A stretch of DNA of 49,719 bases. It comes from a virus. Shown one piece after another: positions 1 through 49,719 of the stretch. The translations under genes and the position numbers were made by a program. The stretch lies in the IMG/VR virus record IMGVR_UViG_3300037993_000263, positions 1 through 49,719 of that record. One strand, given 5' to 3'. Numbering within the stretch: position 1 is the stretch's first letter; each line of letters begins with the position of its first letter. The notes under the pieces are model-generated. The model saw only the letters and a list, made by a program, of their open reading frames with translations. It was not told the origin of the DNA and did not search any database.

Positions 1-2
1 TG

Positions 3-140
3 AAAGACCGCGTGGCAGATGCGGAGAAGTATCAATATTCGGGTTATAATATCCAAACCCGGGGAGGTTTCGTGAAACTCTATAAATTAACCGACGAAGG
101 AGGGGGCGAAAACTTAAAGGAGGAACGACTATGTGGCTGA
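3..140 (+). CDS. C-terminal end of an upstream gene (partial)
   Basis: An open frame runs from the window edge through about 45 codons to a TGA and overlaps the start of the RusA-like gene by ten bases, as expected for a tightly packed phage operon. Only the tail is visible. It is polar, with no recognisable motif, and its last codons contain the Shine-Dalgarno sequence of the next gene. No function can be assigned. Confidence 0.5.
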   Translation, partial: KDRVADAEKYQYSGYNIQTRGGFVKLYKLTDEGGGENLKEERLCG

Positions 141-529
141 AGTTAGTGGTGTATGGAAATCCCGTTACCAAAAAAAATTCTATTAATCTAGTAGATTTGG
201 GGAGGCAATGTCCGGTTTGTCGGCGCAAAGCTAAGACTATCCCCTTGCCCTCGAAGGCATTTAAAGCCTATGAGAAGGTCGCAGAGGAGCAATTATATAA
301 CTACCTACCCATCTTTGGGGAGGTATCGGTAAAGTGCCTCTACTGGCTTCCCACGGCCCGCAGGCCGGATCTCTGTAATCTGTTGGCCGCGTCTCATGAT
401 ATTTTGGAACACTGCGGTATTGTCGAGAACGATAAACAAATCCGCTCAGTTGATGGCTCCCGGATTATGGGGAAAGATGCGGAACAGCCGCGGGTGGAAA
501 TTTGGATTGAACCATTCGAGAAATTCTAA
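131..529 (+). CDS. RusA-like Holliday-junction resolvase, active site altered
   Basis: Resembles the RusA family of small phage endonucleases that cut Holliday junctions and help resolve branched DNA before packaging. The family signature lies at residues 78-104, where a PDLCNLL segment and a later VENDKQI correspond to the DLDNLxK and DDxQ motifs of E. coli RusA. D80 and D101 match catalytic aspartates, but the second catalytic aspartate is Cys82 and the conserved lysine is Ala86. A CPVC pair at residues 27-30 is an added feature and could bind metal with another cysteine. The length of 132 residues is normal. A strong AAAGGAGG precedes the ATG. The fold assignment is fairly secure; activity is doubtful. 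Confidence 0.7.
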   Translation: MWLKLVVYGNPVTKKNSINLVDLGRQCPVCRRKAKTIPLPSKAFKAYEKVAEEQLYNYLPIFGEVSVKCLYWLPTARRPDLCNLLAASHDILEHCGIVENDKQIRSVDGSRIMGKDAEQPRVEIWIEPFEKF

Positions 530-546
530 CAGTTCAAGGAAAATAA

Positions 547-1185
547 ATGAGCGGTGATGGTGCAAGAGTAGCATACCCTCTATTCCAGGAGGGAGACGGC
601 GGGCCGCACCCGACCTCACCGCTCCAATTTGCTATCTATGAGATTTCGACCGAATTGGCGGTTGAACTTAACAGGAAATGGCACTCGGTTTTACCGGAAA
701 TTAAAAACCCAAGGGGTGATGCAATCTGTTTTGGCGCAGAATTTGAAGGGAGGGTCTTTGCCTGTGCTATATGGACCATTCCGGTCGCCAGACTTTTAAA
801 TGGCCGTAATTGGTTAGAGTTGCGGCGTATGGCGATTTCCGGGGATGCCCCTAAAAACACGGCGTCACGCATGCTTTCCATAATGACCAGGCTTATCCGG
901 GTAAGAAAGCCCCATATCGTGAAACTGATTTCCTACCAGGATACGGAGATTCATTCAGGGACAATCTATAAGGCTTCGGGCTGGAAGATGGCTGGAAACT
1001 ATTCTTCCAGAAGTAGAACTTGGGTCAATAAAGCAAGGGTCAGAAAAGAAGTGCAAACGACGGCTCCTAAAATGCGTTGGGAAAAGGATTTAACTCAGCG
1101 CCCGTGCAAAGTGAAACCCGATGAAAGGGAGGGGAAAGATGGAAATGCTTTGCCTTTGCGGTTGTGGCGAGTCCTTTGCATTTAG
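547..1185 (+). CDS. Mom-like GNAT-fold protein (possible DNA base modification)
   Basis: The central part (residues about 60-160) resembles the GNAT-type family that includes phage Mu Mom, which converts adenine to a carbamoylmethylated form and shields phage DNA from restriction. The family-like motifs are ELRRMAI followed by APKNTASR at 91-108 and LISYQDTEIHSGTIYKASGW at 127-146. The first 25 residues and the basic tail after residue 165 look variable. The tail overlaps the next gene by about 45 bases. An AAGGA site six bases upstream supports the ATG. It lies next to a resolvase, in a DNA-metabolism setting. A GNAT protein with another substrate is the main alternative. Confidence 0.6.
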   Translation: MSGDGARVAYPLFQEGDGGPHPTSPLQFAIYEISTELAVELNRKWHSVLPEIKNPRGDAICFGAEFEGRVFACAIWTIPVARLLNGRNWLELRRMAISGDAPKNTASRMLSIMTRLIRVRKPHIVKLISYQDTEIHSGTIYKASGWKMAGNYSSRSRTWVNKARVRKEVQTTAPKMRWEKDLTQRPCKVKPDEREGKDGNALPLRLWRVLCI

Positions 1186-1501
1186 CCATCTCCGGCCACA
1201 CCGGAAATATTGGAATCATAATTGTGCTACCCGGGAGGACCGGCGGCGGCAAAAGGCGGCGGGGACGCTCAAGCGGTATCCGAGGGCGACCGGGGATGAG
1301 TGGAGCCACGAAAAAGAATACATTCTTGCCCTGGGGCGGCGCATCCATACCCGCGTAGTCCTGGCCACCCGAGAGGAACTGCTGCGGGGGTATCTGCGGG
1401 GGCTGGAGACGAGAGACCCGGCGCCGGGTTGGAAGGGGAAAGCAGCGGCGTTAGTCCGGGAATGCCTGCTGAATGAGTATGGGGTAAGGGTAGATAGATA
1501 G
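1139..1501 (+). CDS. small Cys/His-rich protein, unknown
   Basis: A 120-residue basic protein. Its N-terminus holds CLCGCG, then a histidine-rich stretch and a further HNC, which could form one small zinc site (residues about 4-30). The rest is helical and charged, with no family I recognise. The ATG at 1139 is chosen because GGGAGGGG lies just upstream; an in-frame ATG at 1121 has no such site. It overlaps the end of the Mom-like gene and its stop is followed at once by a run of ten G. Confidence 0.6.
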   Translation: MEMLCLCGCGESFAFSHLRPHRKYWNHNCATREDRRRQKAAGTLKRYPRATGDEWSHEKEYILALGRRIHTRVVLATREELLRGYLRGLETRDPAPGWKGKAAALVRECLLNEYGVRVDR

Positions 1502-1520
1502 GGGGGGGGGTGAGGGCAAT

Positions 1521-1546
1521 AAAAAAGGGGGCCAGCGACGGCCCCC
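1521..1546 (-). terminator. intrinsic terminator of the leftward small-gene operon
   Basis: Arms GGGGGCC (1527-1533) and GGCCCCC (1540-1546) form a perfect 7-bp GC stem with a six-base loop. On the minus strand the stem is followed by six T residues (1526-1521). It lies 20 bases past the stop of the last leftward gene, exactly where that operon must end. Confidence 0.8.
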
Positions 1547-1567
1547 AGCATCCTCCAAGTCGGTTCC

Positions 1568-1780
1568 TTAGTGGGTTAGTATCCACCACATCGCCATCCC
1601 GGTTCCCAGAATCGCCCCGATCAAGGCCGGTATCCACAGCGAATAAGGCTGCTCTCTCTCGGCGCAGTACGAGCACACGAACCCCTGATCCTGATCGAAA
1701 ACCCAAGGGTCCAGGCTGCGATCAATCACATCCCCGCAATAAACACAGGGCGTATAGCGCACAATGGCGTCGTCTTTCAT
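1568..1780 (-). CDS. small zinc-ribbon membrane protein, unknown
   Basis: A 70-residue protein with two CxxC pairs (CVYC near residue 12, CSYC near residue 36) that could bind one zinc, followed by a C-terminal hydrophobic helix (about 48-67) likely to span the membrane. Its ATG overlaps the stop of the preceding leftward gene (ATGA), which indicates translational coupling. No known family recognised. Confidence 0.6.
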   Translation of the reverse strand: MKDDAIVRYTPCVYCGDVIDRSLDPWVFDQDQGFVCSYCAEREQPYSLWIPALIGAILGTGMAMWWILTH

Positions 1781-1980
1781 CGCTGTTCCCCTCTGGCCTC
1801 GGCCAGCGCCTTGTTGATAATGGCCATACCCAGACAGTTTTGATAGGCTTCCCAGCCAGCCTCCCCGTGATTAACCCGGATGAGCCCCACGGCCATCTCA
1901 AGGGCCTCAAGGAGGGGTTTACGGGCTGCTGCGATCATCGCCCGGTCACACTGCTCCCGCCATTGCTTCCAGGTTTGCAT
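1777..1980 (-). CDS. small helical protein, unknown
   Basis: A 67-residue mostly helical protein with no cysteine cluster or membrane segment. A GGAGGAGG lies just before its ATG, overlapping the stop of the gene before it, so it belongs to the leftward operon. Function unknown. Confidence 0.6.
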   Translation of the reverse strand: MQTWKQWREQCDRAMIAAARKPLLEALEMAVGLIRVNHGEAGWEAYQNCLGMAIINKALAEARGEQR

Positions 1981-1992
1981 AGTTCCTCCTCC

Positions 1993-2163
1993 TCAGTCTG
2001 CCGCAAAAATCCACTCGGCCTCGGCTTGGGTTTTTAGGGTCCAGGCGAAAATCTGCACCCCGCGCATTTTCTCCACGATAACCCACTCGCGGCCATTCTG
2101 GTACAAAATTCGCTCTATCTCGTGGCCGCAGTGGGTGACGTTTTTGGATTTTATGGTTTTCAT
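1993..2163 (-). CDS. very small protein, unknown
   Basis: A 56-residue reading frame fills the gap between two leftward genes. Its ATG overlaps the TGA of the gene upstream (ATGA) and it ends just before the Shine-Dalgarno of the next gene. The protein looks like a small alpha/beta domain (REWVIVEKM, then QIFAWTLKTQAEAEWIF). The packing supports it as real. No function is recognised. Confidence 0.6.
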   Translation of the reverse strand: MKTIKSKNVTHCGHEIERILYQNGREWVIVEKMRGVQIFAWTLKTQAEAEWIFAAD

Positions 2164-2432
2164 GCTTCGCCCGCATAAAATTCGTGATTTCGTGCAGCGG
2201 TCTCCCCGGCTTCTTGCGCGTCTCTTTGGTTTTCACCAGACAGGCGGCTAAACGCGACCGCGCTTAAAAATTGATTATAGTAAATCGTGTAAAAATTGTC
2301 GTTGCTTCGCTCCCAGGCCAGATTAAGGGCCGCCTGGCGGGTCTCGGCCTCGATCACATCGACTGCCGCTTTGTCGCACAACGACTGGTTGGCCGCGTTG
2401 GAGCCGTGCCGATAGATTGCGTAAGGTCTCAT
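2160..2432 (-). CDS. small helical protein, unknown
   Basis: A 90-residue protein beginning MRPYAIYRHG. This start is preferred because AAGGAGG lies about eight bases upstream; the frame stays open a further 15 codons. The middle (EAETRQAALNLAWERSNDNF) suggests a small fold of the kind phages use for host-interaction proteins, but no family is recognised. It is coupled by an ATGA overlap to the following 56-residue gene. Confidence 0.6.
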   Translation of the reverse strand: MRPYAIYRHGSNAANQSLCDKAAVDVIEAETRQAALNLAWERSNDNFYTIYYNQFLSAVAFSRLSGENQRDAQEAGETAARNHEFYAGEA

Positions 2433-2547
2433 GGGTCCTGCCTCCTTTTTGGTTTCCCTCACCCTGGCCGGAGCCACGCGGCCCCGGCCCTTGGGGTTAG
2501 GCCGGTATGGATACCGGGAACGTCACAACTTCATTTTAACCGCCGGA

Positions 2548-2931
2548 CTAAACATCAAGCTCACCGGCCCCCTCAAGCTTATACCCAGCGGCCTTACCAG
2601 ACCGGACAATGGCCGCCTCAGAATTAATATTCCAATCATTGGCCTCATTACACGCCAACCGATGACCCGCAATCCAGAGCATCTTGTATCCGGCGGGCAA
2701 ATCAGCCGGGCCATAAACTTGACCGGGGACAAGTTGACGATTAGACACAACGTGGGAATTGCTGCCCGCTATAAACACGGGTTGACCATAAGAGGATGCA
2801 GGGTGGCTGGGGGAAAGGACCCCAGTGTTGTATTGGAAATGTTCGCCGACCTGCCAATGTACCTCAACTACGGCGATCTTAGGACCATACTGTTTTGCAA
2901 GCTCAAATTCGGTGATGTCTGTGGTTTTCAT
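2548..2931 (-). CDS. first gene of the leftward operon, unknown
   Basis: A 127-residue protein. The ATG at 2931 has GGAGGG seven bases upstream and is chosen over the nearer ATG at 2937. The sequence is mixed alpha/beta with several short beta segments (IAVVEVHWQVGEHFQYNTG, QPVFIAGS). Function not recognised. It is the gene closest to the divergent control region, so it is probably among the first transcribed leftward. Confidence 0.6.
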   Translation of the reverse strand: MKTTDITEFELAKQYGPKIAVVEVHWQVGEHFQYNTGVLSPSHPASSYGQPVFIAGSNSHVVSNRQLVPGQVYGPADLPAGYKMLWIAGHRLACNEANDWNINSEAAIVRSGKAAGYKLEGAGELDV

Positions 2932-3623
2932 CGCCATTCCCTCCAAGGTGAATTGTTAAGGTTTGCCGGGTTCTCACTTTCTTCCGGGTCCTCCTGGTTT
3001 GCCTTTTGGGAGCCTCTCAACCGGGGCTTTCACCATGTTTCCGGTCAATCTCTCTCTCGGGGCAACCGCCAATTTTCTCAAAGAGTCCGTCGTGCTTCAC
3101 TATACTTACAAGCAATTGTCGTGCCATATATTGTCATTCATAGAATGGTTAGCAATATCAGCTATTTCGCCCAAATAGGGTATTCCGCCTATACTCCCCT
3201 GGTGTCAGCTTTTTTTACACTTTGTAAAGGTTAACAAACCCAGCAGTATCAAGGGTTCCATAAGCTAGCCAGCCACAAGCCACGTCCCTATTGACTCTAA
3301 GGGGTATAAAAGAAGTTGCCAAAGTGTAAAGATTTTCGACACCTCCTACGTATTTTGTCCTCAAATGGCCCATAAATGGCCCCTTAAACCCCGTGGCGGA
3401 AAAGAGATAGCGTGGTAAAAAAACAACTGTGATATCATTGGATAAATCGGTAAGTGATTGAAATTATTAGGTGCATAAAAACCACAGTCCTGTATGTTTT
3501 GTCCTTGATTTTTGCTCTGAAAAATGTCTATATATCCCCATGCAGTATCTCATCCTCCCTCCTCTGCGCCGAACCTCTTACGGGTGGGGTGGCGAACCCA
3601 ATTCAGCTCGTAGGGGGCAACAC

Positions 3624-3651
3624 GGGGCAGTAACAATCCGGTTACTGCCCC
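3624..3651. repeat. perfect 11-bp hairpin
   Basis: GGGGCAGTAAC (3624-3634) and GTTACTGCCCC (3641-3651) are exact reverse complements around the loop AATCCG. No T-run follows on either strand, so it is not a simple intrinsic terminator. It contains GTAACAAT, the inverse of the ATTGTTAC found twice about 110-135 bases downstream, which suggests a shared protein-binding element. Confidence 0.7.
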
Positions 3652-3694
3652 CATATGTGCAACGTACCCGCCACGCCTCTCCATGATGCGCACC

Positions 3695-3790
3695 CCGGCG
3701 GGTATCCCTGAAACGGACCCTCGGTAATCTGGCCGGGGGTCCATTGTTACCAAATTGATATGAGATTGTTACCAACCGGCGGGTATCCCT
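3695..3790. repeat. interleaved direct repeats (possible operators or iterons)
   Basis: The 15-mer CCGGCGGGTATCCCT occurs at 3695-3709 and 3776-3790. Between them ATTGTTACCAA occurs at 3743-3753 and 3765-3775, start-to-start spacing 22 bases or about two helical turns. They sit just upstream of the first rightward small genes, a natural place for regulator or initiator binding. Confidence 0.55.
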
Positions 3791-3862
3791 ATCCTTCCTG
3801 TAATGACATTGGCGTTACGATGTGCTGGCCAGGCCATGCTGGGGCGGCTATAGGTGGGGGAG

Positions 3863-4057
3863 ATGAGTAGGCTAAAACTGGCCCGCAAAGAGATCTCGAA
3901 ACTCCGCCACGTCTGCGCCGAGGCGTACCAAATGGCCGGTCAGGCCGGTGCAGCAGAGCGGATACTGGATAACCTAGCTGACGCTGCCGCAGGGCGCAAG
4001 TTACGACACCCTACTTTCCTACCTGTGACCGACGATGATTTTGGTAAGGATGGTTGA
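3863..4057 (+). CDS. small helical protein, unknown
   Basis: A 64-residue protein, largely helical and basic at its N-terminus (SRLKLARKEISKLRHVCAEAYQMAG). The ATG at 3863 follows a purine-rich GGTGGGGG. An in-frame GTG nine bases earlier is possible but lacks a ribosome site. It is the first gene rightward of the control region. No known family recognised. Confidence 0.5.
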   Translation: MSRLKLARKEISKLRHVCAEAYQMAGQAGAAERILDNLADAAAGRKLRHPTFLPVTDDDFGKDG

Positions 4058-4090
4058 CAGCACCCCCCAAATAATATAAGGGTATAGACT

Positions 4091-4345
4091 ATGGCTAAGC
4101 CGATTAAAAAAACCTCAGAAAATTGGGTGATTTCTGATAAAGAATCGCTTGAAGCATGGGTGCGCCGTTTCCTCTGGCATTATGAAGGCGTTTGTCTCGG
4201 CGATGGGCCAGAACAAGCACCTAATGAGCCAGAAAGGATTATTTTGAAAAATATTCTTCTTGCTTTAGGTGTATCGTCACAACCAAACCCAATAATTGAA
4301 CCAGTTGAGTTATTAGACCCAGAGACATATTTTCAAGGAGATTAA
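4091..4345 (+). CDS. small protein, unknown
   Basis: An 84-residue acidic protein with a Trp- and Arg-rich helical middle (LEAWVRRFLWHYEGVC) and a proline-rich, acidic C-terminus. It has no cysteine pair or membrane segment. Base composition is more A/T-rich than the structural genes. Function unknown. Confidence 0.55.
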   Translation: MAKPIKKTSENWVISDKESLEAWVRRFLWHYEGVCLGDGPEQAPNEPERIILKNILLALGVSSQPNPIIEPVELLDPETYFQGD

Positions 4346-4353
4346 TATCAACA

Positions 4354-4521
4354 ATGCTGGCCCAAGCACAAACAACCCCTCCTATTGCAGAATGCTGTGA
4401 AGGATTGCATACCCTTATCTCCTATACAATTGGAGTAATAATAGCTCTTGTATTAGCATGGTTCTGGTTTTGCTACAAAGATTATAGGGATTCTGGGAAA
4501 TGGTCATGGTTTCCTTTTTAA
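4354..4521 (+). CDS. very small single-span membrane protein
   Basis: A 55-residue frame starting shortly after the previous stop, with AAGGAG upstream at a slightly long spacing. Residues about 20-42 form one strong membrane helix (YTIGVIIALVLAWFWFCY) followed by a short charged tail. The N-terminus is short and probably periplasmic. No family recognised. Confidence 0.5.
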   Translation: MLAQAQTTPPIAECCEGLHTLISYTIGVIIALVLAWFWFCYKDYRDSGKWSWFPF

Positions 4522-4566
4522 CCAAGATAGTTGCTAATCCCCCCGAGAAATGGTATAGGATGTGCT

Positions 4567-4812
4567 ATGGTTAAATGGATTTTTCTCCTGCTTCTCCCCT
4601 TGGCCCTCGCAGGCTGTATCGCTGGCTATGACTCCGCCGGCAATCCCATCTACGCCCCTGTCGCTGTCACACCCCTGCTGCTCCCCGAGCCTGTTATCGG
4701 CCTGCCCTGGGTTTATGGCGGCGGTTATTACGGCGGCGGATATCGCGGCTATCGCGGTGCCTATCATGGCGGTGGATATCGCGGCGCATACCACGGCAGG
4801 GGTAGGAGATAG
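4567..4812 (+). CDS. Gly/Tyr-rich lipoprotein
   Basis: Begins with a lipoprotein signal peptide: MVKW, a hydrophobic core and a lipobox ending LALAGC, so the mature protein should be lipid-anchored in the host envelope. The C-terminal half is a low-complexity stretch of Gly-Gly-Tyr-Arg/His repeats (GGGYYGGGYRGYRGAY). The start at 4567 is chosen because it places the charged residues directly before the hydrophobic core. Small envelope lipoproteins in phages can block superinfection or change the surface, but nothing here proves that role. Confidence 0.6.
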   Translation: MVKWIFLLLLPLALAGCIAGYDSAGNPIYAPVAVTPLLLPEPVIGLPWVYGGGYYGGGYRGYRGAYHGGGYRGAYHGRGRR

Positions 4813-4848
4813 GTAAGTATTTAGTATGATAGGTAAGTATTTAGTATG
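4809..4848 (+). repeat. perfect 20-bp tandem duplication
   Basis: ATAGGTAAGTATTTAGTATG occurs twice back to back (4809-4828 and 4829-4848), overlapping the stop of the lipoprotein gene. It is exact, hence recent or selected. It contains no gene. Confidence 0.85.
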
Positions 4849-4964
4849 AACTGAGTGCATAGGTTGTTCCCTCCCCTTACATCCGGGGGCGTGCACGATA
4901 AAAAAGGCGATAGAGACGGCTGAGGTTAGCCGGAACTTCGAGGCCAATAAAGGGGGACGAAACC

Positions 4965-5783
4965 TTGCGGGTAGAAGAAGGGAATATTCCGGCCAAAATT
5001 CGGGAATATCGCGATGGACACCGAACGCACCCGACCCCGGCAGAGAAACGTTTCCGAAAGTCACTGCGGATCGTTGCTGATATGGCCGGGTTTGAGTTTG
5101 TTTTCCAGGAAGTTTATCGGAATCCTGTCACCCTAAAATATTATATTGTTGACTTTGTAGTGCCCTTTCATAAACTGGTAATTGAAATTGATGGTCCAAC
5201 ACACAAGACGGATGGACAGAAAACCCTAGATGCAGAGCGCGATAGCACATTTGTAAAAGCCGGTTTTCGGATTCTTCGGGTAAAAAACAGTGCAACGAAA
5301 GATAAAGATAATGTTGAGACAGTTAAGAAAATTTGCACGGCGCTTTTAAAAACACGCCACGCCCTGAAAGCGTATTCATTACTGAAGCAGATCAAGCAGA
5401 AGGAATGGGAGCGCAAGAAGGTTGAAAGGAAAATTAAATGCGAACTGGACGAAGCATTCGCTGTATCAATTCAGAGAATTTTTGAAGAAAAGAACAAAAA
5501 GCGCAAAAGTCAGTTTGTTCAGTTAAAGGTGAAGGGGAAAGGTAAGGGACGAAAGGTTGCGTGTCCAGGCTGTGGCTTCAAACTTTATCCGAATGAGCGG
5601 CAATGTCCGATGTGTCAGACAATTAGGATGGTGGGAGATCGATCCAAGGCTAAACCAATCAAAAGCGGGATTGATTCGACTCCACGGGTGAAACTGAGGA
5701 AAAGGACCCTAATGCATCCCATTATCAATAAACGCCTGCTTCTAAGCCCCCAGGACGAACGCAAACAGGGCAGGCAAGGCTAA
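4965..5783 (+). CDS. DUF559-type PD-(D/E)xK nuclease with C-terminal zinc ribbon
   Basis: The N-terminal 120 residues resemble the DUF559/Vsr-like nuclease fold: a THPTPAEKRF opening helix, then YIVDFVVP (metal-binding Asp), VIEIDGPTH (Glu-x-Asp core) and a GFRILRV strand. A long lysine-rich helical linker follows (about 135-185) and then a four-cysteine zinc ribbon (CPGCG and CPMC, about 200-220). The probable start is a TTG at 4965 with AGGGGG eight bases upstream. In phages such enzymes may act in host-DNA breakdown, homing or recombination. Its substrate is not evident. Confidence 0.65.
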   Translation: MRVEEGNIPAKIREYRDGHRTHPTPAEKRFRKSLRIVADMAGFEFVFQEVYRNPVTLKYYIVDFVVPFHKLVIEIDGPTHKTDGQKTLDAERDSTFVKAGFRILRVKNSATKDKDNVETVKKICTALLKTRHALKAYSLLKQIKQKEWERKKVERKIKCELDEAFAVSIQRIFEEKNKKRKSQFVQLKVKGKGKGRKVACPGCGFKLYPNERQCPMCQTIRMVGDRSKAKPIKSGIDSTPRVKLRKRTLMHPIINKRLLLSPQDERKQGRQG

Positions 5784-5787
5784 ACCA

Positions 5788-5928
5788 TTGACCTTTTTTA
5801 AAAATAGCGAGGAAATAAGCCTCTTTTTGCAAGGGAGTTTCCTCATCCTGGAAGTTATAGGCTTGATTATTTGGCTAATTTGGTATTTCAGAAAACTAGA
5901 TAGGGATATTAAAAGTGGAAGATGGTAA
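5788..5928 (+). CDS. very small single-span membrane protein
   Basis: A 46-codon frame starting at TTG, directly after the nuclease gene. Its middle (FLILEVIGLIIWLIWYF) is an obvious membrane helix followed by a basic tail. The ribosome site is weak, so the exact start is uncertain. No family recognised. Confidence 0.4.
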   Translation: MTFFKNSEEISLFLQGSFLILEVIGLIIWLIWYFRKLDRDIKSGRW

Positions 5929-5934
5929 TTAATC

Positions 5935-6048
5935 TTGACCACTAAACCCAAAAAGGCCGCGGTTCTCCGACTCGTTGATTGGAGCCAGCAATCTTTTGTG
6001 AACCAAAAAGGAAAAGTCGTTAATTTTGTATGGAGCAAATGGATCTGA
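5935..6048 (+). CDS. possible micro-protein ahead of the small terminase
   Basis: A 37-codon frame from TTG to TGA, basic with several aromatic residues, overlapping the start of the small terminase gene by about 19 bases. It is supported only by position and protein-like composition, and may not be translated. Confidence 0.25.
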   Translation: MTTKPKKAAVLRLVDWSQQSFVNQKGKVVNFVWSKWI

Positions 6049-6524
6049 TTATGCCCCCTTTGAAAAACCTAAAACACGAAATGTTTGCTAAGTTCGTTAT
6101 CGACGGTTTGCCTCAAGCCGACGCTTTTCAAAAAGCAGGGTTTTCTCGGCATGATTCGAGCGCCTCAAGATTGTTACACACCGCTAAAATTCAAGCCAGA
6201 ATTCGGGAATTAAGAGATATTGAAGCAGCAGCAGCGGCTATCTCAAAATCCTGGGTGCTTTCTGGTCTCGTTCAACTTTACCAGGACCATAAGATTGAAA
6301 ATCCCTCTGCGGCAGCGAAAGCTCTTGAATTGATAGGCAAAACAGACAACCTTAAAATGTTTACCGACAAAAAGGAAGTGAGACAGATCAATTCTATCGC
6401 TGATTTGACAGGGGAAGAAAAAACCAAACTGCTGGCCGACCTGAAAGCGAGAATTGAGCCGGGCGATATTTTTTCGGTGCATTTAATGGACGCTTCAACG
6501 GGCGATAATGACCATGTGAATTAG
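6030..6524 (+). CDS. terS: terminase small subunit
   Basis: A 164-residue protein with the N-terminal helix-turn-helix features of phage small terminases: a MFAKFVIDGLPQADAFQKAG segment followed by conserved serines and the ARIRELRDIEAAAAA helix. This subunit recognises the packaging site and loads the large subunit. It is placed directly before the large terminase. Translation may start at 6030 or at the in-frame ATG at 6051; neither has a strong ribosome site. Confidence 0.8.
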   Translation: MEQMDLIMPPLKNLKHEMFAKFVIDGLPQADAFQKAGFSRHDSSASRLLHTAKIQARIRELRDIEAAAAAISKSWVLSGLVQLYQDHKIENPSAAAKALELIGKTDNLKMFTDKKEVRQINSIADLTGEEKTKLLADLKARIEPGDIFSVHLMDASTGDNDHVN

Positions 6525-6699
6525 GCGATTGTTTAACCCATACCCCAACATATTGATTTGAGCCCTAAAAAAACATGATGATAATTTCCCAATTCAGCCG
6601 ATTCATTGTAAATCCAATGGGTTAGATGAAAACCCCAGGGTAAAATAATAACTATTATGTAAACCTGGGGAATATCACTAAGGCACACCTTCAAAAACT
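6525..6699. promoter_or_regulatory. terminase intergenic region with nested palindromes
   Basis: The 175-base gap between the terminase genes holds an outer inverted repeat CCCCAGG (6633-6639) and CCTGGGG (6664-6670). Nested inside is ATAATA (6645-6650), AC, TATTAT (6653-6658). No T-run follows, so termination is unlikely. Its position between terminase genes is compatible with a packaging-recognition or regulatory site, which is inference. Confidence 0.45.
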
Positions 6700-8310
6700 A
6701 TGCCAGAGACACAGCCCGCCACTATCAACCAGGAACTTTATCGGTGCCTGAGCCTGTACCAGCAGCAGGCGCAACGGGTGCCGTCTCTGGGTTCCTGGGC
6801 CTCTACTGCCAGCATCATCCTGGACGGGCAGCCCTTTACATTTGATCGCCACGAATACCTGCGGGAACCCTACAACGACCTGCACCCGAATCAGGTGGAG
6901 ATGAAAGCGGCACAAATGGGATTGACATCTAAGGCGATGCTGCGGGCCATGTGGTCCGCCAGGTGGGGTAAATTCAGGGGTATCCTGTATCTGTTTCCCT
7001 CCAAGACCGACGTGCTGGACTTCAGTAAGGGCCGCATAGCGCCCCTGATTGCTGATAACCCGGACACGATAGGGATGTGGGTTACGGACACAGATACCGC
7101 GGGACTCAAAAAGGTTTGGAATACGTACCTGTATCTCCGGGGGATGGTGAGTAAAATTGGGCTAAAATCCATCCCGGTTGACCTGATAATTTATGACGAA
7201 CTGGACGAGGCATCGCCGGCCAGGGTGGATATGGCCCAGGAGCGGATGGGGCATAGTGAATATAAGGAGAGTCTGAAACTCTCGAACCCCACGATCCCGG
7301 ATTATGGGATACATAAGGCTTTTGAGTTGACAGACCAGAGGTATTGGTTGCTCAAATGCCCCTCCTGCGGCCATAGTACCTGCCTGGAAGACACGTTCCC
7401 TAACTGCCTAGTGGAGACCAAGGACGGAGTGATAAGGGCCTGTGAGCGGTGCGGTGCGGCCCTGGACCCGGCAGTCGGGGAATGGGTAGCGAAGCACCCC
7501 GGCGTGACGGACCAGAGGGGATACCACTACTCCCAGTTGTTTAGCCAGTTTGTAACGCCGGGTGAAATCCTCAAACAGTTTCGCACTACCACGAACCTCC
7601 AAGATTTTTACAATCTCAAGATCGGCGTGGCCTACATCGAAGCAGAGAATCGGTTGAGCGTGGAGGAGGTGCTACATCTATGTGGGACCGATGGGATAGT
7701 TAGCAGCGATGCGGGGCCGTGCAGCATGGGGGTTGACCAGGGCAAAGACCTGCATGTGGTGGTGGGTAAACGGGGTAGTGACCGGCTGGATAGTCTGATT
7801 CACATCGGGGTTTATCGGGATTGGGAGGAACTGGATCGGCTGATGATGAATTTCCATGTATCCCGGTGCGTGGTGGACGCCCTGCCGGAGACCCGGAACG
7901 CCAGGGCGTTTGCGGAGCGGCACAAGGGCAAGGTTTATCTAAACTATTACAATCAGCACCAGAAAGGTGGGTACGCCTGGAACGAGGGTGAGCTAATAGT
8001 CTCCTGTAACCGGACGGAGAGCTTGGATGAGAGCCATAACCAGATCATGTTCCGAAAGATATACCTCCCCAAGGCATGTGAAGTTGTCAAGGAGTTCGCC
8101 CAACATCTGCACAACGTAGCGAAGAAGCTGGAAGAGGACGAGGACACCGGGAGCAAGCGGTATATCTATGTGAAGTTGGGTACAGATCACTTCCGGCACG
8201 CCTTGAATTATGAGTGCATGGCCCGGACACAGATAGGGGCGGGGGAGAAACCCAAGGCAGCCCCCTATGTGCCCCCCACGAACCCCAGGGGCACGTGGAT
8301 GGGGACGTGA
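6700..8310 (+). CDS. terL: terminase large subunit, GpA-like
   Basis: A 536-residue packaging motor and nuclease. The N-terminal ATPase shows the GpA-style region LREPYNDLHPNQVEMKAAQM followed by a divergent Walker A (QMGLTSKA, about 72-79) and Walker B LIIYDELDE near residue 165. A four-cysteine zinc ribbon (CPSCG, later CERCG, about 223-262) interrupts the chain, as is usual in this group. The C-terminal RNase-H-fold nuclease has GVDQGKDLHVVVG (about 344-356) and VVDALPE with the expected metal-binding aspartates. Its stop overlaps the next ATG (TGATG). Assignment is secure. Confidence 0.9.
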   Translation: MPETQPATINQELYRCLSLYQQQAQRVPSLGSWASTASIILDGQPFTFDRHEYLREPYNDLHPNQVEMKAAQMGLTSKAMLRAMWSARWGKFRGILYLFPSKTDVLDFSKGRIAPLIADNPDTIGMWVTDTDTAGLKKVWNTYLYLRGMVSKIGLKSIPVDLIIYDELDEASPARVDMAQERMGHSEYKESLKLSNPTIPDYGIHKAFELTDQRYWLLKCPSCGHSTCLEDTFPNCLVETKDGVIRACERCGAALDPAVGEWVAKHPGVTDQRGYHYSQLFSQFVTPGEILKQFRTTTNLQDFYNLKIGVAYIEAENRLSVEEVLHLCGTDGIVSSDAGPCSMGVDQGKDLHVVVGKRGSDRLDSLIHIGVYRDWEELDRLMMNFHVSRCVVDALPETRNARAFAERHKGKVYLNYYNQHQKGGYAWNEGELIVSCNRTESLDESHNQIMFRKIYLPKACEVVKEFAQHLHNVAKKLEEDEDTGSKRYIYVKLGTDHFRHALNYECMARTQIGAGEKPKAAPYVPPTNPRGTWMGT

Positions 8311-8606
8311 TGAAATCGGATCACTTTGTTTCTTGGGCGCATCCATTGATGACATGGAAAGGGGTTTGCCCAGAAACCCGCAAGCGAATCCTACAACGAT
8401 TAGGACCCACCTATATGCACTTAAAATGTGGTAAAATGACAACATTACCCTCGCGCGGATGGCAAAGAACAGAAATAGGGTCAGATCAGATGCGATACCA
8501 AGTCATATTTTGCTATTATTGTAAAGACTACTTCCCAGCAGAGCCATATCCAGAAAATCGAGGGCAACCAGCCGCAAGGGTATCTGTGGCAGGGCGGGCA
8601 ACTTAA
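8310..8606 (+). CDS. small protein, unknown
   Basis: A 98-residue protein translationally coupled to the large terminase (TGATG overlap). It contains LKCGKM and CYYCKDYF, perhaps a single metal site, and a basic C-terminus. No family recognised. Confidence 0.55.
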   Translation: MKSDHFVSWAHPLMTWKGVCPETRKRILQRLGPTYMHLKCGKMTTLPSRGWQRTEIGSDQMRYQVIFCYYCKDYFPAEPYPENRGQPAARVSVAGRAT

Positions 8607-8650
8607 CCCGATACTGTTCGGGCCGAGGCAGGGGGATGAAGGGGGGGATG

Positions 8651-8785
8651 ATGGCGCTGACTGAACAGACTAGAAAGGATTTGTTAATAATCGGTTTTCG
8701 GTTAGGGTTTGCCACCATCGCCACTTGGCTTTGTTGGCACTATGGCGTGATTGAGGCCATAGTTAATTGGGCGCTACGGAAATGA
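8651..8785 (+). CDS. very small membrane protein
   Basis: A 44-residue frame following a GAAGGGGGGG ribosome site. It has one hydrophobic helix (LIIGFRLGFATIATWLCW) and ends in an ATGA overlap with the next gene. It is one of six small genes packed between terminase and portal. Confidence 0.5.
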   Translation: MALTEQTRKDLLIIGFRLGFATIATWLCWHYGVIEAIVNWALRK

Positions 8786-8997
8786 CAGACCCTAAATCCC
8801 CCATCCTGGACTTGGGGGTGCGTTGTGCCCAGGTGGATGGGCAGTGGCATATGATTGACGTTATGCCGTCCCTGGAGTTTGCAGAGGATCAGGTAGGTGC
8901 GGCGGGGGTGCAGATCGATATCCTAACCACGGCGATCAAGTGGTTGGCGGCCAAGTACCTAATTAAACTCTCGGTGGAGAGTGGGGTGGTGCATTGA
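8782..8997 (+). CDS. small protein, unknown
   Basis: A 71-residue protein starting MTDPKSP at an ATGA overlap. Sequence such as LGVRCAQVDGQWHMIDVMPSL suggests a small beta-containing fold, with a helical second half. No family recognised. Confidence 0.5.
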   Translation: MTDPKSPILDLGVRCAQVDGQWHMIDVMPSLEFAEDQVGAAGVQIDILTTAIKWLAAKYLIKLSVESGVVH

Positions 8998-9197
8998 TTC
9001 CAATAGGAATAAACTTAAAACTGCCCAAAGAATATTATTTCCCCTCAAAACTTACTGCCAGTCCGGGGTTTGAGATATATGAAATTGGAATTGCAAAACC
9101 TATTCGCAAAATAGATTCTGTTGCAACTGGCATAAACATAATCTTTGATGATAATTCCCACGCTTGTTTGTTACCGCCATCTTACTGGAAATTATAA
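8994..9197 (+). CDS. small protein, unknown
   Basis: A 67-residue frame from a TTG that overlaps the previous stop (TTGA). It is noticeably more A/T-rich than its neighbours and beta-rich in appearance. Its stop overlaps the next ATG (TAATG). Coupling on both sides supports it as real. Confidence 0.5.
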   Translation: MIPIGINLKLPKEYYFPSKLTASPGFEIYEIGIAKPIRKIDSVATGINIIFDDNSHACLLPPSYWKL

Positions 9198-9379
9198 TGA
9201 CCTGTAAGACCTGCGCCCAGCCCACGGACTACCTCTACTCAGGGGACCGCTGTGGCGGGTGTATCCTGCTGGCACGGAATCGGCAGAGGGAAGTGGAGTC
9301 GCATCTGTTGACCATAAGGATTTTAGAGACTTTTTGGCAGGAGGTGCCCACGAATGTGGCCTTTCAAGAAACACCCTAA
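9197..9379 (+). CDS. zinc-ribbon micro-protein
   Basis: A 60-residue protein with CKTC near the N-terminus and CGGC about 15 residues later, a likely one-zinc ribbon, followed by a helical tail. Part of the coupled small-gene run; no function recognised. Confidence 0.5.
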   Translation: MTCKTCAQPTDYLYSGDRCGGCILLARNRQREVESHLLTIRILETFWQEVPTNVAFQETP

Positions 9380-9617
9380 ACGGATGACCTGGCCCCTGCC
9401 TGAGACGGATTATGAGGGTAACGATATCTGGGCCCTGAATTTTCCAAAACCCCAGCCGATGATCCCAGCAGAAATAGAATGGGAGCGGATGAGGATGAAC
9501 GAGACTCCAAACGACAGGGCGCATAGACAGGCGATGAACCCCTACAATTATATGGGACTATTTGGCGCAACACCCGAGTATTTGCGCTGGGTCGGAATTG
9601 TGGGTCAGGGATATTAA
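9354..9617 (+). CDS. small protein before the portal, unknown
   Basis: An 87-residue Pro/Trp/Met-rich protein (MWPFKKHPKRMTWPLPETDY) that starts inside the end of the previous gene with a good CAGGAGGTG ribosome site. It ends four bases before the portal gene. Possibly a minor structural or chaperone protein by position only. Confidence 0.55.
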   Translation: MWPFKKHPKRMTWPLPETDYEGNDIWALNFPKPQPMIPAEIEWERMRMNETPNDRAHRQAMNPYNYMGLFGATPEYLRWVGIVGQGY

Positions 9618-9620
9618 CCG

Positions 9621-11732
9621 ATGCCTAAACGCGCTATCAAAAACCCCGAGAACGATACGCACCCGACTGAGGATGAGAAACTCCTCGCCCTGATCCGCAA
9701 GCGGGCCTCTGCTGGTCAGACCGGGGACAGCCATAACCGGGAGCATGTCCGGGAGGCCAAGAAGTTCCTGAACCTGGAACAGTGGGGGGATGATGACAAG
9801 GCTATCCGCGTCAACCGCCCCTGTCTGGTGATAGACCACATCAATCCGATTATCGATGAGGTGACAGGTGCCCAGCGGATGAATATGCCCGGGTTGAAGG
9901 TGAGGGCAGCCGATCCGCAGGCGAAGCCGGAGTGGGCGCAGATCAAGGAAGGGAAGATACGGAAGATCACAGCAGAACTGTCTGCCCGGATGGCCCTGAA
10001 AAAGGCATCAGAACACCAGTTGCAGGGCGGCAGGGGCTATATCCGGGTGATTACGGAGTATGCCGGGGATGATACTCGTGAGCAGAAGGTTGGTATCATC
10101 CCAGTTTACAACGAACTATCGGTTATTTGGGACCCCAGCGCCCAAGCCTGGGACCGGATGGACGGGAACTGGTTCATCGTGTACGAGAGGATCAGTAAGG
10201 ACTCCTACCGGGAGCAATACAAGACGGAACCTACCGACCTGTCCATTGTGGGCGGGGAGTTCAACTGGCGGGGCGATGAGGACGTAATTATAGCGGAGTA
10301 TTTTGTCAAAGAGTTTACGAAGAAGACCATTTATTTCCTGCAAAATGGACAGGCTACCGAAAAATCCGATTTGCCCATGACACCCGGAGAAGATGGGGCA
10401 GAAGTCAGCCCCTACGACTTAGACCCAGAGACAGGCAAGCCGCACCAGCGGGAAGTAAACAGCTACAAGATTTACCGCTATAAGGTGGATGGGGCTTCGA
10501 TATTGGAACAGAAGCAGTTATGGGCCTCGAAATACTGGTGCATGGTGCCGGTCTGCGGGAAACAGATCAACGTAGACGGCAAGACTTACGAGCGCGGCAT
10601 CACCAAAAACTCGATGGATTCCCAGCGGATGTATAATTACTTTGCATCTGCGGCGGCAGAGCATTACGGGCTGTCGCCGAAGGCAAAGGTGTTCGTTACC
10701 CCACAGATGATAGCTGGACACGAGCGCCAGTGGAACAGCCTAAACACCCGGATGGACCCGTATTATCTGGTCAATGGCCCAGATGACGAAGACCCCACCA
10801 AACCTGTGCAGTGGCCCATGCAGATCACCCCGCCCCAGGCATCGTCAGCGATAGTGGCGGGATTGGCCCAGGCCGCGGAGGAAATCAGGACGACCACAGG
10901 GAGTTTGGGGACGCCGCCCCAGGCCGCGCCCGCCGCTGACACTTCCGGGGTGGCGCTCAGGACCAGACAGCAGGTGTCCGATGTAGGGGATTACACGTAC
11001 ACCGATAATTTAAACCTGGCTTTCTGCCGGGTGGGGGAAATAATTCTTGATCTGTTCCCGACGATTTACGATACTCAGCGCAAGATTAGGACACTCGGGG
11101 AAGATGGACTGAGCACGAAGGAAGTGGAGATCAATGTGCCGGGGAACGAGGTGGGCGGGCAACCCTTGAGTGAAGGCCGGCTGATGAACGACATGAAAGC
11201 TGGCAGGTATGAAGTGGCGGTTGATACCGGCCCGAGCTTCACCACAGCCAGGCAGGAGGCGGTGGTGTTCTACACCGCTCTGGTGCAAGCGAATCCGCAG
11301 GTTTGGGGTTTGATCGGGGATATTTTGATGAAGAACCAGGACATCCCCGAAGCGCAGACTGTGGCCTACCGGATCAAAGCCGAACTAATTAGGACCGGGA
11401 AGAGCTACCTGCTGCCGCCGGAAGAAATTCAAGAGGTTATGAAACGTCTCCCGCTGCTGGGTATCCCGCAGAAACCGAACCCGTTGATGATGGCGAAGAT
11501 GCAGGAGAGTTTGGCGAAGGCGGAGAAGGCCCACGCAGGGGCGATGAAGGATATGGCGGCGGCTGGGAACCTCCAGGTGGAGACGAGGATAGCCCTGGCC
11601 GAAGCCTTGCAGGAGTTGGCGCAGTTAGCGATGGGGCAGGGCCAGCAGCCGAGTCAGATACCGGGGCAGGGTGGGCCACAGGGCGGTATGCCGGGTCAGG
11701 GAATGCCGCCGGGACCGGGGAGACTTCAATGA
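9621..11732 (+). CDS. portal protein, P22 type
   Basis: A 703-residue protein closely resembling the P22-type portal, the dodecameric ring through which DNA enters and leaves the head. Recognisable segments are REAKKFLNLEQWGDDDKAIR near residue 37, RPCLVIDHINPIIDEVTGAQ just after it, and RTRQQVSDVGDYTYTDNL about 447. The C-terminus is a helical coiled-coil region (about 620-670) ending in a low-complexity Gly-Gln-Met-Pro tail, comparable with the helical barrel of long P22-like portals. The tail sequence recurs in the next small gene. Confidence 0.9.
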   Translation: MPKRAIKNPENDTHPTEDEKLLALIRKRASAGQTGDSHNREHVREAKKFLNLEQWGDDDKAIRVNRPCLVIDHINPIIDEVTGAQRMNMPGLKVRAADPQAKPEWAQIKEGKIRKITAELSARMALKKASEHQLQGGRGYIRVITEYAGDDTREQKVGIIPVYNELSVIWDPSAQAWDRMDGNWFIVYERISKDSYREQYKTEPTDLSIVGGEFNWRGDEDVIIAEYFVKEFTKKTIYFLQNGQATEKSDLPMTPGEDGAEVSPYDLDPETGKPHQREVNSYKIYRYKVDGASILEQKQLWASKYWCMVPVCGKQINVDGKTYERGITKNSMDSQRMYNYFASAAAEHYGLSPKAKVFVTPQMIAGHERQWNSLNTRMDPYYLVNGPDDEDPTKPVQWPMQITPPQASSAIVAGLAQAAEEIRTTTGSLGTPPQAAPAADTSGVALRTRQQVSDVGDYTYTDNLNLAFCRVGEIILDLFPTIYDTQRKIRTLGEDGLSTKEVEINVPGNEVGGQPLSEGRLMNDMKAGRYEVAVDTGPSFTTARQEAVVFYTALVQANPQVWGLIGDILMKNQDIPEAQTVAYRIKAELIRTGKSYLLPPEEIQEVMKRLPLLGIPQKPNPLMMAKMQESLAKAEKAHAGAMKDMAAAGNLQVETRIALAEALQELAQLAMGQGQQPSQIPGQGGPQGGMPGQGMPPGPGRLQ

Positions 11733-11884
11733 TAGTAAAATGCACTGATAAAAACTTTCAGGCTAAGGTTGTCAGTCATGTTATGAATGATAAAGAGATG
11801 GTCATTACAGTAGAAATTACTGCAAAAAAACCACAGGTTGGGATGCCGACTCAGGGAATGCCGCCGGGGACAGTGAGGCAGTAA
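11729..11884 (+). CDS. very small protein carrying a copy of the portal tail
   Basis: A 51-residue protein whose ATG overlaps the portal stop. The first 35 residues look like a small beta-strand unit (MVITVEITAKK). The end, GMPTQGMPPGTVRQ, closely matches the portal C-terminus GMPGQGMPPGPGRLQ, also at the DNA level. A tandem duplication of the portal tail followed by insertion or divergence would explain it. Confidence 0.5.
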   Translation: MIVKCTDKNFQAKVVSHVMNDKEMVITVEITAKKPQVGMPTQGMPPGTVRQ

Positions 11885-11885
11885 G

Positions 11886-12101
11886 ATGAGAGATACCACT
11901 TTTTTACAAAATGCCAATGTTAGTCCTTTTGCCCAAGGTTCGCATAAGGGGTTGAAGGTGACATACCGGGGACCGATCAGTTCTCAGTATGATATGGAAC
12001 TCAAAAATGGTTTTGAAGCGGATGGATATGTATTTTTAGCGGATCATTTTGAACCAAGAACTAACCTGAGAGATGTTTATTTCAAGAAACCAGAGGTATA
12101 A
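11886..12101 (+). CDS. small protein, unknown
   Basis: A 71-residue protein starting one base after the previous stop, with mixed strand and loop composition (GLKVTYRGPISSQYDMELKNG). More A/T-rich than the portal. No recognised family. Confidence 0.55.
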   Translation: MRDTTFLQNANVSPFAQGSHKGLKVTYRGPISSQYDMELKNGFEADGYVFLADHFEPRTNLRDVYFKKPEV

Positions 12102-12728
12102 ATGGTTGAATTATGGCCCTGCCCTCAGTGCGGAGCAAAAAAGCGGTTTCATAAAAAAGGATGTAAGGGAGTGACCTTGAACCCTAAACCAGCAGATGCA
12201 ATACCAGAAAAACTCACCGTCGCTGAAATGTTTGGCCCGAGCGAAGTGTATCCTGAAATGCCCCAACCCGAACCCCAAGAATTCATCCAGGGCCTAAAAT
12301 GCCCCGGCTGCAAGGCGAAACCGTCCCTAAGTGGGAAATATGAGCATGAAGAAAGATGCTCTTATTATGAGCCGATGCTGGGCAGGGATACGGCGAAATT
12401 GATGAATGATTTACCCCAGGCGCTGGGTCAAGAAGTCATCCGCTCCACCGCCGAACTTCCCAAGGTGGGCGATTGGTACGTCCTGCGCTTCTTCGTGCCC
12501 ATGGGGTTCGACATCGCCAGGAACCGCAAGACCTATGCGTTCCAAGTGACCATGGCGCAGGTGCAGGAAATCCGGCAACATGGGCGGGACTTCAAGGTGC
12601 TGTTTGACATGGAGACGAATTACAAGGAGTTCAACGTGCAGTTTGACGGGGACTTGTTCACTAGGGCGGACGTGATGGCGAAGGCCCTGCGGGACATGGC
12701 CGATCTGGTAGAGCGGGGCAGTGCATGA
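12102..12728 (+). CDS. double zinc-ribbon protein, unknown
   Basis: A 208-residue protein with two potential zinc sites: CPQCG with KGC near residues 7-21, and CPGC followed by an HxxxxC segment near 67-85. The C-terminal half is a compact alpha/beta domain (GDWYVLRFFVPMGFDIARN, then FKVLFDMETNYKEFNVQF). It lies between portal and scaffold, and its stop overlaps the ArgA-like gene (ATGA). No function recognised. Confidence 0.55.
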   Translation: MVELWPCPQCGAKKRFHKKGCKGVTLNPKPADAIPEKLTVAEMFGPSEVYPEMPQPEPQEFIQGLKCPGCKAKPSLSGKYEHEERCSYYEPMLGRDTAKLMNDLPQALGQEVIRSTAELPKVGDWYVLRFFVPMGFDIARNRKTYAFQVTMAQVQEIRQHGRDFKVLFDMETNYKEFNVQFDGDLFTRADVMAKALRDMADLVERGSA

Positions 12729-13174
12729 TTCGCAAGGCGGTCAATGGAGACATCCCGGAGATTCGCAGGTTCCTGTCTGACCGGGAAGCCCACGGCGTTA
12801 TCCCCCGGAGTTTGGCGTACCTTTATGCCCACCGGCGGGATTACTTTGTCTATATCGGGGAAAGTGGGGACATGGAGGGGATTGCATCTTTGCATCTTTG
12901 CTGGGATGGAATTGGGGAAATCCGGTCAGTAGTGGTCAAGGAAAACCTGCAAAAATGCGGAATAGGAAAGCAATTAGTGGGGGCCTGCCTCAGAGAGGCA
13001 GAATCTCTGGCACTGAAAGAAGTCTTCCTACTCTGTTTAATACCCGATTATTTTAAACGGTTCGGCTTCAGGGTGGTCACTCGTGACGAACTTCCCCCCA
13101 TCGCCTGGGTGGATTGTATCAACTGCGTAAAATTCCCATCTTGCAATGAGACGCCCATGCTGTTGGCGTTATAA
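12725..13174 (+). CDS. GNAT N-acetyltransferase, short ArgA-like
   Basis: A 149-residue GNAT enzyme. The acetyl-CoA loop is QKCGIGKQL (76-84), preceded by the EIRSVVV strand. The C-terminus WVDCINCVKFPSCNE (128-142) matches the Cys-rich ending typical of short bacterial N-acetylglutamate synthases (ArgA type), which acetylate glutamate in the first step of arginine synthesis. A phage copy might boost host arginine or ornithine supply. Length and motifs fit well; the actual substrate is inferred. Confidence 0.7.
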   Translation: MIRKAVNGDIPEIRRFLSDREAHGVIPRSLAYLYAHRRDYFVYIGESGDMEGIASLHLCWDGIGEIRSVVVKENLQKCGIGKQLVGACLREAESLALKEVFLLCLIPDYFKRFGFRVVTRDELPPIAWVDCINCVKFPSCNETPMLLAL

Positions 13175-13176
13175 AG

Positions 13177-13359
13177 ATGCGCTGCCCTAACCCTAATGGC
13201 TGCGGAGCGGTAATTAGCGGCGATACCTGCTGGAGTTGCGGGTGGGTAGTGGCAACACCGGACCCGAATACCAAAAAGCGTCGCCGATGCGAGGATGCCT
13301 TGCGGAAAAGCACCGAAGAAGTAGTAGATAAGGTGGCAGAGTTATTGGGGGTGCGGTGA
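13177..13359 (+). CDS. zinc-ribbon micro-protein
   Basis: A 60-residue protein beginning MRCPNPNGCG with CWSCG near residue 18, a classic four-cysteine ribbon, then a helical tail. It starts two bases after the acetyltransferase stop. Function unknown. Confidence 0.6.
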   Translation: MRCPNPNGCGAVISGDTCWSCGWVVATPDPNTKKRRRCEDALRKSTEEVVDKVAELLGVR

Positions 13360-13437
13360 GGATGATTGACTTTTATTGAAAATTAGTATTTACTAAGTAA
13401 AATTACATAGCCACGGCACGGCCTTAACAGGCACCGC

Positions 13438-13479
13438 AAGGGCTGACTGAGGGAGAAATCCCCGGGCAGCCCTTTTTTT
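13438..13479 (+). terminator. intrinsic terminator before the scaffold gene
   Basis: AAGGGCTG (13438-13445) pairs with CAGCCCTT (13467-13474), with further G/C pairing inside, and the stem runs into seven T (13473-13479). It lies in the 195-base gap before the scaffold gene. A TTGACT at 13366 could be the -35 of a weak promoter giving a short leader RNA that ends here, but the -10 is unclear. Confidence 0.75.
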
Positions 13480-13554
13480 ATTTCAAACCAAGGCAAATCA
13501 AGGCTTCCTGGGGCCTCAGAATCCAGAGATTAAATCCGCTTAGGAGCGAGAGTT

Positions 13555-14502
13555 ATGCCAGAAGAAATCGAAGGTCAAGTAGTAGAAAGCCCCACGGGTG
13601 AGGTCGAATCACCTGAACTGGCCGAGATTCAAGAAGTGGTTCCGGCCACCACGGAAGAAGACGATGAACTTGCTGGCTTACAGGCCAAGGTAGATCAAGC
13701 AACCAACGACACAGAGCGAATGGAAGCTGCGGATCGGCGCAATGTGGCCTTTGCTAAAATTCGCATAGCCCGCAAAGAAGCGGAGGAAAAAAGTCGGGCG
13801 CTTGAACTTCAACTGGCCGAAGAAAAGGGACGCCGGGAAACCCTGGAACAGTTCGGGGCCAAGCCGCCGGATATTCCGGTTGCAACTCCCGCCCTCCAGG
13901 TTCCCGCCCCGCAACTGCCGCCCCGCCCGGACCCGAAGTTATGGACGGACGATGAAGGCTATGTTGACGAGGAGAAGAAGGTCGAACTCCTGGCCGACTG
14001 GCGGGCGGATTGTAAGTTCATCGAAAGGGATCATAAGCAGGAGCAGGAGAAGGCCAAAACCGCCCAGCAGAAGCTCATGCAGGACCAGGTGTCTTTTGAA
14101 CAACAGGGCGAGGCTAAATATCCGGGGTTCGTAAACAAGGTGAAGTCACGGCTGGCCCCCATTCTGAGCCAGATGCCCGTAGAATGGGCAGGTCCGGTCA
14201 CTGGGTTCATCAGCAAAAGCCCTCAGAATTACGAACTCATTGTTTACCTGGCCGACAACCTTGCCGAAATGCGGCGTTTAATGACCCTCGATACCAACAG
14301 TGCCATGCGAGAAGTGATCGCATTGGAAGGCAAACTCAAGAAACCTGAATCCCCAAAAACCACTAAAGCCCCTGGACCTATCATTCCCTTGGGCGGCGCT
14401 GATACCATCATCGCCAGCCTTGACGACATCAAAAATGACGATGAATGGTATGCCAGAGTTAGAGCCGAGGAAATTAGGCGGAAACAGGGGCTAAGTCCGT
14501 AA
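13555..14502 (+). CDS. capsid scaffolding protein
   Basis: A 315-residue protein directly before the coat gene with scaffold features: a very acidic N-terminus, long charged helical coiled coil (about 60-105), a Pro-rich linker (105-130), a second helical region, and a charged C-terminal end (DDEWYARVRAEEIRRKQG), the type of tail that binds coat protein. Scaffolds guide procapsid assembly and are then removed. TAGGAGCGAG precedes the ATG. Confidence 0.8.
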   Translation: MPEEIEGQVVESPTGEVESPELAEIQEVVPATTEEDDELAGLQAKVDQATNDTERMEAADRRNVAFAKIRIARKEAEEKSRALELQLAEEKGRRETLEQFGAKPPDIPVATPALQVPAPQLPPRPDPKLWTDDEGYVDEEKKVELLADWRADCKFIERDHKQEQEKAKTAQQKLMQDQVSFEQQGEAKYPGFVNKVKSRLAPILSQMPVEWAGPVTGFISKSPQNYELIVYLADNLAEMRRLMTLDTNSAMREVIALEGKLKKPESPKTTKAPGPIIPLGGADTIIASLDDIKNDDEWYARVRAEEIRRKQGLSP

Positions 14503-14515
14503 GGAGTTTTGAACC

Positions 14516-15784
14516 ATGGCTAATTACTACCAGACAACTGACAAAATCCTACGAAAGGCACTGGCGATTCTTCATGCCAAGTTGAATTTCATAGGATCTA
14601 TCCATCGCGACTATGATCCTCAGTTCGCCAGTTCTATAGGCGATGGGGGCAAAATCGGGGCTACGCTCCGAATCAGGCTCCCGGAGCAATACACTGTAAC
14701 CACCGGCGCTACCTTCGTGCCGCAGGGCATCGCGCAGAATGACGTGGTGCTGACCGTGGCCACCCAGAAACACGTGGGCCTGAAACTGACCAGCGCCGAC
14801 CTCGCCCTCAAGGACGAGGATTTCGAGGAACGTCACCTCCAACCTGCCATGAGCGTCCTGGCGACCGCCATGGAAGCCGATGCGCTCAGCATGATCGGTT
14901 CCATTTACAACATGAACGGTGCAGGCGGCGGCGGCGCACCCACCACGATGTATGCCTTCGGCCAGATGCGGGCCATGCTCAACAAGAACCTGGCCCCGGA
15001 CGCCGGCAAGCGGGTAGTCCTGATGGACTCCGACACCTCTGCGGCCATGGCTGACGGCCTCAAGGCCCTGTTCAATGACCGCCGGGAACTGGAACACGCC
15101 TACCTGGAAGGGTATCTGACCAGGGGGCAGGGGTTCACCTTCATGGAGAACGAACTGCTGCCCTACATCGCCAATGGGACTCGCTCTGCGAGCGCCAACG
15201 TCGGCTCTCCCAGCGCCAATGTGGCCCAGGGTGCCACCAGCATGACTGTCACTGGTTTTGCGGGCGGTGCCACCATCAACGCGGGCGAAGTGTTCACCTT
15301 CTATCCCTCCGGCGGAGCGGCTTCGGGTGTTCTCGCGGTGCATCCCGAAACCAAAACGGCCTACAATTACCTGCAACAGTTCGTGGTGACGCAGACTGTG
15401 ACCATCGGGGCTTCCGGGACGTTGAACTTCGCACCAGCGGTCAACTTCAACGCCGACGGATACCAGAATGTCAGCAGACAGCCGCTTACTACGGACTACG
15501 TGCAGTTCGCAACCGGCACCCCGCCTGCGGTTGGCGGCAGCGGCGCGGCCTCCGGGTCCTACCAGCAGCTTTTGGCCTTCCACAAAGACGCCTTCGCCTT
15601 CGTGACCGCCGATCTGCCGGTGTTTGACGGGCAGCCCTTCATGGCCCGCAAGACCATCGACAAACTCTCCATGCGTATCTGGAAGTTTGTGGACGGCGTG
15701 AACGATACGGAGAATACACGTATTGATGTGCTTTATGGATACCAAACACTACGGCCCCAGTTAGCCGTAAGATGGACAAAATAG
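14516..15784 (+). CDS. major capsid protein, P22 coat-like
   Basis: A 422-residue protein in the coat position, with an N-terminal opening like the P22 coat (LNFIGSIHRDYDPQFASSIGDGGKIGATLRIR begins near residue 24), a DVVLTVATQKHVGLKLTSAD strand region near 78-97, and an Ala/Gly/Ser/Thr-rich insertion around 220-270 typical of the accessory domain of this fold. It forms the icosahedral shell. AGGAG lies just upstream of the ATG. Confidence 0.85.
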   Translation: MANYYQTTDKILRKALAILHAKLNFIGSIHRDYDPQFASSIGDGGKIGATLRIRLPEQYTVTTGATFVPQGIAQNDVVLTVATQKHVGLKLTSADLALKDEDFEERHLQPAMSVLATAMEADALSMIGSIYNMNGAGGGGAPTTMYAFGQMRAMLNKNLAPDAGKRVVLMDSDTSAAMADGLKALFNDRRELEHAYLEGYLTRGQGFTFMENELLPYIANGTRSASANVGSPSANVAQGATSMTVTGFAGGATINAGEVFTFYPSGGAASGVLAVHPETKTAYNYLQQFVVTQTVTIGASGTLNFAPAVNFNADGYQNVSRQPLTTDYVQFATGTPPAVGGSGAASGSYQQLLAFHKDAFAFVTADLPVFDGQPFMARKTIDKLSMRIWKFVDGVNDTENTRIDVLYGYQTLRPQLAVRWTK

Positions 15785-15812
15785 TTGACTGACCATATAA
15801 GGAGATTCAATT

Positions 15813-16100
15813 ATGGCACAAATTGGTACGGGTACTGAACAATCAAGTTCATCCACTGCGATGATTGACTATCTTGGCGACGGTGGCCCGGATGGTCAGT
15901 GCATGGGTCGCAGCGCCACGGACAAAGACAGTTTCTTCGGAGCCACTCCGGTGGTGCAGCAGGTGATAGGCGCACCAACGAGTCTTACGACTAGCGGCCA
16001 ATCCACCACGCTGTTCACTGGTTCAACCCAGACCATCGCCTTTATGAATCAGATGGCGGCGGTTGTGACGGCTCTCAGAAACCTTGGACTTTGCTCTTAA
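15813..16100 (+). CDS. probable head decoration or minor capsid protein
   Basis: A 95-residue Ser/Thr/Gly-rich protein with a strong AAGGAG site. The motif DSFFGATPVVQQ resembles a short segment seen in small phage head proteins encoded beside the coat gene, followed by a helical C-terminus (FMNQMAAVVTALRNLGLC). Decoration is inferred from position and composition. Confidence 0.5.
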   Translation: MAQIGTGTEQSSSSTAMIDYLGDGGPDGQCMGRSATDKDSFFGATPVVQQVIGAPTSLTTSGQSTTLFTGSTQTIAFMNQMAAVVTALRNLGLCS

Positions 16101-16106
16101 CAACCC

Positions 16107-16134
16107 TAACGGGGAGGGGCAACTCTCCCCGTTA
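16107..16134 (+). terminator. strong hairpin after the coat genes
   Basis: TAACGGGGAG (16107-16116) and CTCCCCGTTA (16125-16134) form a perfect 10-bp stem with an eight-base loop. Only a weak T-rich stretch follows (TATTTT at 16141), so it may reduce rather than stop transcription, or protect the highly expressed coat mRNA. Confidence 0.65.
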
Positions 16135-16172
16135 CTTCCGTATTTTGCCTGACTTGGCAAAACGGCGATTAT

Positions 16173-18047
16173 ATGTCTGACATGTTGTCAAGGCTTGATT
16201 TAGTCATATGCAGTCCATTCCGAAATGTGGAGGCGTGGGCACCTCATACCGCTTCCCTGGCCGTATCCCTTCGCCTTTGCTGGGAGGCAGGAATAGCCGC
16301 CGAGTTCTGGCCGCTCATGGGCGACAGCTACGTATGGCATGCGCGCAATCATTTCGCTGATCTTTTTCTTAATTCTAAGGCGAAGCATCTTATCTTTATT
16401 GACTCCGACCATGGCTGGGATGTCATGGGATTTTCTAATCTCCTAAAGGCCCCCGGTGACGTGGTGGGAGCGGCTTACCCCTGTAACAATATGTGGGATA
16501 ATTGGGGGGTCCGGCATTTTACTAATGAAGATAAATTAAGAACCCCCAAGGTTGACCCTAAAACCGGACTCATCGAAGCGGATACTATACCTACCGGCTT
16601 TATGAAAATCAGCCGTAGGGCATTTGAACAAATCATAGCCCACGAGCCGGAAAATTATTATTGGGAAGGTGATTCCAAAGTTCATGGGTTCTTCAACCAT
16701 ATTCACGAAAACCATACAATGCAAGGGGAAGATATTTCTTTTTGTATCCGATGTGGCCGGGCCGGGGTCAAACTCTGGATCGAACCTAACATCACCATTT
16801 CCCATTATGGGATAGAACCGCATATCGGAAATTATTCCAAGTTTCTCTGCCAGCAGCGCGGGGGTTCTGAGTGGGTGAAGCCCCGTCCCAATGGCAAACC
16901 CTTTGTCAGCGTGGTTATCCCCTGCTTCAACTACGGGCATTTCATCGAAGAAGCTATTGAGAGTGTCTTGAAACAGTCGTATGGCAACGTGGAAATTATC
17001 GTGGTCAACGATGGCTCTACGGACAACACCTCAGAGGTGGCCCGGAAATATGGAGTGACACTGATCGAACAGGAAAACCAAGGGGTCTCGGCTGCCCGCA
17101 ATCGGGGGATCAGGGAATCACATGGCGAATGGGTCATGTGTCTGGATGCGGATGACATGCTGCACCCTGACTACATCGACCATTGCATGGAAGTGGATGC
17201 AGACATTGTAAGTGCAGGAACCCAAATGATCGGAGATAGCAACGGCACTTGGCTTTGTCCGGCCACTGTGCAGTATAAAGATTTCTTCAAAAGAAACTGC
17301 GTCAACTGTTCGGCATTGTTCAAAAAGAGGGTTTGGGAAGTTACTGGTGGTTTTGATGAAAAGATGCGGGGTGGATTTGAAGACTACGACCTGTGGTGGA
17401 GGGCCGCAAAGGAAGGTTTTAAGATAGCAGCGGTGCAGGAATATTTATTCTATTACCGCAAACATGGTCCTTCCATGATAGATGGGTCCAACGCCAAATC
17501 CCATGAATTATTGGCCTATATGTCAGCCAAGCATGGGGTGGGAAATGGTATCTTGCACCCGGACGGCAAGGCTGCGGTTATCAAAGAATATGCGGCTGGA
17601 AATGGTCATCGCACCTTCATCGAAACCGGAACCTGGCATGGGGACACAATAGACCGGGTAAAAGACTATTTTGATCGAATCTATTCTATAGAAATAGGAG
17701 ATGATTTATATAGTATGTGTAAGAAGAAGTACGAAGGCGACGCACATATTAATTTGTTTCACGGCAACAGCGCAGAAGTCTTGCCGGAACTATTAAAGAA
17801 CATTACATCGCCCTGTATCTTCTGGCTTGATGCTCACCATTCTGCGGGAGATACTTGTGGGGCTGAAGTGGACATACCCATTTGGGATGAGATTAAGGCC
17901 ATTAGGGAGCATCTGATAAAAGACCATATCATTCTGATAGACGATATGCGGGGGTTTTCATTGTCTGAATTAACTGAACACATTATGTCTTTTGGCGAAG
18001 CGAAGATTGAAAACAAAGACGATATTTTAAGGGTGACATTCCAGTGA
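16173..18047 (+). CDS. three-domain glycosyltransferase/glycosyltransferase/methyltransferase fusion
   Basis: A 624-residue fusion. Residues about 5-230 form a GT-A-like domain with a metal-binding motif in IFIDSDHGWDV (about 74-84). Residues about 242-445 are a clear GT2 enzyme: SVVIPCFNYGHF, VVNDGSTDNT, CLDADDM and GGFDE with a following ED. Residues about 465-624 resemble a class I methyltransferase-like domain (TFIETGTWHGDT, YSIEIG, FWLDAHHSAGDT, ILIDDMR). It likely adds and finishes sugars on a capsid or host-surface glycan. The stop overlaps the next GTG start (GTGA). It interrupts the head-gene order, which suggests acquisition. Confidence 0.8.
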   Translation: MSDMLSRLDLVICSPFRNVEAWAPHTASLAVSLRLCWEAGIAAEFWPLMGDSYVWHARNHFADLFLNSKAKHLIFIDSDHGWDVMGFSNLLKAPGDVVGAAYPCNNMWDNWGVRHFTNEDKLRTPKVDPKTGLIEADTIPTGFMKISRRAFEQIIAHEPENYYWEGDSKVHGFFNHIHENHTMQGEDISFCIRCGRAGVKLWIEPNITISHYGIEPHIGNYSKFLCQQRGGSEWVKPRPNGKPFVSVVIPCFNYGHFIEEAIESVLKQSYGNVEIIVVNDGSTDNTSEVARKYGVTLIEQENQGVSAARNRGIRESHGEWVMCLDADDMLHPDYIDHCMEVDADIVSAGTQMIGDSNGTWLCPATVQYKDFFKRNCVNCSALFKKRVWEVTGGFDEKMRGGFEDYDLWWRAAKEGFKIAAVQEYLFYYRKHGPSMIDGSNAKSHELLAYMSAKHGVGNGILHPDGKAAVIKEYAAGNGHRTFIETGTWHGDTIDRVKDYFDRIYSIEIGDDLYSMCKKKYEGDAHINLFHGNSAEVLPELLKNITSPCIFWLDAHHSAGDTCGAEVDIPIWDEIKAIREHLIKDHIILIDDMRGFSLSELTEHIMSFGEAKIENKDDILRVTFQ

Positions 18048-18754
18048 TAGTGGCTAATCTTCGTGGGGGATTAGGCAATCAAATGTTTATTTATGCGGCA
18101 GGTCGTGCCATGTCCCTGCGCTATAACACTGGCCTCGTCTTGGTTAAGGATGACTTGGCCCTTGCGAATACCAAAAGGCATTACCAGTTGGATGCTTTTA
18201 ATATCGTGGCTGAAGATGAAGTGATGGGAGCTGTTGCGAAAGACATGGTTTATCTAAATGGCTATTTTCAATCTGAGAAATACTTCGCCGATTATGCCAG
18301 GCAGATTAGGCAAGACTTTACTTTGAAAACCAATGGTAAAGAAACCATAGACCCGACTACTATGTCCGTGGGGATACACGTCAGGCGGGGGGATTACGTT
18401 ACCGATCCCGTCCATAATCAGTTTCATGGGTTATGCCCCGCGGAGTATTACCGGAAGAGCATAGAATTTGTAAAGGGGAAGATTGGCCCCTGCCACTTCT
18501 ATCTATTCTCAGACGACCCCCAGTGGGCCAAGGACAATTTACCGGGGGAGTTGGTCTCGGGGAACGGGAGAACGGACCAAGAGGAACTTCTTGCCATGGC
18601 CTCTTGCCGCCACCAGATCATCGCTAACAGCAGTTTCTCATGGTGGGCGGCATATCTGAACCCCCGGCTCAATAAGATCGTGGTGGCCCCCCAGAAGTGG
18701 TTTGCAAGCGGTTCCCCCAAAGACCTGATTTCCTCGGAGTGGGTGACTCAATAA
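18044..18754 (+). CDS. GT11-family (alpha-1,2-fucosyltransferase-like) enzyme
   Basis: A 236-residue protein with all main GT11 landmarks: N-terminal GGLGNQMFIYAAGRAM, the nucleotide-sugar motif HVRRGDYV near residue 110, FYLFSDDPQWAK, and the C-terminal ANSSFSWWAAYLN. GT11 enzymes transfer fucose from GDP-fucose to galactose in glycans and O-antigens. It is somewhat shorter than typical members (about 280-300). GTG start overlapping the previous stop, so co-translated with the fusion enzyme. Confidence 0.85.
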   Translation: MIVANLRGGLGNQMFIYAAGRAMSLRYNTGLVLVKDDLALANTKRHYQLDAFNIVAEDEVMGAVAKDMVYLNGYFQSEKYFADYARQIRQDFTLKTNGKETIDPTTMSVGIHVRRGDYVTDPVHNQFHGLCPAEYYRKSIEFVKGKIGPCHFYLFSDDPQWAKDNLPGELVSGNGRTDQEELLAMASCRHQIIANSSFSWWAAYLNPRLNKIVVAPQKWFASGSPKDLISSEWVTQ

Positions 18755-18777
18755 AAAGCTGGTTTTAGGGAGACATC

Positions 18778-19635
18778 ATGGGAATCACTATACTACAAAG
18801 CCCCAGTGGGATCAGTTTAGTCGTTGACCCGGATGGTGCTGTCCATGCAGTCTTTGGCGCGCCCCCTGGTCCAACGCCGCCTCCCATACCTACGCCCGCG
18901 TACTTGCGAGATATCTTAGTAAGTTCTCTGCGGGCCATCGGGGTTTTGCAGGAAGGAGAAATGCCCTCGTCTCCTCAGATTGAAGGGGCGATGGATGCCA
19001 TGAACTACATGCTCGATGAATTGAGTAGTTCGATATTCTTTGCCCTCGTCAGCGAAGACTTCCCATTGGTTCCGGGGCAAGCGGCTTACAACATCGGCAT
19101 AGGCGGGGATTTCAATACCATTCGACCCATCGCCATTATGGATCAATGCTATGTCAGGGACACCTATCTCGCTAACTATGTTGATTACTCAGTCCAGTTG
19201 ATCGGCCAGGCGGCTTACAATTCCATAGATGTCAAGAACGTCCAGAGCATCCCGGAAAACTTCATGTATGACCCGCAATATCCTTTGGGGATCATCACCT
19301 TTTATTACATCCCCGACAAGGCGTACACTTTCCATTGTGTCAGCGTAAAGAACCTCTCGGAAATCACCGCGCTAAACACACAAATCAGCCTGCCGCCTGA
19401 GTTCAAGTCGTTCCTGAAATGGAATACGGCCAAGGTGCTGGCCTCGGATTATCAGGGGATGACGGCGACCCCGAATTATCTTCGGGTGGTGCTGCCTATG
19501 GCAAGGCGGTCTATGGGGATGATTCAGAGGATTAATGCGGCGAATAGGGTTGAAGAAGCCTCGATGGATATACCGATGCCCCAAAGAGGAGCGCAGGACT
19601 GGCGCGGACCTTTCAATGCTGGTCGGACGTACTAA
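18778..19635 (+). CDS. head-completion / tail accessory protein, P22 gp4-like
   Basis: A 285-residue connector protein. From residue about 45 it follows the P22 gp4 pattern: LVSSLRAIGVLQEGEMPSS, EGAMDAMNYMLDEL, then an EDFPLVPGQAAYNIG strand. gp4 binds under the portal after packaging and closes the head. A roughly 40-residue N-terminal addition contains a Pro-rich linker (GPTPPPIPTP). Purine-rich AGGGAGA lies before the ATG. Confidence 0.75.
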   Translation: MGITILQSPSGISLVVDPDGAVHAVFGAPPGPTPPPIPTPAYLRDILVSSLRAIGVLQEGEMPSSPQIEGAMDAMNYMLDELSSSIFFALVSEDFPLVPGQAAYNIGIGGDFNTIRPIAIMDQCYVRDTYLANYVDYSVQLIGQAAYNSIDVKNVQSIPENFMYDPQYPLGIITFYYIPDKAYTFHCVSVKNLSEITALNTQISLPPEFKSFLKWNTAKVLASDYQGMTATPNYLRVVLPMARRSMGMIQRINAANRVEEASMDIPMPQRGAQDWRGPFNAGRTY

Positions 19636-19637
19636 AA

Positions 19638-19823
19638 ATGGTGAGATGCCCTTACTGCGGTCGTGAGAATACCGGATTTTCTCTGGTGGCCACTAACCCG
19701 GAGCGATGGCGATTCGCCCAATGCGGGTGTCCGTTACCCACTGAAGAACATTACAGAGACATAAGGAGAGATGAAAATGCCTTGGGAACCGAAGGACGCA
19801 ACGAGATTTACCAAAAAGGCTAA
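19638..19823 (+). CDS. zinc-ribbon micro-protein
   Basis: A 61-residue protein with CPYCG near the start and CGC near residue 29, consistent with one zinc site. It begins two bases after the gp4-like gene and its end overlaps the next gene. Function unknown. Confidence 0.5.
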   Translation: MVRCPYCGRENTGFSLVATNPERWRFAQCGCPLPTEEHYRDIRRDENALGTEGRNEIYQKG

Positions 19824-20004
19824 GACGCCCAAGAAGAAGCGGCAATTTTCGCACGTGGCCGACAGTATGCTTGATCGCGGCGAAAGTGAAGGGTCGGCTA
19901 TCAAGGCGGCTAATGCCGTGGTAGCCGGGACTGCCAAGCATAAAGGCTCTAAAAAGCCCAAGCAGAAGAAACCCACCAGACCCAAGGGGCTGTATGAGAA
20001 GTAG
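19777..20004 (+). CDS. small basic phage protein (conserved type)
   Basis: A 75-residue, Lys-rich protein starting MPWEPKDATRFTKKA. I recognise the pattern, including FSHVADSMLDRGESEGSAIKAAN, from small uncharacterised phage proteins, and that family usually begins MPW, which favours 19777 over the ATG at 19771. AAGGAG lies upstream. Strong positive charge could suit nucleic-acid binding. Function unknown. Confidence 0.6.
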   Translation: MPWEPKDATRFTKKAKTPKKKRQFSHVADSMLDRGESEGSAIKAANAVVAGTAKHKGSKKPKQKKPTRPKGLYEK

Positions 20005-20015
20005 GGGGTAATAAA

Positions 20016-21584
20016 TTGGCCTTTCCCGCTTTTTTCCCAACAGGGCAAGATCGAGTCAGGGGAAATTTGCCCCAAAATCTCTTTTTTGCGTCCGATCAAG
20101 AAAAAGGCCCCATCCTGTTGGGCGCTCCGGGCTGTTCCATCTGGACCACTGTTGCCGCCGGCCTCATGCAGGTGCGCGGCATGGCGGTCATGGGGAATTA
20201 TTTGTATGTGGTGGGCCAGAATACGGTGACTACCTGCAACGTATATCAGGTGGACATGCATGGCAATGCCATCCTGATCGGCAGCCTCGCCACAGGGACC
20301 GGCCCGCTTTACATGGTGCCGATGGCGAACCAAATGCAGCTTTTCATAAGTGATGGCGTCAACGGCTATTACTATGACACATTTCCGAAGTTCTGGACGC
20401 AAAGCACCACCTACCTGCCAGGGGTTGTGGTGCAGCCTAACCCGCCCACCCTGCTTTATTACCAAGTGACCGGGAATGGTGGCATGTCCAGCACGAGTCC
20501 CCCTGCCTGGCCCACTACGGTTGGGGATACGGTCACGGATGGTGGTGTCACCTGGGCCTGCATACCGGGGATACCCTATTTTACCCAGATTACCGACCCT
20601 AACTTTCTGGGTGGTGGCCCTGCGGTCTTGCAGGATAACTACATCGTTTATGCCCAGCCAAACGGCAATCAATGGGGTGTAAGCAACCTGGGGGATTGCA
20701 CCACCTATGACTCCATGGCCCAGGCCCTCAAAGGCGACGGCATTATTCTGGCAATCCTGAGTAGCCATTTAAACATCTGGCTCATGGGGGATAAGACCGA
20801 TGAGGTTTGGTACGACGCAGGCGGCACACCCTTTCCCTTCACCAAACTGGTGGGCACCCTGATCGAAAAAGGCTTGGGCGCACCCATGTCCGCCACTCTC
20901 GGGAACAATACTCTAATGTGGCTGGATAATTACCGGCAGGTGCAGATGGCCGTGGGATTCCAGCCCAAGCGCATCTCCACGGACAAGATCGACAGGATGC
21001 TTGAAGGGTTTGCCACAGTTAGCGATGCTCTCGGGTTCTTCCAGATTCAGAGAGGGCACAGCTTCTATTGGCTGATCTTACCGACCGCCAACCGAACCTT
21101 GGTCTGTGACATTTCCGTGCAGCCTCCCATGTGGCATGTGCGAAGCAGCTTCCTGGACGGCAGCCGGCATCGGGCCAACTGTTACTGCTATTTCAATGGG
21201 AATCACCTAGTAGGGGATTTCGCCAGCGGCAATATCTACAAGATGGATCCGAAGGTGTACACCGATAATAACCAGCCCTTGCAGGCCAAGGTTCAATCCA
21301 GGGAATACCGGATTGCTGGCAAACTGATTCCCTTCCCGGATTTGCAATTTCTGTTTGAATCCGGCGATGCGGTCACGGGACTTAACCCCCAAGCCATGCT
21401 GAAATCATCCCGAGATGGCGGGAGCAATTTCGGGTTTCAGCGCACGGCTTCTATGGGGAAGATCGGGGAGACTACCAAGAGGACTATTTTCCGGCAGAAT
21501 GGGGCGGACTACAACCGGATTTTCGAGCTTGAGATCACCGATCCGATCAACAGAGACATCCTTGAGTGTTCATGGTTGGAATAA
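20016..21584 (+). CDS. DNA-stabilisation / tail hub protein, P22 gp10-like
   Basis: A 522-residue beta-rich protein in the place of P22 gp10, which binds gp4 and carries the tail needle and spikes. Opening VRGNLPQNLFFASDQEKGPI and the repeating strand pattern (MAVMGNYLYVVGQNTV, MQLFISDGVNGYYYD, WLMGDKTDEVWYDAGG) match a gp10-type propeller. Residues about 125-185 form an inserted module that recurs in the SGNH protein at 40.6 kb. TTG start with AGGGGG upstream. Confidence 0.75.
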   Translation: MAFPAFFPTGQDRVRGNLPQNLFFASDQEKGPILLGAPGCSIWTTVAAGLMQVRGMAVMGNYLYVVGQNTVTTCNVYQVDMHGNAILIGSLATGTGPLYMVPMANQMQLFISDGVNGYYYDTFPKFWTQSTTYLPGVVVQPNPPTLLYYQVTGNGGMSSTSPPAWPTTVGDTVTDGGVTWACIPGIPYFTQITDPNFLGGGPAVLQDNYIVYAQPNGNQWGVSNLGDCTTYDSMAQALKGDGIILAILSSHLNIWLMGDKTDEVWYDAGGTPFPFTKLVGTLIEKGLGAPMSATLGNNTLMWLDNYRQVQMAVGFQPKRISTDKIDRMLEGFATVSDALGFFQIQRGHSFYWLILPTANRTLVCDISVQPPMWHVRSSFLDGSRHRANCYCYFNGNHLVGDFASGNIYKMDPKVYTDNNQPLQAKVQSREYRIAGKLIPFPDLQFLFESGDAVTGLNPQAMLKSSRDGGSNFGFQRTASMGKIGETTKRTIFRQNGADYNRIFELEITDPINRDILECSWLE

Positions 21585-21586
21585 AT

Positions 21587-21877
21587 ATGGTCTCTGTGCA
21601 AATTAACCCGAACGACGATGTTTTTTTAGACAGCGGACATCTTCAGCAATCTACCCAGCTTTTCATCGGGGCCAAAAGCACCCAGCATGGCATCCAGGCG
21701 CCGCCATTTGTGCAGACCATGTATCTGGAAAGCGGTGCGATGTCGGACCCTTGGAGTAATTTTTGGCAACAGGCACAGACTAAGATAGGCATTACCGAGG
21801 CCCCCACGGCCCAACCTTTCGCGGATGTAAATAATAAATTGAACAGCCAATGGGCCACGTGGATGCAAAAATGGTGA
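21587..21877 (+). CDS. small virion-associated protein, unknown
   Basis: A 96-residue protein starting shortly after the gp10-like stop. It has an acidic N-terminus and a helical second half rich in Trp, Asn and Gln (WSNFWQQAQTKIG, then LNSQWATWMQKW). Its stop overlaps the next gene. By position it could be a tail or internal protein; no family recognised. Confidence 0.5.
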   Translation: MVSVQINPNDDVFLDSGHLQQSTQLFIGAKSTQHGIQAPPFVQTMYLESGAMSDPWSNFWQQAQTKIGITEAPTAQPFADVNNKLNSQWATWMQKW

Positions 21878-22314
21878 GTTTTAACCAAATTGCCCCGGAA
21901 GATACGGACAGATTGTGGCCTGTCCTGAAGGGCATTGTGGCCGAGATACAATCACGTTCGCCGGAGTCGGTTGACTGGCAACCGGAAGATTTAGCCCGGA
22001 TGCTTTTAGTGGGCAATTCACGACTTGTACTTATAAACGAAGGTGAGAAGTGTATCGGATGGTTCATTTTTCGTGTTCTTAGCCATGAAATCACAAAAAA
22101 GCCGACTTCACGAATCTGGCTATTCGGTCTTTTCCCAGAACATCGGCAGGGAATCGGACAGTTAAGAATCATCGTGACAGAAATTTTCGACTGGCTTCAA
22201 ACTGAGTACCCCATGCCCCTGGAAATTATATCAAGGCGGCGAGGCTGGGAACGGGTTTTTAAAAACATTCTTACTTTCAAATACATAGCGTTCGGGAGAG
22301 AGGTGCCAGCATGA
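21871..22314 (+). CDS. GNAT-like protein among the virion genes
   Basis: A 147-residue protein with a GNAT-like pattern: RLVLINEGEKCIGWFIFRV, then RIWLFGLFPEHRQGIGQLRI as the cofactor-loop region, and LEIISRRRGWERVFKN near the end. Some T7-like phages also carry acetyltransferase-like internal virion proteins in this area. The true substrate is not evident. It overlaps genes on both sides (TGA within its start; ATGA at its end). Confidence 0.55.
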   Translation: MVSFNQIAPEDTDRLWPVLKGIVAEIQSRSPESVDWQPEDLARMLLVGNSRLVLINEGEKCIGWFIFRVLSHEITKKPTSRIWLFGLFPEHRQGIGQLRIIVTEIFDWLQTEYPMPLEIISRRRGWERVFKNILTFKYIAFGREVPA

Positions 22315-23162
22315 AACGATTTGAAATGGACTATGACGACAGCCCGCGGGAGGCCGCATATCTCTCTCTGATACCGCAGAGGCACTTCGCCTGGGACATC
22401 TTTGGAACCAATACCAGCGGTGCCCAATCCGATGTTTCGCAAGGCTTGACGCAGTATATTCATTACGCTGATCAAGCAAAGCAAGACTTAACTCAGGGGC
22501 TGAACACCGCTACCGGATACATGAACCCATACTACCAGGCCGGCACAAGCGGGATGCAAGCCTATGCGGGGTTGCTGGGGATACCTGGGGCTCCGCAGAC
22601 CTATAATCCTCAGCAGTATCTTAACAACGTCCCTGGGTATCAGTGGGGCCAACAGCAGGGGCTTAACGCCCTAAATGCTTCCACCAATGCGGCAGGAATG
22701 TATGGTTCCGGTCCCCAGAGACAGGCCGATGTGCAGTACGGCCAGAATTACGGGAACCAGTATTACAATACCCTGATGCAGCAGTTAAGCGGCCTGGGGA
22801 CTATGGGTCAAAACGCCGGGACGCAGTTGGGGCAATGGAACCAGAACACAGCATCCCAACAGGTTCCTATCGACTTGGGAATTGGACAGCAATCCCAGGG
22901 TGCCATGAACACCATGGCAGGGTTGAATTTGCAGAATCAGCAGATGCAGGGCCAGGGGCTTGGGAGTATGCTGGGGTTGGCTGGGTCATTATTGGGTGCA
23001 TCCATGACTGGCGGGGCGAGTCTATTGGGGTCGGGGATGGGAGCATTAGGTTCAATGATGGGTCTGGGTGGCATGACCATGCCCGAAATGTCTAGTGCTG
23101 GAGCCGGGACTTACAACGCCTATTCTCCCAGCATGTTCGGCGGTTGGAATCAAACAGGATAA
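22311..23162 (+). CDS. internal virion / DNA-ejection protein
   Basis: A 283-residue Gln/Gly/Asn/Met-rich protein resembling phage ejection proteins such as those of the P22 gp7/gp20 region. The family-like stretch is NNVPGYQWGQQQGLNALNAS followed by a Tyr/Asn/Gln-rich block (YGQNYGNQYYNTL). A Gly/Met/Leu-rich C-terminal section (about 215-260) is hydrophobic enough to enter a membrane. Such proteins leave the head with the DNA to form a channel. Confidence 0.6.
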   Translation: MKRFEMDYDDSPREAAYLSLIPQRHFAWDIFGTNTSGAQSDVSQGLTQYIHYADQAKQDLTQGLNTATGYMNPYYQAGTSGMQAYAGLLGIPGAPQTYNPQQYLNNVPGYQWGQQQGLNALNASTNAAGMYGSGPQRQADVQYGQNYGNQYYNTLMQQLSGLGTMGQNAGTQLGQWNQNTASQQVPIDLGIGQQSQGAMNTMAGLNLQNQQMQGQGLGSMLGLAGSLLGASMTGGASLLGSGMGALGSMMGLGGMTMPEMSSAGAGTYNAYSPSMFGGWNQTG

Positions 23163-23171
23163 GGAAATATT

Positions 23172-24899
23172 ATGAAACTCATAAAGAAACTAAGCACCCT
23201 CCTGTTTATCCTGGCGTTGTTCTTGCCCCTGCAGGCGCAAGCCATCACGCCAGCTACTTTCCCCTTCTTCCATGTTACCGATCCCTCAACCGGGATGCCC
23301 GAAGTGGGCGGTCTGGTCTGGACCTACCAGGCGGGGACCAGCACTCAGTCTGCGACTTATAAGGACACCGGGTTTAGCCAGGCCAATGCCTTCCCGATAG
23401 TGCTGGACAGCGACGGCAACTGTATCATTTATGCCAATCAGCCTACCAAATTCGTGATTGAAGGCCCCCCTCCCAGCGGTCAGACTCACGGCACGGTCTT
23501 GTTTACTTTTGACCTGTACGAAGTTGACCCCTATAACTCCTATGTTACGGTTGGTTCGGTTGCCCCCCCCACGCCTGCGAGCGGGCAACTGTCCCTTTAT
23601 TGCAGTGGCACAACCTTGTATGTCATTGACTCCACGGGGGCCGTGACTTCACCCGCCACAGCCCAGGCCATTCAGCAACAGAGTTTTAATGCAGCGGCAG
23701 GCGGGGGCACCGGCGATACCATCACCGCTACCTTTACTCCTGCTATTACCTCTTTCGTGGATAAGACGCTGGTCTGGGTTTGGGCATCGGCAGCGAACAC
23801 TACTGCCACCCCAACCTTTTCGCCCAACGGCATGACCGCTAAAACCATAGTGAAGGGTGCGGGTGCTGCCCTGATCCCTGGTGACATTCCAGGGGCGAAT
23901 GCCGTGATCGAATTGGAATATAACGCCACCCTGGGCGATTGGATTTTGGTGAATCCTAAATATCCCTTTGTCCCGCTGACTGCGGCGATGTTTCACAATA
24001 CTGTAATCACGGTTACAGGAAGCAGCACACTGACCATCACAGCAGCCAACAATCCCTTTGCGGGCGGGGGCCTATCATTAGGCCTCAATGCAGGGACCAC
24101 GGGGGCCAATGGCCTGGATACGGGTTCGCCGGTGGCCAGCACCTGGTATTATGTATATGTCTGTAACGGCTCATCGGGCACTTGCGGCCTCTTGTCCCTT
24201 AGCCCCACAACCCCAACGGCTCCTGGTGGATACAATAATTATTTTATCCGCATCGGGGCCGTCCAGACCATTCCCAACACCTACAGCTTTACCATCGCAT
24301 CATCGAGCGTTACCGCGGGGGCGCTCTATACGACAGGCAGCGGAGTTTATTTCGTCGCTACCGCTACCATATCCAACCAAACGAGTCTTTCGGCTTATGG
24401 AGTTGTTGCTCCCCCCTCAAGCGGAACCCTGACCCTGGTAGCGGGGACAGGAGCAGGCACTATCGCTTTTTCCGCTAATACGACATCATCGAGCCCGGCC
24501 TTGTATTACACGATTCAACGGGGTCGGCACGCTCAATATGTGGTGCAGAGCGGAAATACCGGGACATTTGCCCCAAACCTAAACTTGCCCATGATGATAT
24601 ACGGGGCGGTAGGAAGCGTGTCGACTCCGACCTGGATTCCGGTCGCGATAAGTGGATTTGTGCCGCCCACCACCGCCAAAATCCAGGTGGTTCTTTACTG
24701 CGTTGCCATTGTGGCGGTGGCGGCCCCCAATGGGAATTATGGTGCAGTTAATTCCACCATTAACCCGCCTCCTCTTATCAACAACAGTGCTGACTCTGCT
24801 ATCCAGGCCGAGTGGGGCTTGGAAAGCACCAATGTTTACTTTGCTTCAGGCGGTGCCAACGATGTCCTTTACTGCCTGGGGTGGGAAGACAATCTATAA
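23172..24899 (+). CDS. tail-fibre-like protein with a Sec signal peptide
   Basis: A 575-residue protein. Residues 1-24 form a clear Sec signal (basic MKLIKK, hydrophobic core, cleavage after AQA). The mature start TPATFPFFHVTDPSTGMPEV, then LVWTYQAGTS and PIVLDSDGN, is the pattern found at the N-terminus of podovirus tail fibres and spikes that bind the virion. The rest is Thr/Ser/Gly/Ala-rich beta-structure with no enzyme motif. A signal peptide in front of a virion-binding domain is highly unusual. Confidence 0.7.
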   Translation: MKLIKKLSTLLFILALFLPLQAQAITPATFPFFHVTDPSTGMPEVGGLVWTYQAGTSTQSATYKDTGFSQANAFPIVLDSDGNCIIYANQPTKFVIEGPPPSGQTHGTVLFTFDLYEVDPYNSYVTVGSVAPPTPASGQLSLYCSGTTLYVIDSTGAVTSPATAQAIQQQSFNAAAGGGTGDTITATFTPAITSFVDKTLVWVWASAANTTATPTFSPNGMTAKTIVKGAGAALIPGDIPGANAVIELEYNATLGDWILVNPKYPFVPLTAAMFHNTVITVTGSSTLTITAANNPFAGGGLSLGLNAGTTGANGLDTGSPVASTWYYVYVCNGSSGTCGLLSLSPTTPTAPGGYNNYFIRIGAVQTIPNTYSFTIASSSVTAGALYTTGSGVYFVATATISNQTSLSAYGVVAPPSSGTLTLVAGTGAGTIAFSANTTSSSPALYYTIQRGRHAQYVVQSGNTGTFAPNLNLPMMIYGAVGSVSTPTWIPVAISGFVPPTTAKIQVVLYCVAIVAVAAPNGNYGAVNSTINPPPLINNSADSAIQAEWGLESTNVYFASGGANDVLYCLGWEDNL

Positions 24900-24932
24900 G
24901 AAAGTAGGGTATTTACATAATGGAGCGTTGCT

Positions 24933-26012
24933 ATGGGTGACGGAAACTATCTTGGCGAATTGCTGGCGGCCCGGAGGGAAGCACCGACTCCTGGTATTGT
25001 CACCGGAATGCAACAGGGATTGGGGTTGGTCCAGGACATCCAGGCCATACCCTACAGCAATGCCCTGATGAACTACGGCACACAGGAGATACAGCGCAAG
25101 CAGCAGGAACAGGTGGCTCTCAAACAGGCCATGCAAACTGGGGATGTGAAAGCCCTTATGGGGATCAACCCGCAGATGGCAAGAGAGGTGGGGAAAGTCC
25201 AGGATTGGTATAAAACCCAATCCGACCCGGTTCAGAAAGATATCGGACGCTTGACGGAGAGCCTGCCCACCATAGCGCCCATGCTCAACAGTAAATCTTG
25301 GGGTGCCTTGCGTCCGCAGCTTCTTAAAAATTACCCGAATGTGCCGGAATCGGCCTTGCCACCGCCTAACGCCACGGATCAGCAGTTGGATATGTGGGCC
25401 AACCATGCAGCGTTTTTGGCGGCGCAGTTGAAGCAGATGACTGAGGCTCCCAAGGTTCAGGGTGGCTATCTACTTCAGGCTGGACAGCCTCCCCAGGAAT
25501 TGCCCCCTACTGCGGTAGGACGTTCAACAATCGCCAAGAATTTAGCCAGCGTAGGTCTAAGTCAAGCCCGCATAGACCAGGGCTGGGGCAAACTTGCGAT
25601 AGACAAAGACAAGGAAAACCAGACCGGCCCCTATGCTCAGTTGACCAGATTCTATGAGCAACTTCATCCAGGACAGGAACCCACGGAATCTGACCTAAAG
25701 ACCCTGCATGATGAGTTCGGTAAATCGGGTCTGGATTTGGGGGCCAAAACAGATATCACCCTTGCCAAGCAAGCCCTCACCAATCTTAATAAGAATGAAG
25801 GCAAAGTGAATGATAAGGGTCAGGCATATAAAGACCTTAATCCCGATGATCCGCTTCGAGAAAAGTTGCTTGACCAGGAAATTGCCAGATTGAGGCCGAG
25901 ATTTGGTGGTGGGGTCCCCGGTGCAGGTAATCCGCCTCCTAAAAAGCCCCTTAGCGAATTGAGTGATGCAGAACTTCAGGCCCTAATTGATGGAAAACAG
26001 GCAGGACAATAA
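24933..26012 (+). CDS. internal virion protein
   Basis: A 359-residue helical, Gln-rich protein between a fibre gene and the giant virion gene, the usual place for ejection proteins. Its C-terminus has a Pro-rich linker and then PLSELSDAELQALIDGK, a short amphipathic peptide like those ending several phage internal proteins. It abuts the giant gene with no gap, so both are probably translated together. Confidence 0.55.
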   Translation: MGDGNYLGELLAARREAPTPGIVTGMQQGLGLVQDIQAIPYSNALMNYGTQEIQRKQQEQVALKQAMQTGDVKALMGINPQMAREVGKVQDWYKTQSDPVQKDIGRLTESLPTIAPMLNSKSWGALRPQLLKNYPNVPESALPPPNATDQQLDMWANHAAFLAAQLKQMTEAPKVQGGYLLQAGQPPQELPPTAVGRSTIAKNLASVGLSQARIDQGWGKLAIDKDKENQTGPYAQLTRFYEQLHPGQEPTESDLKTLHDEFGKSGLDLGAKTDITLAKQALTNLNKNEGKVNDKGQAYKDLNPDDPLREKLLDQEIARLRPRFGGGVPGAGNPPPKKPLSELSDAELQALIDGKQAGQ

Positions 26013-29000
26013 ATGCCCGATGATTTCTCCTTAGCGGAGTTAACAGCAGAACAGGGGCGGCGGCAGTCTCCCATGACGATCCCCGGCGAACCGGCTAAGG
26101 TTATTTCTGTGCGCCAAAATAATCCCTTTAATCTCAAGGGTAACTATTGGGGGGCTATTGGCGTGGGCAAGGACGATTTCGCCATATATCGCACGCCTGA
26201 AGCCGGAGTCCAAGCCGGGATTAGCCAAATTAAGTTGTATCAAGGCCGGAAGTTATCTTTTGGAGAATTTGCGGAGAAATATGCACCAAGGGATAAGAAC
26301 CCCACTTGGAAAGCTGACGTTGCCAAGATGTTAGGCGGTATTTCAGATGACACGCCTATTTCCCGGATACCCACTATGAGGCTTGTAAACGCCGTGGGGA
26401 AACGGGAATCTTCGGTTAATGTTGGGGGTGAGCATGATTACCCACTTGCTGAATTACAAGCGGAATTAGCGAGAAGGAGGGCTCCTGATTATACCCCTGG
26501 CGAATTGCAGGCAGAGTTGACAAGGCGCAGGGGCACCCAGGCCACCCCTCAACCCGCTCCCGGAGCAGTAATCCCCGAAGGCCCCCCCGGTGCCACAGCA
26601 GGCCCGCCAGGTACACAACCGGCAGTTACAGGAGCTACGCCCCCTGAACTACTCACGGCTCGGGCCAAGAGGTTTGCCGCACGGGCGCATCCGAATCTTC
26701 CAGGAGGCCCGCTGGGACCGCCAGGAGCGGGGGCAGAGGAAGGGGCGGCCCCAGCCCAACCCGGCGCACAACCTGCACCGGGCCTCACCCCCGCCCAATT
26801 AGCCCAAGCTGCCGAGATGCAGGAGGGGGCGGCTACCCCGATGCCGACTACAACCGCTGGCGAAGTTGGGAAGCAGTTAAAAGTTGGGTTCAAACAAAGC
26901 TTTACTGGTTTAATGGACACCCTCGACAGGGTGCCGTCTATTCCCAATTTTGATGCCGCCATGATTCCCCAGGCCAAGGAATTGAAGGGTGCCATAGATG
27001 ACTTTCAAAAGCTACGACCGTATATTCGCAAAATGCTTGAAGTAAACCCCGAAGATGTCGGCACAGATTTAGCCAGCAAGGTCTTACAAGGGTTAGGTTC
27101 CATGCCCGTAGGCGTGGCGAAATTTGGCGGGGCCATGGTCTTAGGTGGATTGCCCGGTGTAGCCGCCCTCGGTGCCGTCGAGACTCCCGGCGGGGTATGG
27201 GAAAAGACCAAGGGTGCAGGAGAGAACGTTGCTCTTGGTTGGCTCCTGGGGGCCACAGGAGGCTTGCCATTCGCTCAAAAGGTTGCGGCCATGGCTGGGA
27301 TAGGGGGGGGACAGGCGGCATTGGCAGGGGGCGGGGTTAAAGACATTACCGCCGGGGCTATCACCATGGCGGTCTTGGCTGGTACTCCCGGCGGAAAGGA
27401 ACTTAAAAAAGCAGTTGAGGCCGATGTCAAGCCCCCCGACATGAGCGGACACGATTGGGAACATGTCAAGGAAGCCGTCAAAAGGACTGAACCTCAGAAT
27501 GAGGAACAGGCGAAGGCGGTGACGGACATCCTAACCGATATTGAGAAAGGGAAACCCACGAACCAACCCGAAGTTCAACCCGCTAAAGGGGCGACTGCTA
27601 TCCCTGGCGAGGGCACCTCCTCCCCCGCCGCAGCCGCCCCGGAAGCGGGTGAACCGATGCCGGTAACTTCTTCTCCACCAGAGGATATCAAATCTATTCC
27701 AGAAGAACTCCGGGTTACTATCCCGGCCAATGCCGTGGATGTGGGAGATAACGACTATCAAGTCCCCCATGCAAAGTATCGGGGCAAGGGCATGTCGTTT
27801 CGTGGGGTCGCAATGTCAGCAGAAGATCATCGGATACCCAGCGAGGTTTATCATGTAACCACTAATGCTCCTGCTGTAGGGAAAATCGGTAAATTGCTTG
27901 CATCGGGCGAAGGTGGATTGGGAGGCGACAAGACAGACCGTATTGTTTCCTTTACCATTGATCGGGGCGTAGCCGATCAAATCTCTAAAGATTTAACACT
28001 CTCCGTTGAATTGGCCCGCAAGTATAAGAATCTGCCGGTAGGTGAATTAAAAGACGGTAAATTTGTTTATTCCCAGGAAAGGATTGATACAAGCGAGGCC
28101 ATTTATAAAGACCTCCAAGCCCAAGCCAAAAAGGAAGGGTGGACATTTGACTGGCCAAGAGTTGAAGGGCGTTACGATGTTGGAGATTGGTTAGGGGCCT
28201 ATTTTATTCGTAGAAATTCACAAACTGGTATACGAAATCCAATCATATTTACAGATTCCGCACGACTGGCCCAGATTAACCCAAAGGATATTCAGGTTCT
28301 TTCAGTCCCCAGGGAAAATTTGAAGACTACAGGTGCCTTAATAACCAATTTTGACCTTGACCAGCCGGGCGGTTTGCAAGAGATTCGGGTGTATGGTGAT
28401 GTTTCAACCCAGAAGACCCCTGCCCCTACCATTGCCAAGGAGCCTATCGCCTCACCACGGGCCTTAGGCGAAGCCGAGACAGGGGAAGTAGGGGGAGGCC
28501 CTGTTGCAAAACGTGGCTCTGAATTTGGTCTAAGGGGATTGGCAGCGAAGCAATATACCGTTGACGGTAATTTTATGGGAGACACCCCCAAAGAAGCCGT
28601 TGAAATTTATCTCAGAGAAACAGCAAGAAATAAGCAGACAGAGGCCGACGAAAAAGTTTTCCAGGACATGATTCCCAAATTGAGGGCGGGGAATTACACC
28701 GAAGCAGACCTAAAACAGATTACCGCTTATGGCAAAACCACAGTAACTACCGGAGAAGCAGAAGGAATTCTCAGGAGTCTCGGCCTAAAATCAACCGATG
28801 CGAGAAAAGCGGTCAAGGCATCCGGGGACATCGCTACCACTTCTGGCGGTGCAGTTCTTTATGACATTGGGCGGGCAATCGAAACCGCAAGGCGCAGAGG
28901 GCTTCTACCAGAAGTCACCCCAGTTGAGGGTGCGCCCATGACCAAAGAACGGCGTGAAAGGGAATTAGCGAAGGGCACCGCCCCCCTCCCGGAAGCCAAG

Positions 29001-32000
29001 GCTGGTGAAGCCGAGGGCGGGGGAGTAGGGGGTGTGCAGGGAACAATCCCCTCTTTTGATTTTACTAAACTTGAACACCCGATGCCTTATTATTTGCATA
29101 GTAATTTGCTTGATAGTTTTAAGTCTGCGAAAGACTTTGGTAACATAATGCGTCGAGGGCGGGAAACCAATTTAGTTGACCCAGAATTAAATAAATTAGC
29201 GGAATATGATTTTGAGAGGGAATTTGGAAGTCCTGAAAATTACTATAAATGGGTAAAAGATAATCAAGGCCATATCTCTGACATGCAGGATCAGTTTAAT
29301 CAATTTATTGACGTAATGCCGGTTGATGAACAAACGAAACTTAACTGGAAAAAAGACCCCGAAGAATTAGAGTTAAATATTCAGGCCCAAAGAGAAATGG
29401 CGAAACCCGACCTCGCCCCGAAGCCGGAAGCTGGGGGGGAGGGGGAAAAATCCCAGCAGATATTAAAATGGAATCATGGTGAGCCATGGATGGCTCCAGC
29501 AAAGCGGTCTCTAAGGCAGGCCAAGGCATTTCAGGAGAATCAAGCCGAAAAGCCCGAACCTGCCGCCCCCCAGCCCGCGGGGGAGGAGAAGGGGGAGAAA
29601 CTTTATGGCGGCGGTCCAGAAACCGGGCCATTCATAAAAAAAGCCCTGAATAACGCTGGGAAATCTTCCGTCCAAGCCGTCAGGGATATTGGCGAAGTAG
29701 TCACATCTATTCGGCATGAGTTGGGCATTACCGGCTCTGAACGCGGCAAGATGATTATTGAGGAAATGATGGGCAGACGGCGGGCCTCCACTCAGCAGGG
29801 CAAGGCGGCTCTGCTGGAATGGAAAGACCGTCTTGAGGCCATACCTCTGAATGACCAGTATCTTGAAGCAGCCAAATACCAGCAAGGACGGGAAACCCGA
29901 CCCGACCTCAAGAAGCTATTTGAAACCTGGAAATCCATATCAGACTGGCACATCCGCAAAATCAACGAGTTAGGTGCCCGCTCTCTTCGGTATGTGGATA
30001 ACTATATCCGGGGCGGGATGTTCACGAACCATGGAGACTCCAAGGTTACTGCGAACCAGGAGAAGTTTTTTGCAGGCAAACCTTTCGCCAACCATCTTGA
30101 CCGGGATGAGAGCGGTAACCCCCGTATGTATGTCCGCAAGCAGGACGCAGAGGGGCAGATAACCTATGTGCCGACCGGCAAGGTGGGCGAAGCGGTAGCC
30201 CCTGGCAAGGGTATGGGGGTATCCGGTTATGGCCGTGGTAAGACCCTCACGGGTGGCAGGGGGTATTTTAAGCAGAAGGTGTTCAGTAGTTGGATGGAAC
30301 CGCTCATGGTGGGGTATCAACCGAAGTATGGGCTATTCGATTTGCTGATGACCGACATCAAACAGAAGGGCCATTACATCTACGGCATGAAGGCATGGCA
30401 GCAGGCCCGCAAAGAAGGCTATATTAAATTCTTCGGGCCGGGGCAGCAACCGCCGGATTGGGTTCAAATCAATGACCCCATGGGGCGGGTGACATCGACC
30501 TATGCGGAGGAAAAAACTGGAACTCCCCGAGTGGCGATTAAACAAGCCTATGCCGAACCCACGTTTGCCAAGGTGTTCAATAACTTTCTGTCAGAAGGGT
30601 TGAGGGGCAAACCCTGGTATGACAAGGGCCGAGCAGTCATGGATGCGGCCCGTTTAGCTGGCGTTTCCTTTTCACCCTTTCATGCCAAGGTGACTTTCAA
30701 TAATGATGTGGCGACCGGGATTGGAGAACACGGGATCAGGGCAATGGGAGACCTACTCACCGGCGATGCAGAAGGGGCGGCGGGTCACGCCAAACAAGTC
30801 GCCAAGGCCGTCAGCGGAGTTAAGACCGTTAAGAACATGGGTGAAGCCCGCAAAGCAGCCATGGAGTTTTACAAGCCTGGCAGCAACACCATGTACCGGG
30901 AAGGGATAGATGATTATGTCATGTCTGGTGGAACTATGCCGGAGCCGGAAGTCACTCAGGGAATTGGCAAGGGGTTAGCAGATGGACTCAAGGGGGTAGC
31001 CAGAGATGTTGGTGATGCCCACCTTTTGAAGGCCACCTATAAAGCCGCCCAAACCACGTCCATCCCTATCATGCGCTACATGGTGCCCTATGCCAAGCTG
31101 ATGAGTTTCTTGGAGAAGCGGGCCTTGGCGTTGCCGGAATGGCAAAAACAGTGGCAGGGCAAACAGGACACCCCTAAAGCGGAAATGGATTGGCGGCGTC
31201 GGCTTCGTGAGGTCCGCCAGTTTGACGATTCCATGTACGGGCAGATAGCCCGTGATAACTTCCCTTTCTCTAACAGCGTGAAAGATGGCCTGTTTTTTCT
31301 GATTAAATATCCCGGTTGGAACTTAGGATCAGGAAAATGGATACTCGGTAATATCAAGGGTTCCTATCAGGGGTTGCGGAAACTGGTGACTGGCAAACCC
31401 ATGGGCGGCTTCGAGAAGATGTCCCTGAAATATACCGCGGGCCTGATAGCAAAGACAATGATCTTTAACACCCTGCTTTATATGGGGTTACATGGTGGCA
31501 AGACCCCGGATAACCACAAGGAGTTAATCACGAAAGGGGTGTGGACGGGTGGTTATAACCGGGATGGCAGCAAGCAGTATATCCGAGATGCTGATTACAT
31601 GAGGGATTTGGTTGGGTATTACACCGACCCCCTCGGGACGCTCCGGTCTAAATCCCCGGATATAATTAGACTCCCCTGGGAAATGCTCTCCAATGAAGAT
31701 TATTTCGGGAACAAACCCTATACTCCACGTGAACCCGCCAAGTGGCCATTGGAGTTTGGCAAGCAAGTGGTTAAGAGTTTTGCCCCCTATTCCATCCAGC
31801 AGGCGTTCCAAGGCAGGGATAAATTTGGTAAATACGGGCAGTTGGTGGGGATGACCTTAACTCCCCAGCGAGTTAGCAGGGACAAGTCAGAGGATATTAT
31901 TGCAAAGCATTATCAGAAACATGCCAGCAAGGGGCAAACCCCGGCAGAGACCAAAAAGTATCAAAAACTAATGCAACTTGAAGATATTGCCGAACATGGT

Positions 32001-33659
32001 GCTAATCCTGAGTTTAAGTCGAATCTCAAAAAAATGGAGAAAGCTGGTGAACTCACTGCCAGACAGGCGCAAAACGTAAAAGAAAAAGTTAAGAACGTCA
32101 AGGCTTACCGCTTCAAGGGCCTGCCTGTTGATGTGGCGGTGGAGGCATACCAGGCCGGGACCCCCGAGGAAAAGGCGATTTATGGTCCCTTACTGCGGCA
32201 CAAGATCAATAATCTGTCTGACCGGGACCGGGCCAAATATCGCCAGTACCGGGATTTCAAGAAGCAGATCGAAGAGGACGAAGCCGCCAGCCATGTGGGG
32301 GCGATTGATAAGGAACTGCTGAGGCGGCAATTCGGCGGCCCCATTCCGCCCAATCAGCCCGTCTTGGTGGGGGAGCAACAGCCCGAACTGCTCTTGCCCC
32401 AAGGCCAGGTAGTAGGCGCAGGAGGGCCACAGATCATACAGTCTCCACAGCCGGGGATGATCGTGCCACAGGTGCCGCTTGAGCAAGCCCAATTAACGAT
32501 CCCTGACCCGAATACCATGCTGGCGCATGTTTTAGATCAGTATCCCGGTCTTAAAAGAGTTCATAACATGGATACAACCTCAGCCATGTATGCTTCTCCT
32601 GAAAGGATTGCGGCTACCCAAAAAGCCTATGGGACCGAAGACATAGGTGGTCTGGAATATTGGCGAAAAACCGAAGGCGGGATGCCTGGATTGCCTCATC
32701 CCACAGGTGGCAAAGGTAATGTCTTAGAAATCTATAACCAGAAGATGAAAAATGATCCCCAAGAATTGCACACGGCTATTCTTGGAGATTTGATACATGG
32801 GATGCCAGATGATCCCGGCTGGGCAAAGATGAGGAATGAATTTGCCAGTAGCGGTAGTTGGTCACCCGAAGCCAAGGCGTTAATTAAAAGGCGTCAAAAT
32901 CTTCCAGAGGGAGACCCGCGACGTTGCCCGCCAGCAAGTGAAGGTGCAAAAAACAGCATGATTGATGCCTTTGTCCGGGGCGCTCTTATGCCCTACAAAG
33001 GCGGCAACTGGAAGGACAAGAACCCGGAGTTATATTCACCCAAGCAATTACAGGTACTGGATAAGATGGAGGAGTATCTTAAAACTGGCGAAATAAGAGA
33101 AGATAGAAATATCACTTGGCCCTTATCAAAGGAGGATCAAGATTATTATCGTAACCATTTTAATACTCCTTTGTCAAAAGCAGAAGAAGTCCAATTTCAG
33201 GATTGGATAGGCAAGGCTTCTAAGGTTATGGGAAGAAATATACAAGAGGATTTAGATAGTTATGATTTAAGGGGCCATTGGAAGGAAAACCTAAGAAATA
33301 AGCCCATTACAAAAGAGGTTATAATGGGTGGGCCAGACAAGTATAAAAAACCAAATTATCTCTATTTTGGCGATGAATCAATTTATCAGGGTGATAAGTT
33401 TCAAGGAGGTCATTGGGAAGAAGATGCTAAAACGGGTGCAGGAATATATACTCCTTCTAAACAGATGATGAAAGACCCCGAAAGAATGAAAGAAATAATT
33501 AAGTATTTCTCTAAGAGAGGAAGGGATTCGATATTAGTTATTCCATCATTGAAGTATGACAGTAGAGAACATTATAAAATAGAGCCCAAATCAGAGGACA
33601 AAGCAAATGGGCAGGTACAGGCCATCAATGCCGAATTGAAACGTAGAAACGGGGAATAG
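26013..33659 (+). CDS. giant polyvalent internal virion protein
   Basis: A 2548-residue protein, the largest gene. Visible blocks: residues 30-140, a domain with NNPFNLKG and IYRTPEAGVQAG, like virion-associated cell-wall-degrading proteins; 145-175, short ELARRRA/ELTRRRG repeats; Pro-rich linker to 270; two Gly/Ala-rich hydrophobic regions (365-395 and 405-460) that may enter membranes; about 608-790, a possible ADP-ribosyltransferase-like domain (EVYHVTT, VSFTIDRGVA, LQEIRVYGD); 1520-1960, a long conserved region resembling the C-terminal domains of large polyvalent proteins; 2165-2360, another conserved phage domain (EYWRKTEGG, DAFVRGALMP); and an A/T-rich end. It is probably injected with the DNA, first to breach the wall and then to act on host targets. 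Subdomain calls are tentative. Confidence 0.7.
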   Translation: MPDDFSLAELTAEQGRRQSPMTIPGEPAKVISVRQNNPFNLKGNYWGAIGVGKDDFAIYRTPEAGVQAGISQIKLYQGRKLSFGEFAEKYAPRDKNPTWKADVAKMLGGISDDTPISRIPTMRLVNAVGKRESSVNVGGEHDYPLAELQAELARRRAPDYTPGELQAELTRRRGTQATPQPAPGAVIPEGPPGATAGPPGTQPAVTGATPPELLTARAKRFAARAHPNLPGGPLGPPGAGAEEGAAPAQPGAQPAPGLTPAQLAQAAEMQEGAATPMPTTTAGEVGKQLKVGFKQSFTGLMDTLDRVPSIPNFDAAMIPQAKELKGAIDDFQKLRPYIRKMLEVNPEDVGTDLASKVLQGLGSMPVGVAKFGGAMVLGGLPGVAALGAVETPGGVWEKTKGAGENVALGWLLGATGGLPFAQKVAAMAGIGGGQAALAGGGVKDITAGAITMAVLAGTPGGKELKKAVEADVKPPDMSGHDWEHVKEAVKRTEPQNEEQAKAVTDILTDIEKGKPTNQPEVQPAKGATAIPGEGTSSPAAAAPEAGEPMPVTSSPPEDIKSIPEELRVTIPANAVDVGDNDYQVPHAKYRGKGMSFRGVAMSAEDHRIPSEVYHVTTNAPAVGKIGKLLASGEGGLGGDKTDRIVSFTIDRGVADQISKDLTLSVELARKYKNLPVGELKDGKFVYSQERIDTSEAIYKDLQAQAKKEGWTFDWPRVEGRYDVGDWLGAYFIRRNSQTGIRNPIIFTDSARLAQINPKDIQVLSVPRENLKTTGALITNFDLDQPGGLQEIRVYGDVSTQKTPAPTIAKEPIASPRALGEAETGEVGGGPVAKRGSEFGLRGLAAKQYTVDGNFMGDTPKEAVEIYLRETARNKQTEADEKVFQDMIPKLRAGNYTEADLKQITAYGKTTVTTGEAEGILRSLGLKSTDARKAVKASGDIATTSGGAVLYDIGRAIETARRRGLLPEVTPVEGAPMTKERRERELAKGTAPLPEAKAGEAEGGGVGGVQGTIPSFDFTKLEHPMPYYLHSNLLDSFKSAKDFGNIMRRGRETNLVDPELNKLAEYDFEREFGSPENYYKWVKDNQGHISDMQDQFNQFIDVMPVDEQTKLNWKKDPEELELNIQAQREMAKPDLAPKPEAGGEGEKSQQILKWNHGEPWMAPAKRSLRQAKAFQENQAEKPEPAAPQPAGEEKGEKLYGGGPETGPFIKKALNNAGKSSVQAVRDIGEVVTSIRHELGITGSERGKMIIEEMMGRRRASTQQGKAALLEWKDRLEAIPLNDQYLEAAKYQQGRETRPDLKKLFETWKSISDWHIRKINELGARSLRYVDNYIRGGMFTNHGDSKVTANQEKFFAGKPFANHLDRDESGNPRMYVRKQDAEGQITYVPTGKVGEAVAPGKGMGVSGYGRGKTLTGGRGYFKQKVFSSWMEPLMVGYQPKYGLFDLLMTDIKQKGHYIYGMKAWQQARKEGYIKFFGPGQQPPDWVQINDPMGRVTSTYAEEKTGTPRVAIKQAYAEPTFAKVFNNFLSEGLRGKPWYDKGRAVMDAARLAGVSFSPFHAKVTFNNDVATGIGEHGIRAMGDLLTGDAEGAAGHAKQVAKAVSGVKTVKNMGEARKAAMEFYKPGSNTMYREGIDDYVMSGGTMPEPEVTQGIGKGLADGLKGVARDVGDAHLLKATYKAAQTTSIPIMRYMVPYAKLMSFLEKRALALPEWQKQWQGKQDTPKAEMDWRRRLREVRQFDDSMYGQIARDNFPFSNSVKDGLFFLIKYPGWNLGSGKWILGNIKGSYQGLRKLVTGKPMGGFEKMSLKYTAGLIAKTMIFNTLLYMGLHGGKTPDNHKELITKGVWTGGYNRDGSKQYIRDADYMRDLVGYYTDPLGTLRSKSPDIIRLPWEMLSNEDYFGNKPYTPREPAKWPLEFGKQVVKSFAPYSIQQAFQGRDKFGKYGQLVGMTLTPQRVSRDKSEDIIAKHYQKHASKGQTPAETKKYQKLMQLEDIAEHGANPEFKSNLKKMEKAGELTARQAQNVKEKVKNVKAYRFKGLPVDVAVEAYQAGTPEEKAIYGPLLRHKINNLSDRDRAKYRQYRDFKKQIEEDEAASHVGAIDKELLRRQFGGPIPPNQPVLVGEQQPELLLPQGQVVGAGGPQIIQSPQPGMIVPQVPLEQAQLTIPDPNTMLAHVLDQYPGLKRVHNMDTTSAMYASPERIAATQKAYGTEDIGGLEYWRKTEGGMPGLPHPTGGKGNVLEIYNQKMKNDPQELHTAILGDLIHGMPDDPGWAKMRNEFASSGSWSPEAKALIKRRQNLPEGDPRRCPPASEGAKNSMIDAFVRGALMPYKGGNWKDKNPELYSPKQLQVLDKMEEYLKTGEIREDRNITWPLSKEDQDYYRNHFNTPLSKAEEVQFQDWIGKASKVMGRNIQEDLDSYDLRGHWKENLRNKPITKEVIMGGPDKYKKPNYLYFGDESIYQGDKFQGGHWEEDAKTGAGIYTPSKQMMKDPERMKEIIKYFSKRGRDSILVIPSLKYDSREHYKIEPKSEDKANGQVQAINAELKRRNGE

Positions 33660-34038
33660 GCTATCTTGGGTTACGACTGGACGGAAGCTGCATTAATTCG
33701 CCAATCCAGTTTAGTATCCAAATAGCCACGAATATGAACAGTATGATTTCCATAAATTCAAGGATAATCATTTTTACCAAAAAGTCAAGAGAGAAGATTT
33801 ATCCGTGGAAGGGGCGGCTATTCATGGGGGTCATCCTCCTTCCCCCGATAGAGTCGCCCCAGAAGCGGATTCCGACCCCTGCCATACCTATTGCCAGGGA
33901 GCCAATCGCCTCACCACGGGGCTTAGGTGCAGCCGTGACAGGAGAAGCAGGGGGAATGTGGGCGGCAAAAAAGGAAGCCCTGAATATGGAGCCCCCACCC
34001 TTTGATATTGAACTGAAGCGCAGAGAGGCCAGACCCTA
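33660..34038 (+). pseudogene. decayed partial duplicate of the giant gene
   Basis: This 379-base stretch holds no intact convincing gene. Protein-like pieces lie in different frames: LGYDWTEAALIRQSSLVSK ends at a stop, then EYEQYDFHKFKDNHFYQKVK in another frame, then REPIASPRGLGAAVTGEAGG. The last piece matches the giant protein (KEPIASPRALGEAETGEVGG, near 28440) in both protein and DNA, and the segment ends FDIELKRREA, echoing the giant protein's ending (INAELKRRNGE). A duplication followed by decay is the simplest reading. A 101-residue frame (33734-34039) might still be translated. Confidence 0.55.
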
Positions 34039-35004
34039 ATGGACGACAAGATGCCCACCCGCTCCACCGAAGCCCTGCTGGCGAAGAAGGCCGAACTGGT
34101 CAGGAAAAATAAGGTAGGGAAGGCCATTACGCCGAGTCAGTATCCTTTCCCGGCCTTTGTCATGTGCCCCCCTGTCTATGTGGATAATGCTATCGCCAAC
34201 AATCCCTGGATGAAACCAGGAGAAAAAATTGACAAACCCAAATTTCTTGCCCAATGGTATTCATTCTTTAATAAATTGGCAGCCAATTCCTTCGTGCAAC
34301 TGGTGACTCCGGTCAAAGGATTGCAAGACCAAGTGTATATGAACAGCTTCATGTACCTGCCTCATCTCAAAAAGAACGATGTGATTATCTTAAGCAATTT
34401 TATGGCACCGGGGCGGGCGGGTGAGGAGGCGATAGTCGGCGCACTTTTAAAAGACATGGGTTATCAGGTTTTCAAGAACCCTTATAAATATGAGGGTGAG
34501 CCGGAAACTAAGTATCTCCATGATAATATCTACATCGGGGGGTACGGCCAGCGCAGTAGTATTGACGCCCATAAATGGATACGGGATAACTTCGAGGCTA
34601 AAATCATTCCAGTAAGGGTCAAAGACGAAAAATTATATCACTTAGATTGTATGTGCCTGCCGATGGGGCCAGAAAACACCGCACTTTGCACAAGCCTCTG
34701 TACCCCGGAAGAGATAGCCCGCGTCGAAAAGGTGACAAACGTCGTGTCAGTGTCCCTCCCGAGTGCGTATCATGGCATTTGTAATTCGCTCAAAGTAGAT
34801 GACGTACTCTACAATTCCAGTAACATTCGTTATTTAAAGAAGATAGATAAAGAATATGAAACAGAGCGTAAGAAAAATGCTGACCTGGAAAAAATAGCAC
34901 ATGGCCTGGGCTACGAGGTTATTTATGTGGATTTGAGCGAGTGCGAAAAATCAGGCGCATACCTGAGTTGCTTCGTGGCGCATTTGAATTGGCGGGATGA
35001 GTAA
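34039..35004 (+). CDS. DDAH/amidinotransferase-like guanidino-modifying enzyme
   Basis: A 321-residue member of the guanidino-modifying (arginine deiminase/DDAH/amidinotransferase) superfamily, whose enzymes use a Cys-His-acid centre to hydrolyse or transfer the amidine group of arginine-like compounds. Landmarks: VMCPPVYV with NNPWMKPG (41-61), GLQDQVYMNS (94-103), GEPE (153-156), GGYGQRSS (167-174), YHLDCMCLPMG with H201 and D203 (200-210), and the C-terminal SGAYLSCFVAHLN with the probable catalytic Cys311. The pattern is closest to DDAH-like proteins. Its stop overlaps the next ATG (TAATG). Hydrolase versus transferase cannot be decided here. Confidence 0.75.
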   Translation: MDDKMPTRSTEALLAKKAELVRKNKVGKAITPSQYPFPAFVMCPPVYVDNAIANNPWMKPGEKIDKPKFLAQWYSFFNKLAANSFVQLVTPVKGLQDQVYMNSFMYLPHLKKNDVIILSNFMAPGRAGEEAIVGALLKDMGYQVFKNPYKYEGEPETKYLHDNIYIGGYGQRSSIDAHKWIRDNFEAKIIPVRVKDEKLYHLDCMCLPMGPENTALCTSLCTPEEIARVEKVTNVVSVSLPSAYHGICNSLKVDDVLYNSSNIRYLKKIDKEYETERKKNADLEKIAHGLGYEVIYVDLSECEKSGAYLSCFVAHLNWRDE

Positions 35005-35876
35005 TGACTTATTACGATAAAGATTGCGACACCGTATACCTTACAGCAGCCCTTCACAGGCACCCCCACGTCTTTGAAGAGCTTCATCGGCATTTGCAGG
35101 ACCATGGCATTGATATCTATACTGTTTTCGATACGGACAACGTTTGGATTCGAGATTATTTTCCGATACAAGTTGGCTCCCGCTATGTGAAATTCCATTA
35201 CGGATACGGAGAGAAGGTGCGCCAGTACCCCCAGCTTGGGGTTCCGCCATTCTGTTACGCCCATTTGCAGCCGGAGATGTCGGGCCTGGGCCTGGACGGC
35301 GGGAACGTGGTCAGGTATGGGGACCGGGCTATCGTGACGGACATTATATATTTGCATAATAAATGGCTTACAAAGAAGAAGCTCCGGGCGGCGTTGGAAG
35401 ACGTGTTGGATGCGGAAGTGATTGTGATTCCACATGAGCCGTACGACTCCCTGGGCCATTCCGATGGGATTGTGAAGTGGATTGATGAGGGAACCGTGTT
35501 CGTGAACGACTATCAGAGCAAATATGGCGACAAGGTGATGAAAGCTCTGAGGAAACATAATCTTGAGTGCGTGCCGTTCCCCTACGAATACAAACAGTGT
35601 CCCAAGATGAGCGAGAAGGATTTTAGGGCTAAGTATCCCTACGCTGATGAATTTAATCCGGGCGTTGGGTATTATCTGAATTTTCTGATTGTCAGGGGAC
35701 TAATTCTGGCTCCGCAGTTTGACTTTGAACAAGACCCAGGGGTGCTAAATCTATTATTGCTGTATTTCCCCGACTGCGCGGTGGAGGGGATTGAGTGCTT
35801 GGATTTGAGTATGGAAGGCGGACTTTTGAACTGCTGCACTTACCAGATGAGGAGTGACCATGCTGCCCTTGCGTGA
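35004..35876 (+). CDS. agmatine deiminase / peptidylarginine-deiminase-like enzyme
   Basis: A 290-residue member of the PAD/agmatine deiminase branch of the same superfamily. Motifs in order: TDNVWIRDYFPI (44-55), the substrate-binding WxRD; LDGGNVV (97-103); LGHSDGIVKWID with probable catalytic His152 (150-161); and MEGGLLNCCTYQ with the expected catalytic Cys277 (270-281). Agmatine deiminases convert agmatine to N-carbamoylputrescine; PAD enzymes citrullinate peptides. It is shorter than cellular agmatine deiminases (about 340-370). It overlaps both neighbours, so the cassette is co-translated. Confidence 0.75.
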   Translation: MTYYDKDCDTVYLTAALHRHPHVFEELHRHLQDHGIDIYTVFDTDNVWIRDYFPIQVGSRYVKFHYGYGEKVRQYPQLGVPPFCYAHLQPEMSGLGLDGGNVVRYGDRAIVTDIIYLHNKWLTKKKLRAALEDVLDAEVIVIPHEPYDSLGHSDGIVKWIDEGTVFVNDYQSKYGDKVMKALRKHNLECVPFPYEYKQCPKMSEKDFRAKYPYADEFNPGVGYYLNFLIVRGLILAPQFDFEQDPGVLNLLLLYFPDCAVEGIECLDLSMEGGLLNCCTYQMRSDHAALA

Positions 35877-36579
35877 GTGGCTTGCCACGGAAGAAATTCA
35901 GAAGATCAAAGCAGAAGGTCCGGGACCACTTGTCACCAAGACCTTTTTCCGTGATCCCTTTCGGGATATCCATCGGGATACTACGGCCATGTATGCTCCG
36001 GCGGATGGAATAATTCTCTATGCCTTGGAGCGGATAAAACCCACTGATCCCATTGTGGAAATTAAGGGACGCAAGTTCGATGTCCGGGAAGCATTAGATG
36101 ACCCTGAATATGATACGCCGTCTTTGGTAATAGGTATCTTTATGACGCAGTACGATGTACACATAAATCGGATGCCCACGGACGGTTATTTGGTTAATGT
36201 CGGGTTTACGCCCTTTTTGTTCACGCCGAATGTAAGCATGGTCTTGGAAGAAAAAGACATCCTGGAAAATGCAGTTCCCCAAGTCAAAACCCTGGACTAC
36301 CTTTTTCAAAATGAGCGGCAGATCGTCAAGGTCTATAACCCAGACATGAAGGGCAGTTATTACCTCATCCAGATTGCCGAGCGCGAAGTCAACACCATCC
36401 TGAACTGGGGGATAGGGGATCACTTGAGCCAGGGTGAGAGATATGGGCTTGTCCGTTGGGGAAGCCAGGTTGACTTGATTATCCCGTTAAATGGTAAAAT
36501 AAAATATGAGATTTTAGCAAAGAAAAATCACCATGTAGAAGCTGGTATTGATGAGATCATAAGGATCATCAACCCCTAA
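35854..36579 (+). CDS. phosphatidylserine-decarboxylase-like pyruvoyl enzyme
   Basis: A 241-residue protein with phosphatidylserine decarboxylase landmarks: APADGII with Asp49 (46-52), VEIKGRKFDV (66-75), the TQYDVHINRMPTDG segment with His101 (96-109), and GLVRWGSQVDLIIP (196-209) containing the Gly-Ser at which the proenzyme self-cleaves to make a pyruvoyl cofactor (Ser202). Asp49, His101 and Ser202 correspond to the self-cleavage triad. It has no obvious membrane helix. Known relatives act on phosphatidylserine, and at least one (fungal PsiD) on a free amino acid, so a soluble substrate is possible. Confidence 0.75.
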   Translation: MTMLPLREWLATEEIQKIKAEGPGPLVTKTFFRDPFRDIHRDTTAMYAPADGIILYALERIKPTDPIVEIKGRKFDVREALDDPEYDTPSLVIGIFMTQYDVHINRMPTDGYLVNVGFTPFLFTPNVSMVLEEKDILENAVPQVKTLDYLFQNERQIVKVYNPDMKGSYYLIQIAEREVNTILNWGIGDHLSQGERYGLVRWGSQVDLIIPLNGKIKYEILAKKNHHVEAGIDEIIRIINP

Positions 36580-36597
36580 CTCCGGGAGGGAACATGA

Positions 36598-36951
36598 GTG
36601 GAGAATCAGACTGTACTCGGCTCCCACAAACAGAAGTTTGTGTTCTCATGTCGGGGGATTGTCCCCCGGGACCAGCTTGCCCAGGCGGCGAAAACCATCA
36701 TCGCCTTAATTGGCATGACTGCGGCCCGACCTGGACGCATAGACGACTATCCCTATCAGAACGGCGGCGGCGCAGGCTGCACCGGGTTCTTTCCGCTGAT
36801 GGAGAGCTATCTTATTATCGACAGTTATTCGGACCTGAACGAAACGGAAATACTAATCTCCACCTGTGTCCCCGAGCGGCTGAAGATGGACACGGTAACG
36901 GCGTTCCTGTCTAAGTTTATCGGCCCAACGGTTTACAGGGGGTCGCTTTAA
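36598..36951 (+). CDS. SpeD-like (S-adenosylmethionine decarboxylase fold) protein
   Basis: A 117-residue protein with the size and layout of class 1b SpeD: strand KQKFVFSCRG, helix RDQLAQAAKTIIALIGM, then GFFPLMESYLIIDSYSDL (63-80) and EILISTC (84-90). Ser70 in the Glu-Ser pair matches the self-cleavage/pyruvoyl serine, and Cys90 lies 20 residues later, as in SpeD. The usual histidine five residues after the serine is Asp75, and the HTxPE motif is absent, so the substrate has probably changed; SpeD relatives that decarboxylate ornithine or arginine are known, including in phages. The GTG at 36598 has GGGAGGG six bases upstream; an ATG four bases earlier opens a different frame. Confidence 0.65.
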   Translation: MENQTVLGSHKQKFVFSCRGIVPRDQLAQAAKTIIALIGMTAARPGRIDDYPYQNGGGAGCTGFFPLMESYLIIDSYSDLNETEILISTCVPERLKMDTVTAFLSKFIGPTVYRGSL

Positions 36952-36971
36952 GGTAATCAACCTTTAAGGAG

Positions 36972-37394
36972 TTGGCTATGAAAAAGTCCCTTATCTTCAC
37001 CATGTCCCTCATCCTGGCGCTTGCCATGTTCAGCTACTGCCACGCCGCCAACACGGTCACGTTTAACGCCTCGGCAGCGGTGGTCAGCGTGGTACCGGAC
37101 GGAAGCACCAATTTTGACATGGCGACCGTATCCGGTGTCCCAACTATGGTTCATCTCAAGGCCATCATCTTCCAACCCTCGGCGGCTAACGACAAAATCC
37201 AGGTCAGGGCGGGGAGTGCCACAGGGGCCGTGATCTGGCCTGCCAACCCCGATGTGCTGGGAGCCGGACAGGTGCTCTATTTTGACAATCTGCTGGTGGA
37301 CCCCTACATCGTGGCCTCAGAATGTACTTTTGGGACCGCGGCCAATGCTAAGATAACGCTCATTTATTCAATACATCCTGGCCCCAATTATTAA
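36972..37394 (+). CDS. secreted beta-rich protein
   Basis: A 140-residue protein with a Sec signal peptide (basic start, hydrophobic core, cleavage near CHAAN) and a mature part of about 115 residues that looks like a beta-sandwich (TVTFNASAAVVSVVPDG, then MVHLKAIIFQPSAANDKIQV). Two mature cysteines are absent or nearly so. It begins a run of signal-peptide proteins that leads into the tailspike genes. AAGGAG precedes the ATG. Possibly an adhesin or a fibre partner; no family recognised. Confidence 0.6.
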   Translation: MAMKKSLIFTMSLILALAMFSYCHAANTVTFNASAAVVSVVPDGSTNFDMATVSGVPTMVHLKAIIFQPSAANDKIQVRAGSATGAVIWPANPDVLGAGQVLYFDNLLVDPYIVASECTFGTAANAKITLIYSIHPGPNY

Positions 37395-37403
37395 GGATTC
37401 GCC

Positions 37404-39683
37404 ATGAAGAAAATTCTTGCTGTCATACTTCTGACCCTACTAACCCCCATCCTGGCTTGGGGCCAGGGCTATTGGGACCCGAATGGGTTCGCCTACACGC
37501 CCCAATTAACTACTCAGGGCACCACGGATTATGCCAATATCGTCACCAGCCAGGCTAGGATAGACGCAATCCTGGGTGCCTCCCCCTATATCGGGGGTGC
37601 GACAACCATCGCCGGGGCTGTGACAGCTATAGGAAGCACTACGCCGGCGACCCTGCATGTGCCTCCCGGAACCTGGCCTGTCGCTGCGAATACTACGATT
37701 ACAGCCAACATCCTTCTCAAGCCGGAGCGGGGCGCCATTATCAGTATCCCCACCGGCGTCACCCTGAATCTCAACGGCCCCTTTGAGGCGGGGTTATATC
37801 AGGTCTTCTCCTGTGCCGGCACCGGAGCGGTAGTGTTTGGCCGTCCCAGCGGGGTTAAAGAACTGGTCCCCCAGTGGTGGGGGGCGGTAGGCAATGATAT
37901 TCACGACGACACCGCCGCCCTTAATGCTATGGTGGTTTGCGCCTGTAATAGCGGTGGCCTCAATATGTTCTGCTCTGCTGGAGAGTATCTGCTGAGCGAC
38001 ACCCTAAAGCTCGGCTTGGGGGCTGCTTACGTCAGCTTTACCTTCCGGGGAGCCAACGGCGGCGGTATCAACTCAGGAACCTATGGCACTGTATTTGATG
38101 CAACGGGATTCGGGGATCGCCCGGCCATCAATGTGGCGGGAGCCAGGCAGGTTGTTCTGGAAGATTTTTCAGTAATTGGTAAAAATGTGGCCCCACAAAC
38201 TGCTAACCTGAGTCCGACCAAAGCTAATTGGATCACCGCCGGATGCGTAGATTCTCAACATTCCCCTTATGCGGGAATTGCCTTTGATGCTGATTATCAA
38301 GGCAATGCTGGTCGTGTAGTACCAGGCGACCCTTATCCAAATTTTTTATATAATGCAACATGTAGCTGTTCTGGAGCAATAATAAGAAATGTCAAAGTGA
38401 GCGGTTTTGTAGTTGGTCTAATGGACGCTCCCTATGCAGGGGGTATGCAAGACGGCGGACCTGTATCTGTCTATGATTCCAGCATAGGCCCTAATACCTA
38501 CAACTGGTCTTGCGGTAGTAGTCAGGCTGAGACTATCGTGTTTAATAACACCTGGATGTATGATAGCTGGTGTTCCATAACTAACAATATTCATGGCGGT
38601 CAAGAAGGTCATATCCCAAGTATATATGGAGGGGGCATATTTGGCGTATGGAAGATATTTGATGTTAGTGCCGAAAACGCAGCAGTGATTTCAAGGCTCC
38701 ACTGTGAGAACTTTGCTTGGCTGGGGAATTTTAGTCTTGCTGCCGGCAGCTCATCTGCCGCACTTCCCATTAAATTTGAAGCATGTCATTTTACCTGGCC
38801 TGGAAGTGTTTACGAACCCTACTTTTTTACTGCTGGTCAGCCCATTGAATTTGATAGTTGTGATTTTCAGGGTTCTGATACCCGCTTAGTTTGGAATTTT
38901 ATGGGGTATCAAGGGGTTACTTTTACGAATTGTAATTTGTATGGTTTTGCATCAGGTTCCAATTTTTTCGGAATAATCAGCTCCCCTGCATTTACAAACT
39001 ACCAATTTAATAATTGTAATATCCCATCAGCATACCAAATTGATAATGAGTTTGGGGTCTACTATCCCACCAACTACAATAAAATAGGTATTGCCCCCTG
39101 GACCCATACGGTAAGGACAATTACTAATAGTGGTGGATATACCAATTATCATGTTGTTTTACCACCTGGTAATGGATTTACTTATTACGGTCCAGCCATC
39201 AGCGCCGTTTCCATAGCCGGCACCGATCACAATGCAGTTCTAACATTCACAGCCAGTAGCGCCGCCGATTTTAAAGTGGGCGATGTTCTTATGTGGCGGG
39301 TTCCCGAAAGGTCTGGATTATATACTACTACGGCGATCCCGGCCTTCCAGGTCACTAACATAAATGGGACTACTGTAACTGCATCCAGTTTTGTGGATAC
39401 TGTAAACACCATTTACGCTCCGTCAGATGTACAAATTGTAATTCCGCTATTTATTCTGGGAAACCCATCTATTTGCAGCACCAGCAGTAGTAGTTATACG
39501 GTTACATCCGTTACTAACATAGCTGGTTGGGCCGTTGGCGATTTCATTAACGGGGCGGGGATTCCTAACAACACCCGCATTGTTTCTATCAATACCGGTG
39601 CAAATAGCATGGTCCTTAGCAATGAACCCACGGCCACGGCTACCGGGGTGAGCATTTATAATTGCGGGCTGACCGCGTATTAA
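37404..39683 (+). CDS. beta-helix tailspike (pectate-lyase-3-like) with signal peptide
   Basis: A 759-residue protein starting with a Sec signal (MKKILAVILLTLLTPILAWG). Residues about 150-560 form a right-handed parallel beta-helix; the entry motif VPQWWGAVGNDIHDDTAALN is the standard opening of pectate-lyase-3-type tailspikes that cut surface polysaccharide. No single catalytic set can be named. A beta-rich C-terminal region follows (about 595-759). Parts of the coding sequence (about 38.16-38.54 and 38.83-39.0 kb) are more A/T-rich than the flanks, suggesting exchange of receptor-binding pieces. Confidence 0.75.
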   Translation: MKKILAVILLTLLTPILAWGQGYWDPNGFAYTPQLTTQGTTDYANIVTSQARIDAILGASPYIGGATTIAGAVTAIGSTTPATLHVPPGTWPVAANTTITANILLKPERGAIISIPTGVTLNLNGPFEAGLYQVFSCAGTGAVVFGRPSGVKELVPQWWGAVGNDIHDDTAALNAMVVCACNSGGLNMFCSAGEYLLSDTLKLGLGAAYVSFTFRGANGGGINSGTYGTVFDATGFGDRPAINVAGARQVVLEDFSVIGKNVAPQTANLSPTKANWITAGCVDSQHSPYAGIAFDADYQGNAGRVVPGDPYPNFLYNATCSCSGAIIRNVKVSGFVVGLMDAPYAGGMQDGGPVSVYDSSIGPNTYNWSCGSSQAETIVFNNTWMYDSWCSITNNIHGGQEGHIPSIYGGGIFGVWKIFDVSAENAAVISRLHCENFAWLGNFSLAAGSSSAALPIKFEACHFTWPGSVYEPYFFTAGQPIEFDSCDFQGSDTRLVWNFMGYQGVTFTNCNLYGFASGSNFFGIISSPAFTNYQFNNCNIPSAYQIDNEFGVYYPTNYNKIGIAPWTHTVRTITNSGGYTNYHVVLPPGNGFTYYGPAISAVSIAGTDHNAVLTFTASSAADFKVGDVLMWRVPERSGLYTTTAIPAFQVTNINGTTVTASSFVDTVNTIYAPSDVQIVIPLFILGNPSICSTSSSSYTVTSVTNIAGWAVGDFINGAGIPNNTRIVSINTGANSMVLSNEPTATATGVSIYNCGLTAY

Positions 39684-39709
39684 ACCTATGGCGAATTTGG
39701 GGAGACACC

Positions 39710-39892
39710 ATGCGAAAAATAATCATCCTGGCAATCCTGCTCCTGTCCCTGGCTTCGACAAGTTGGGCGGGGCATCACAACACTCTGTCCATAGCATTAG
39801 GCACTTCTCTGGGCACCAAGTCACCCGGTGGTGGTGGGGGCGGCGGCTGGGGAGTAACTCTTTGGGGACAAGCACCCGGATGGGGAAACTGA
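39710..39892 (+). CDS. small secreted Gly-rich protein
   Basis: A 60-residue protein: a signal peptide [20 protein letters not shown], then a short mature part with a run of seven glycines. The ATG at 39710 has TTGGGGAGA just upstream and fits the signal peptide better than earlier in-frame codons inside the tailspike gene. Function unknown. Confidence 0.5.
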
Positions 39893-39893
39893 A

Positions 39894-40601
39894 ATGAAAA
39901 AACTTATTTTGATTGGGTTACTGATTATGGGCCTCGCCGCGGCTGCCCAGGCCGACCCGCTTGGGACCACGACCTATTACGGATTTCCGCTACCGGCCTC
40001 TGGTGAAAGTGGGAGTACATGGGTTACTAACTTTAATACCTATATGCAGAATGGGGATACGGCTCTCTACAATGCCCTGGCTCTCAAGGCCCCCCTTATC
40101 TCGCCATCTTTCACCACCCCGGTTTTAGGGACCCCGGTCTCGGGCACTTTGACAAGCTGTACCGGGCTGCCCCTGACGACAGGAGTTACCGGCGTCCTCC
40201 CCGCGGCCAATGGGGGGGCCAACCAAGGAACCGTCGTTGCTTCAAGCGGGACGAACTCCGTCAGCCTCCAGGCAGCCGCTTCGGCCACCTTGGGGCCGAA
40301 TAACACCTACGTCCAGGCGGGAACGTCGATCCAGACATACGACCTGCCCACTGGCAACCTTGCCAGTTCTGTTGCAGCGGGGACTCCGGCATTATCGTAT
40401 TGCTTCGTGAAGAACAACGGCAATACGCTGACCATCGTGCCGGGTAGCGGGAACACAATCGGGAGTGGAACGGCCGGGAATAACACGGTGGACTCCACCG
40501 CAGAAGCCTATGCGACCGTTACTCTCCAACTGGTGTCTTCGGCCAGCAGCGTGAATACCTGGGTCATAACCGGGGCGCACGGAACCTGGGTCTGCAATTA
40601 A
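39894..40601 (+). CDS. fibre-like repeat protein with signal peptide
   Basis: A 235-residue protein. After a Sec signal (ending AAAAQA) comes a Gly/Thr/Ser-rich fibre sequence. The stretch [19 protein letters not shown] followed by VLPAANGG is a hallmark of phage tail-fibre shafts. The C-terminal 100 residues look like a small trimeric beta-domain ([19 protein letters not shown]). Probably an adhesin or fibre tip. It follows the Gly-rich gene after one base. Confidence 0.65.
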
Positions 40602-40608
40602 GGATACG

Positions 40609-42936
40609 ATGATGAGACGAGCAATAATTATCTTCCTGATTACCATCTTCGGTGTAGTTTCCGGTTTCGCCGCCACTACCAATCACTTTGGTGAGGCATA
40701 TAGCGGGGGCATAAGCACAGGCAATTATAACGATTTCAGGGGGATGGGGCGCACCTGGGATTATACCCTTTATGACCCGTTCCCTGCGCCGTCCGTCAGT
40801 TTAAACTCCACTAACTGCTTAACAGGCCAAGCCAGAACAGTTACTGATACCGGGGGTATTGGGAGTCTGGCCCAATGCGGCTCAACTAAATATTTTTCTA
40901 ATATAGTTTTTGATGGCAATTCTCAAACCCAAGGATTCGGAATAGCATCCCCCGCCAACTATTATCCCACCCAAGTCATGTCCACCTTGCTTTCGGCGGG
41001 GTATTTTTCCGATTGGTATAACGGCGCACTATCGGGACGAACCACGCCTCAGATGCAGCAAGGGGAGGGGACTACCTGGCAACCAAATACTGCTTATGCC
41101 TACTACGTTTATGTGCTTCCCACCGTCCCTAACGGGTTTGCTTATCTGAATACAATTTCTGGGGGGGGAACTTCCGGCAGCATCGAGCCGACCTGGCCCA
41201 CCACCATTGGGGGAAACGTCTCAGATAATAACATAACCTGGCATTGTACCTATCTGAACCTGGTGTTAAGTCAACGTGTCAGTTCAATATATGGCACGAA
41301 TAATATAGTGGTTGGCTGGGAGGTAAGGAATGACCTTTCGACCGGTTCTACCGATGTCCAAGCGGAGGCTAACTGGACCTCCTGGTTCAATAATATCAGG
41401 TCAATGGGGTACAACAAGATAATCGTCTTAACTCCTTTGAAAGCCAGTGACTTGACCGGAACCAAGGAGACCTATCGAGAAAATGTTCAAGCGTGGCTCG
41501 TAGCCAATTCCCTCGGGGCCGATGCCGTAGTGGATATTGCCAACACGACCGTCTGTCCTGATTTAGGCAATCCTTCCAACACCACTTACTTTCAGACTGA
41601 CGGCATACACCTGACGGCTGCCGGGTACACAGAAGTGGCAGGAGCAGTCGCTCCAGTTCTGAAATCCCTGCTTACTCCCAATCCCATATCAGGGGTTTTT
41701 TGCGCTGGGGGCGGTACTATTGGATGGGGGAATCCTGGTTTCTGGGAAGCCTCGGTTACTAGGGCTGCCGGGACCATGCTGTTCTTCACCGGGTTTGCAT
41801 TGCCTTCCGCAACCACTGGTGAGTTCTTTTTAACGGGCCTGGGAAGCGCCCAAAGTTCTTATCCCAGCACTCATTGCTTCTCTTTTGTAAATACGGCCGC
41901 TAATGGCAATACGATCTGTTTCAATACTTCTACGACCCAAGTCATGGGCCATTTGCAGAATAATGTCCTTTACAAACTGATGCTCAACCTGCGGGCCACA
42001 GGTTGCTATTATTTCATCAAGGGAGGGACTTATACTCACTGGACCCCTTTATATGTTTACGATAGCACGACTACGGCAACTATGTATCCGAGCATGGCCA
42101 TGGTGACAGGTTGTACAGCTGGCACTCAATATTTCCGCCAGCCGATCCCGACCCAGGTTCCTCAGCCAATACTTAACGATAGTTTTCACGGAACACGGTC
42201 AGGATTAGGCAGTTCCGATGGGTTGGGGGTGCCGGAGTCAGGGGGGGCTGGTTGTGTTTGGGTGCAGGGGGGCACTGCCAAGTGGAGTATTGGTAGCAGC
42301 ACTTATGCCAAATGTGCTCCAACCCTGGGGGCCACTCTGAACTCCGGCAGTCTCACAATAGGCCAATATTATAAAATTATTGCCACGACCACAAATCATT
42401 TTTATACCAGTTGCGCTGTTGGCAATTATTTCAAAGCCACCGCAGCTACCGCCTTAGATGCCAGCGACACCGTGCAGCAAGTTCCTTTCGCTGACATTGT
42501 GGCTGGTTACGACTTTGGTAAATCTAACATTTACATCAAAGCCTATCCATTAGGGCTGGATGCTAATTCCCAGGGTGGGGTTGACCTTTGTTATGATAGC
42601 ATTACTAATCCACAGAGCTTTGTTAGAATTTATTATAATGGTGTTGATGGTAAGGTCCATGTAGATGAGTGTTTGGCCGGAACGTGGACTAATGATTTAA
42701 TCACTCCTGTAACTTTATCTAAAAGCAAGTTAGACATAATCAAAACTGGAAGTACGGTCTATGTGACCGGGGCTCAAGGTACTTACATCGGCACATTCAC
42801 CGTTGATCCCAGCATAACAAACAATACCAAGCACGGCATGTTTACCACCTTTGAAAATAATAATTTCAGTTTGTATGCTGCCTGGGATGGCGGCAGTGCG
42901 GCCCAGGACACACTATTTGACCAATATGTTCAATAA
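40609..42936 (+). CDS. SGNH-hydrolase tail protein with signal peptide
   Basis: A 775-residue protein: signal peptide (MMRRAIIIFLITIFGVVSGFAA), then an SGNH/GDSL esterase domain (about 95-350) with VFDGNSQTQG carrying the probable nucleophile serine (about 103) and TDGIHLTAAG carrying the Asp/His pair (about 330-333). Such enzymes remove acetyl groups from surface sugars. A module of about 60 residues (WQPNTAY to NITWHC, about 155-215) is inserted in the domain. C-terminal beta-rich sections follow, the last (about 620-755) A/T-rich and lectin-like in appearance. Confidence 0.7.
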   Translation: MMRRAIIIFLITIFGVVSGFAATTNHFGEAYSGGISTGNYNDFRGMGRTWDYTLYDPFPAPSVSLNSTNCLTGQARTVTDTGGIGSLAQCGSTKYFSNIVFDGNSQTQGFGIASPANYYPTQVMSTLLSAGYFSDWYNGALSGRTTPQMQQGEGTTWQPNTAYAYYVYVLPTVPNGFAYLNTISGGGTSGSIEPTWPTTIGGNVSDNNITWHCTYLNLVLSQRVSSIYGTNNIVVGWEVRNDLSTGSTDVQAEANWTSWFNNIRSMGYNKIIVLTPLKASDLTGTKETYRENVQAWLVANSLGADAVVDIANTTVCPDLGNPSNTTYFQTDGIHLTAAGYTEVAGAVAPVLKSLLTPNPISGVFCAGGGTIGWGNPGFWEASVTRAAGTMLFFTGFALPSATTGEFFLTGLGSAQSSYPSTHCFSFVNTAANGNTICFNTSTTQVMGHLQNNVLYKLMLNLRATGCYYFIKGGTYTHWTPLYVYDSTTTATMYPSMAMVTGCTAGTQYFRQPIPTQVPQPILNDSFHGTRSGLGSSDGLGVPESGGAGCVWVQGGTAKWSIGSSTYAKCAPTLGATLNSGSLTIGQYYKIIATTTNHFYTSCAVGNYFKATAATALDASDTVQQVPFADIVAGYDFGKSNIYIKAYPLGLDANSQGGVDLCYDSITNPQSFVRIYYNGVDGKVHVDECLAGTWTNDLITPVTLSKSKLDIIKTGSTVYVTGAQGTYIGTFTVDPSITNNTKHGMFTTFENNNFSLYAAWDGGSAAQDTLFDQYVQ

Positions 42937-43026
42937 CACCCCCGACATCGGGGCTATCCCCTATGCGGGCAGAGGGTTTGTGGGGTTTTAAAAGGGTATT
43001 TCAAATGGAACTCACGGGGAGGCTAA

Positions 43027-43482
43027 ATGCCGAATGTCGTACCTCATGTGCCTGACCCTGACGCTATTCCACCTATCCTTTTTTATATTGCCGCTGGCGT
43101 GGCGGGCGGGGTTGTGGGGATAGGATTTATGATTACCTACCTTGCTACATGGGGAAGGAAATTGTTTTCCGGGGAGAAAGGAGATCCGGGAGATCAAGGT
43201 AATCGGGGTGACCGGGGTATGCAGGGCACCCCCGGTGACCAAGGCGATGCCGGGCAGCAGGGCGCTACCGGACGGCAGGGTGTGTCCAGTTGTCCTTATG
43301 CCAGCGAACATCCTAAGTTGCTGGCGTTCATGGGGGAGAGTACCCAGGACCGGCGGGATTTGCGGCAAGATGTGCAGGTTTTGTTTGGGAAGGTAGATGA
43401 AACATCCAAGGTAGTAATCAAGTGTGATGCAAAATTAGACTTGATTTTGAAGTCAGCCAAGATAAAGTTTAACGGGGGATGA
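43027..43482 (+). CDS. membrane-anchored collagen-like protein
   Basis: A 151-residue protein with one membrane helix (about 17-42, IAAGVAGGVVGIGFMITYL), twelve Gly-X-Y triplets (49-84; GEKGDPGDQGNRG and onward) and a C-terminal helical coiled region. Collagen-like repeats trimerise, so this may form a rigid trimeric stalk from the inner membrane. It is followed by the endolysin with an ATGA overlap, suggesting a lysis role or a virion-assembly role. GGGGAGG precedes the ATG. Confidence 0.65.
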   Translation: MPNVVPHVPDPDAIPPILFYIAAGVAGGVVGIGFMITYLATWGRKLFSGEKGDPGDQGNRGDRGMQGTPGDQGDAGQQGATGRQGVSSCPYASEHPKLLAFMGESTQDRRDLRQDVQVLFGKVDETSKVVIKCDAKLDLILKSAKIKFNGG

Positions 43483-43925
43483 CCATGATCCACGCCCAAG
43501 ACATCCTCAAGCTGGCCCCATGGATGGCGATTGCCACTAAAGAAATCGGGGTAATGGAACCCGGCGACCTGAAGTATTTCCAAGCTACCTCCTGGCCCAA
43601 TCCACCAGCGAACAGCCCATACTGCGCCGCTTTCGTTGGCTGGTGCCTAAAACAGGTGGGTATCAAGGGCACCGACTCGGCGGCTGCGGTTAGCTACTTT
43701 CGCTGGGGGCAGGATGTTGAAGAGACTAAGCCCATAGGGTCAGTCGTGGTCTTTTCGTTCAACACAGGGCACCACGTGAGCTTCTATGCCGGTTCTGGGC
43801 AGTTCCTTGGCGGAAACCAGACCAGGGAACATGAGGTCATTCAGGAAAGTATCCCCCTGAAAAATGCGATTGCCTGGCGCTGGCCGACATTTGCAAAAAT
43901 TCCCGGAGTAGTGTATACTGAATAA
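43479..43925 (+). CDS. endolysin, CHAP/NlpC-like amidase-peptidase
   Basis: A 148-residue peptidoglycan hydrolase with the CHAP-like TIGR02594-type layout: PYCAAFVGWCLKQVG with catalytic Cys49, GHHVSFYAG with His98 or His99, and FLGGNQ with Asn113. The WMAIATKEIGVMEPG opening is also typical. It cuts the peptide or amide links of the cell wall at the end of infection. No signal peptide, so it needs a holin; candidates are the small membrane proteins downstream. Confidence 0.8.
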   Translation: MTMIHAQDILKLAPWMAIATKEIGVMEPGDLKYFQATSWPNPPANSPYCAAFVGWCLKQVGIKGTDSAAAVSYFRWGQDVEETKPIGSVVVFSFNTGHHVSFYAGSGQFLGGNQTREHEVIQESIPLKNAIAWRWPTFAKIPGVVYTE

Positions 43926-43929
43926 AATG

Positions 43930-43958
43930 TGCGGAGATTATGGCCGTTATTCTCCGCA
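43930..43958 (+). repeat. hairpin after the endolysin gene
   Basis: TGCGGAGA (43930-43937) and TCTCCGCA (43951-43958) are exact reverse complements with a 13-base loop. A/T-rich but not T-run sequence follows, so termination is possible only weakly. AAATGTGCG is repeated near 43926 and 43986, flanking the hairpin. Confidence 0.5.
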
Positions 43959-43987
43959 TAATCAAATAATCCAACACACTGAATGAA

Positions 43988-44221
43988 ATGTGCGAAACTT
44001 TCCAAGCAGACCCCTTTCTTAACCCCGGCCTCGAGTTGCATCCGGGGCTTGAGATATGCCGCTTCTGGATAGGGGGCAGGTCTTGCCGGCTTGGACACAA
44101 GTGCCTGACGGAAGGCCAGGAACCCCAGGTTCAGGAATGGATTTGCCCTGGTTGCACCAGTTCGTTTCCCCAGCAGCCCCGGTATTGCCGATATTGCGGC
44201 TGGACGGAGGAAGATGGATGA
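43988..44221 (+). CDS. zinc-ribbon protein, unknown
   Basis: A 77-residue protein with C-terminal CPGC and CRYCGW, a clear four-cysteine ribbon (about 52-72), and further cysteines before it. Its stop overlaps the next start (ATGA). Function unknown. Confidence 0.5.
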   Translation: MCETFQADPFLNPGLELHPGLEICRFWIGGRSCRLGHKCLTEGQEPQVQEWICPGCTSSFPQQPRYCRYCGWTEEDG

Positions 44222-44586
44222 CGTGTCGGGGATTATCGAACCCAAAAGTAGGTCACGAAATGCAAAAGATAGGTCAGTATGTATCGCTTGAGAAAATTCT
44301 TTCTGAGGCCCTGCACCAAGCCAGCAGCGGCAAGGGGGCAGAACGTCATGCCAGGGACGGCGAACCCTTTGACCAGCAACCTATCTGCGAAATAGGCCGA
44401 AGGTTGGGCGTGGGCGGGCCACTTTTCCAAGCAGCCAAAAAGATTTACGAGAGCGAACGGCTTCCGGGGGAGAGGGGCATAGCCGAACTTCTTGGGGCGA
44501 TCAACTATATCGCGGCAGCTATCATAGTTTGGAGGGAGAAAATTATTGCGTTGCCTGACAAAGACGATCCCGTATCTCATCAATGA
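44218..44586 (+). CDS. conserved-looking phage protein, unknown
   Basis: A 122-residue protein. The ATG at 44218 is preferred because GGAGG lies seven bases upstream and it couples to the previous stop. The core GKGAERHARDGEPFDQQPIC and ELLGAINYIAAAIIVWREK resembles uncharacterised phage proteins I have seen near nucleotide-metabolism or lysis genes. No catalytic function assigned. It overlaps the phosphoesterase gene by 41 bases. Confidence 0.55.
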   Translation: MTCRGLSNPKVGHEMQKIGQYVSLEKILSEALHQASSGKGAERHARDGEPFDQQPICEIGRRLGVGGPLFQAAKKIYESERLPGERGIAELLGAINYIAAAIIVWREKIIALPDKDDPVSHQ

Positions 44587-45373
44587 AGCTGTGCGGCTGG
44601 TTTTTTTCTCCGACACTCACGATGGGAGCAGATACTTCGCCCGGAAGCACTTTATCAGGTTTTTAGAAAGTAGCATGAACCACCCTAATGCTTGGTTGGT
44701 TGGCGGGGGGGATCATGTTGACGCCATTGTCCCTGCTGACTTGAAGCGGTTCCAAGTCTCCACAGTTGATACGAAGTACCTGGCTCTGGAAAACCCGGAT
44801 GAATTTCTGGATGCCCAGGCCCAGGACTTTTGCGAAATTATGAGGCCATATCAGGGCCGGATACTTGGGTTGGCCCTTGGGAACCATGAACTTGCTATTT
44901 CCAAACGTTATGGGTTCTCCATCCATCGGCAGATATGCCGGGACTTAGACTGTGATGACCTTGGGTATTCATACATATTGCTCTTGAAATTAACCCGTGC
45001 GGAGCAGGGACGCACCCGGTCTGTCATTATCTACGGAACCCACGGCTGGGGCGGGGGCGGACGGACCGAAGGTGGGTCAATCACCAAATATGCAAGAGCA
45101 GTGCAATATTACTCGGCGGACATATTTGTCTCGGGCCACGATCACGATAGCTGGACCAAAAAGATAGCTCGAGTAGGTATTAACCAAAACGGCAATATTC
45201 AGAGCAGGGATTTGATCTTGGCAAACACCGGCTCTTTTATGAAAACTCTGTCAGATGGCGTGACACCCTCCTGGGCGGAAACCAAAGGACTGCCGCCCCG
45301 GAACCTAGGAGGGGTGATCTTGGAATTGAACCCGGAAAAGCAGGGATGGGTATCGACTACCATCGTGGACTAA
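44546..45373 (+). CDS. calcineurin-like metallophosphoesterase
   Basis: A 275-residue enzyme with the full two-metal motif set: FFSDTHDG (D23/H25), GGGDHVD, ALGNHEL, YGTHGWGG and SGHDHDSW. Such enzymes cleave phosphodiesters of nucleic acids, nucleotides or lipids; the substrate here is unknown. Start is a TTG at 44546 with GGAGGGA upstream; the motif begins only 20 residues in, so the start cannot lie much later. Confidence 0.75.
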   Translation: MRCLTKTIPYLINEAVRLVFFSDTHDGSRYFARKHFIRFLESSMNHPNAWLVGGGDHVDAIVPADLKRFQVSTVDTKYLALENPDEFLDAQAQDFCEIMRPYQGRILGLALGNHELAISKRYGFSIHRQICRDLDCDDLGYSYILLLKLTRAEQGRTRSVIIYGTHGWGGGGRTEGGSITKYARAVQYYSADIFVSGHDHDSWTKKIARVGINQNGNIQSRDLILANTGSFMKTLSDGVTPSWAETKGLPPRNLGGVILELNPEKQGWVSTTIVD

Positions 45374-45375
45374 CC

Positions 45376-45651
45376 ATGCCCGAAGACGCTGGCACAACCA
45401 AGGTCGTCCCCTTCAAGGCAAAAGAGGAAGTGCGCCTATATCCTTGGCATTGCTGCGGAATGTGTCATAATATGAACATGGCCGACGGGATGTGCTGCCT
45501 ATATCCCGAAGATATCCCGGTACACCCCAAGCGGTTCGGGTGCAACTTCTGGCAATGCCGAGTCTGCGGGAATGACCATATCAATCACCGGCGGCAGTGG
45601 CTGGACCATTCAGATTGCCTTAGGGAATCCACAGTGAATGTGTCCCCTTGA
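45376..45651 (+). CDS. Cys-rich metal-binding protein, unknown
   Basis: A 91-residue protein with many cysteines: HCCGMCHN, MCCLYP, GCNFWQCRVCGND and a final histidine/cysteine cluster. It probably binds two or more zinc ions. It begins two bases after the phosphoesterase stop; function unknown. Confidence 0.5.
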   Translation: MPEDAGTTKVVPFKAKEEVRLYPWHCCGMCHNMNMADGMCCLYPEDIPVHPKRFGCNFWQCRVCGNDHINHRRQWLDHSDCLRESTVNVSP

Positions 45652-45733
45652 AGGGCGAATTTGGGTGTTTGTGGGGTACGGGTCTTGACTAAACAGGACA
45701 ACTAATCGCCTGCGGGCGGGGAAGGAGTGAAGC

Positions 45734-45916
45734 ATGGTCAACTGGCTAATGGGTAAAAAGACTTACTTCGTGGCATTGGGGATTGCTCTGGATGTGTTTG
45801 CTCACCAGATGAGCTGGTGCAGCGATAACACCTTTCAAGCGATCCTGGGTTTCCTGGGTGCCGGTGGTGTGGCCGCAATGCGGTCAGCCGTAGCCAAAGC
45901 TGGGAATGGAGGTTAA
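45734..45916 (+). CDS. small membrane protein, holin candidate
   Basis: A 60-residue protein with GAAGGAG upstream and one or two hydrophobic helices (YFVALGIALDVFAHQM and FQAILGFLGAGGVAAM). Size and position near the endolysin fit a holin or antiholin, but there is no family signature. Confidence 0.5.
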   Translation: MVNWLMGKKTYFVALGIALDVFAHQMSWCSDNTFQAILGFLGAGGVAAMRSAVAKAGNGG

Positions 45917-45919
45917 TCT

Positions 45920-46054
45920 ATGCTAACCATCATCCTTGAGGTCTTCGCTTTCGTGCTGTTCTGCCTGGGGGCGTGGGGTGTGCCGTCCCGGTTTAATCTG
46001 GTGTCTGCCGGCCTGGCCTTCTACATGGCGGCCATACTGTCTGGGCTGCGATAA
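45920..46054 (+). CDS. very small two-span membrane protein, holin candidate
   Basis: A 44-residue protein with GGAGG close upstream and two hydrophobic stretches (ILEVFAFVLFCLGAWG and LVSAGLAFYMAAILSG) joined by a short turn. It directly follows the other small membrane gene, so the pair could work together as holin and regulator. Inference only. Confidence 0.5.
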   Translation: MLTIILEVFAFVLFCLGAWGVPSRFNLVSAGLAFYMAAILSGLR

Positions 46055-46098
46055 CCTGCTCCTTTGGGGCGGTACAAAACTGAGAAAGGAATAATCCA

Positions 46099-46563
46099 AT
46101 GAAAAAAGTAATTACGTTTTTAGGTCACGGCCTGTTAATCCTGGCCCTGGGAACCTGCCTGTGTCTGGTAGGCTGTTGTCAAAACCCGATGGGCGCAAAC
46201 CTCCCCGCTGGTACGGCTATCCCGGCTGGGACCACCTTGAACAAGTCGGCTCAGAATTGCCTGTATGACATCGAGGCCGATTTCTGCGCCAACAAAAAGG
46301 CTATCCTGGCCGATATGAATACGGCAGAGATTACCATTCAGGCCCTCCAAGCGACGCCTATTGGTAGCCTGTCCCCCGTAGAGGTGGTGGCGTTGCAGGC
46401 GGCGGAGTTAGTCGTTTCAACCGGCCTGAATATCCTGGAATCTACTTCGTGTCCCAATGACACCGATGTTGCCACTGTGCAGGCGAAGTCGGTGGCTCTG
46501 GCCAAAGCCCGGGCCAACCTTAATGCGGTTCGTTACCAGCAGCACAAGAAGCTGATTCCCTAA
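46099..46563 (+). CDS. lipoprotein, unknown
   Basis: A 154-residue protein with a lipoprotein signal (MKKVITFLGH, hydrophobic core, lipobox LVGC) and a helical mature domain with several Cys and Ala-rich helices. Probably anchored to the outer membrane. Could serve in lysis (outer-membrane spanin) or in surface change; it is long for a spanin. Confidence 0.6.
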   Translation: MKKVITFLGHGLLILALGTCLCLVGCCQNPMGANLPAGTAIPAGTTLNKSAQNCLYDIEADFCANKKAILADMNTAEITIQALQATPIGSLSPVEVVALQAAELVVSTGLNILESTSCPNDTDVATVQAKSVALAKARANLNAVRYQQHKKLIP

Positions 46564-46576
46564 CCTCTCACCGACG

Positions 46577-46602
46577 GGGGCTGGGAAACTGGCCCCTTTT
46601 TT
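46577..46602 (+). terminator. intrinsic terminator with GAAA tetraloop
   Basis: GGGGCTGG and CTGGCCCC (46577-46596) form an 8-bp stem including two G-U pairs, closed by a GAAA tetraloop and followed by six T (46597-46602). A typical strong intrinsic terminator after the lipoprotein gene; the next gene starts ten bases on. Confidence 0.75.
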
Positions 46603-46611
46603 GGAGTGGCA

Positions 46612-46848
46612 ATGTCAGATACCCTGCAATCAGTCTTGGAAGATTTAGCTAAGCAGCCAAGGATTACCCTAATGGTGGGAGGGGGAGGCCCGGAATGGAA
46701 ACCCATAGGCTTGTTAAGGGCTATGTCCCCTGAGTATCTGGCCCAGCCGGTGTATATGGAAGGCTCACAAATTCACCGGGTAGTTGACGGCAAGTGCATT
46801 CTGGACCCGCCGCCCCTGTACTGGGTTAGCGGCGGAGTGGCGGATTAA
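46612..46848 (+). CDS. small protein, unknown
   Basis: A 78-residue protein starting MSDTLQSVLEDLA with GGAG five bases upstream. Mixed helix then strands (PRITLMVGGGGPEWKPIGLL). No recognised family. It is the first gene after a terminator, so it needs its own promoter or read-through. Confidence 0.5.
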   Translation: MSDTLQSVLEDLAKQPRITLMVGGGGPEWKPIGLLRAMSPEYLAQPVYMEGSQIHRVVDGKCILDPPPLYWVSGGVAD

Positions 46849-46871
46849 ACTCCTTGAGGAGGGAAGAAGAA

Positions 46872-47063
46872 GTGAGAATAATCCTCATAGCTGTAATCCT
46901 CCTAACCGGCTGCACGATTCAGGTTGGCTCCCCGAACCTCCCGGCCATTCAGTTGACAGCCCCGGTCCAGGTTGGGGCGACCTCCGGCCCTATGGTAAAT
47001 GTTGATCCGGTTATAACCATTAATGGAAGGCTGTTTGTTCCAGATACGAAAGGAGGGAAATAA
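46872..47063 (+). CDS. small lipoprotein, outer-membrane spanin candidate
   Basis: A 63-residue protein from a GTG with GGAGGGAAG upstream. MRIILIAVILLTGC is a short lipoprotein signal, leaving about 50 mature residues rich in Pro, Val and Ile. Size and type fit an o-spanin, but no matching inner-membrane spanin is obvious next to it. Confidence 0.5.
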   Translation: MRIILIAVILLTGCTIQVGSPNLPAIQLTAPVQVGATSGPMVNVDPVITINGRLFVPDTKGGK

Positions 47064-47064
47064 G

Positions 47065-47886
47065 ATGAAGTGGCTAATTCCTTGGCTACGGAATCTGTTT
47101 ACGGGTAGCCCCCCAAGGATGCTGGGCGCTAAGCCGTCCCGCCATGACCTGCGTACTCTGAGGATTGCTAATTATTTAACCGTAGCTAAGGAATGGCCCC
47201 CTGCCCCGCCTGAAAGAACATGGAGCAAGGCGGTCACGGTCCCCTGGGGAATGCTGGCCAATGATACCCTGGGTGACTGCACACTCGCTGGTATCTGTCA
47301 TTTCTTCATGGTGGCGGCTGCCAACAATGGCAAGCAAATTCAGTTCGACCCGGCTGTCATTTCCAAAATCTACCTGTCCCTGACCGGGGGCCAGGATACG
47401 GGGCTGCAACTACTGGACGTGCTGAAGTATGCTTTTAACACCGGCATACCGGACACTGCTGGCACGGTCCACAGAATCGGTGCCTACGCCCAAGCCAATA
47501 TCCTGGACCTTCAGGAAGTCATGGCGGTCATCAACCTATTTGGCCCGATGTATTCCGGGGTGGCCCTGCCCAATACTTGTAAGGATCAAGTCGTATGGGA
47601 TGTGACCGACCCGAGCCTGACAGGGGATGCGGCACCGGATAGCTGGGGGTCGCACTGCGTCCCCATCTCCGATTATGCTGACTTTGGCAAGGGGTGCATC
47701 ACCTGGGGCGAGTTAATGGAAATGACCAAGACTTTCTTTGCGGCCTATTTCTTTGAAGGGTGGGCACTATTCACTGAGGATTGGATTAAAAATGGTATAG
47801 CCCCCAATGGGTTTAATAAAGCTGACCTGGTGGCTGATATGCAGACGGTCACGGGGCCTCCGCAGACGGAACAATATGGAAACTAA
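47065..47886 (+). CDS. papain-like cysteine peptidase, putative
   Basis: A 273-residue protein. LANDTLGDCTLAGICHFF (Cys72) and DSWGSHCVPISDYADFGKG (His197) with a following ITWG resemble the Cys and His centres of papain-like/C39-like phage peptidases. Family members I recognise have the same DxxGDC and GGHxV patterns. Substrate is unknown; a virion-maturation, cell-wall or host-target role is possible. The ATG at 47065 follows AGGAGGG. No signal peptide is clear, although the N-terminus is hydrophobic. Confidence 0.6.
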   Translation: MKWLIPWLRNLFTGSPPRMLGAKPSRHDLRTLRIANYLTVAKEWPPAPPERTWSKAVTVPWGMLANDTLGDCTLAGICHFFMVAAANNGKQIQFDPAVISKIYLSLTGGQDTGLQLLDVLKYAFNTGIPDTAGTVHRIGAYAQANILDLQEVMAVINLFGPMYSGVALPNTCKDQVVWDVTDPSLTGDAAPDSWGSHCVPISDYADFGKGCITWGELMEMTKTFFAAYFFEGWALFTEDWIKNGIAPNGFNKADLVADMQTVTGPPQTEQYGN

Positions 47887-47938
47887 CAATCAAATCCTGA
47901 GGATTCTTCAGGAAATAAAAGAACAAGGAGATAATCAA

Positions 47939-48247
47939 ATGGCGGACCTGAGTAAGTTGACTACGGACATCACGAAGTTAATCGCTGACATCGCTACGAT
48001 GATTAGCAACCAGGCGAATCAGCAGGCACAGGTCACGGCCCTGCAGGGCCAGATTACAACCCTCACAACTCAGAACGCCGCGTTGCAGGCCCAGATTGCG
48101 TCGGACCCTGCCGGGCAGCCCGCGGTGGACAACCTTGATGCCCAAGTGGCGGCTGCGGATGCTTCCCTGGTGGCGGCGTTCCCAGCGGCGGCTTCAAAGC
48201 CTGCGCCCGTGGCAAACCAAGCACCTCCCCCTCCGATAGTAATCTAA
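47939..48247 (+). CDS. coiled-coil protein, unknown
   Basis: A 102-residue protein: a long heptad-like helix (TALQGQITTLTTQNAALQAQ) and a Pro/Ala-rich C-terminus (NQAPPPPIVI). The start at 47939 has AAGGAG at ideal spacing. An in-frame ATG at 47876, overlapping the previous stop, would add 21 residues of coiled coil and may also be used. Resembles small phage proteins near lysis genes; function unknown. Confidence 0.55.
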   Translation: MADLSKLTTDITKLIADIATMISNQANQQAQVTALQGQITTLTTQNAALQAQIASDPAGQPAVDNLDAQVAAADASLVAAFPAAASKPAPVANQAPPPPIVI

Positions 48248-48278
48248 TAGCTGACCTACCAGGAGTAGAAACAGTAAC

Positions 48279-48300
48279 GGGGCCGTCAATGGGCGGCCCC
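48279..48300. terminator. convergent-gene hairpin
   Basis: GGGGCCG (48279-48285) pairs with CGGCCCC (48294-48300) around an eight-base loop, 30 bases after the last rightward gene. No T-run follows, so it could be a weak terminator or transcription-barrier hairpin between convergent genes. Confidence 0.5.
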
Positions 48301-48310
48301 AGCCTGAGCC

Positions 48311-48335
48311 AGTTGTTGCAAAATTTGCAACAACT
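48311..48335. repeat. 25-base palindrome with 12-base arms
   Basis: AGTTGTTGCAAA (48311-48322), one centre base, TTTGCAACAACT (48324-48335). The arms are exact reverse complements. It is A/T-rich at its centre and next to a GC hairpin, between convergent genes. It could be a protein-binding site or, as RNA, a stop for transcription from the right. Confidence 0.6.
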
Positions 48336-48358
48336 CATAACGGATGGCCCCCTTTATA

Positions 48359-48604
48359 TCACTTCCCCTTCTTTTTGTAGCGGATCAGGAAAGCTTCGGC
48401 CTTCAACCTTAACCCAGAGTAACCTACGTGCACCGGCCAGGCCACAGGTGATGCAAGGCACTCGGCAAACTCCACTGCCTGCTCCTTAATCTGGGTGAGT
48501 TCGGCCTTGAGGGTTTCCACCTGAGCGCTCGGCCCATGAACCGGACATTCCACCCGGAAAATAGGGTCAGGTCCACCAGGTTTGTAACAAGTGCATTCCA
48601 TCAT
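48359..48604 (-). CDS. small protein with N-terminal CxC/C site, unknown
   Basis: An 81-residue leftward protein starting at ATGATG after AAGGAGGA. MMECTCYKPGG with a later ECPVHG could hold a metal, followed by a helix (QVETLKAELTQIKEQAVEFA) and a basic end. It lies downstream of the recombination-type gene. No family recognised. Confidence 0.55.
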   Translation of the reverse strand: MMECTCYKPGGPDPIFRVECPVHGPSAQVETLKAELTQIKEQAVEFAECLASPVAWPVHVGYSGLRLKAEAFLIRYKKKGK

Positions 48605-48650
48605 TCCTCCTTGGGGACCCGCCTTCGCAGGCCCCCTTGCCCTTGCTGGT

Positions 48651-49719
48651 TTAATCCGCCTTGGCGTAAAATTCCAGGGCCTTGAGGCCATCGGGCTCGG
48701 TCAGTTCATCCAACCTGGAAACCTGATAGTCGAAAGCGATCATGTCAGGGTCAATGCCCCTTTCTTTGCATAGTGCCTCGATCTTGGCTATGGTCTCCCG
48801 CGTAATCGCCTGGGGGCCTACGGTGTCTTCTGCGGCCTTGTGTGGCTGATATGAACCATCGGGACGGATTACACCAGAAGTCTTATCCTGGGACGGCTCA
48901 GGGCCTTTGGGGCGGCCTGGCTTCTTTTTCTCGGGGGGTGCTTCTGTGGGCTTCGCTGTTGGAGCTTCAAACCAGTCAGCAACCGAACTCATGCCATCCT
49001 TGAGCGAGTTATAGATTTTCCGCAGAGCAATAACCTGGGCCGCGGTGATGCTTTCCAGTTTGCGCTGAATCCGGGCCTCAACCATTTCCTTGTTGACCCC
49101 GTATTTCTCAAAGGCCCCCAGCATCTTTAGGGTGGCCTCCGGGGTGATGTCAGCCTTGGCCTTGAGGGTGGCTTCGCATTGCTCTACGGCAGACTCCACC
49201 ACGTCACCAGGGATGATTCCCAAGATACAGGCCCGGAGCCTTCTGGCCCCCTGGTTCGCCACCATCTCGTAAATGTCCCGCGGATCTTCCAGGGAATAAG
49301 ACCCTTTCCGGGTGTGCCGCATATGTTTCACTTGGAAAACCTTGATCTGGCGGGTGTTGGTTTCCAAGTCCCAGGCATAGGCTTCCACAGTGCTTTCGCC
49401 CATGCGCTGTTCCAGTTCCCTAATACCGAACTGGATATTGCCCCACTGCTGGGCGATAGCCTCAGCCAGCCGGATGGACGGCCCGGAGATGTCCGTACCG
49501 CCGCGGGCGTAGGTATATAAGGCCCCTTCCGCCAGTCCAGGACGCTGGCAGGCGATCATAATACGTTCCGCCGCCTTGACTTGATTCCGGGGGAACCTCT
49601 TGGCGACCATCATTGAAGCCTGAACCTCGGCCACTTCTCTCTGCACCGCCGCGTCAGCCATGACCGCCGGTAACTCGGCCTGGATGGCTGGGGCATTAAA
49701 GGCGGGTTCCCCGGTGTAC
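48651..49719 (-). CDS. phage recombination-associated protein (partial)
   Basis: The visible 355 residues belong to a widespread phage family encoded in recombination/replication regions. Landmarks: VQASMMVAKRFPRN, the GGTDISGPSIRLAEAIAQQW stretch, VEAYAWDLETN, EDPRDIYEMVANQGARRLRA and IIPGDVV. It may be a single-strand annealing-type protein, but this is unproven. The C-terminus is a Pro/Lys-rich linker plus a small helical domain. Although an ATG lies at 49661, the frame stays open and protein-like to the window edge (GEPAFNAPAIQAELPAV), so the real start is probably outside. Confidence 0.6.
   Translation of the reverse strand, partial: YTGEPAFNAPAIQAELPAVMADAAVQREVAEVQASMMVAKRFPRNQVKAAERIMIACQRPGLAEGALYTYARGGTDISGPSIRLAEAIAQQWGNIQFGIRELEQRMGESTVEAYAWDLETNTRQIKVFQVKHMRHTRKGSYSLEDPRDIYEMVANQGARRLRACILGIIPGDVVESAVEQCEATLKAKADITPEATLKMLGAFEKYGVNKEMVEARIQRKLESITAAQVIALRKIYNSLKDGMSSVADWFEAPTAKPTEAPPEKKKPGRPKGPEPSQDKTSGVIRPDGSYQPHKAAEDTVGPQAITRETIAKIEALCKERGIDPDMIAFDYQVSRLDELTEPDGLKALEFYAKAD

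Follow-up and report, generated by a model that had tools for sequence, protein, structure and literature searches.

A Phage Gene Pair of an Arginine-Dihydrolase Relative and a PSD-Fold Pyruvoyl Enzyme, and Its Predicted Role in Putrescine Synthesis

Introduction

Virus-encoded polyamine synthesis is an established phenomenon. The chlorovirus PBCV-1 takes arginine toward putrescine with an agmatine deiminase, a PLP arginine decarboxylase, an amidohydrolase and a homospermidine synthase. A survey of viral polyamine genes reported SpeD-derived and PLP decarboxylases, no phage arginase, and agmatine deiminase only in chloroviruses (PMC9992855). Pyruvoyl ornithine and arginine decarboxylases derived from SpeD are also known (PMC10407285). 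Phage genes resembling phosphatidylserine decarboxylase (PSD), another pyruvoyl enzyme, have been interpreted differently: an ocean catalogue treats phage pssA and psd as membrane-lipid genes (PMC11360552). Arginine dihydrolases are represented in cyanobacteria by ArgZ and AgrE (Sll1336 and Alr4995), which also carry an ornithine-cyclodeaminase half.

Here, we describe a viral locus in which a relative of the arginine dihydrolases (A) is accompanied by a PSD-fold enzyme (C), together with the phage and bacterial loci related to it. As far as our searches show, this pairing is undescribed, while the kind of system that it would represent, virus-encoded polyamine synthesis, is already known. We found no paper linking the PSD and amidinotransferase genes of Campylobacter phages.

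Layout of the Cassette

The DNA analyzed (the window, meaning the whole stretch) is an IMG/VR virus record of 49.7 kb. It contains genes for terminase, portal, scaffold, major head, head-closure and DNA-ejection proteins, which places the cassette in a late structural region. Four open reading frames lie between a 2548-aa ORF and a 759-aa ORF, in the positions and on the strand given by an earlier reading made from the sequence only:

34039..35004, + strand: A, arginine-dihydrolase-like, guanidino-group-modifying superfamily; 321 aa; NCBIfam NF052232; ArgZ/AgrE structures
35004..35876, + strand: B, agmatine-deiminase/PAD_porph family; 290 aa; PF04371; optional member
35860..36579, + strand: C, PSD-fold pyruvoyl enzyme; 239 aa from ATG; PF02666; predicted pyruvoyl Ser202
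36598..36951, + strand: D, faint SpeD-like central motif; 117 aa, GTG start; coding-like codon usage

The one-base overlap of A and B (TAATG) and the 18-base gap between C and D were as first described. The 23-base overlap reported for B and C applies only if C begins at a possible GTG at 35854; in alignments, the homologues start at the ATG at 35860, and the overlap is therefore probably 17 bases. Codon usage is coding-like in each of the four frames, with a score of 0.21 for D, compared to −0.15 for the competing ATG frame at 36594. A scan for promoters and terminators across the cassette gave signals no better than chance.

Two other ORFs in the window may be mentioned. The 2548-aa ORF upstream of the cassette (26013–33659, 7.6 kb) had no PHROG match, and in a 624-aa ORF just 3′ of the major head gene (16173–18047) the first half matches a PHROG without known function and the second half matches glycosyltransferase families.

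The A–C Pair in Phages

Since a single-sequence scan of viral contigs with A returned zero relatives, alignments of A and C were used to scan IMG/VR, yielding 33 and 25 loci, respectively. Among 30 non-redundant phage contigs with A, 29 had C close by, mostly no more than a few bases away; in the remaining contig (L064) C is present but cut at the contig end. Where A and C do not touch, the gene separating them is often B. In T4-like contigs the pair is flanked by the major head protein and PhoH. Among GenBank phages, mainly those of Campylobacter and Bacteroides, 47 records have A and 45 have C. The two genes are neighbors in Bacteroides phage DAC16 and in isolate phages of Bacteroides thetaiotaomicron, which carry their B homologue elsewhere in the genome, and are far apart in Campylobacter phage CPX. 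The adjacent pair in the B. thetaiotaomicron isolates makes its role testable in a laboratory host.

The conserved core of the cassette is thus A plus C, and not the single four-gene unit originally proposed. The suggested search for all four genes side by side in other phages recovered A and C, sometimes with B, and never D. The comparison with PBCV-1 must be narrowed as well. The resemblance lies in a viral route from arginine toward putrescine, predicted for the present locus, with an agmatine-deiminase relative, whereas none of the PLP arginine decarboxylase, amidohydrolase and homospermidine synthase of PBCV-1 belongs to the A–C core. No SpeD or SpeE was found in the phage records, many of which are possibly incomplete, and N-carbamoylputrescine amidohydrolase (CN_hydrolase) was absent from 20 records, including the window. 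The end point would then be putrescine itself, or a product made by host enzymes.

Gene A

A gave no Pfam match above cut-off. Its NCBIfam relatives are arginine dihydrolase (NF052232, E 4.2e-26) and dimethylargininase, and the related solved structures are ArgZ and AgrE, with about 220 residues aligned (E 2e-36). Seven residues (N55, D97, R126, E152, R172, H201 and C311) are invariant in 62/62 members, among them the catalytic Cys/His/Glu of guanidino-group-modifying enzymes (C311, the nucleophile, with H201 and E152). In the alignment, the conserved residues match the active site of ArgZ, whose residue numbers were deduced through a two-residue offset. N102, kept in 61 of the 62 members, aligns with Asn71 of ArgZ, which we take to be the determinant separating dihydrolases from deiminases. 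The substrate carboxylate in ADI and DDAH is held by two Arg residues (PMC11659421), and R126 and R172 are probably the counterparts of this pair.

The assignment of A as DDAH- or amidinotransferase-like was therefore right as to the guanidino superfamily, while the nearest relatives are arginine dihydrolases rather than amidinotransferases. A shares the superfamily, the catalytic triad and the dihydrolase Asn with ArgZ and AgrE, but lacks their ornithine-cyclodeaminase half and is paired with a decarboxylase. Because A reaches only 91.8 bits against the arginine-dihydrolase equivalog cut-off of 450, we refer to it as a relative and not a member. In PHROGs it is phrog_12759, with no function assigned.

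Gene C

C scored 96.4 bits against PF02666 (PS_Dcarbxylase; cut-off 22), and its triad (D49, H101 and S202) is intact in 56/56 members. An AlphaFold model (pLDDT 88.6) matched the folds of E. coli PSD, the tryptophan decarboxylase PsiD and the arginine decarboxylase of Aspergillus oryzae (9jer), with modest TM-scores of 0.43–0.50. C has the fold and D-H-S triad in common with all three, the latter two of which decarboxylate amino acids.

Judged by its sequence, C is nevertheless a family separate from housekeeping PSD. It lies below every PSD equivalog cut-off, whether for phosphatidylserine or archaetidylserine decarboxylase (best 91 bits vs. 183), and its members form one group away from ordinary PSDs in the tree, with 99/100 support and a long branch. 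Nine of the ten genomes with C also hold an ordinary PSD, a further PF02666 gene that scores higher. No hydrophobic N-terminal segment of the type II PSD kind is seen in C; this carries little weight, since a clear anchor is missing from type I PSD as well. The family is phrog_12670 in PHROGs, where no function is assigned.

The name phosphatidylserine decarboxylase is thus probably wrong for C, which is best read as a PSD-derived amino-acid decarboxylase, predicted to act on ornithine or arginine. In the sequence-only reading the PSD-like gene was the member that set the locus apart from the familiar pathway; it is instead the core partner of A. The predicted recruitment of a pyruvoyl enzyme as an amino-acid decarboxylase parallels that of the SpeD-derived enzymes of phages and bacteria (PMC9992855, PMC10407285), from which C differs in having the PSD fold.

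Bacterial Copies

When 84,980 species genomes were scanned using the A alignment with a phage-derived pattern, 43 loci were retrieved. One of these (L069) duplicates the phage of L009 and was left out of the count. In 33 of the remaining 42 loci C directly precedes A in a tight C–A operon, found in Actinobacteria, Acidobacteria, Verrucomicrobia, Gemmatimonadetes, Xenorhabdus and Glomeribacter. The pair is frequently followed by a gene for a MATE or ABC exporter. In Verrucomicrobia there follow a PotD/PotF-like putrescine/polyamine-binding protein, which is confined to this group, and a sensor-kinase-like protein.

Neighbors could not be judged at three further loci (L097, L098 and L109), which were truncated, broken or not long enough. 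Of the six readable loci with A and without C, five, in cyanobacteria, have a PLP decarboxylase of the ornithine/arginine type adjoining A; the sixth (L107) has no such neighbor. Four of the adjoining genes (L101, L104, L105 and L106) are of the Orn_Arg_deC type (fold III), and that of L108 is OKR_DC (fold I), as identified by Pfam for L104 and L108 and by clustering for the others. All five replacements fall in a single clade of A. No PF02666 gene was found in three cyanobacterial genomes searched, and a sample of 244 cyanobacterial genomes contained only one copy of A, which was already known and did not enlarge the set. That two unrelated amino-acid decarboxylases take the place of C is the strongest reason to think that C itself decarboxylates an amino acid.

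The bacterial C genes (loci L070–L110) form one clade nested within the phage C genes, and in the tree of A, rooted on ArgZ, the deepest branches are those of phages. Together, these trees suggest that the module passed from phages to bacteria, a reading to be taken with caution given the distant outgroups and the phage-derived pattern used to collect the bacterial loci.

In locus L082 (7264–14440) and related Verrucomicrobia, C, A, a MATE exporter, a PotD-like protein without adjacent ABC permeases and the sensor-kinase-like protein occur together. This cluster is possibly a putrescine secretion and sensing system.

Proposed Pathway and Alternatives

Our preferred reading, to which we assign a probability of about 0.5, is that A and C constitute a two-enzyme module leading from L-arginine to putrescine. 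A would hydrolyze the guanidino group of arginine twice, giving ornithine, CO2 and 2 NH3. C would generate its pyruvoyl cofactor by self-cleavage at Ser202 and decarboxylate the ornithine to putrescine. Where B is present, it could provide a side entry by converting agmatine to N-carbamoylputrescine, which would be finished by the host. The phage would gain extra diamine, which could serve in packaging its DNA, in translation or in taking over the host. What we observe are the genes and their catalytic residues, the phage and bacterial synteny, the separation of C from PSD, the PLP replacement and the exporter and PotD-like neighbors; the substrates, the order of steps and the benefit to the phage are inferred. 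The general proposal of a phage arginine/polyamine metabolism is largely supported by active sites, synteny, PLP replacement and polyamine-type bacterial neighbors, whereas its chemistry, its membership and its SpeD component had to be revised.

More tentatively, a so far unrecognized phage family of PSD-fold ornithine decarboxylases and the arginine dihydrolase might represent a minimal putrescine pathway from arginine that bacteria acquired from phages and rewired, with exporters and a PotD-like sensor, for putrescine secretion or signaling. If so, the PSD fold would be a further protein fold for ornithine decarboxylation. On the preferred reading, a defined pathway would be made up of PHROGs 12759 and 12670, which are now without function or labeled amidinotransferase and phosphatidylserine decarboxylase, and a phage putrescine route would be added that is missing from the main viral polyamine survey (PMC9992855).

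The step order would be different if C acted first, as an arginine decarboxylase producing agmatine, with A serving as an agmatine dihydrolase that yields putrescine, B converting agmatine to N-carbamoylputrescine, or both. A precedent exists in the PSD-fold arginine decarboxylase of A. oryzae, and B also speaks for this order. It matches PF04371 with 73.1 bits (cut-off 25), and its residues W48, R50, D51, H152, D154 and C277, with the catalytic ones among them, are invariant across 13 sequences, in keeping with the agmatine-deiminase-like identity first given to it. It joins the A–C pair in several phage contigs, and a homologue is found beside A and the PLP decarboxylase in cyanobacterial loci L101, L104 and L105. 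B is also difficult to fit into a route that passes through ornithine. However, B is an optional third gene, missing from most phages that have A–C, and A retains R126 and R172, the presumed carboxylate holders, whereas agmatine has no carboxylate. B also departs from agmatine deiminase (AguA/AIH) in being shorter, in reaching only 35.3 bits against an equivalog cut-off of 381.8, and in having no N-carbamoylputrescine amidohydrolase partner in the 20 phage records searched. We consider the C-first order unlikely; were it correct, the end product would be nearly unchanged (putrescine or a near relative).

B-family genes also occur with neither A nor C in the region read around them, one in a human-gut contig (L003:6972–8516) and one in another viral contig (L068:7989–8849).

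A different guanidino or amine metabolite might also be made, with A as an amidinotransferase or hydrolase and C decarboxylating its product, for export by bacteria and another use by phages. The MATE and ABC exporters are compatible with this, as are the NRPS/PKS genes near L101, the condensation-domain protein near L106 and the amidinotransferase annotation carried by the Campylobacter phage copies of A. We regard it as quite improbable, since A retains the dihydrolase Asn and the PotD-like neighbors indicate ordinary polyamines.

It is very unlikely that C modifies host membranes as a true phosphatidylserine decarboxylase and that its linkage to A is a coincidence. The Pfam assignment and the lipid interpretation of phage pssA/psd would favor this, but C is tied to A in phages that are not related and in bacteria of many phyla, scores under all PSD equivalog cut-offs, coexists with an ordinary PSD and is replaced by PLP amino-acid decarboxylases. 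For the PSD-like family of C, the membrane-lipid reading (PMC11360552) is probably wrong.

The four-gene pathway, in which D would work alongside A, B and C as a SpeD-type pyruvoyl decarboxylase whose substrate is S-adenosylmethionine, arginine or ornithine, is scarcely credible: phage SpeD-derived ornithine and arginine decarboxylases exist (PMC9992855) and D follows C by 18 bases with coding-like codons and Ser and Cys at SpeD spacing, but it has no profile or fold match, carries Asp for the catalytic His and is missing from every other A–C or A–B–C locus examined.

The motifs first reported for all four genes were recovered in A, B and C by profile or alignment, and not in D. D had no match in Pfam or NCBIfam, including PF02675 (AdoMet_dc), for which none appeared at E 10. 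A SpeD profile built here from nine SpeD proteins of the genomes analyzed gave 6.6 bits (one-comparison E 4.5e-4); in this 6.6-bit alignment S70 and C90 are in register with the pyruvoyl Ser and catalytic Cys of SpeD, and Asp75 stands in place of the catalytic His, which is required for SpeD activity (H68 of T. maritima SpeD; PMC10407285). The HH-suite probability for SpeD was 1.5%, the structure model was poor (pLDDT 55) with no SpeD match in two fold libraries, and a single-sequence scan of viral contigs returned zero relatives. None of these searches made a convincing case for D as SpeD. D is a real coding sequence, perhaps for a SpeD-like protein that has decayed or diverged strongly, perhaps for an unrelated one; its place in the A–C module is unsupported, and it is left out of the pathway.

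DNA hypermodification and lombricine-type phosphagens were also considered, and set aside when no supporting evidence was found.

Inserted Elements at A–C Loci

Homing endonucleases commonly adjoin conserved phage genes. In several phages that are not related to one another, homing-endonuclease-like genes separate A from C or adjoin them (L020:1919–2668, L052:5185–5859, L005:3079–4524 and L001:9799–11337); those of L020 and L052, which separate A from C, were recognized by eye. One phage copy of A (L039:7667–10495) is split by two intein-like inserts within conserved motifs, and a phosphoesterase-like gene near it (14741–16756) also appears to bear an intein.
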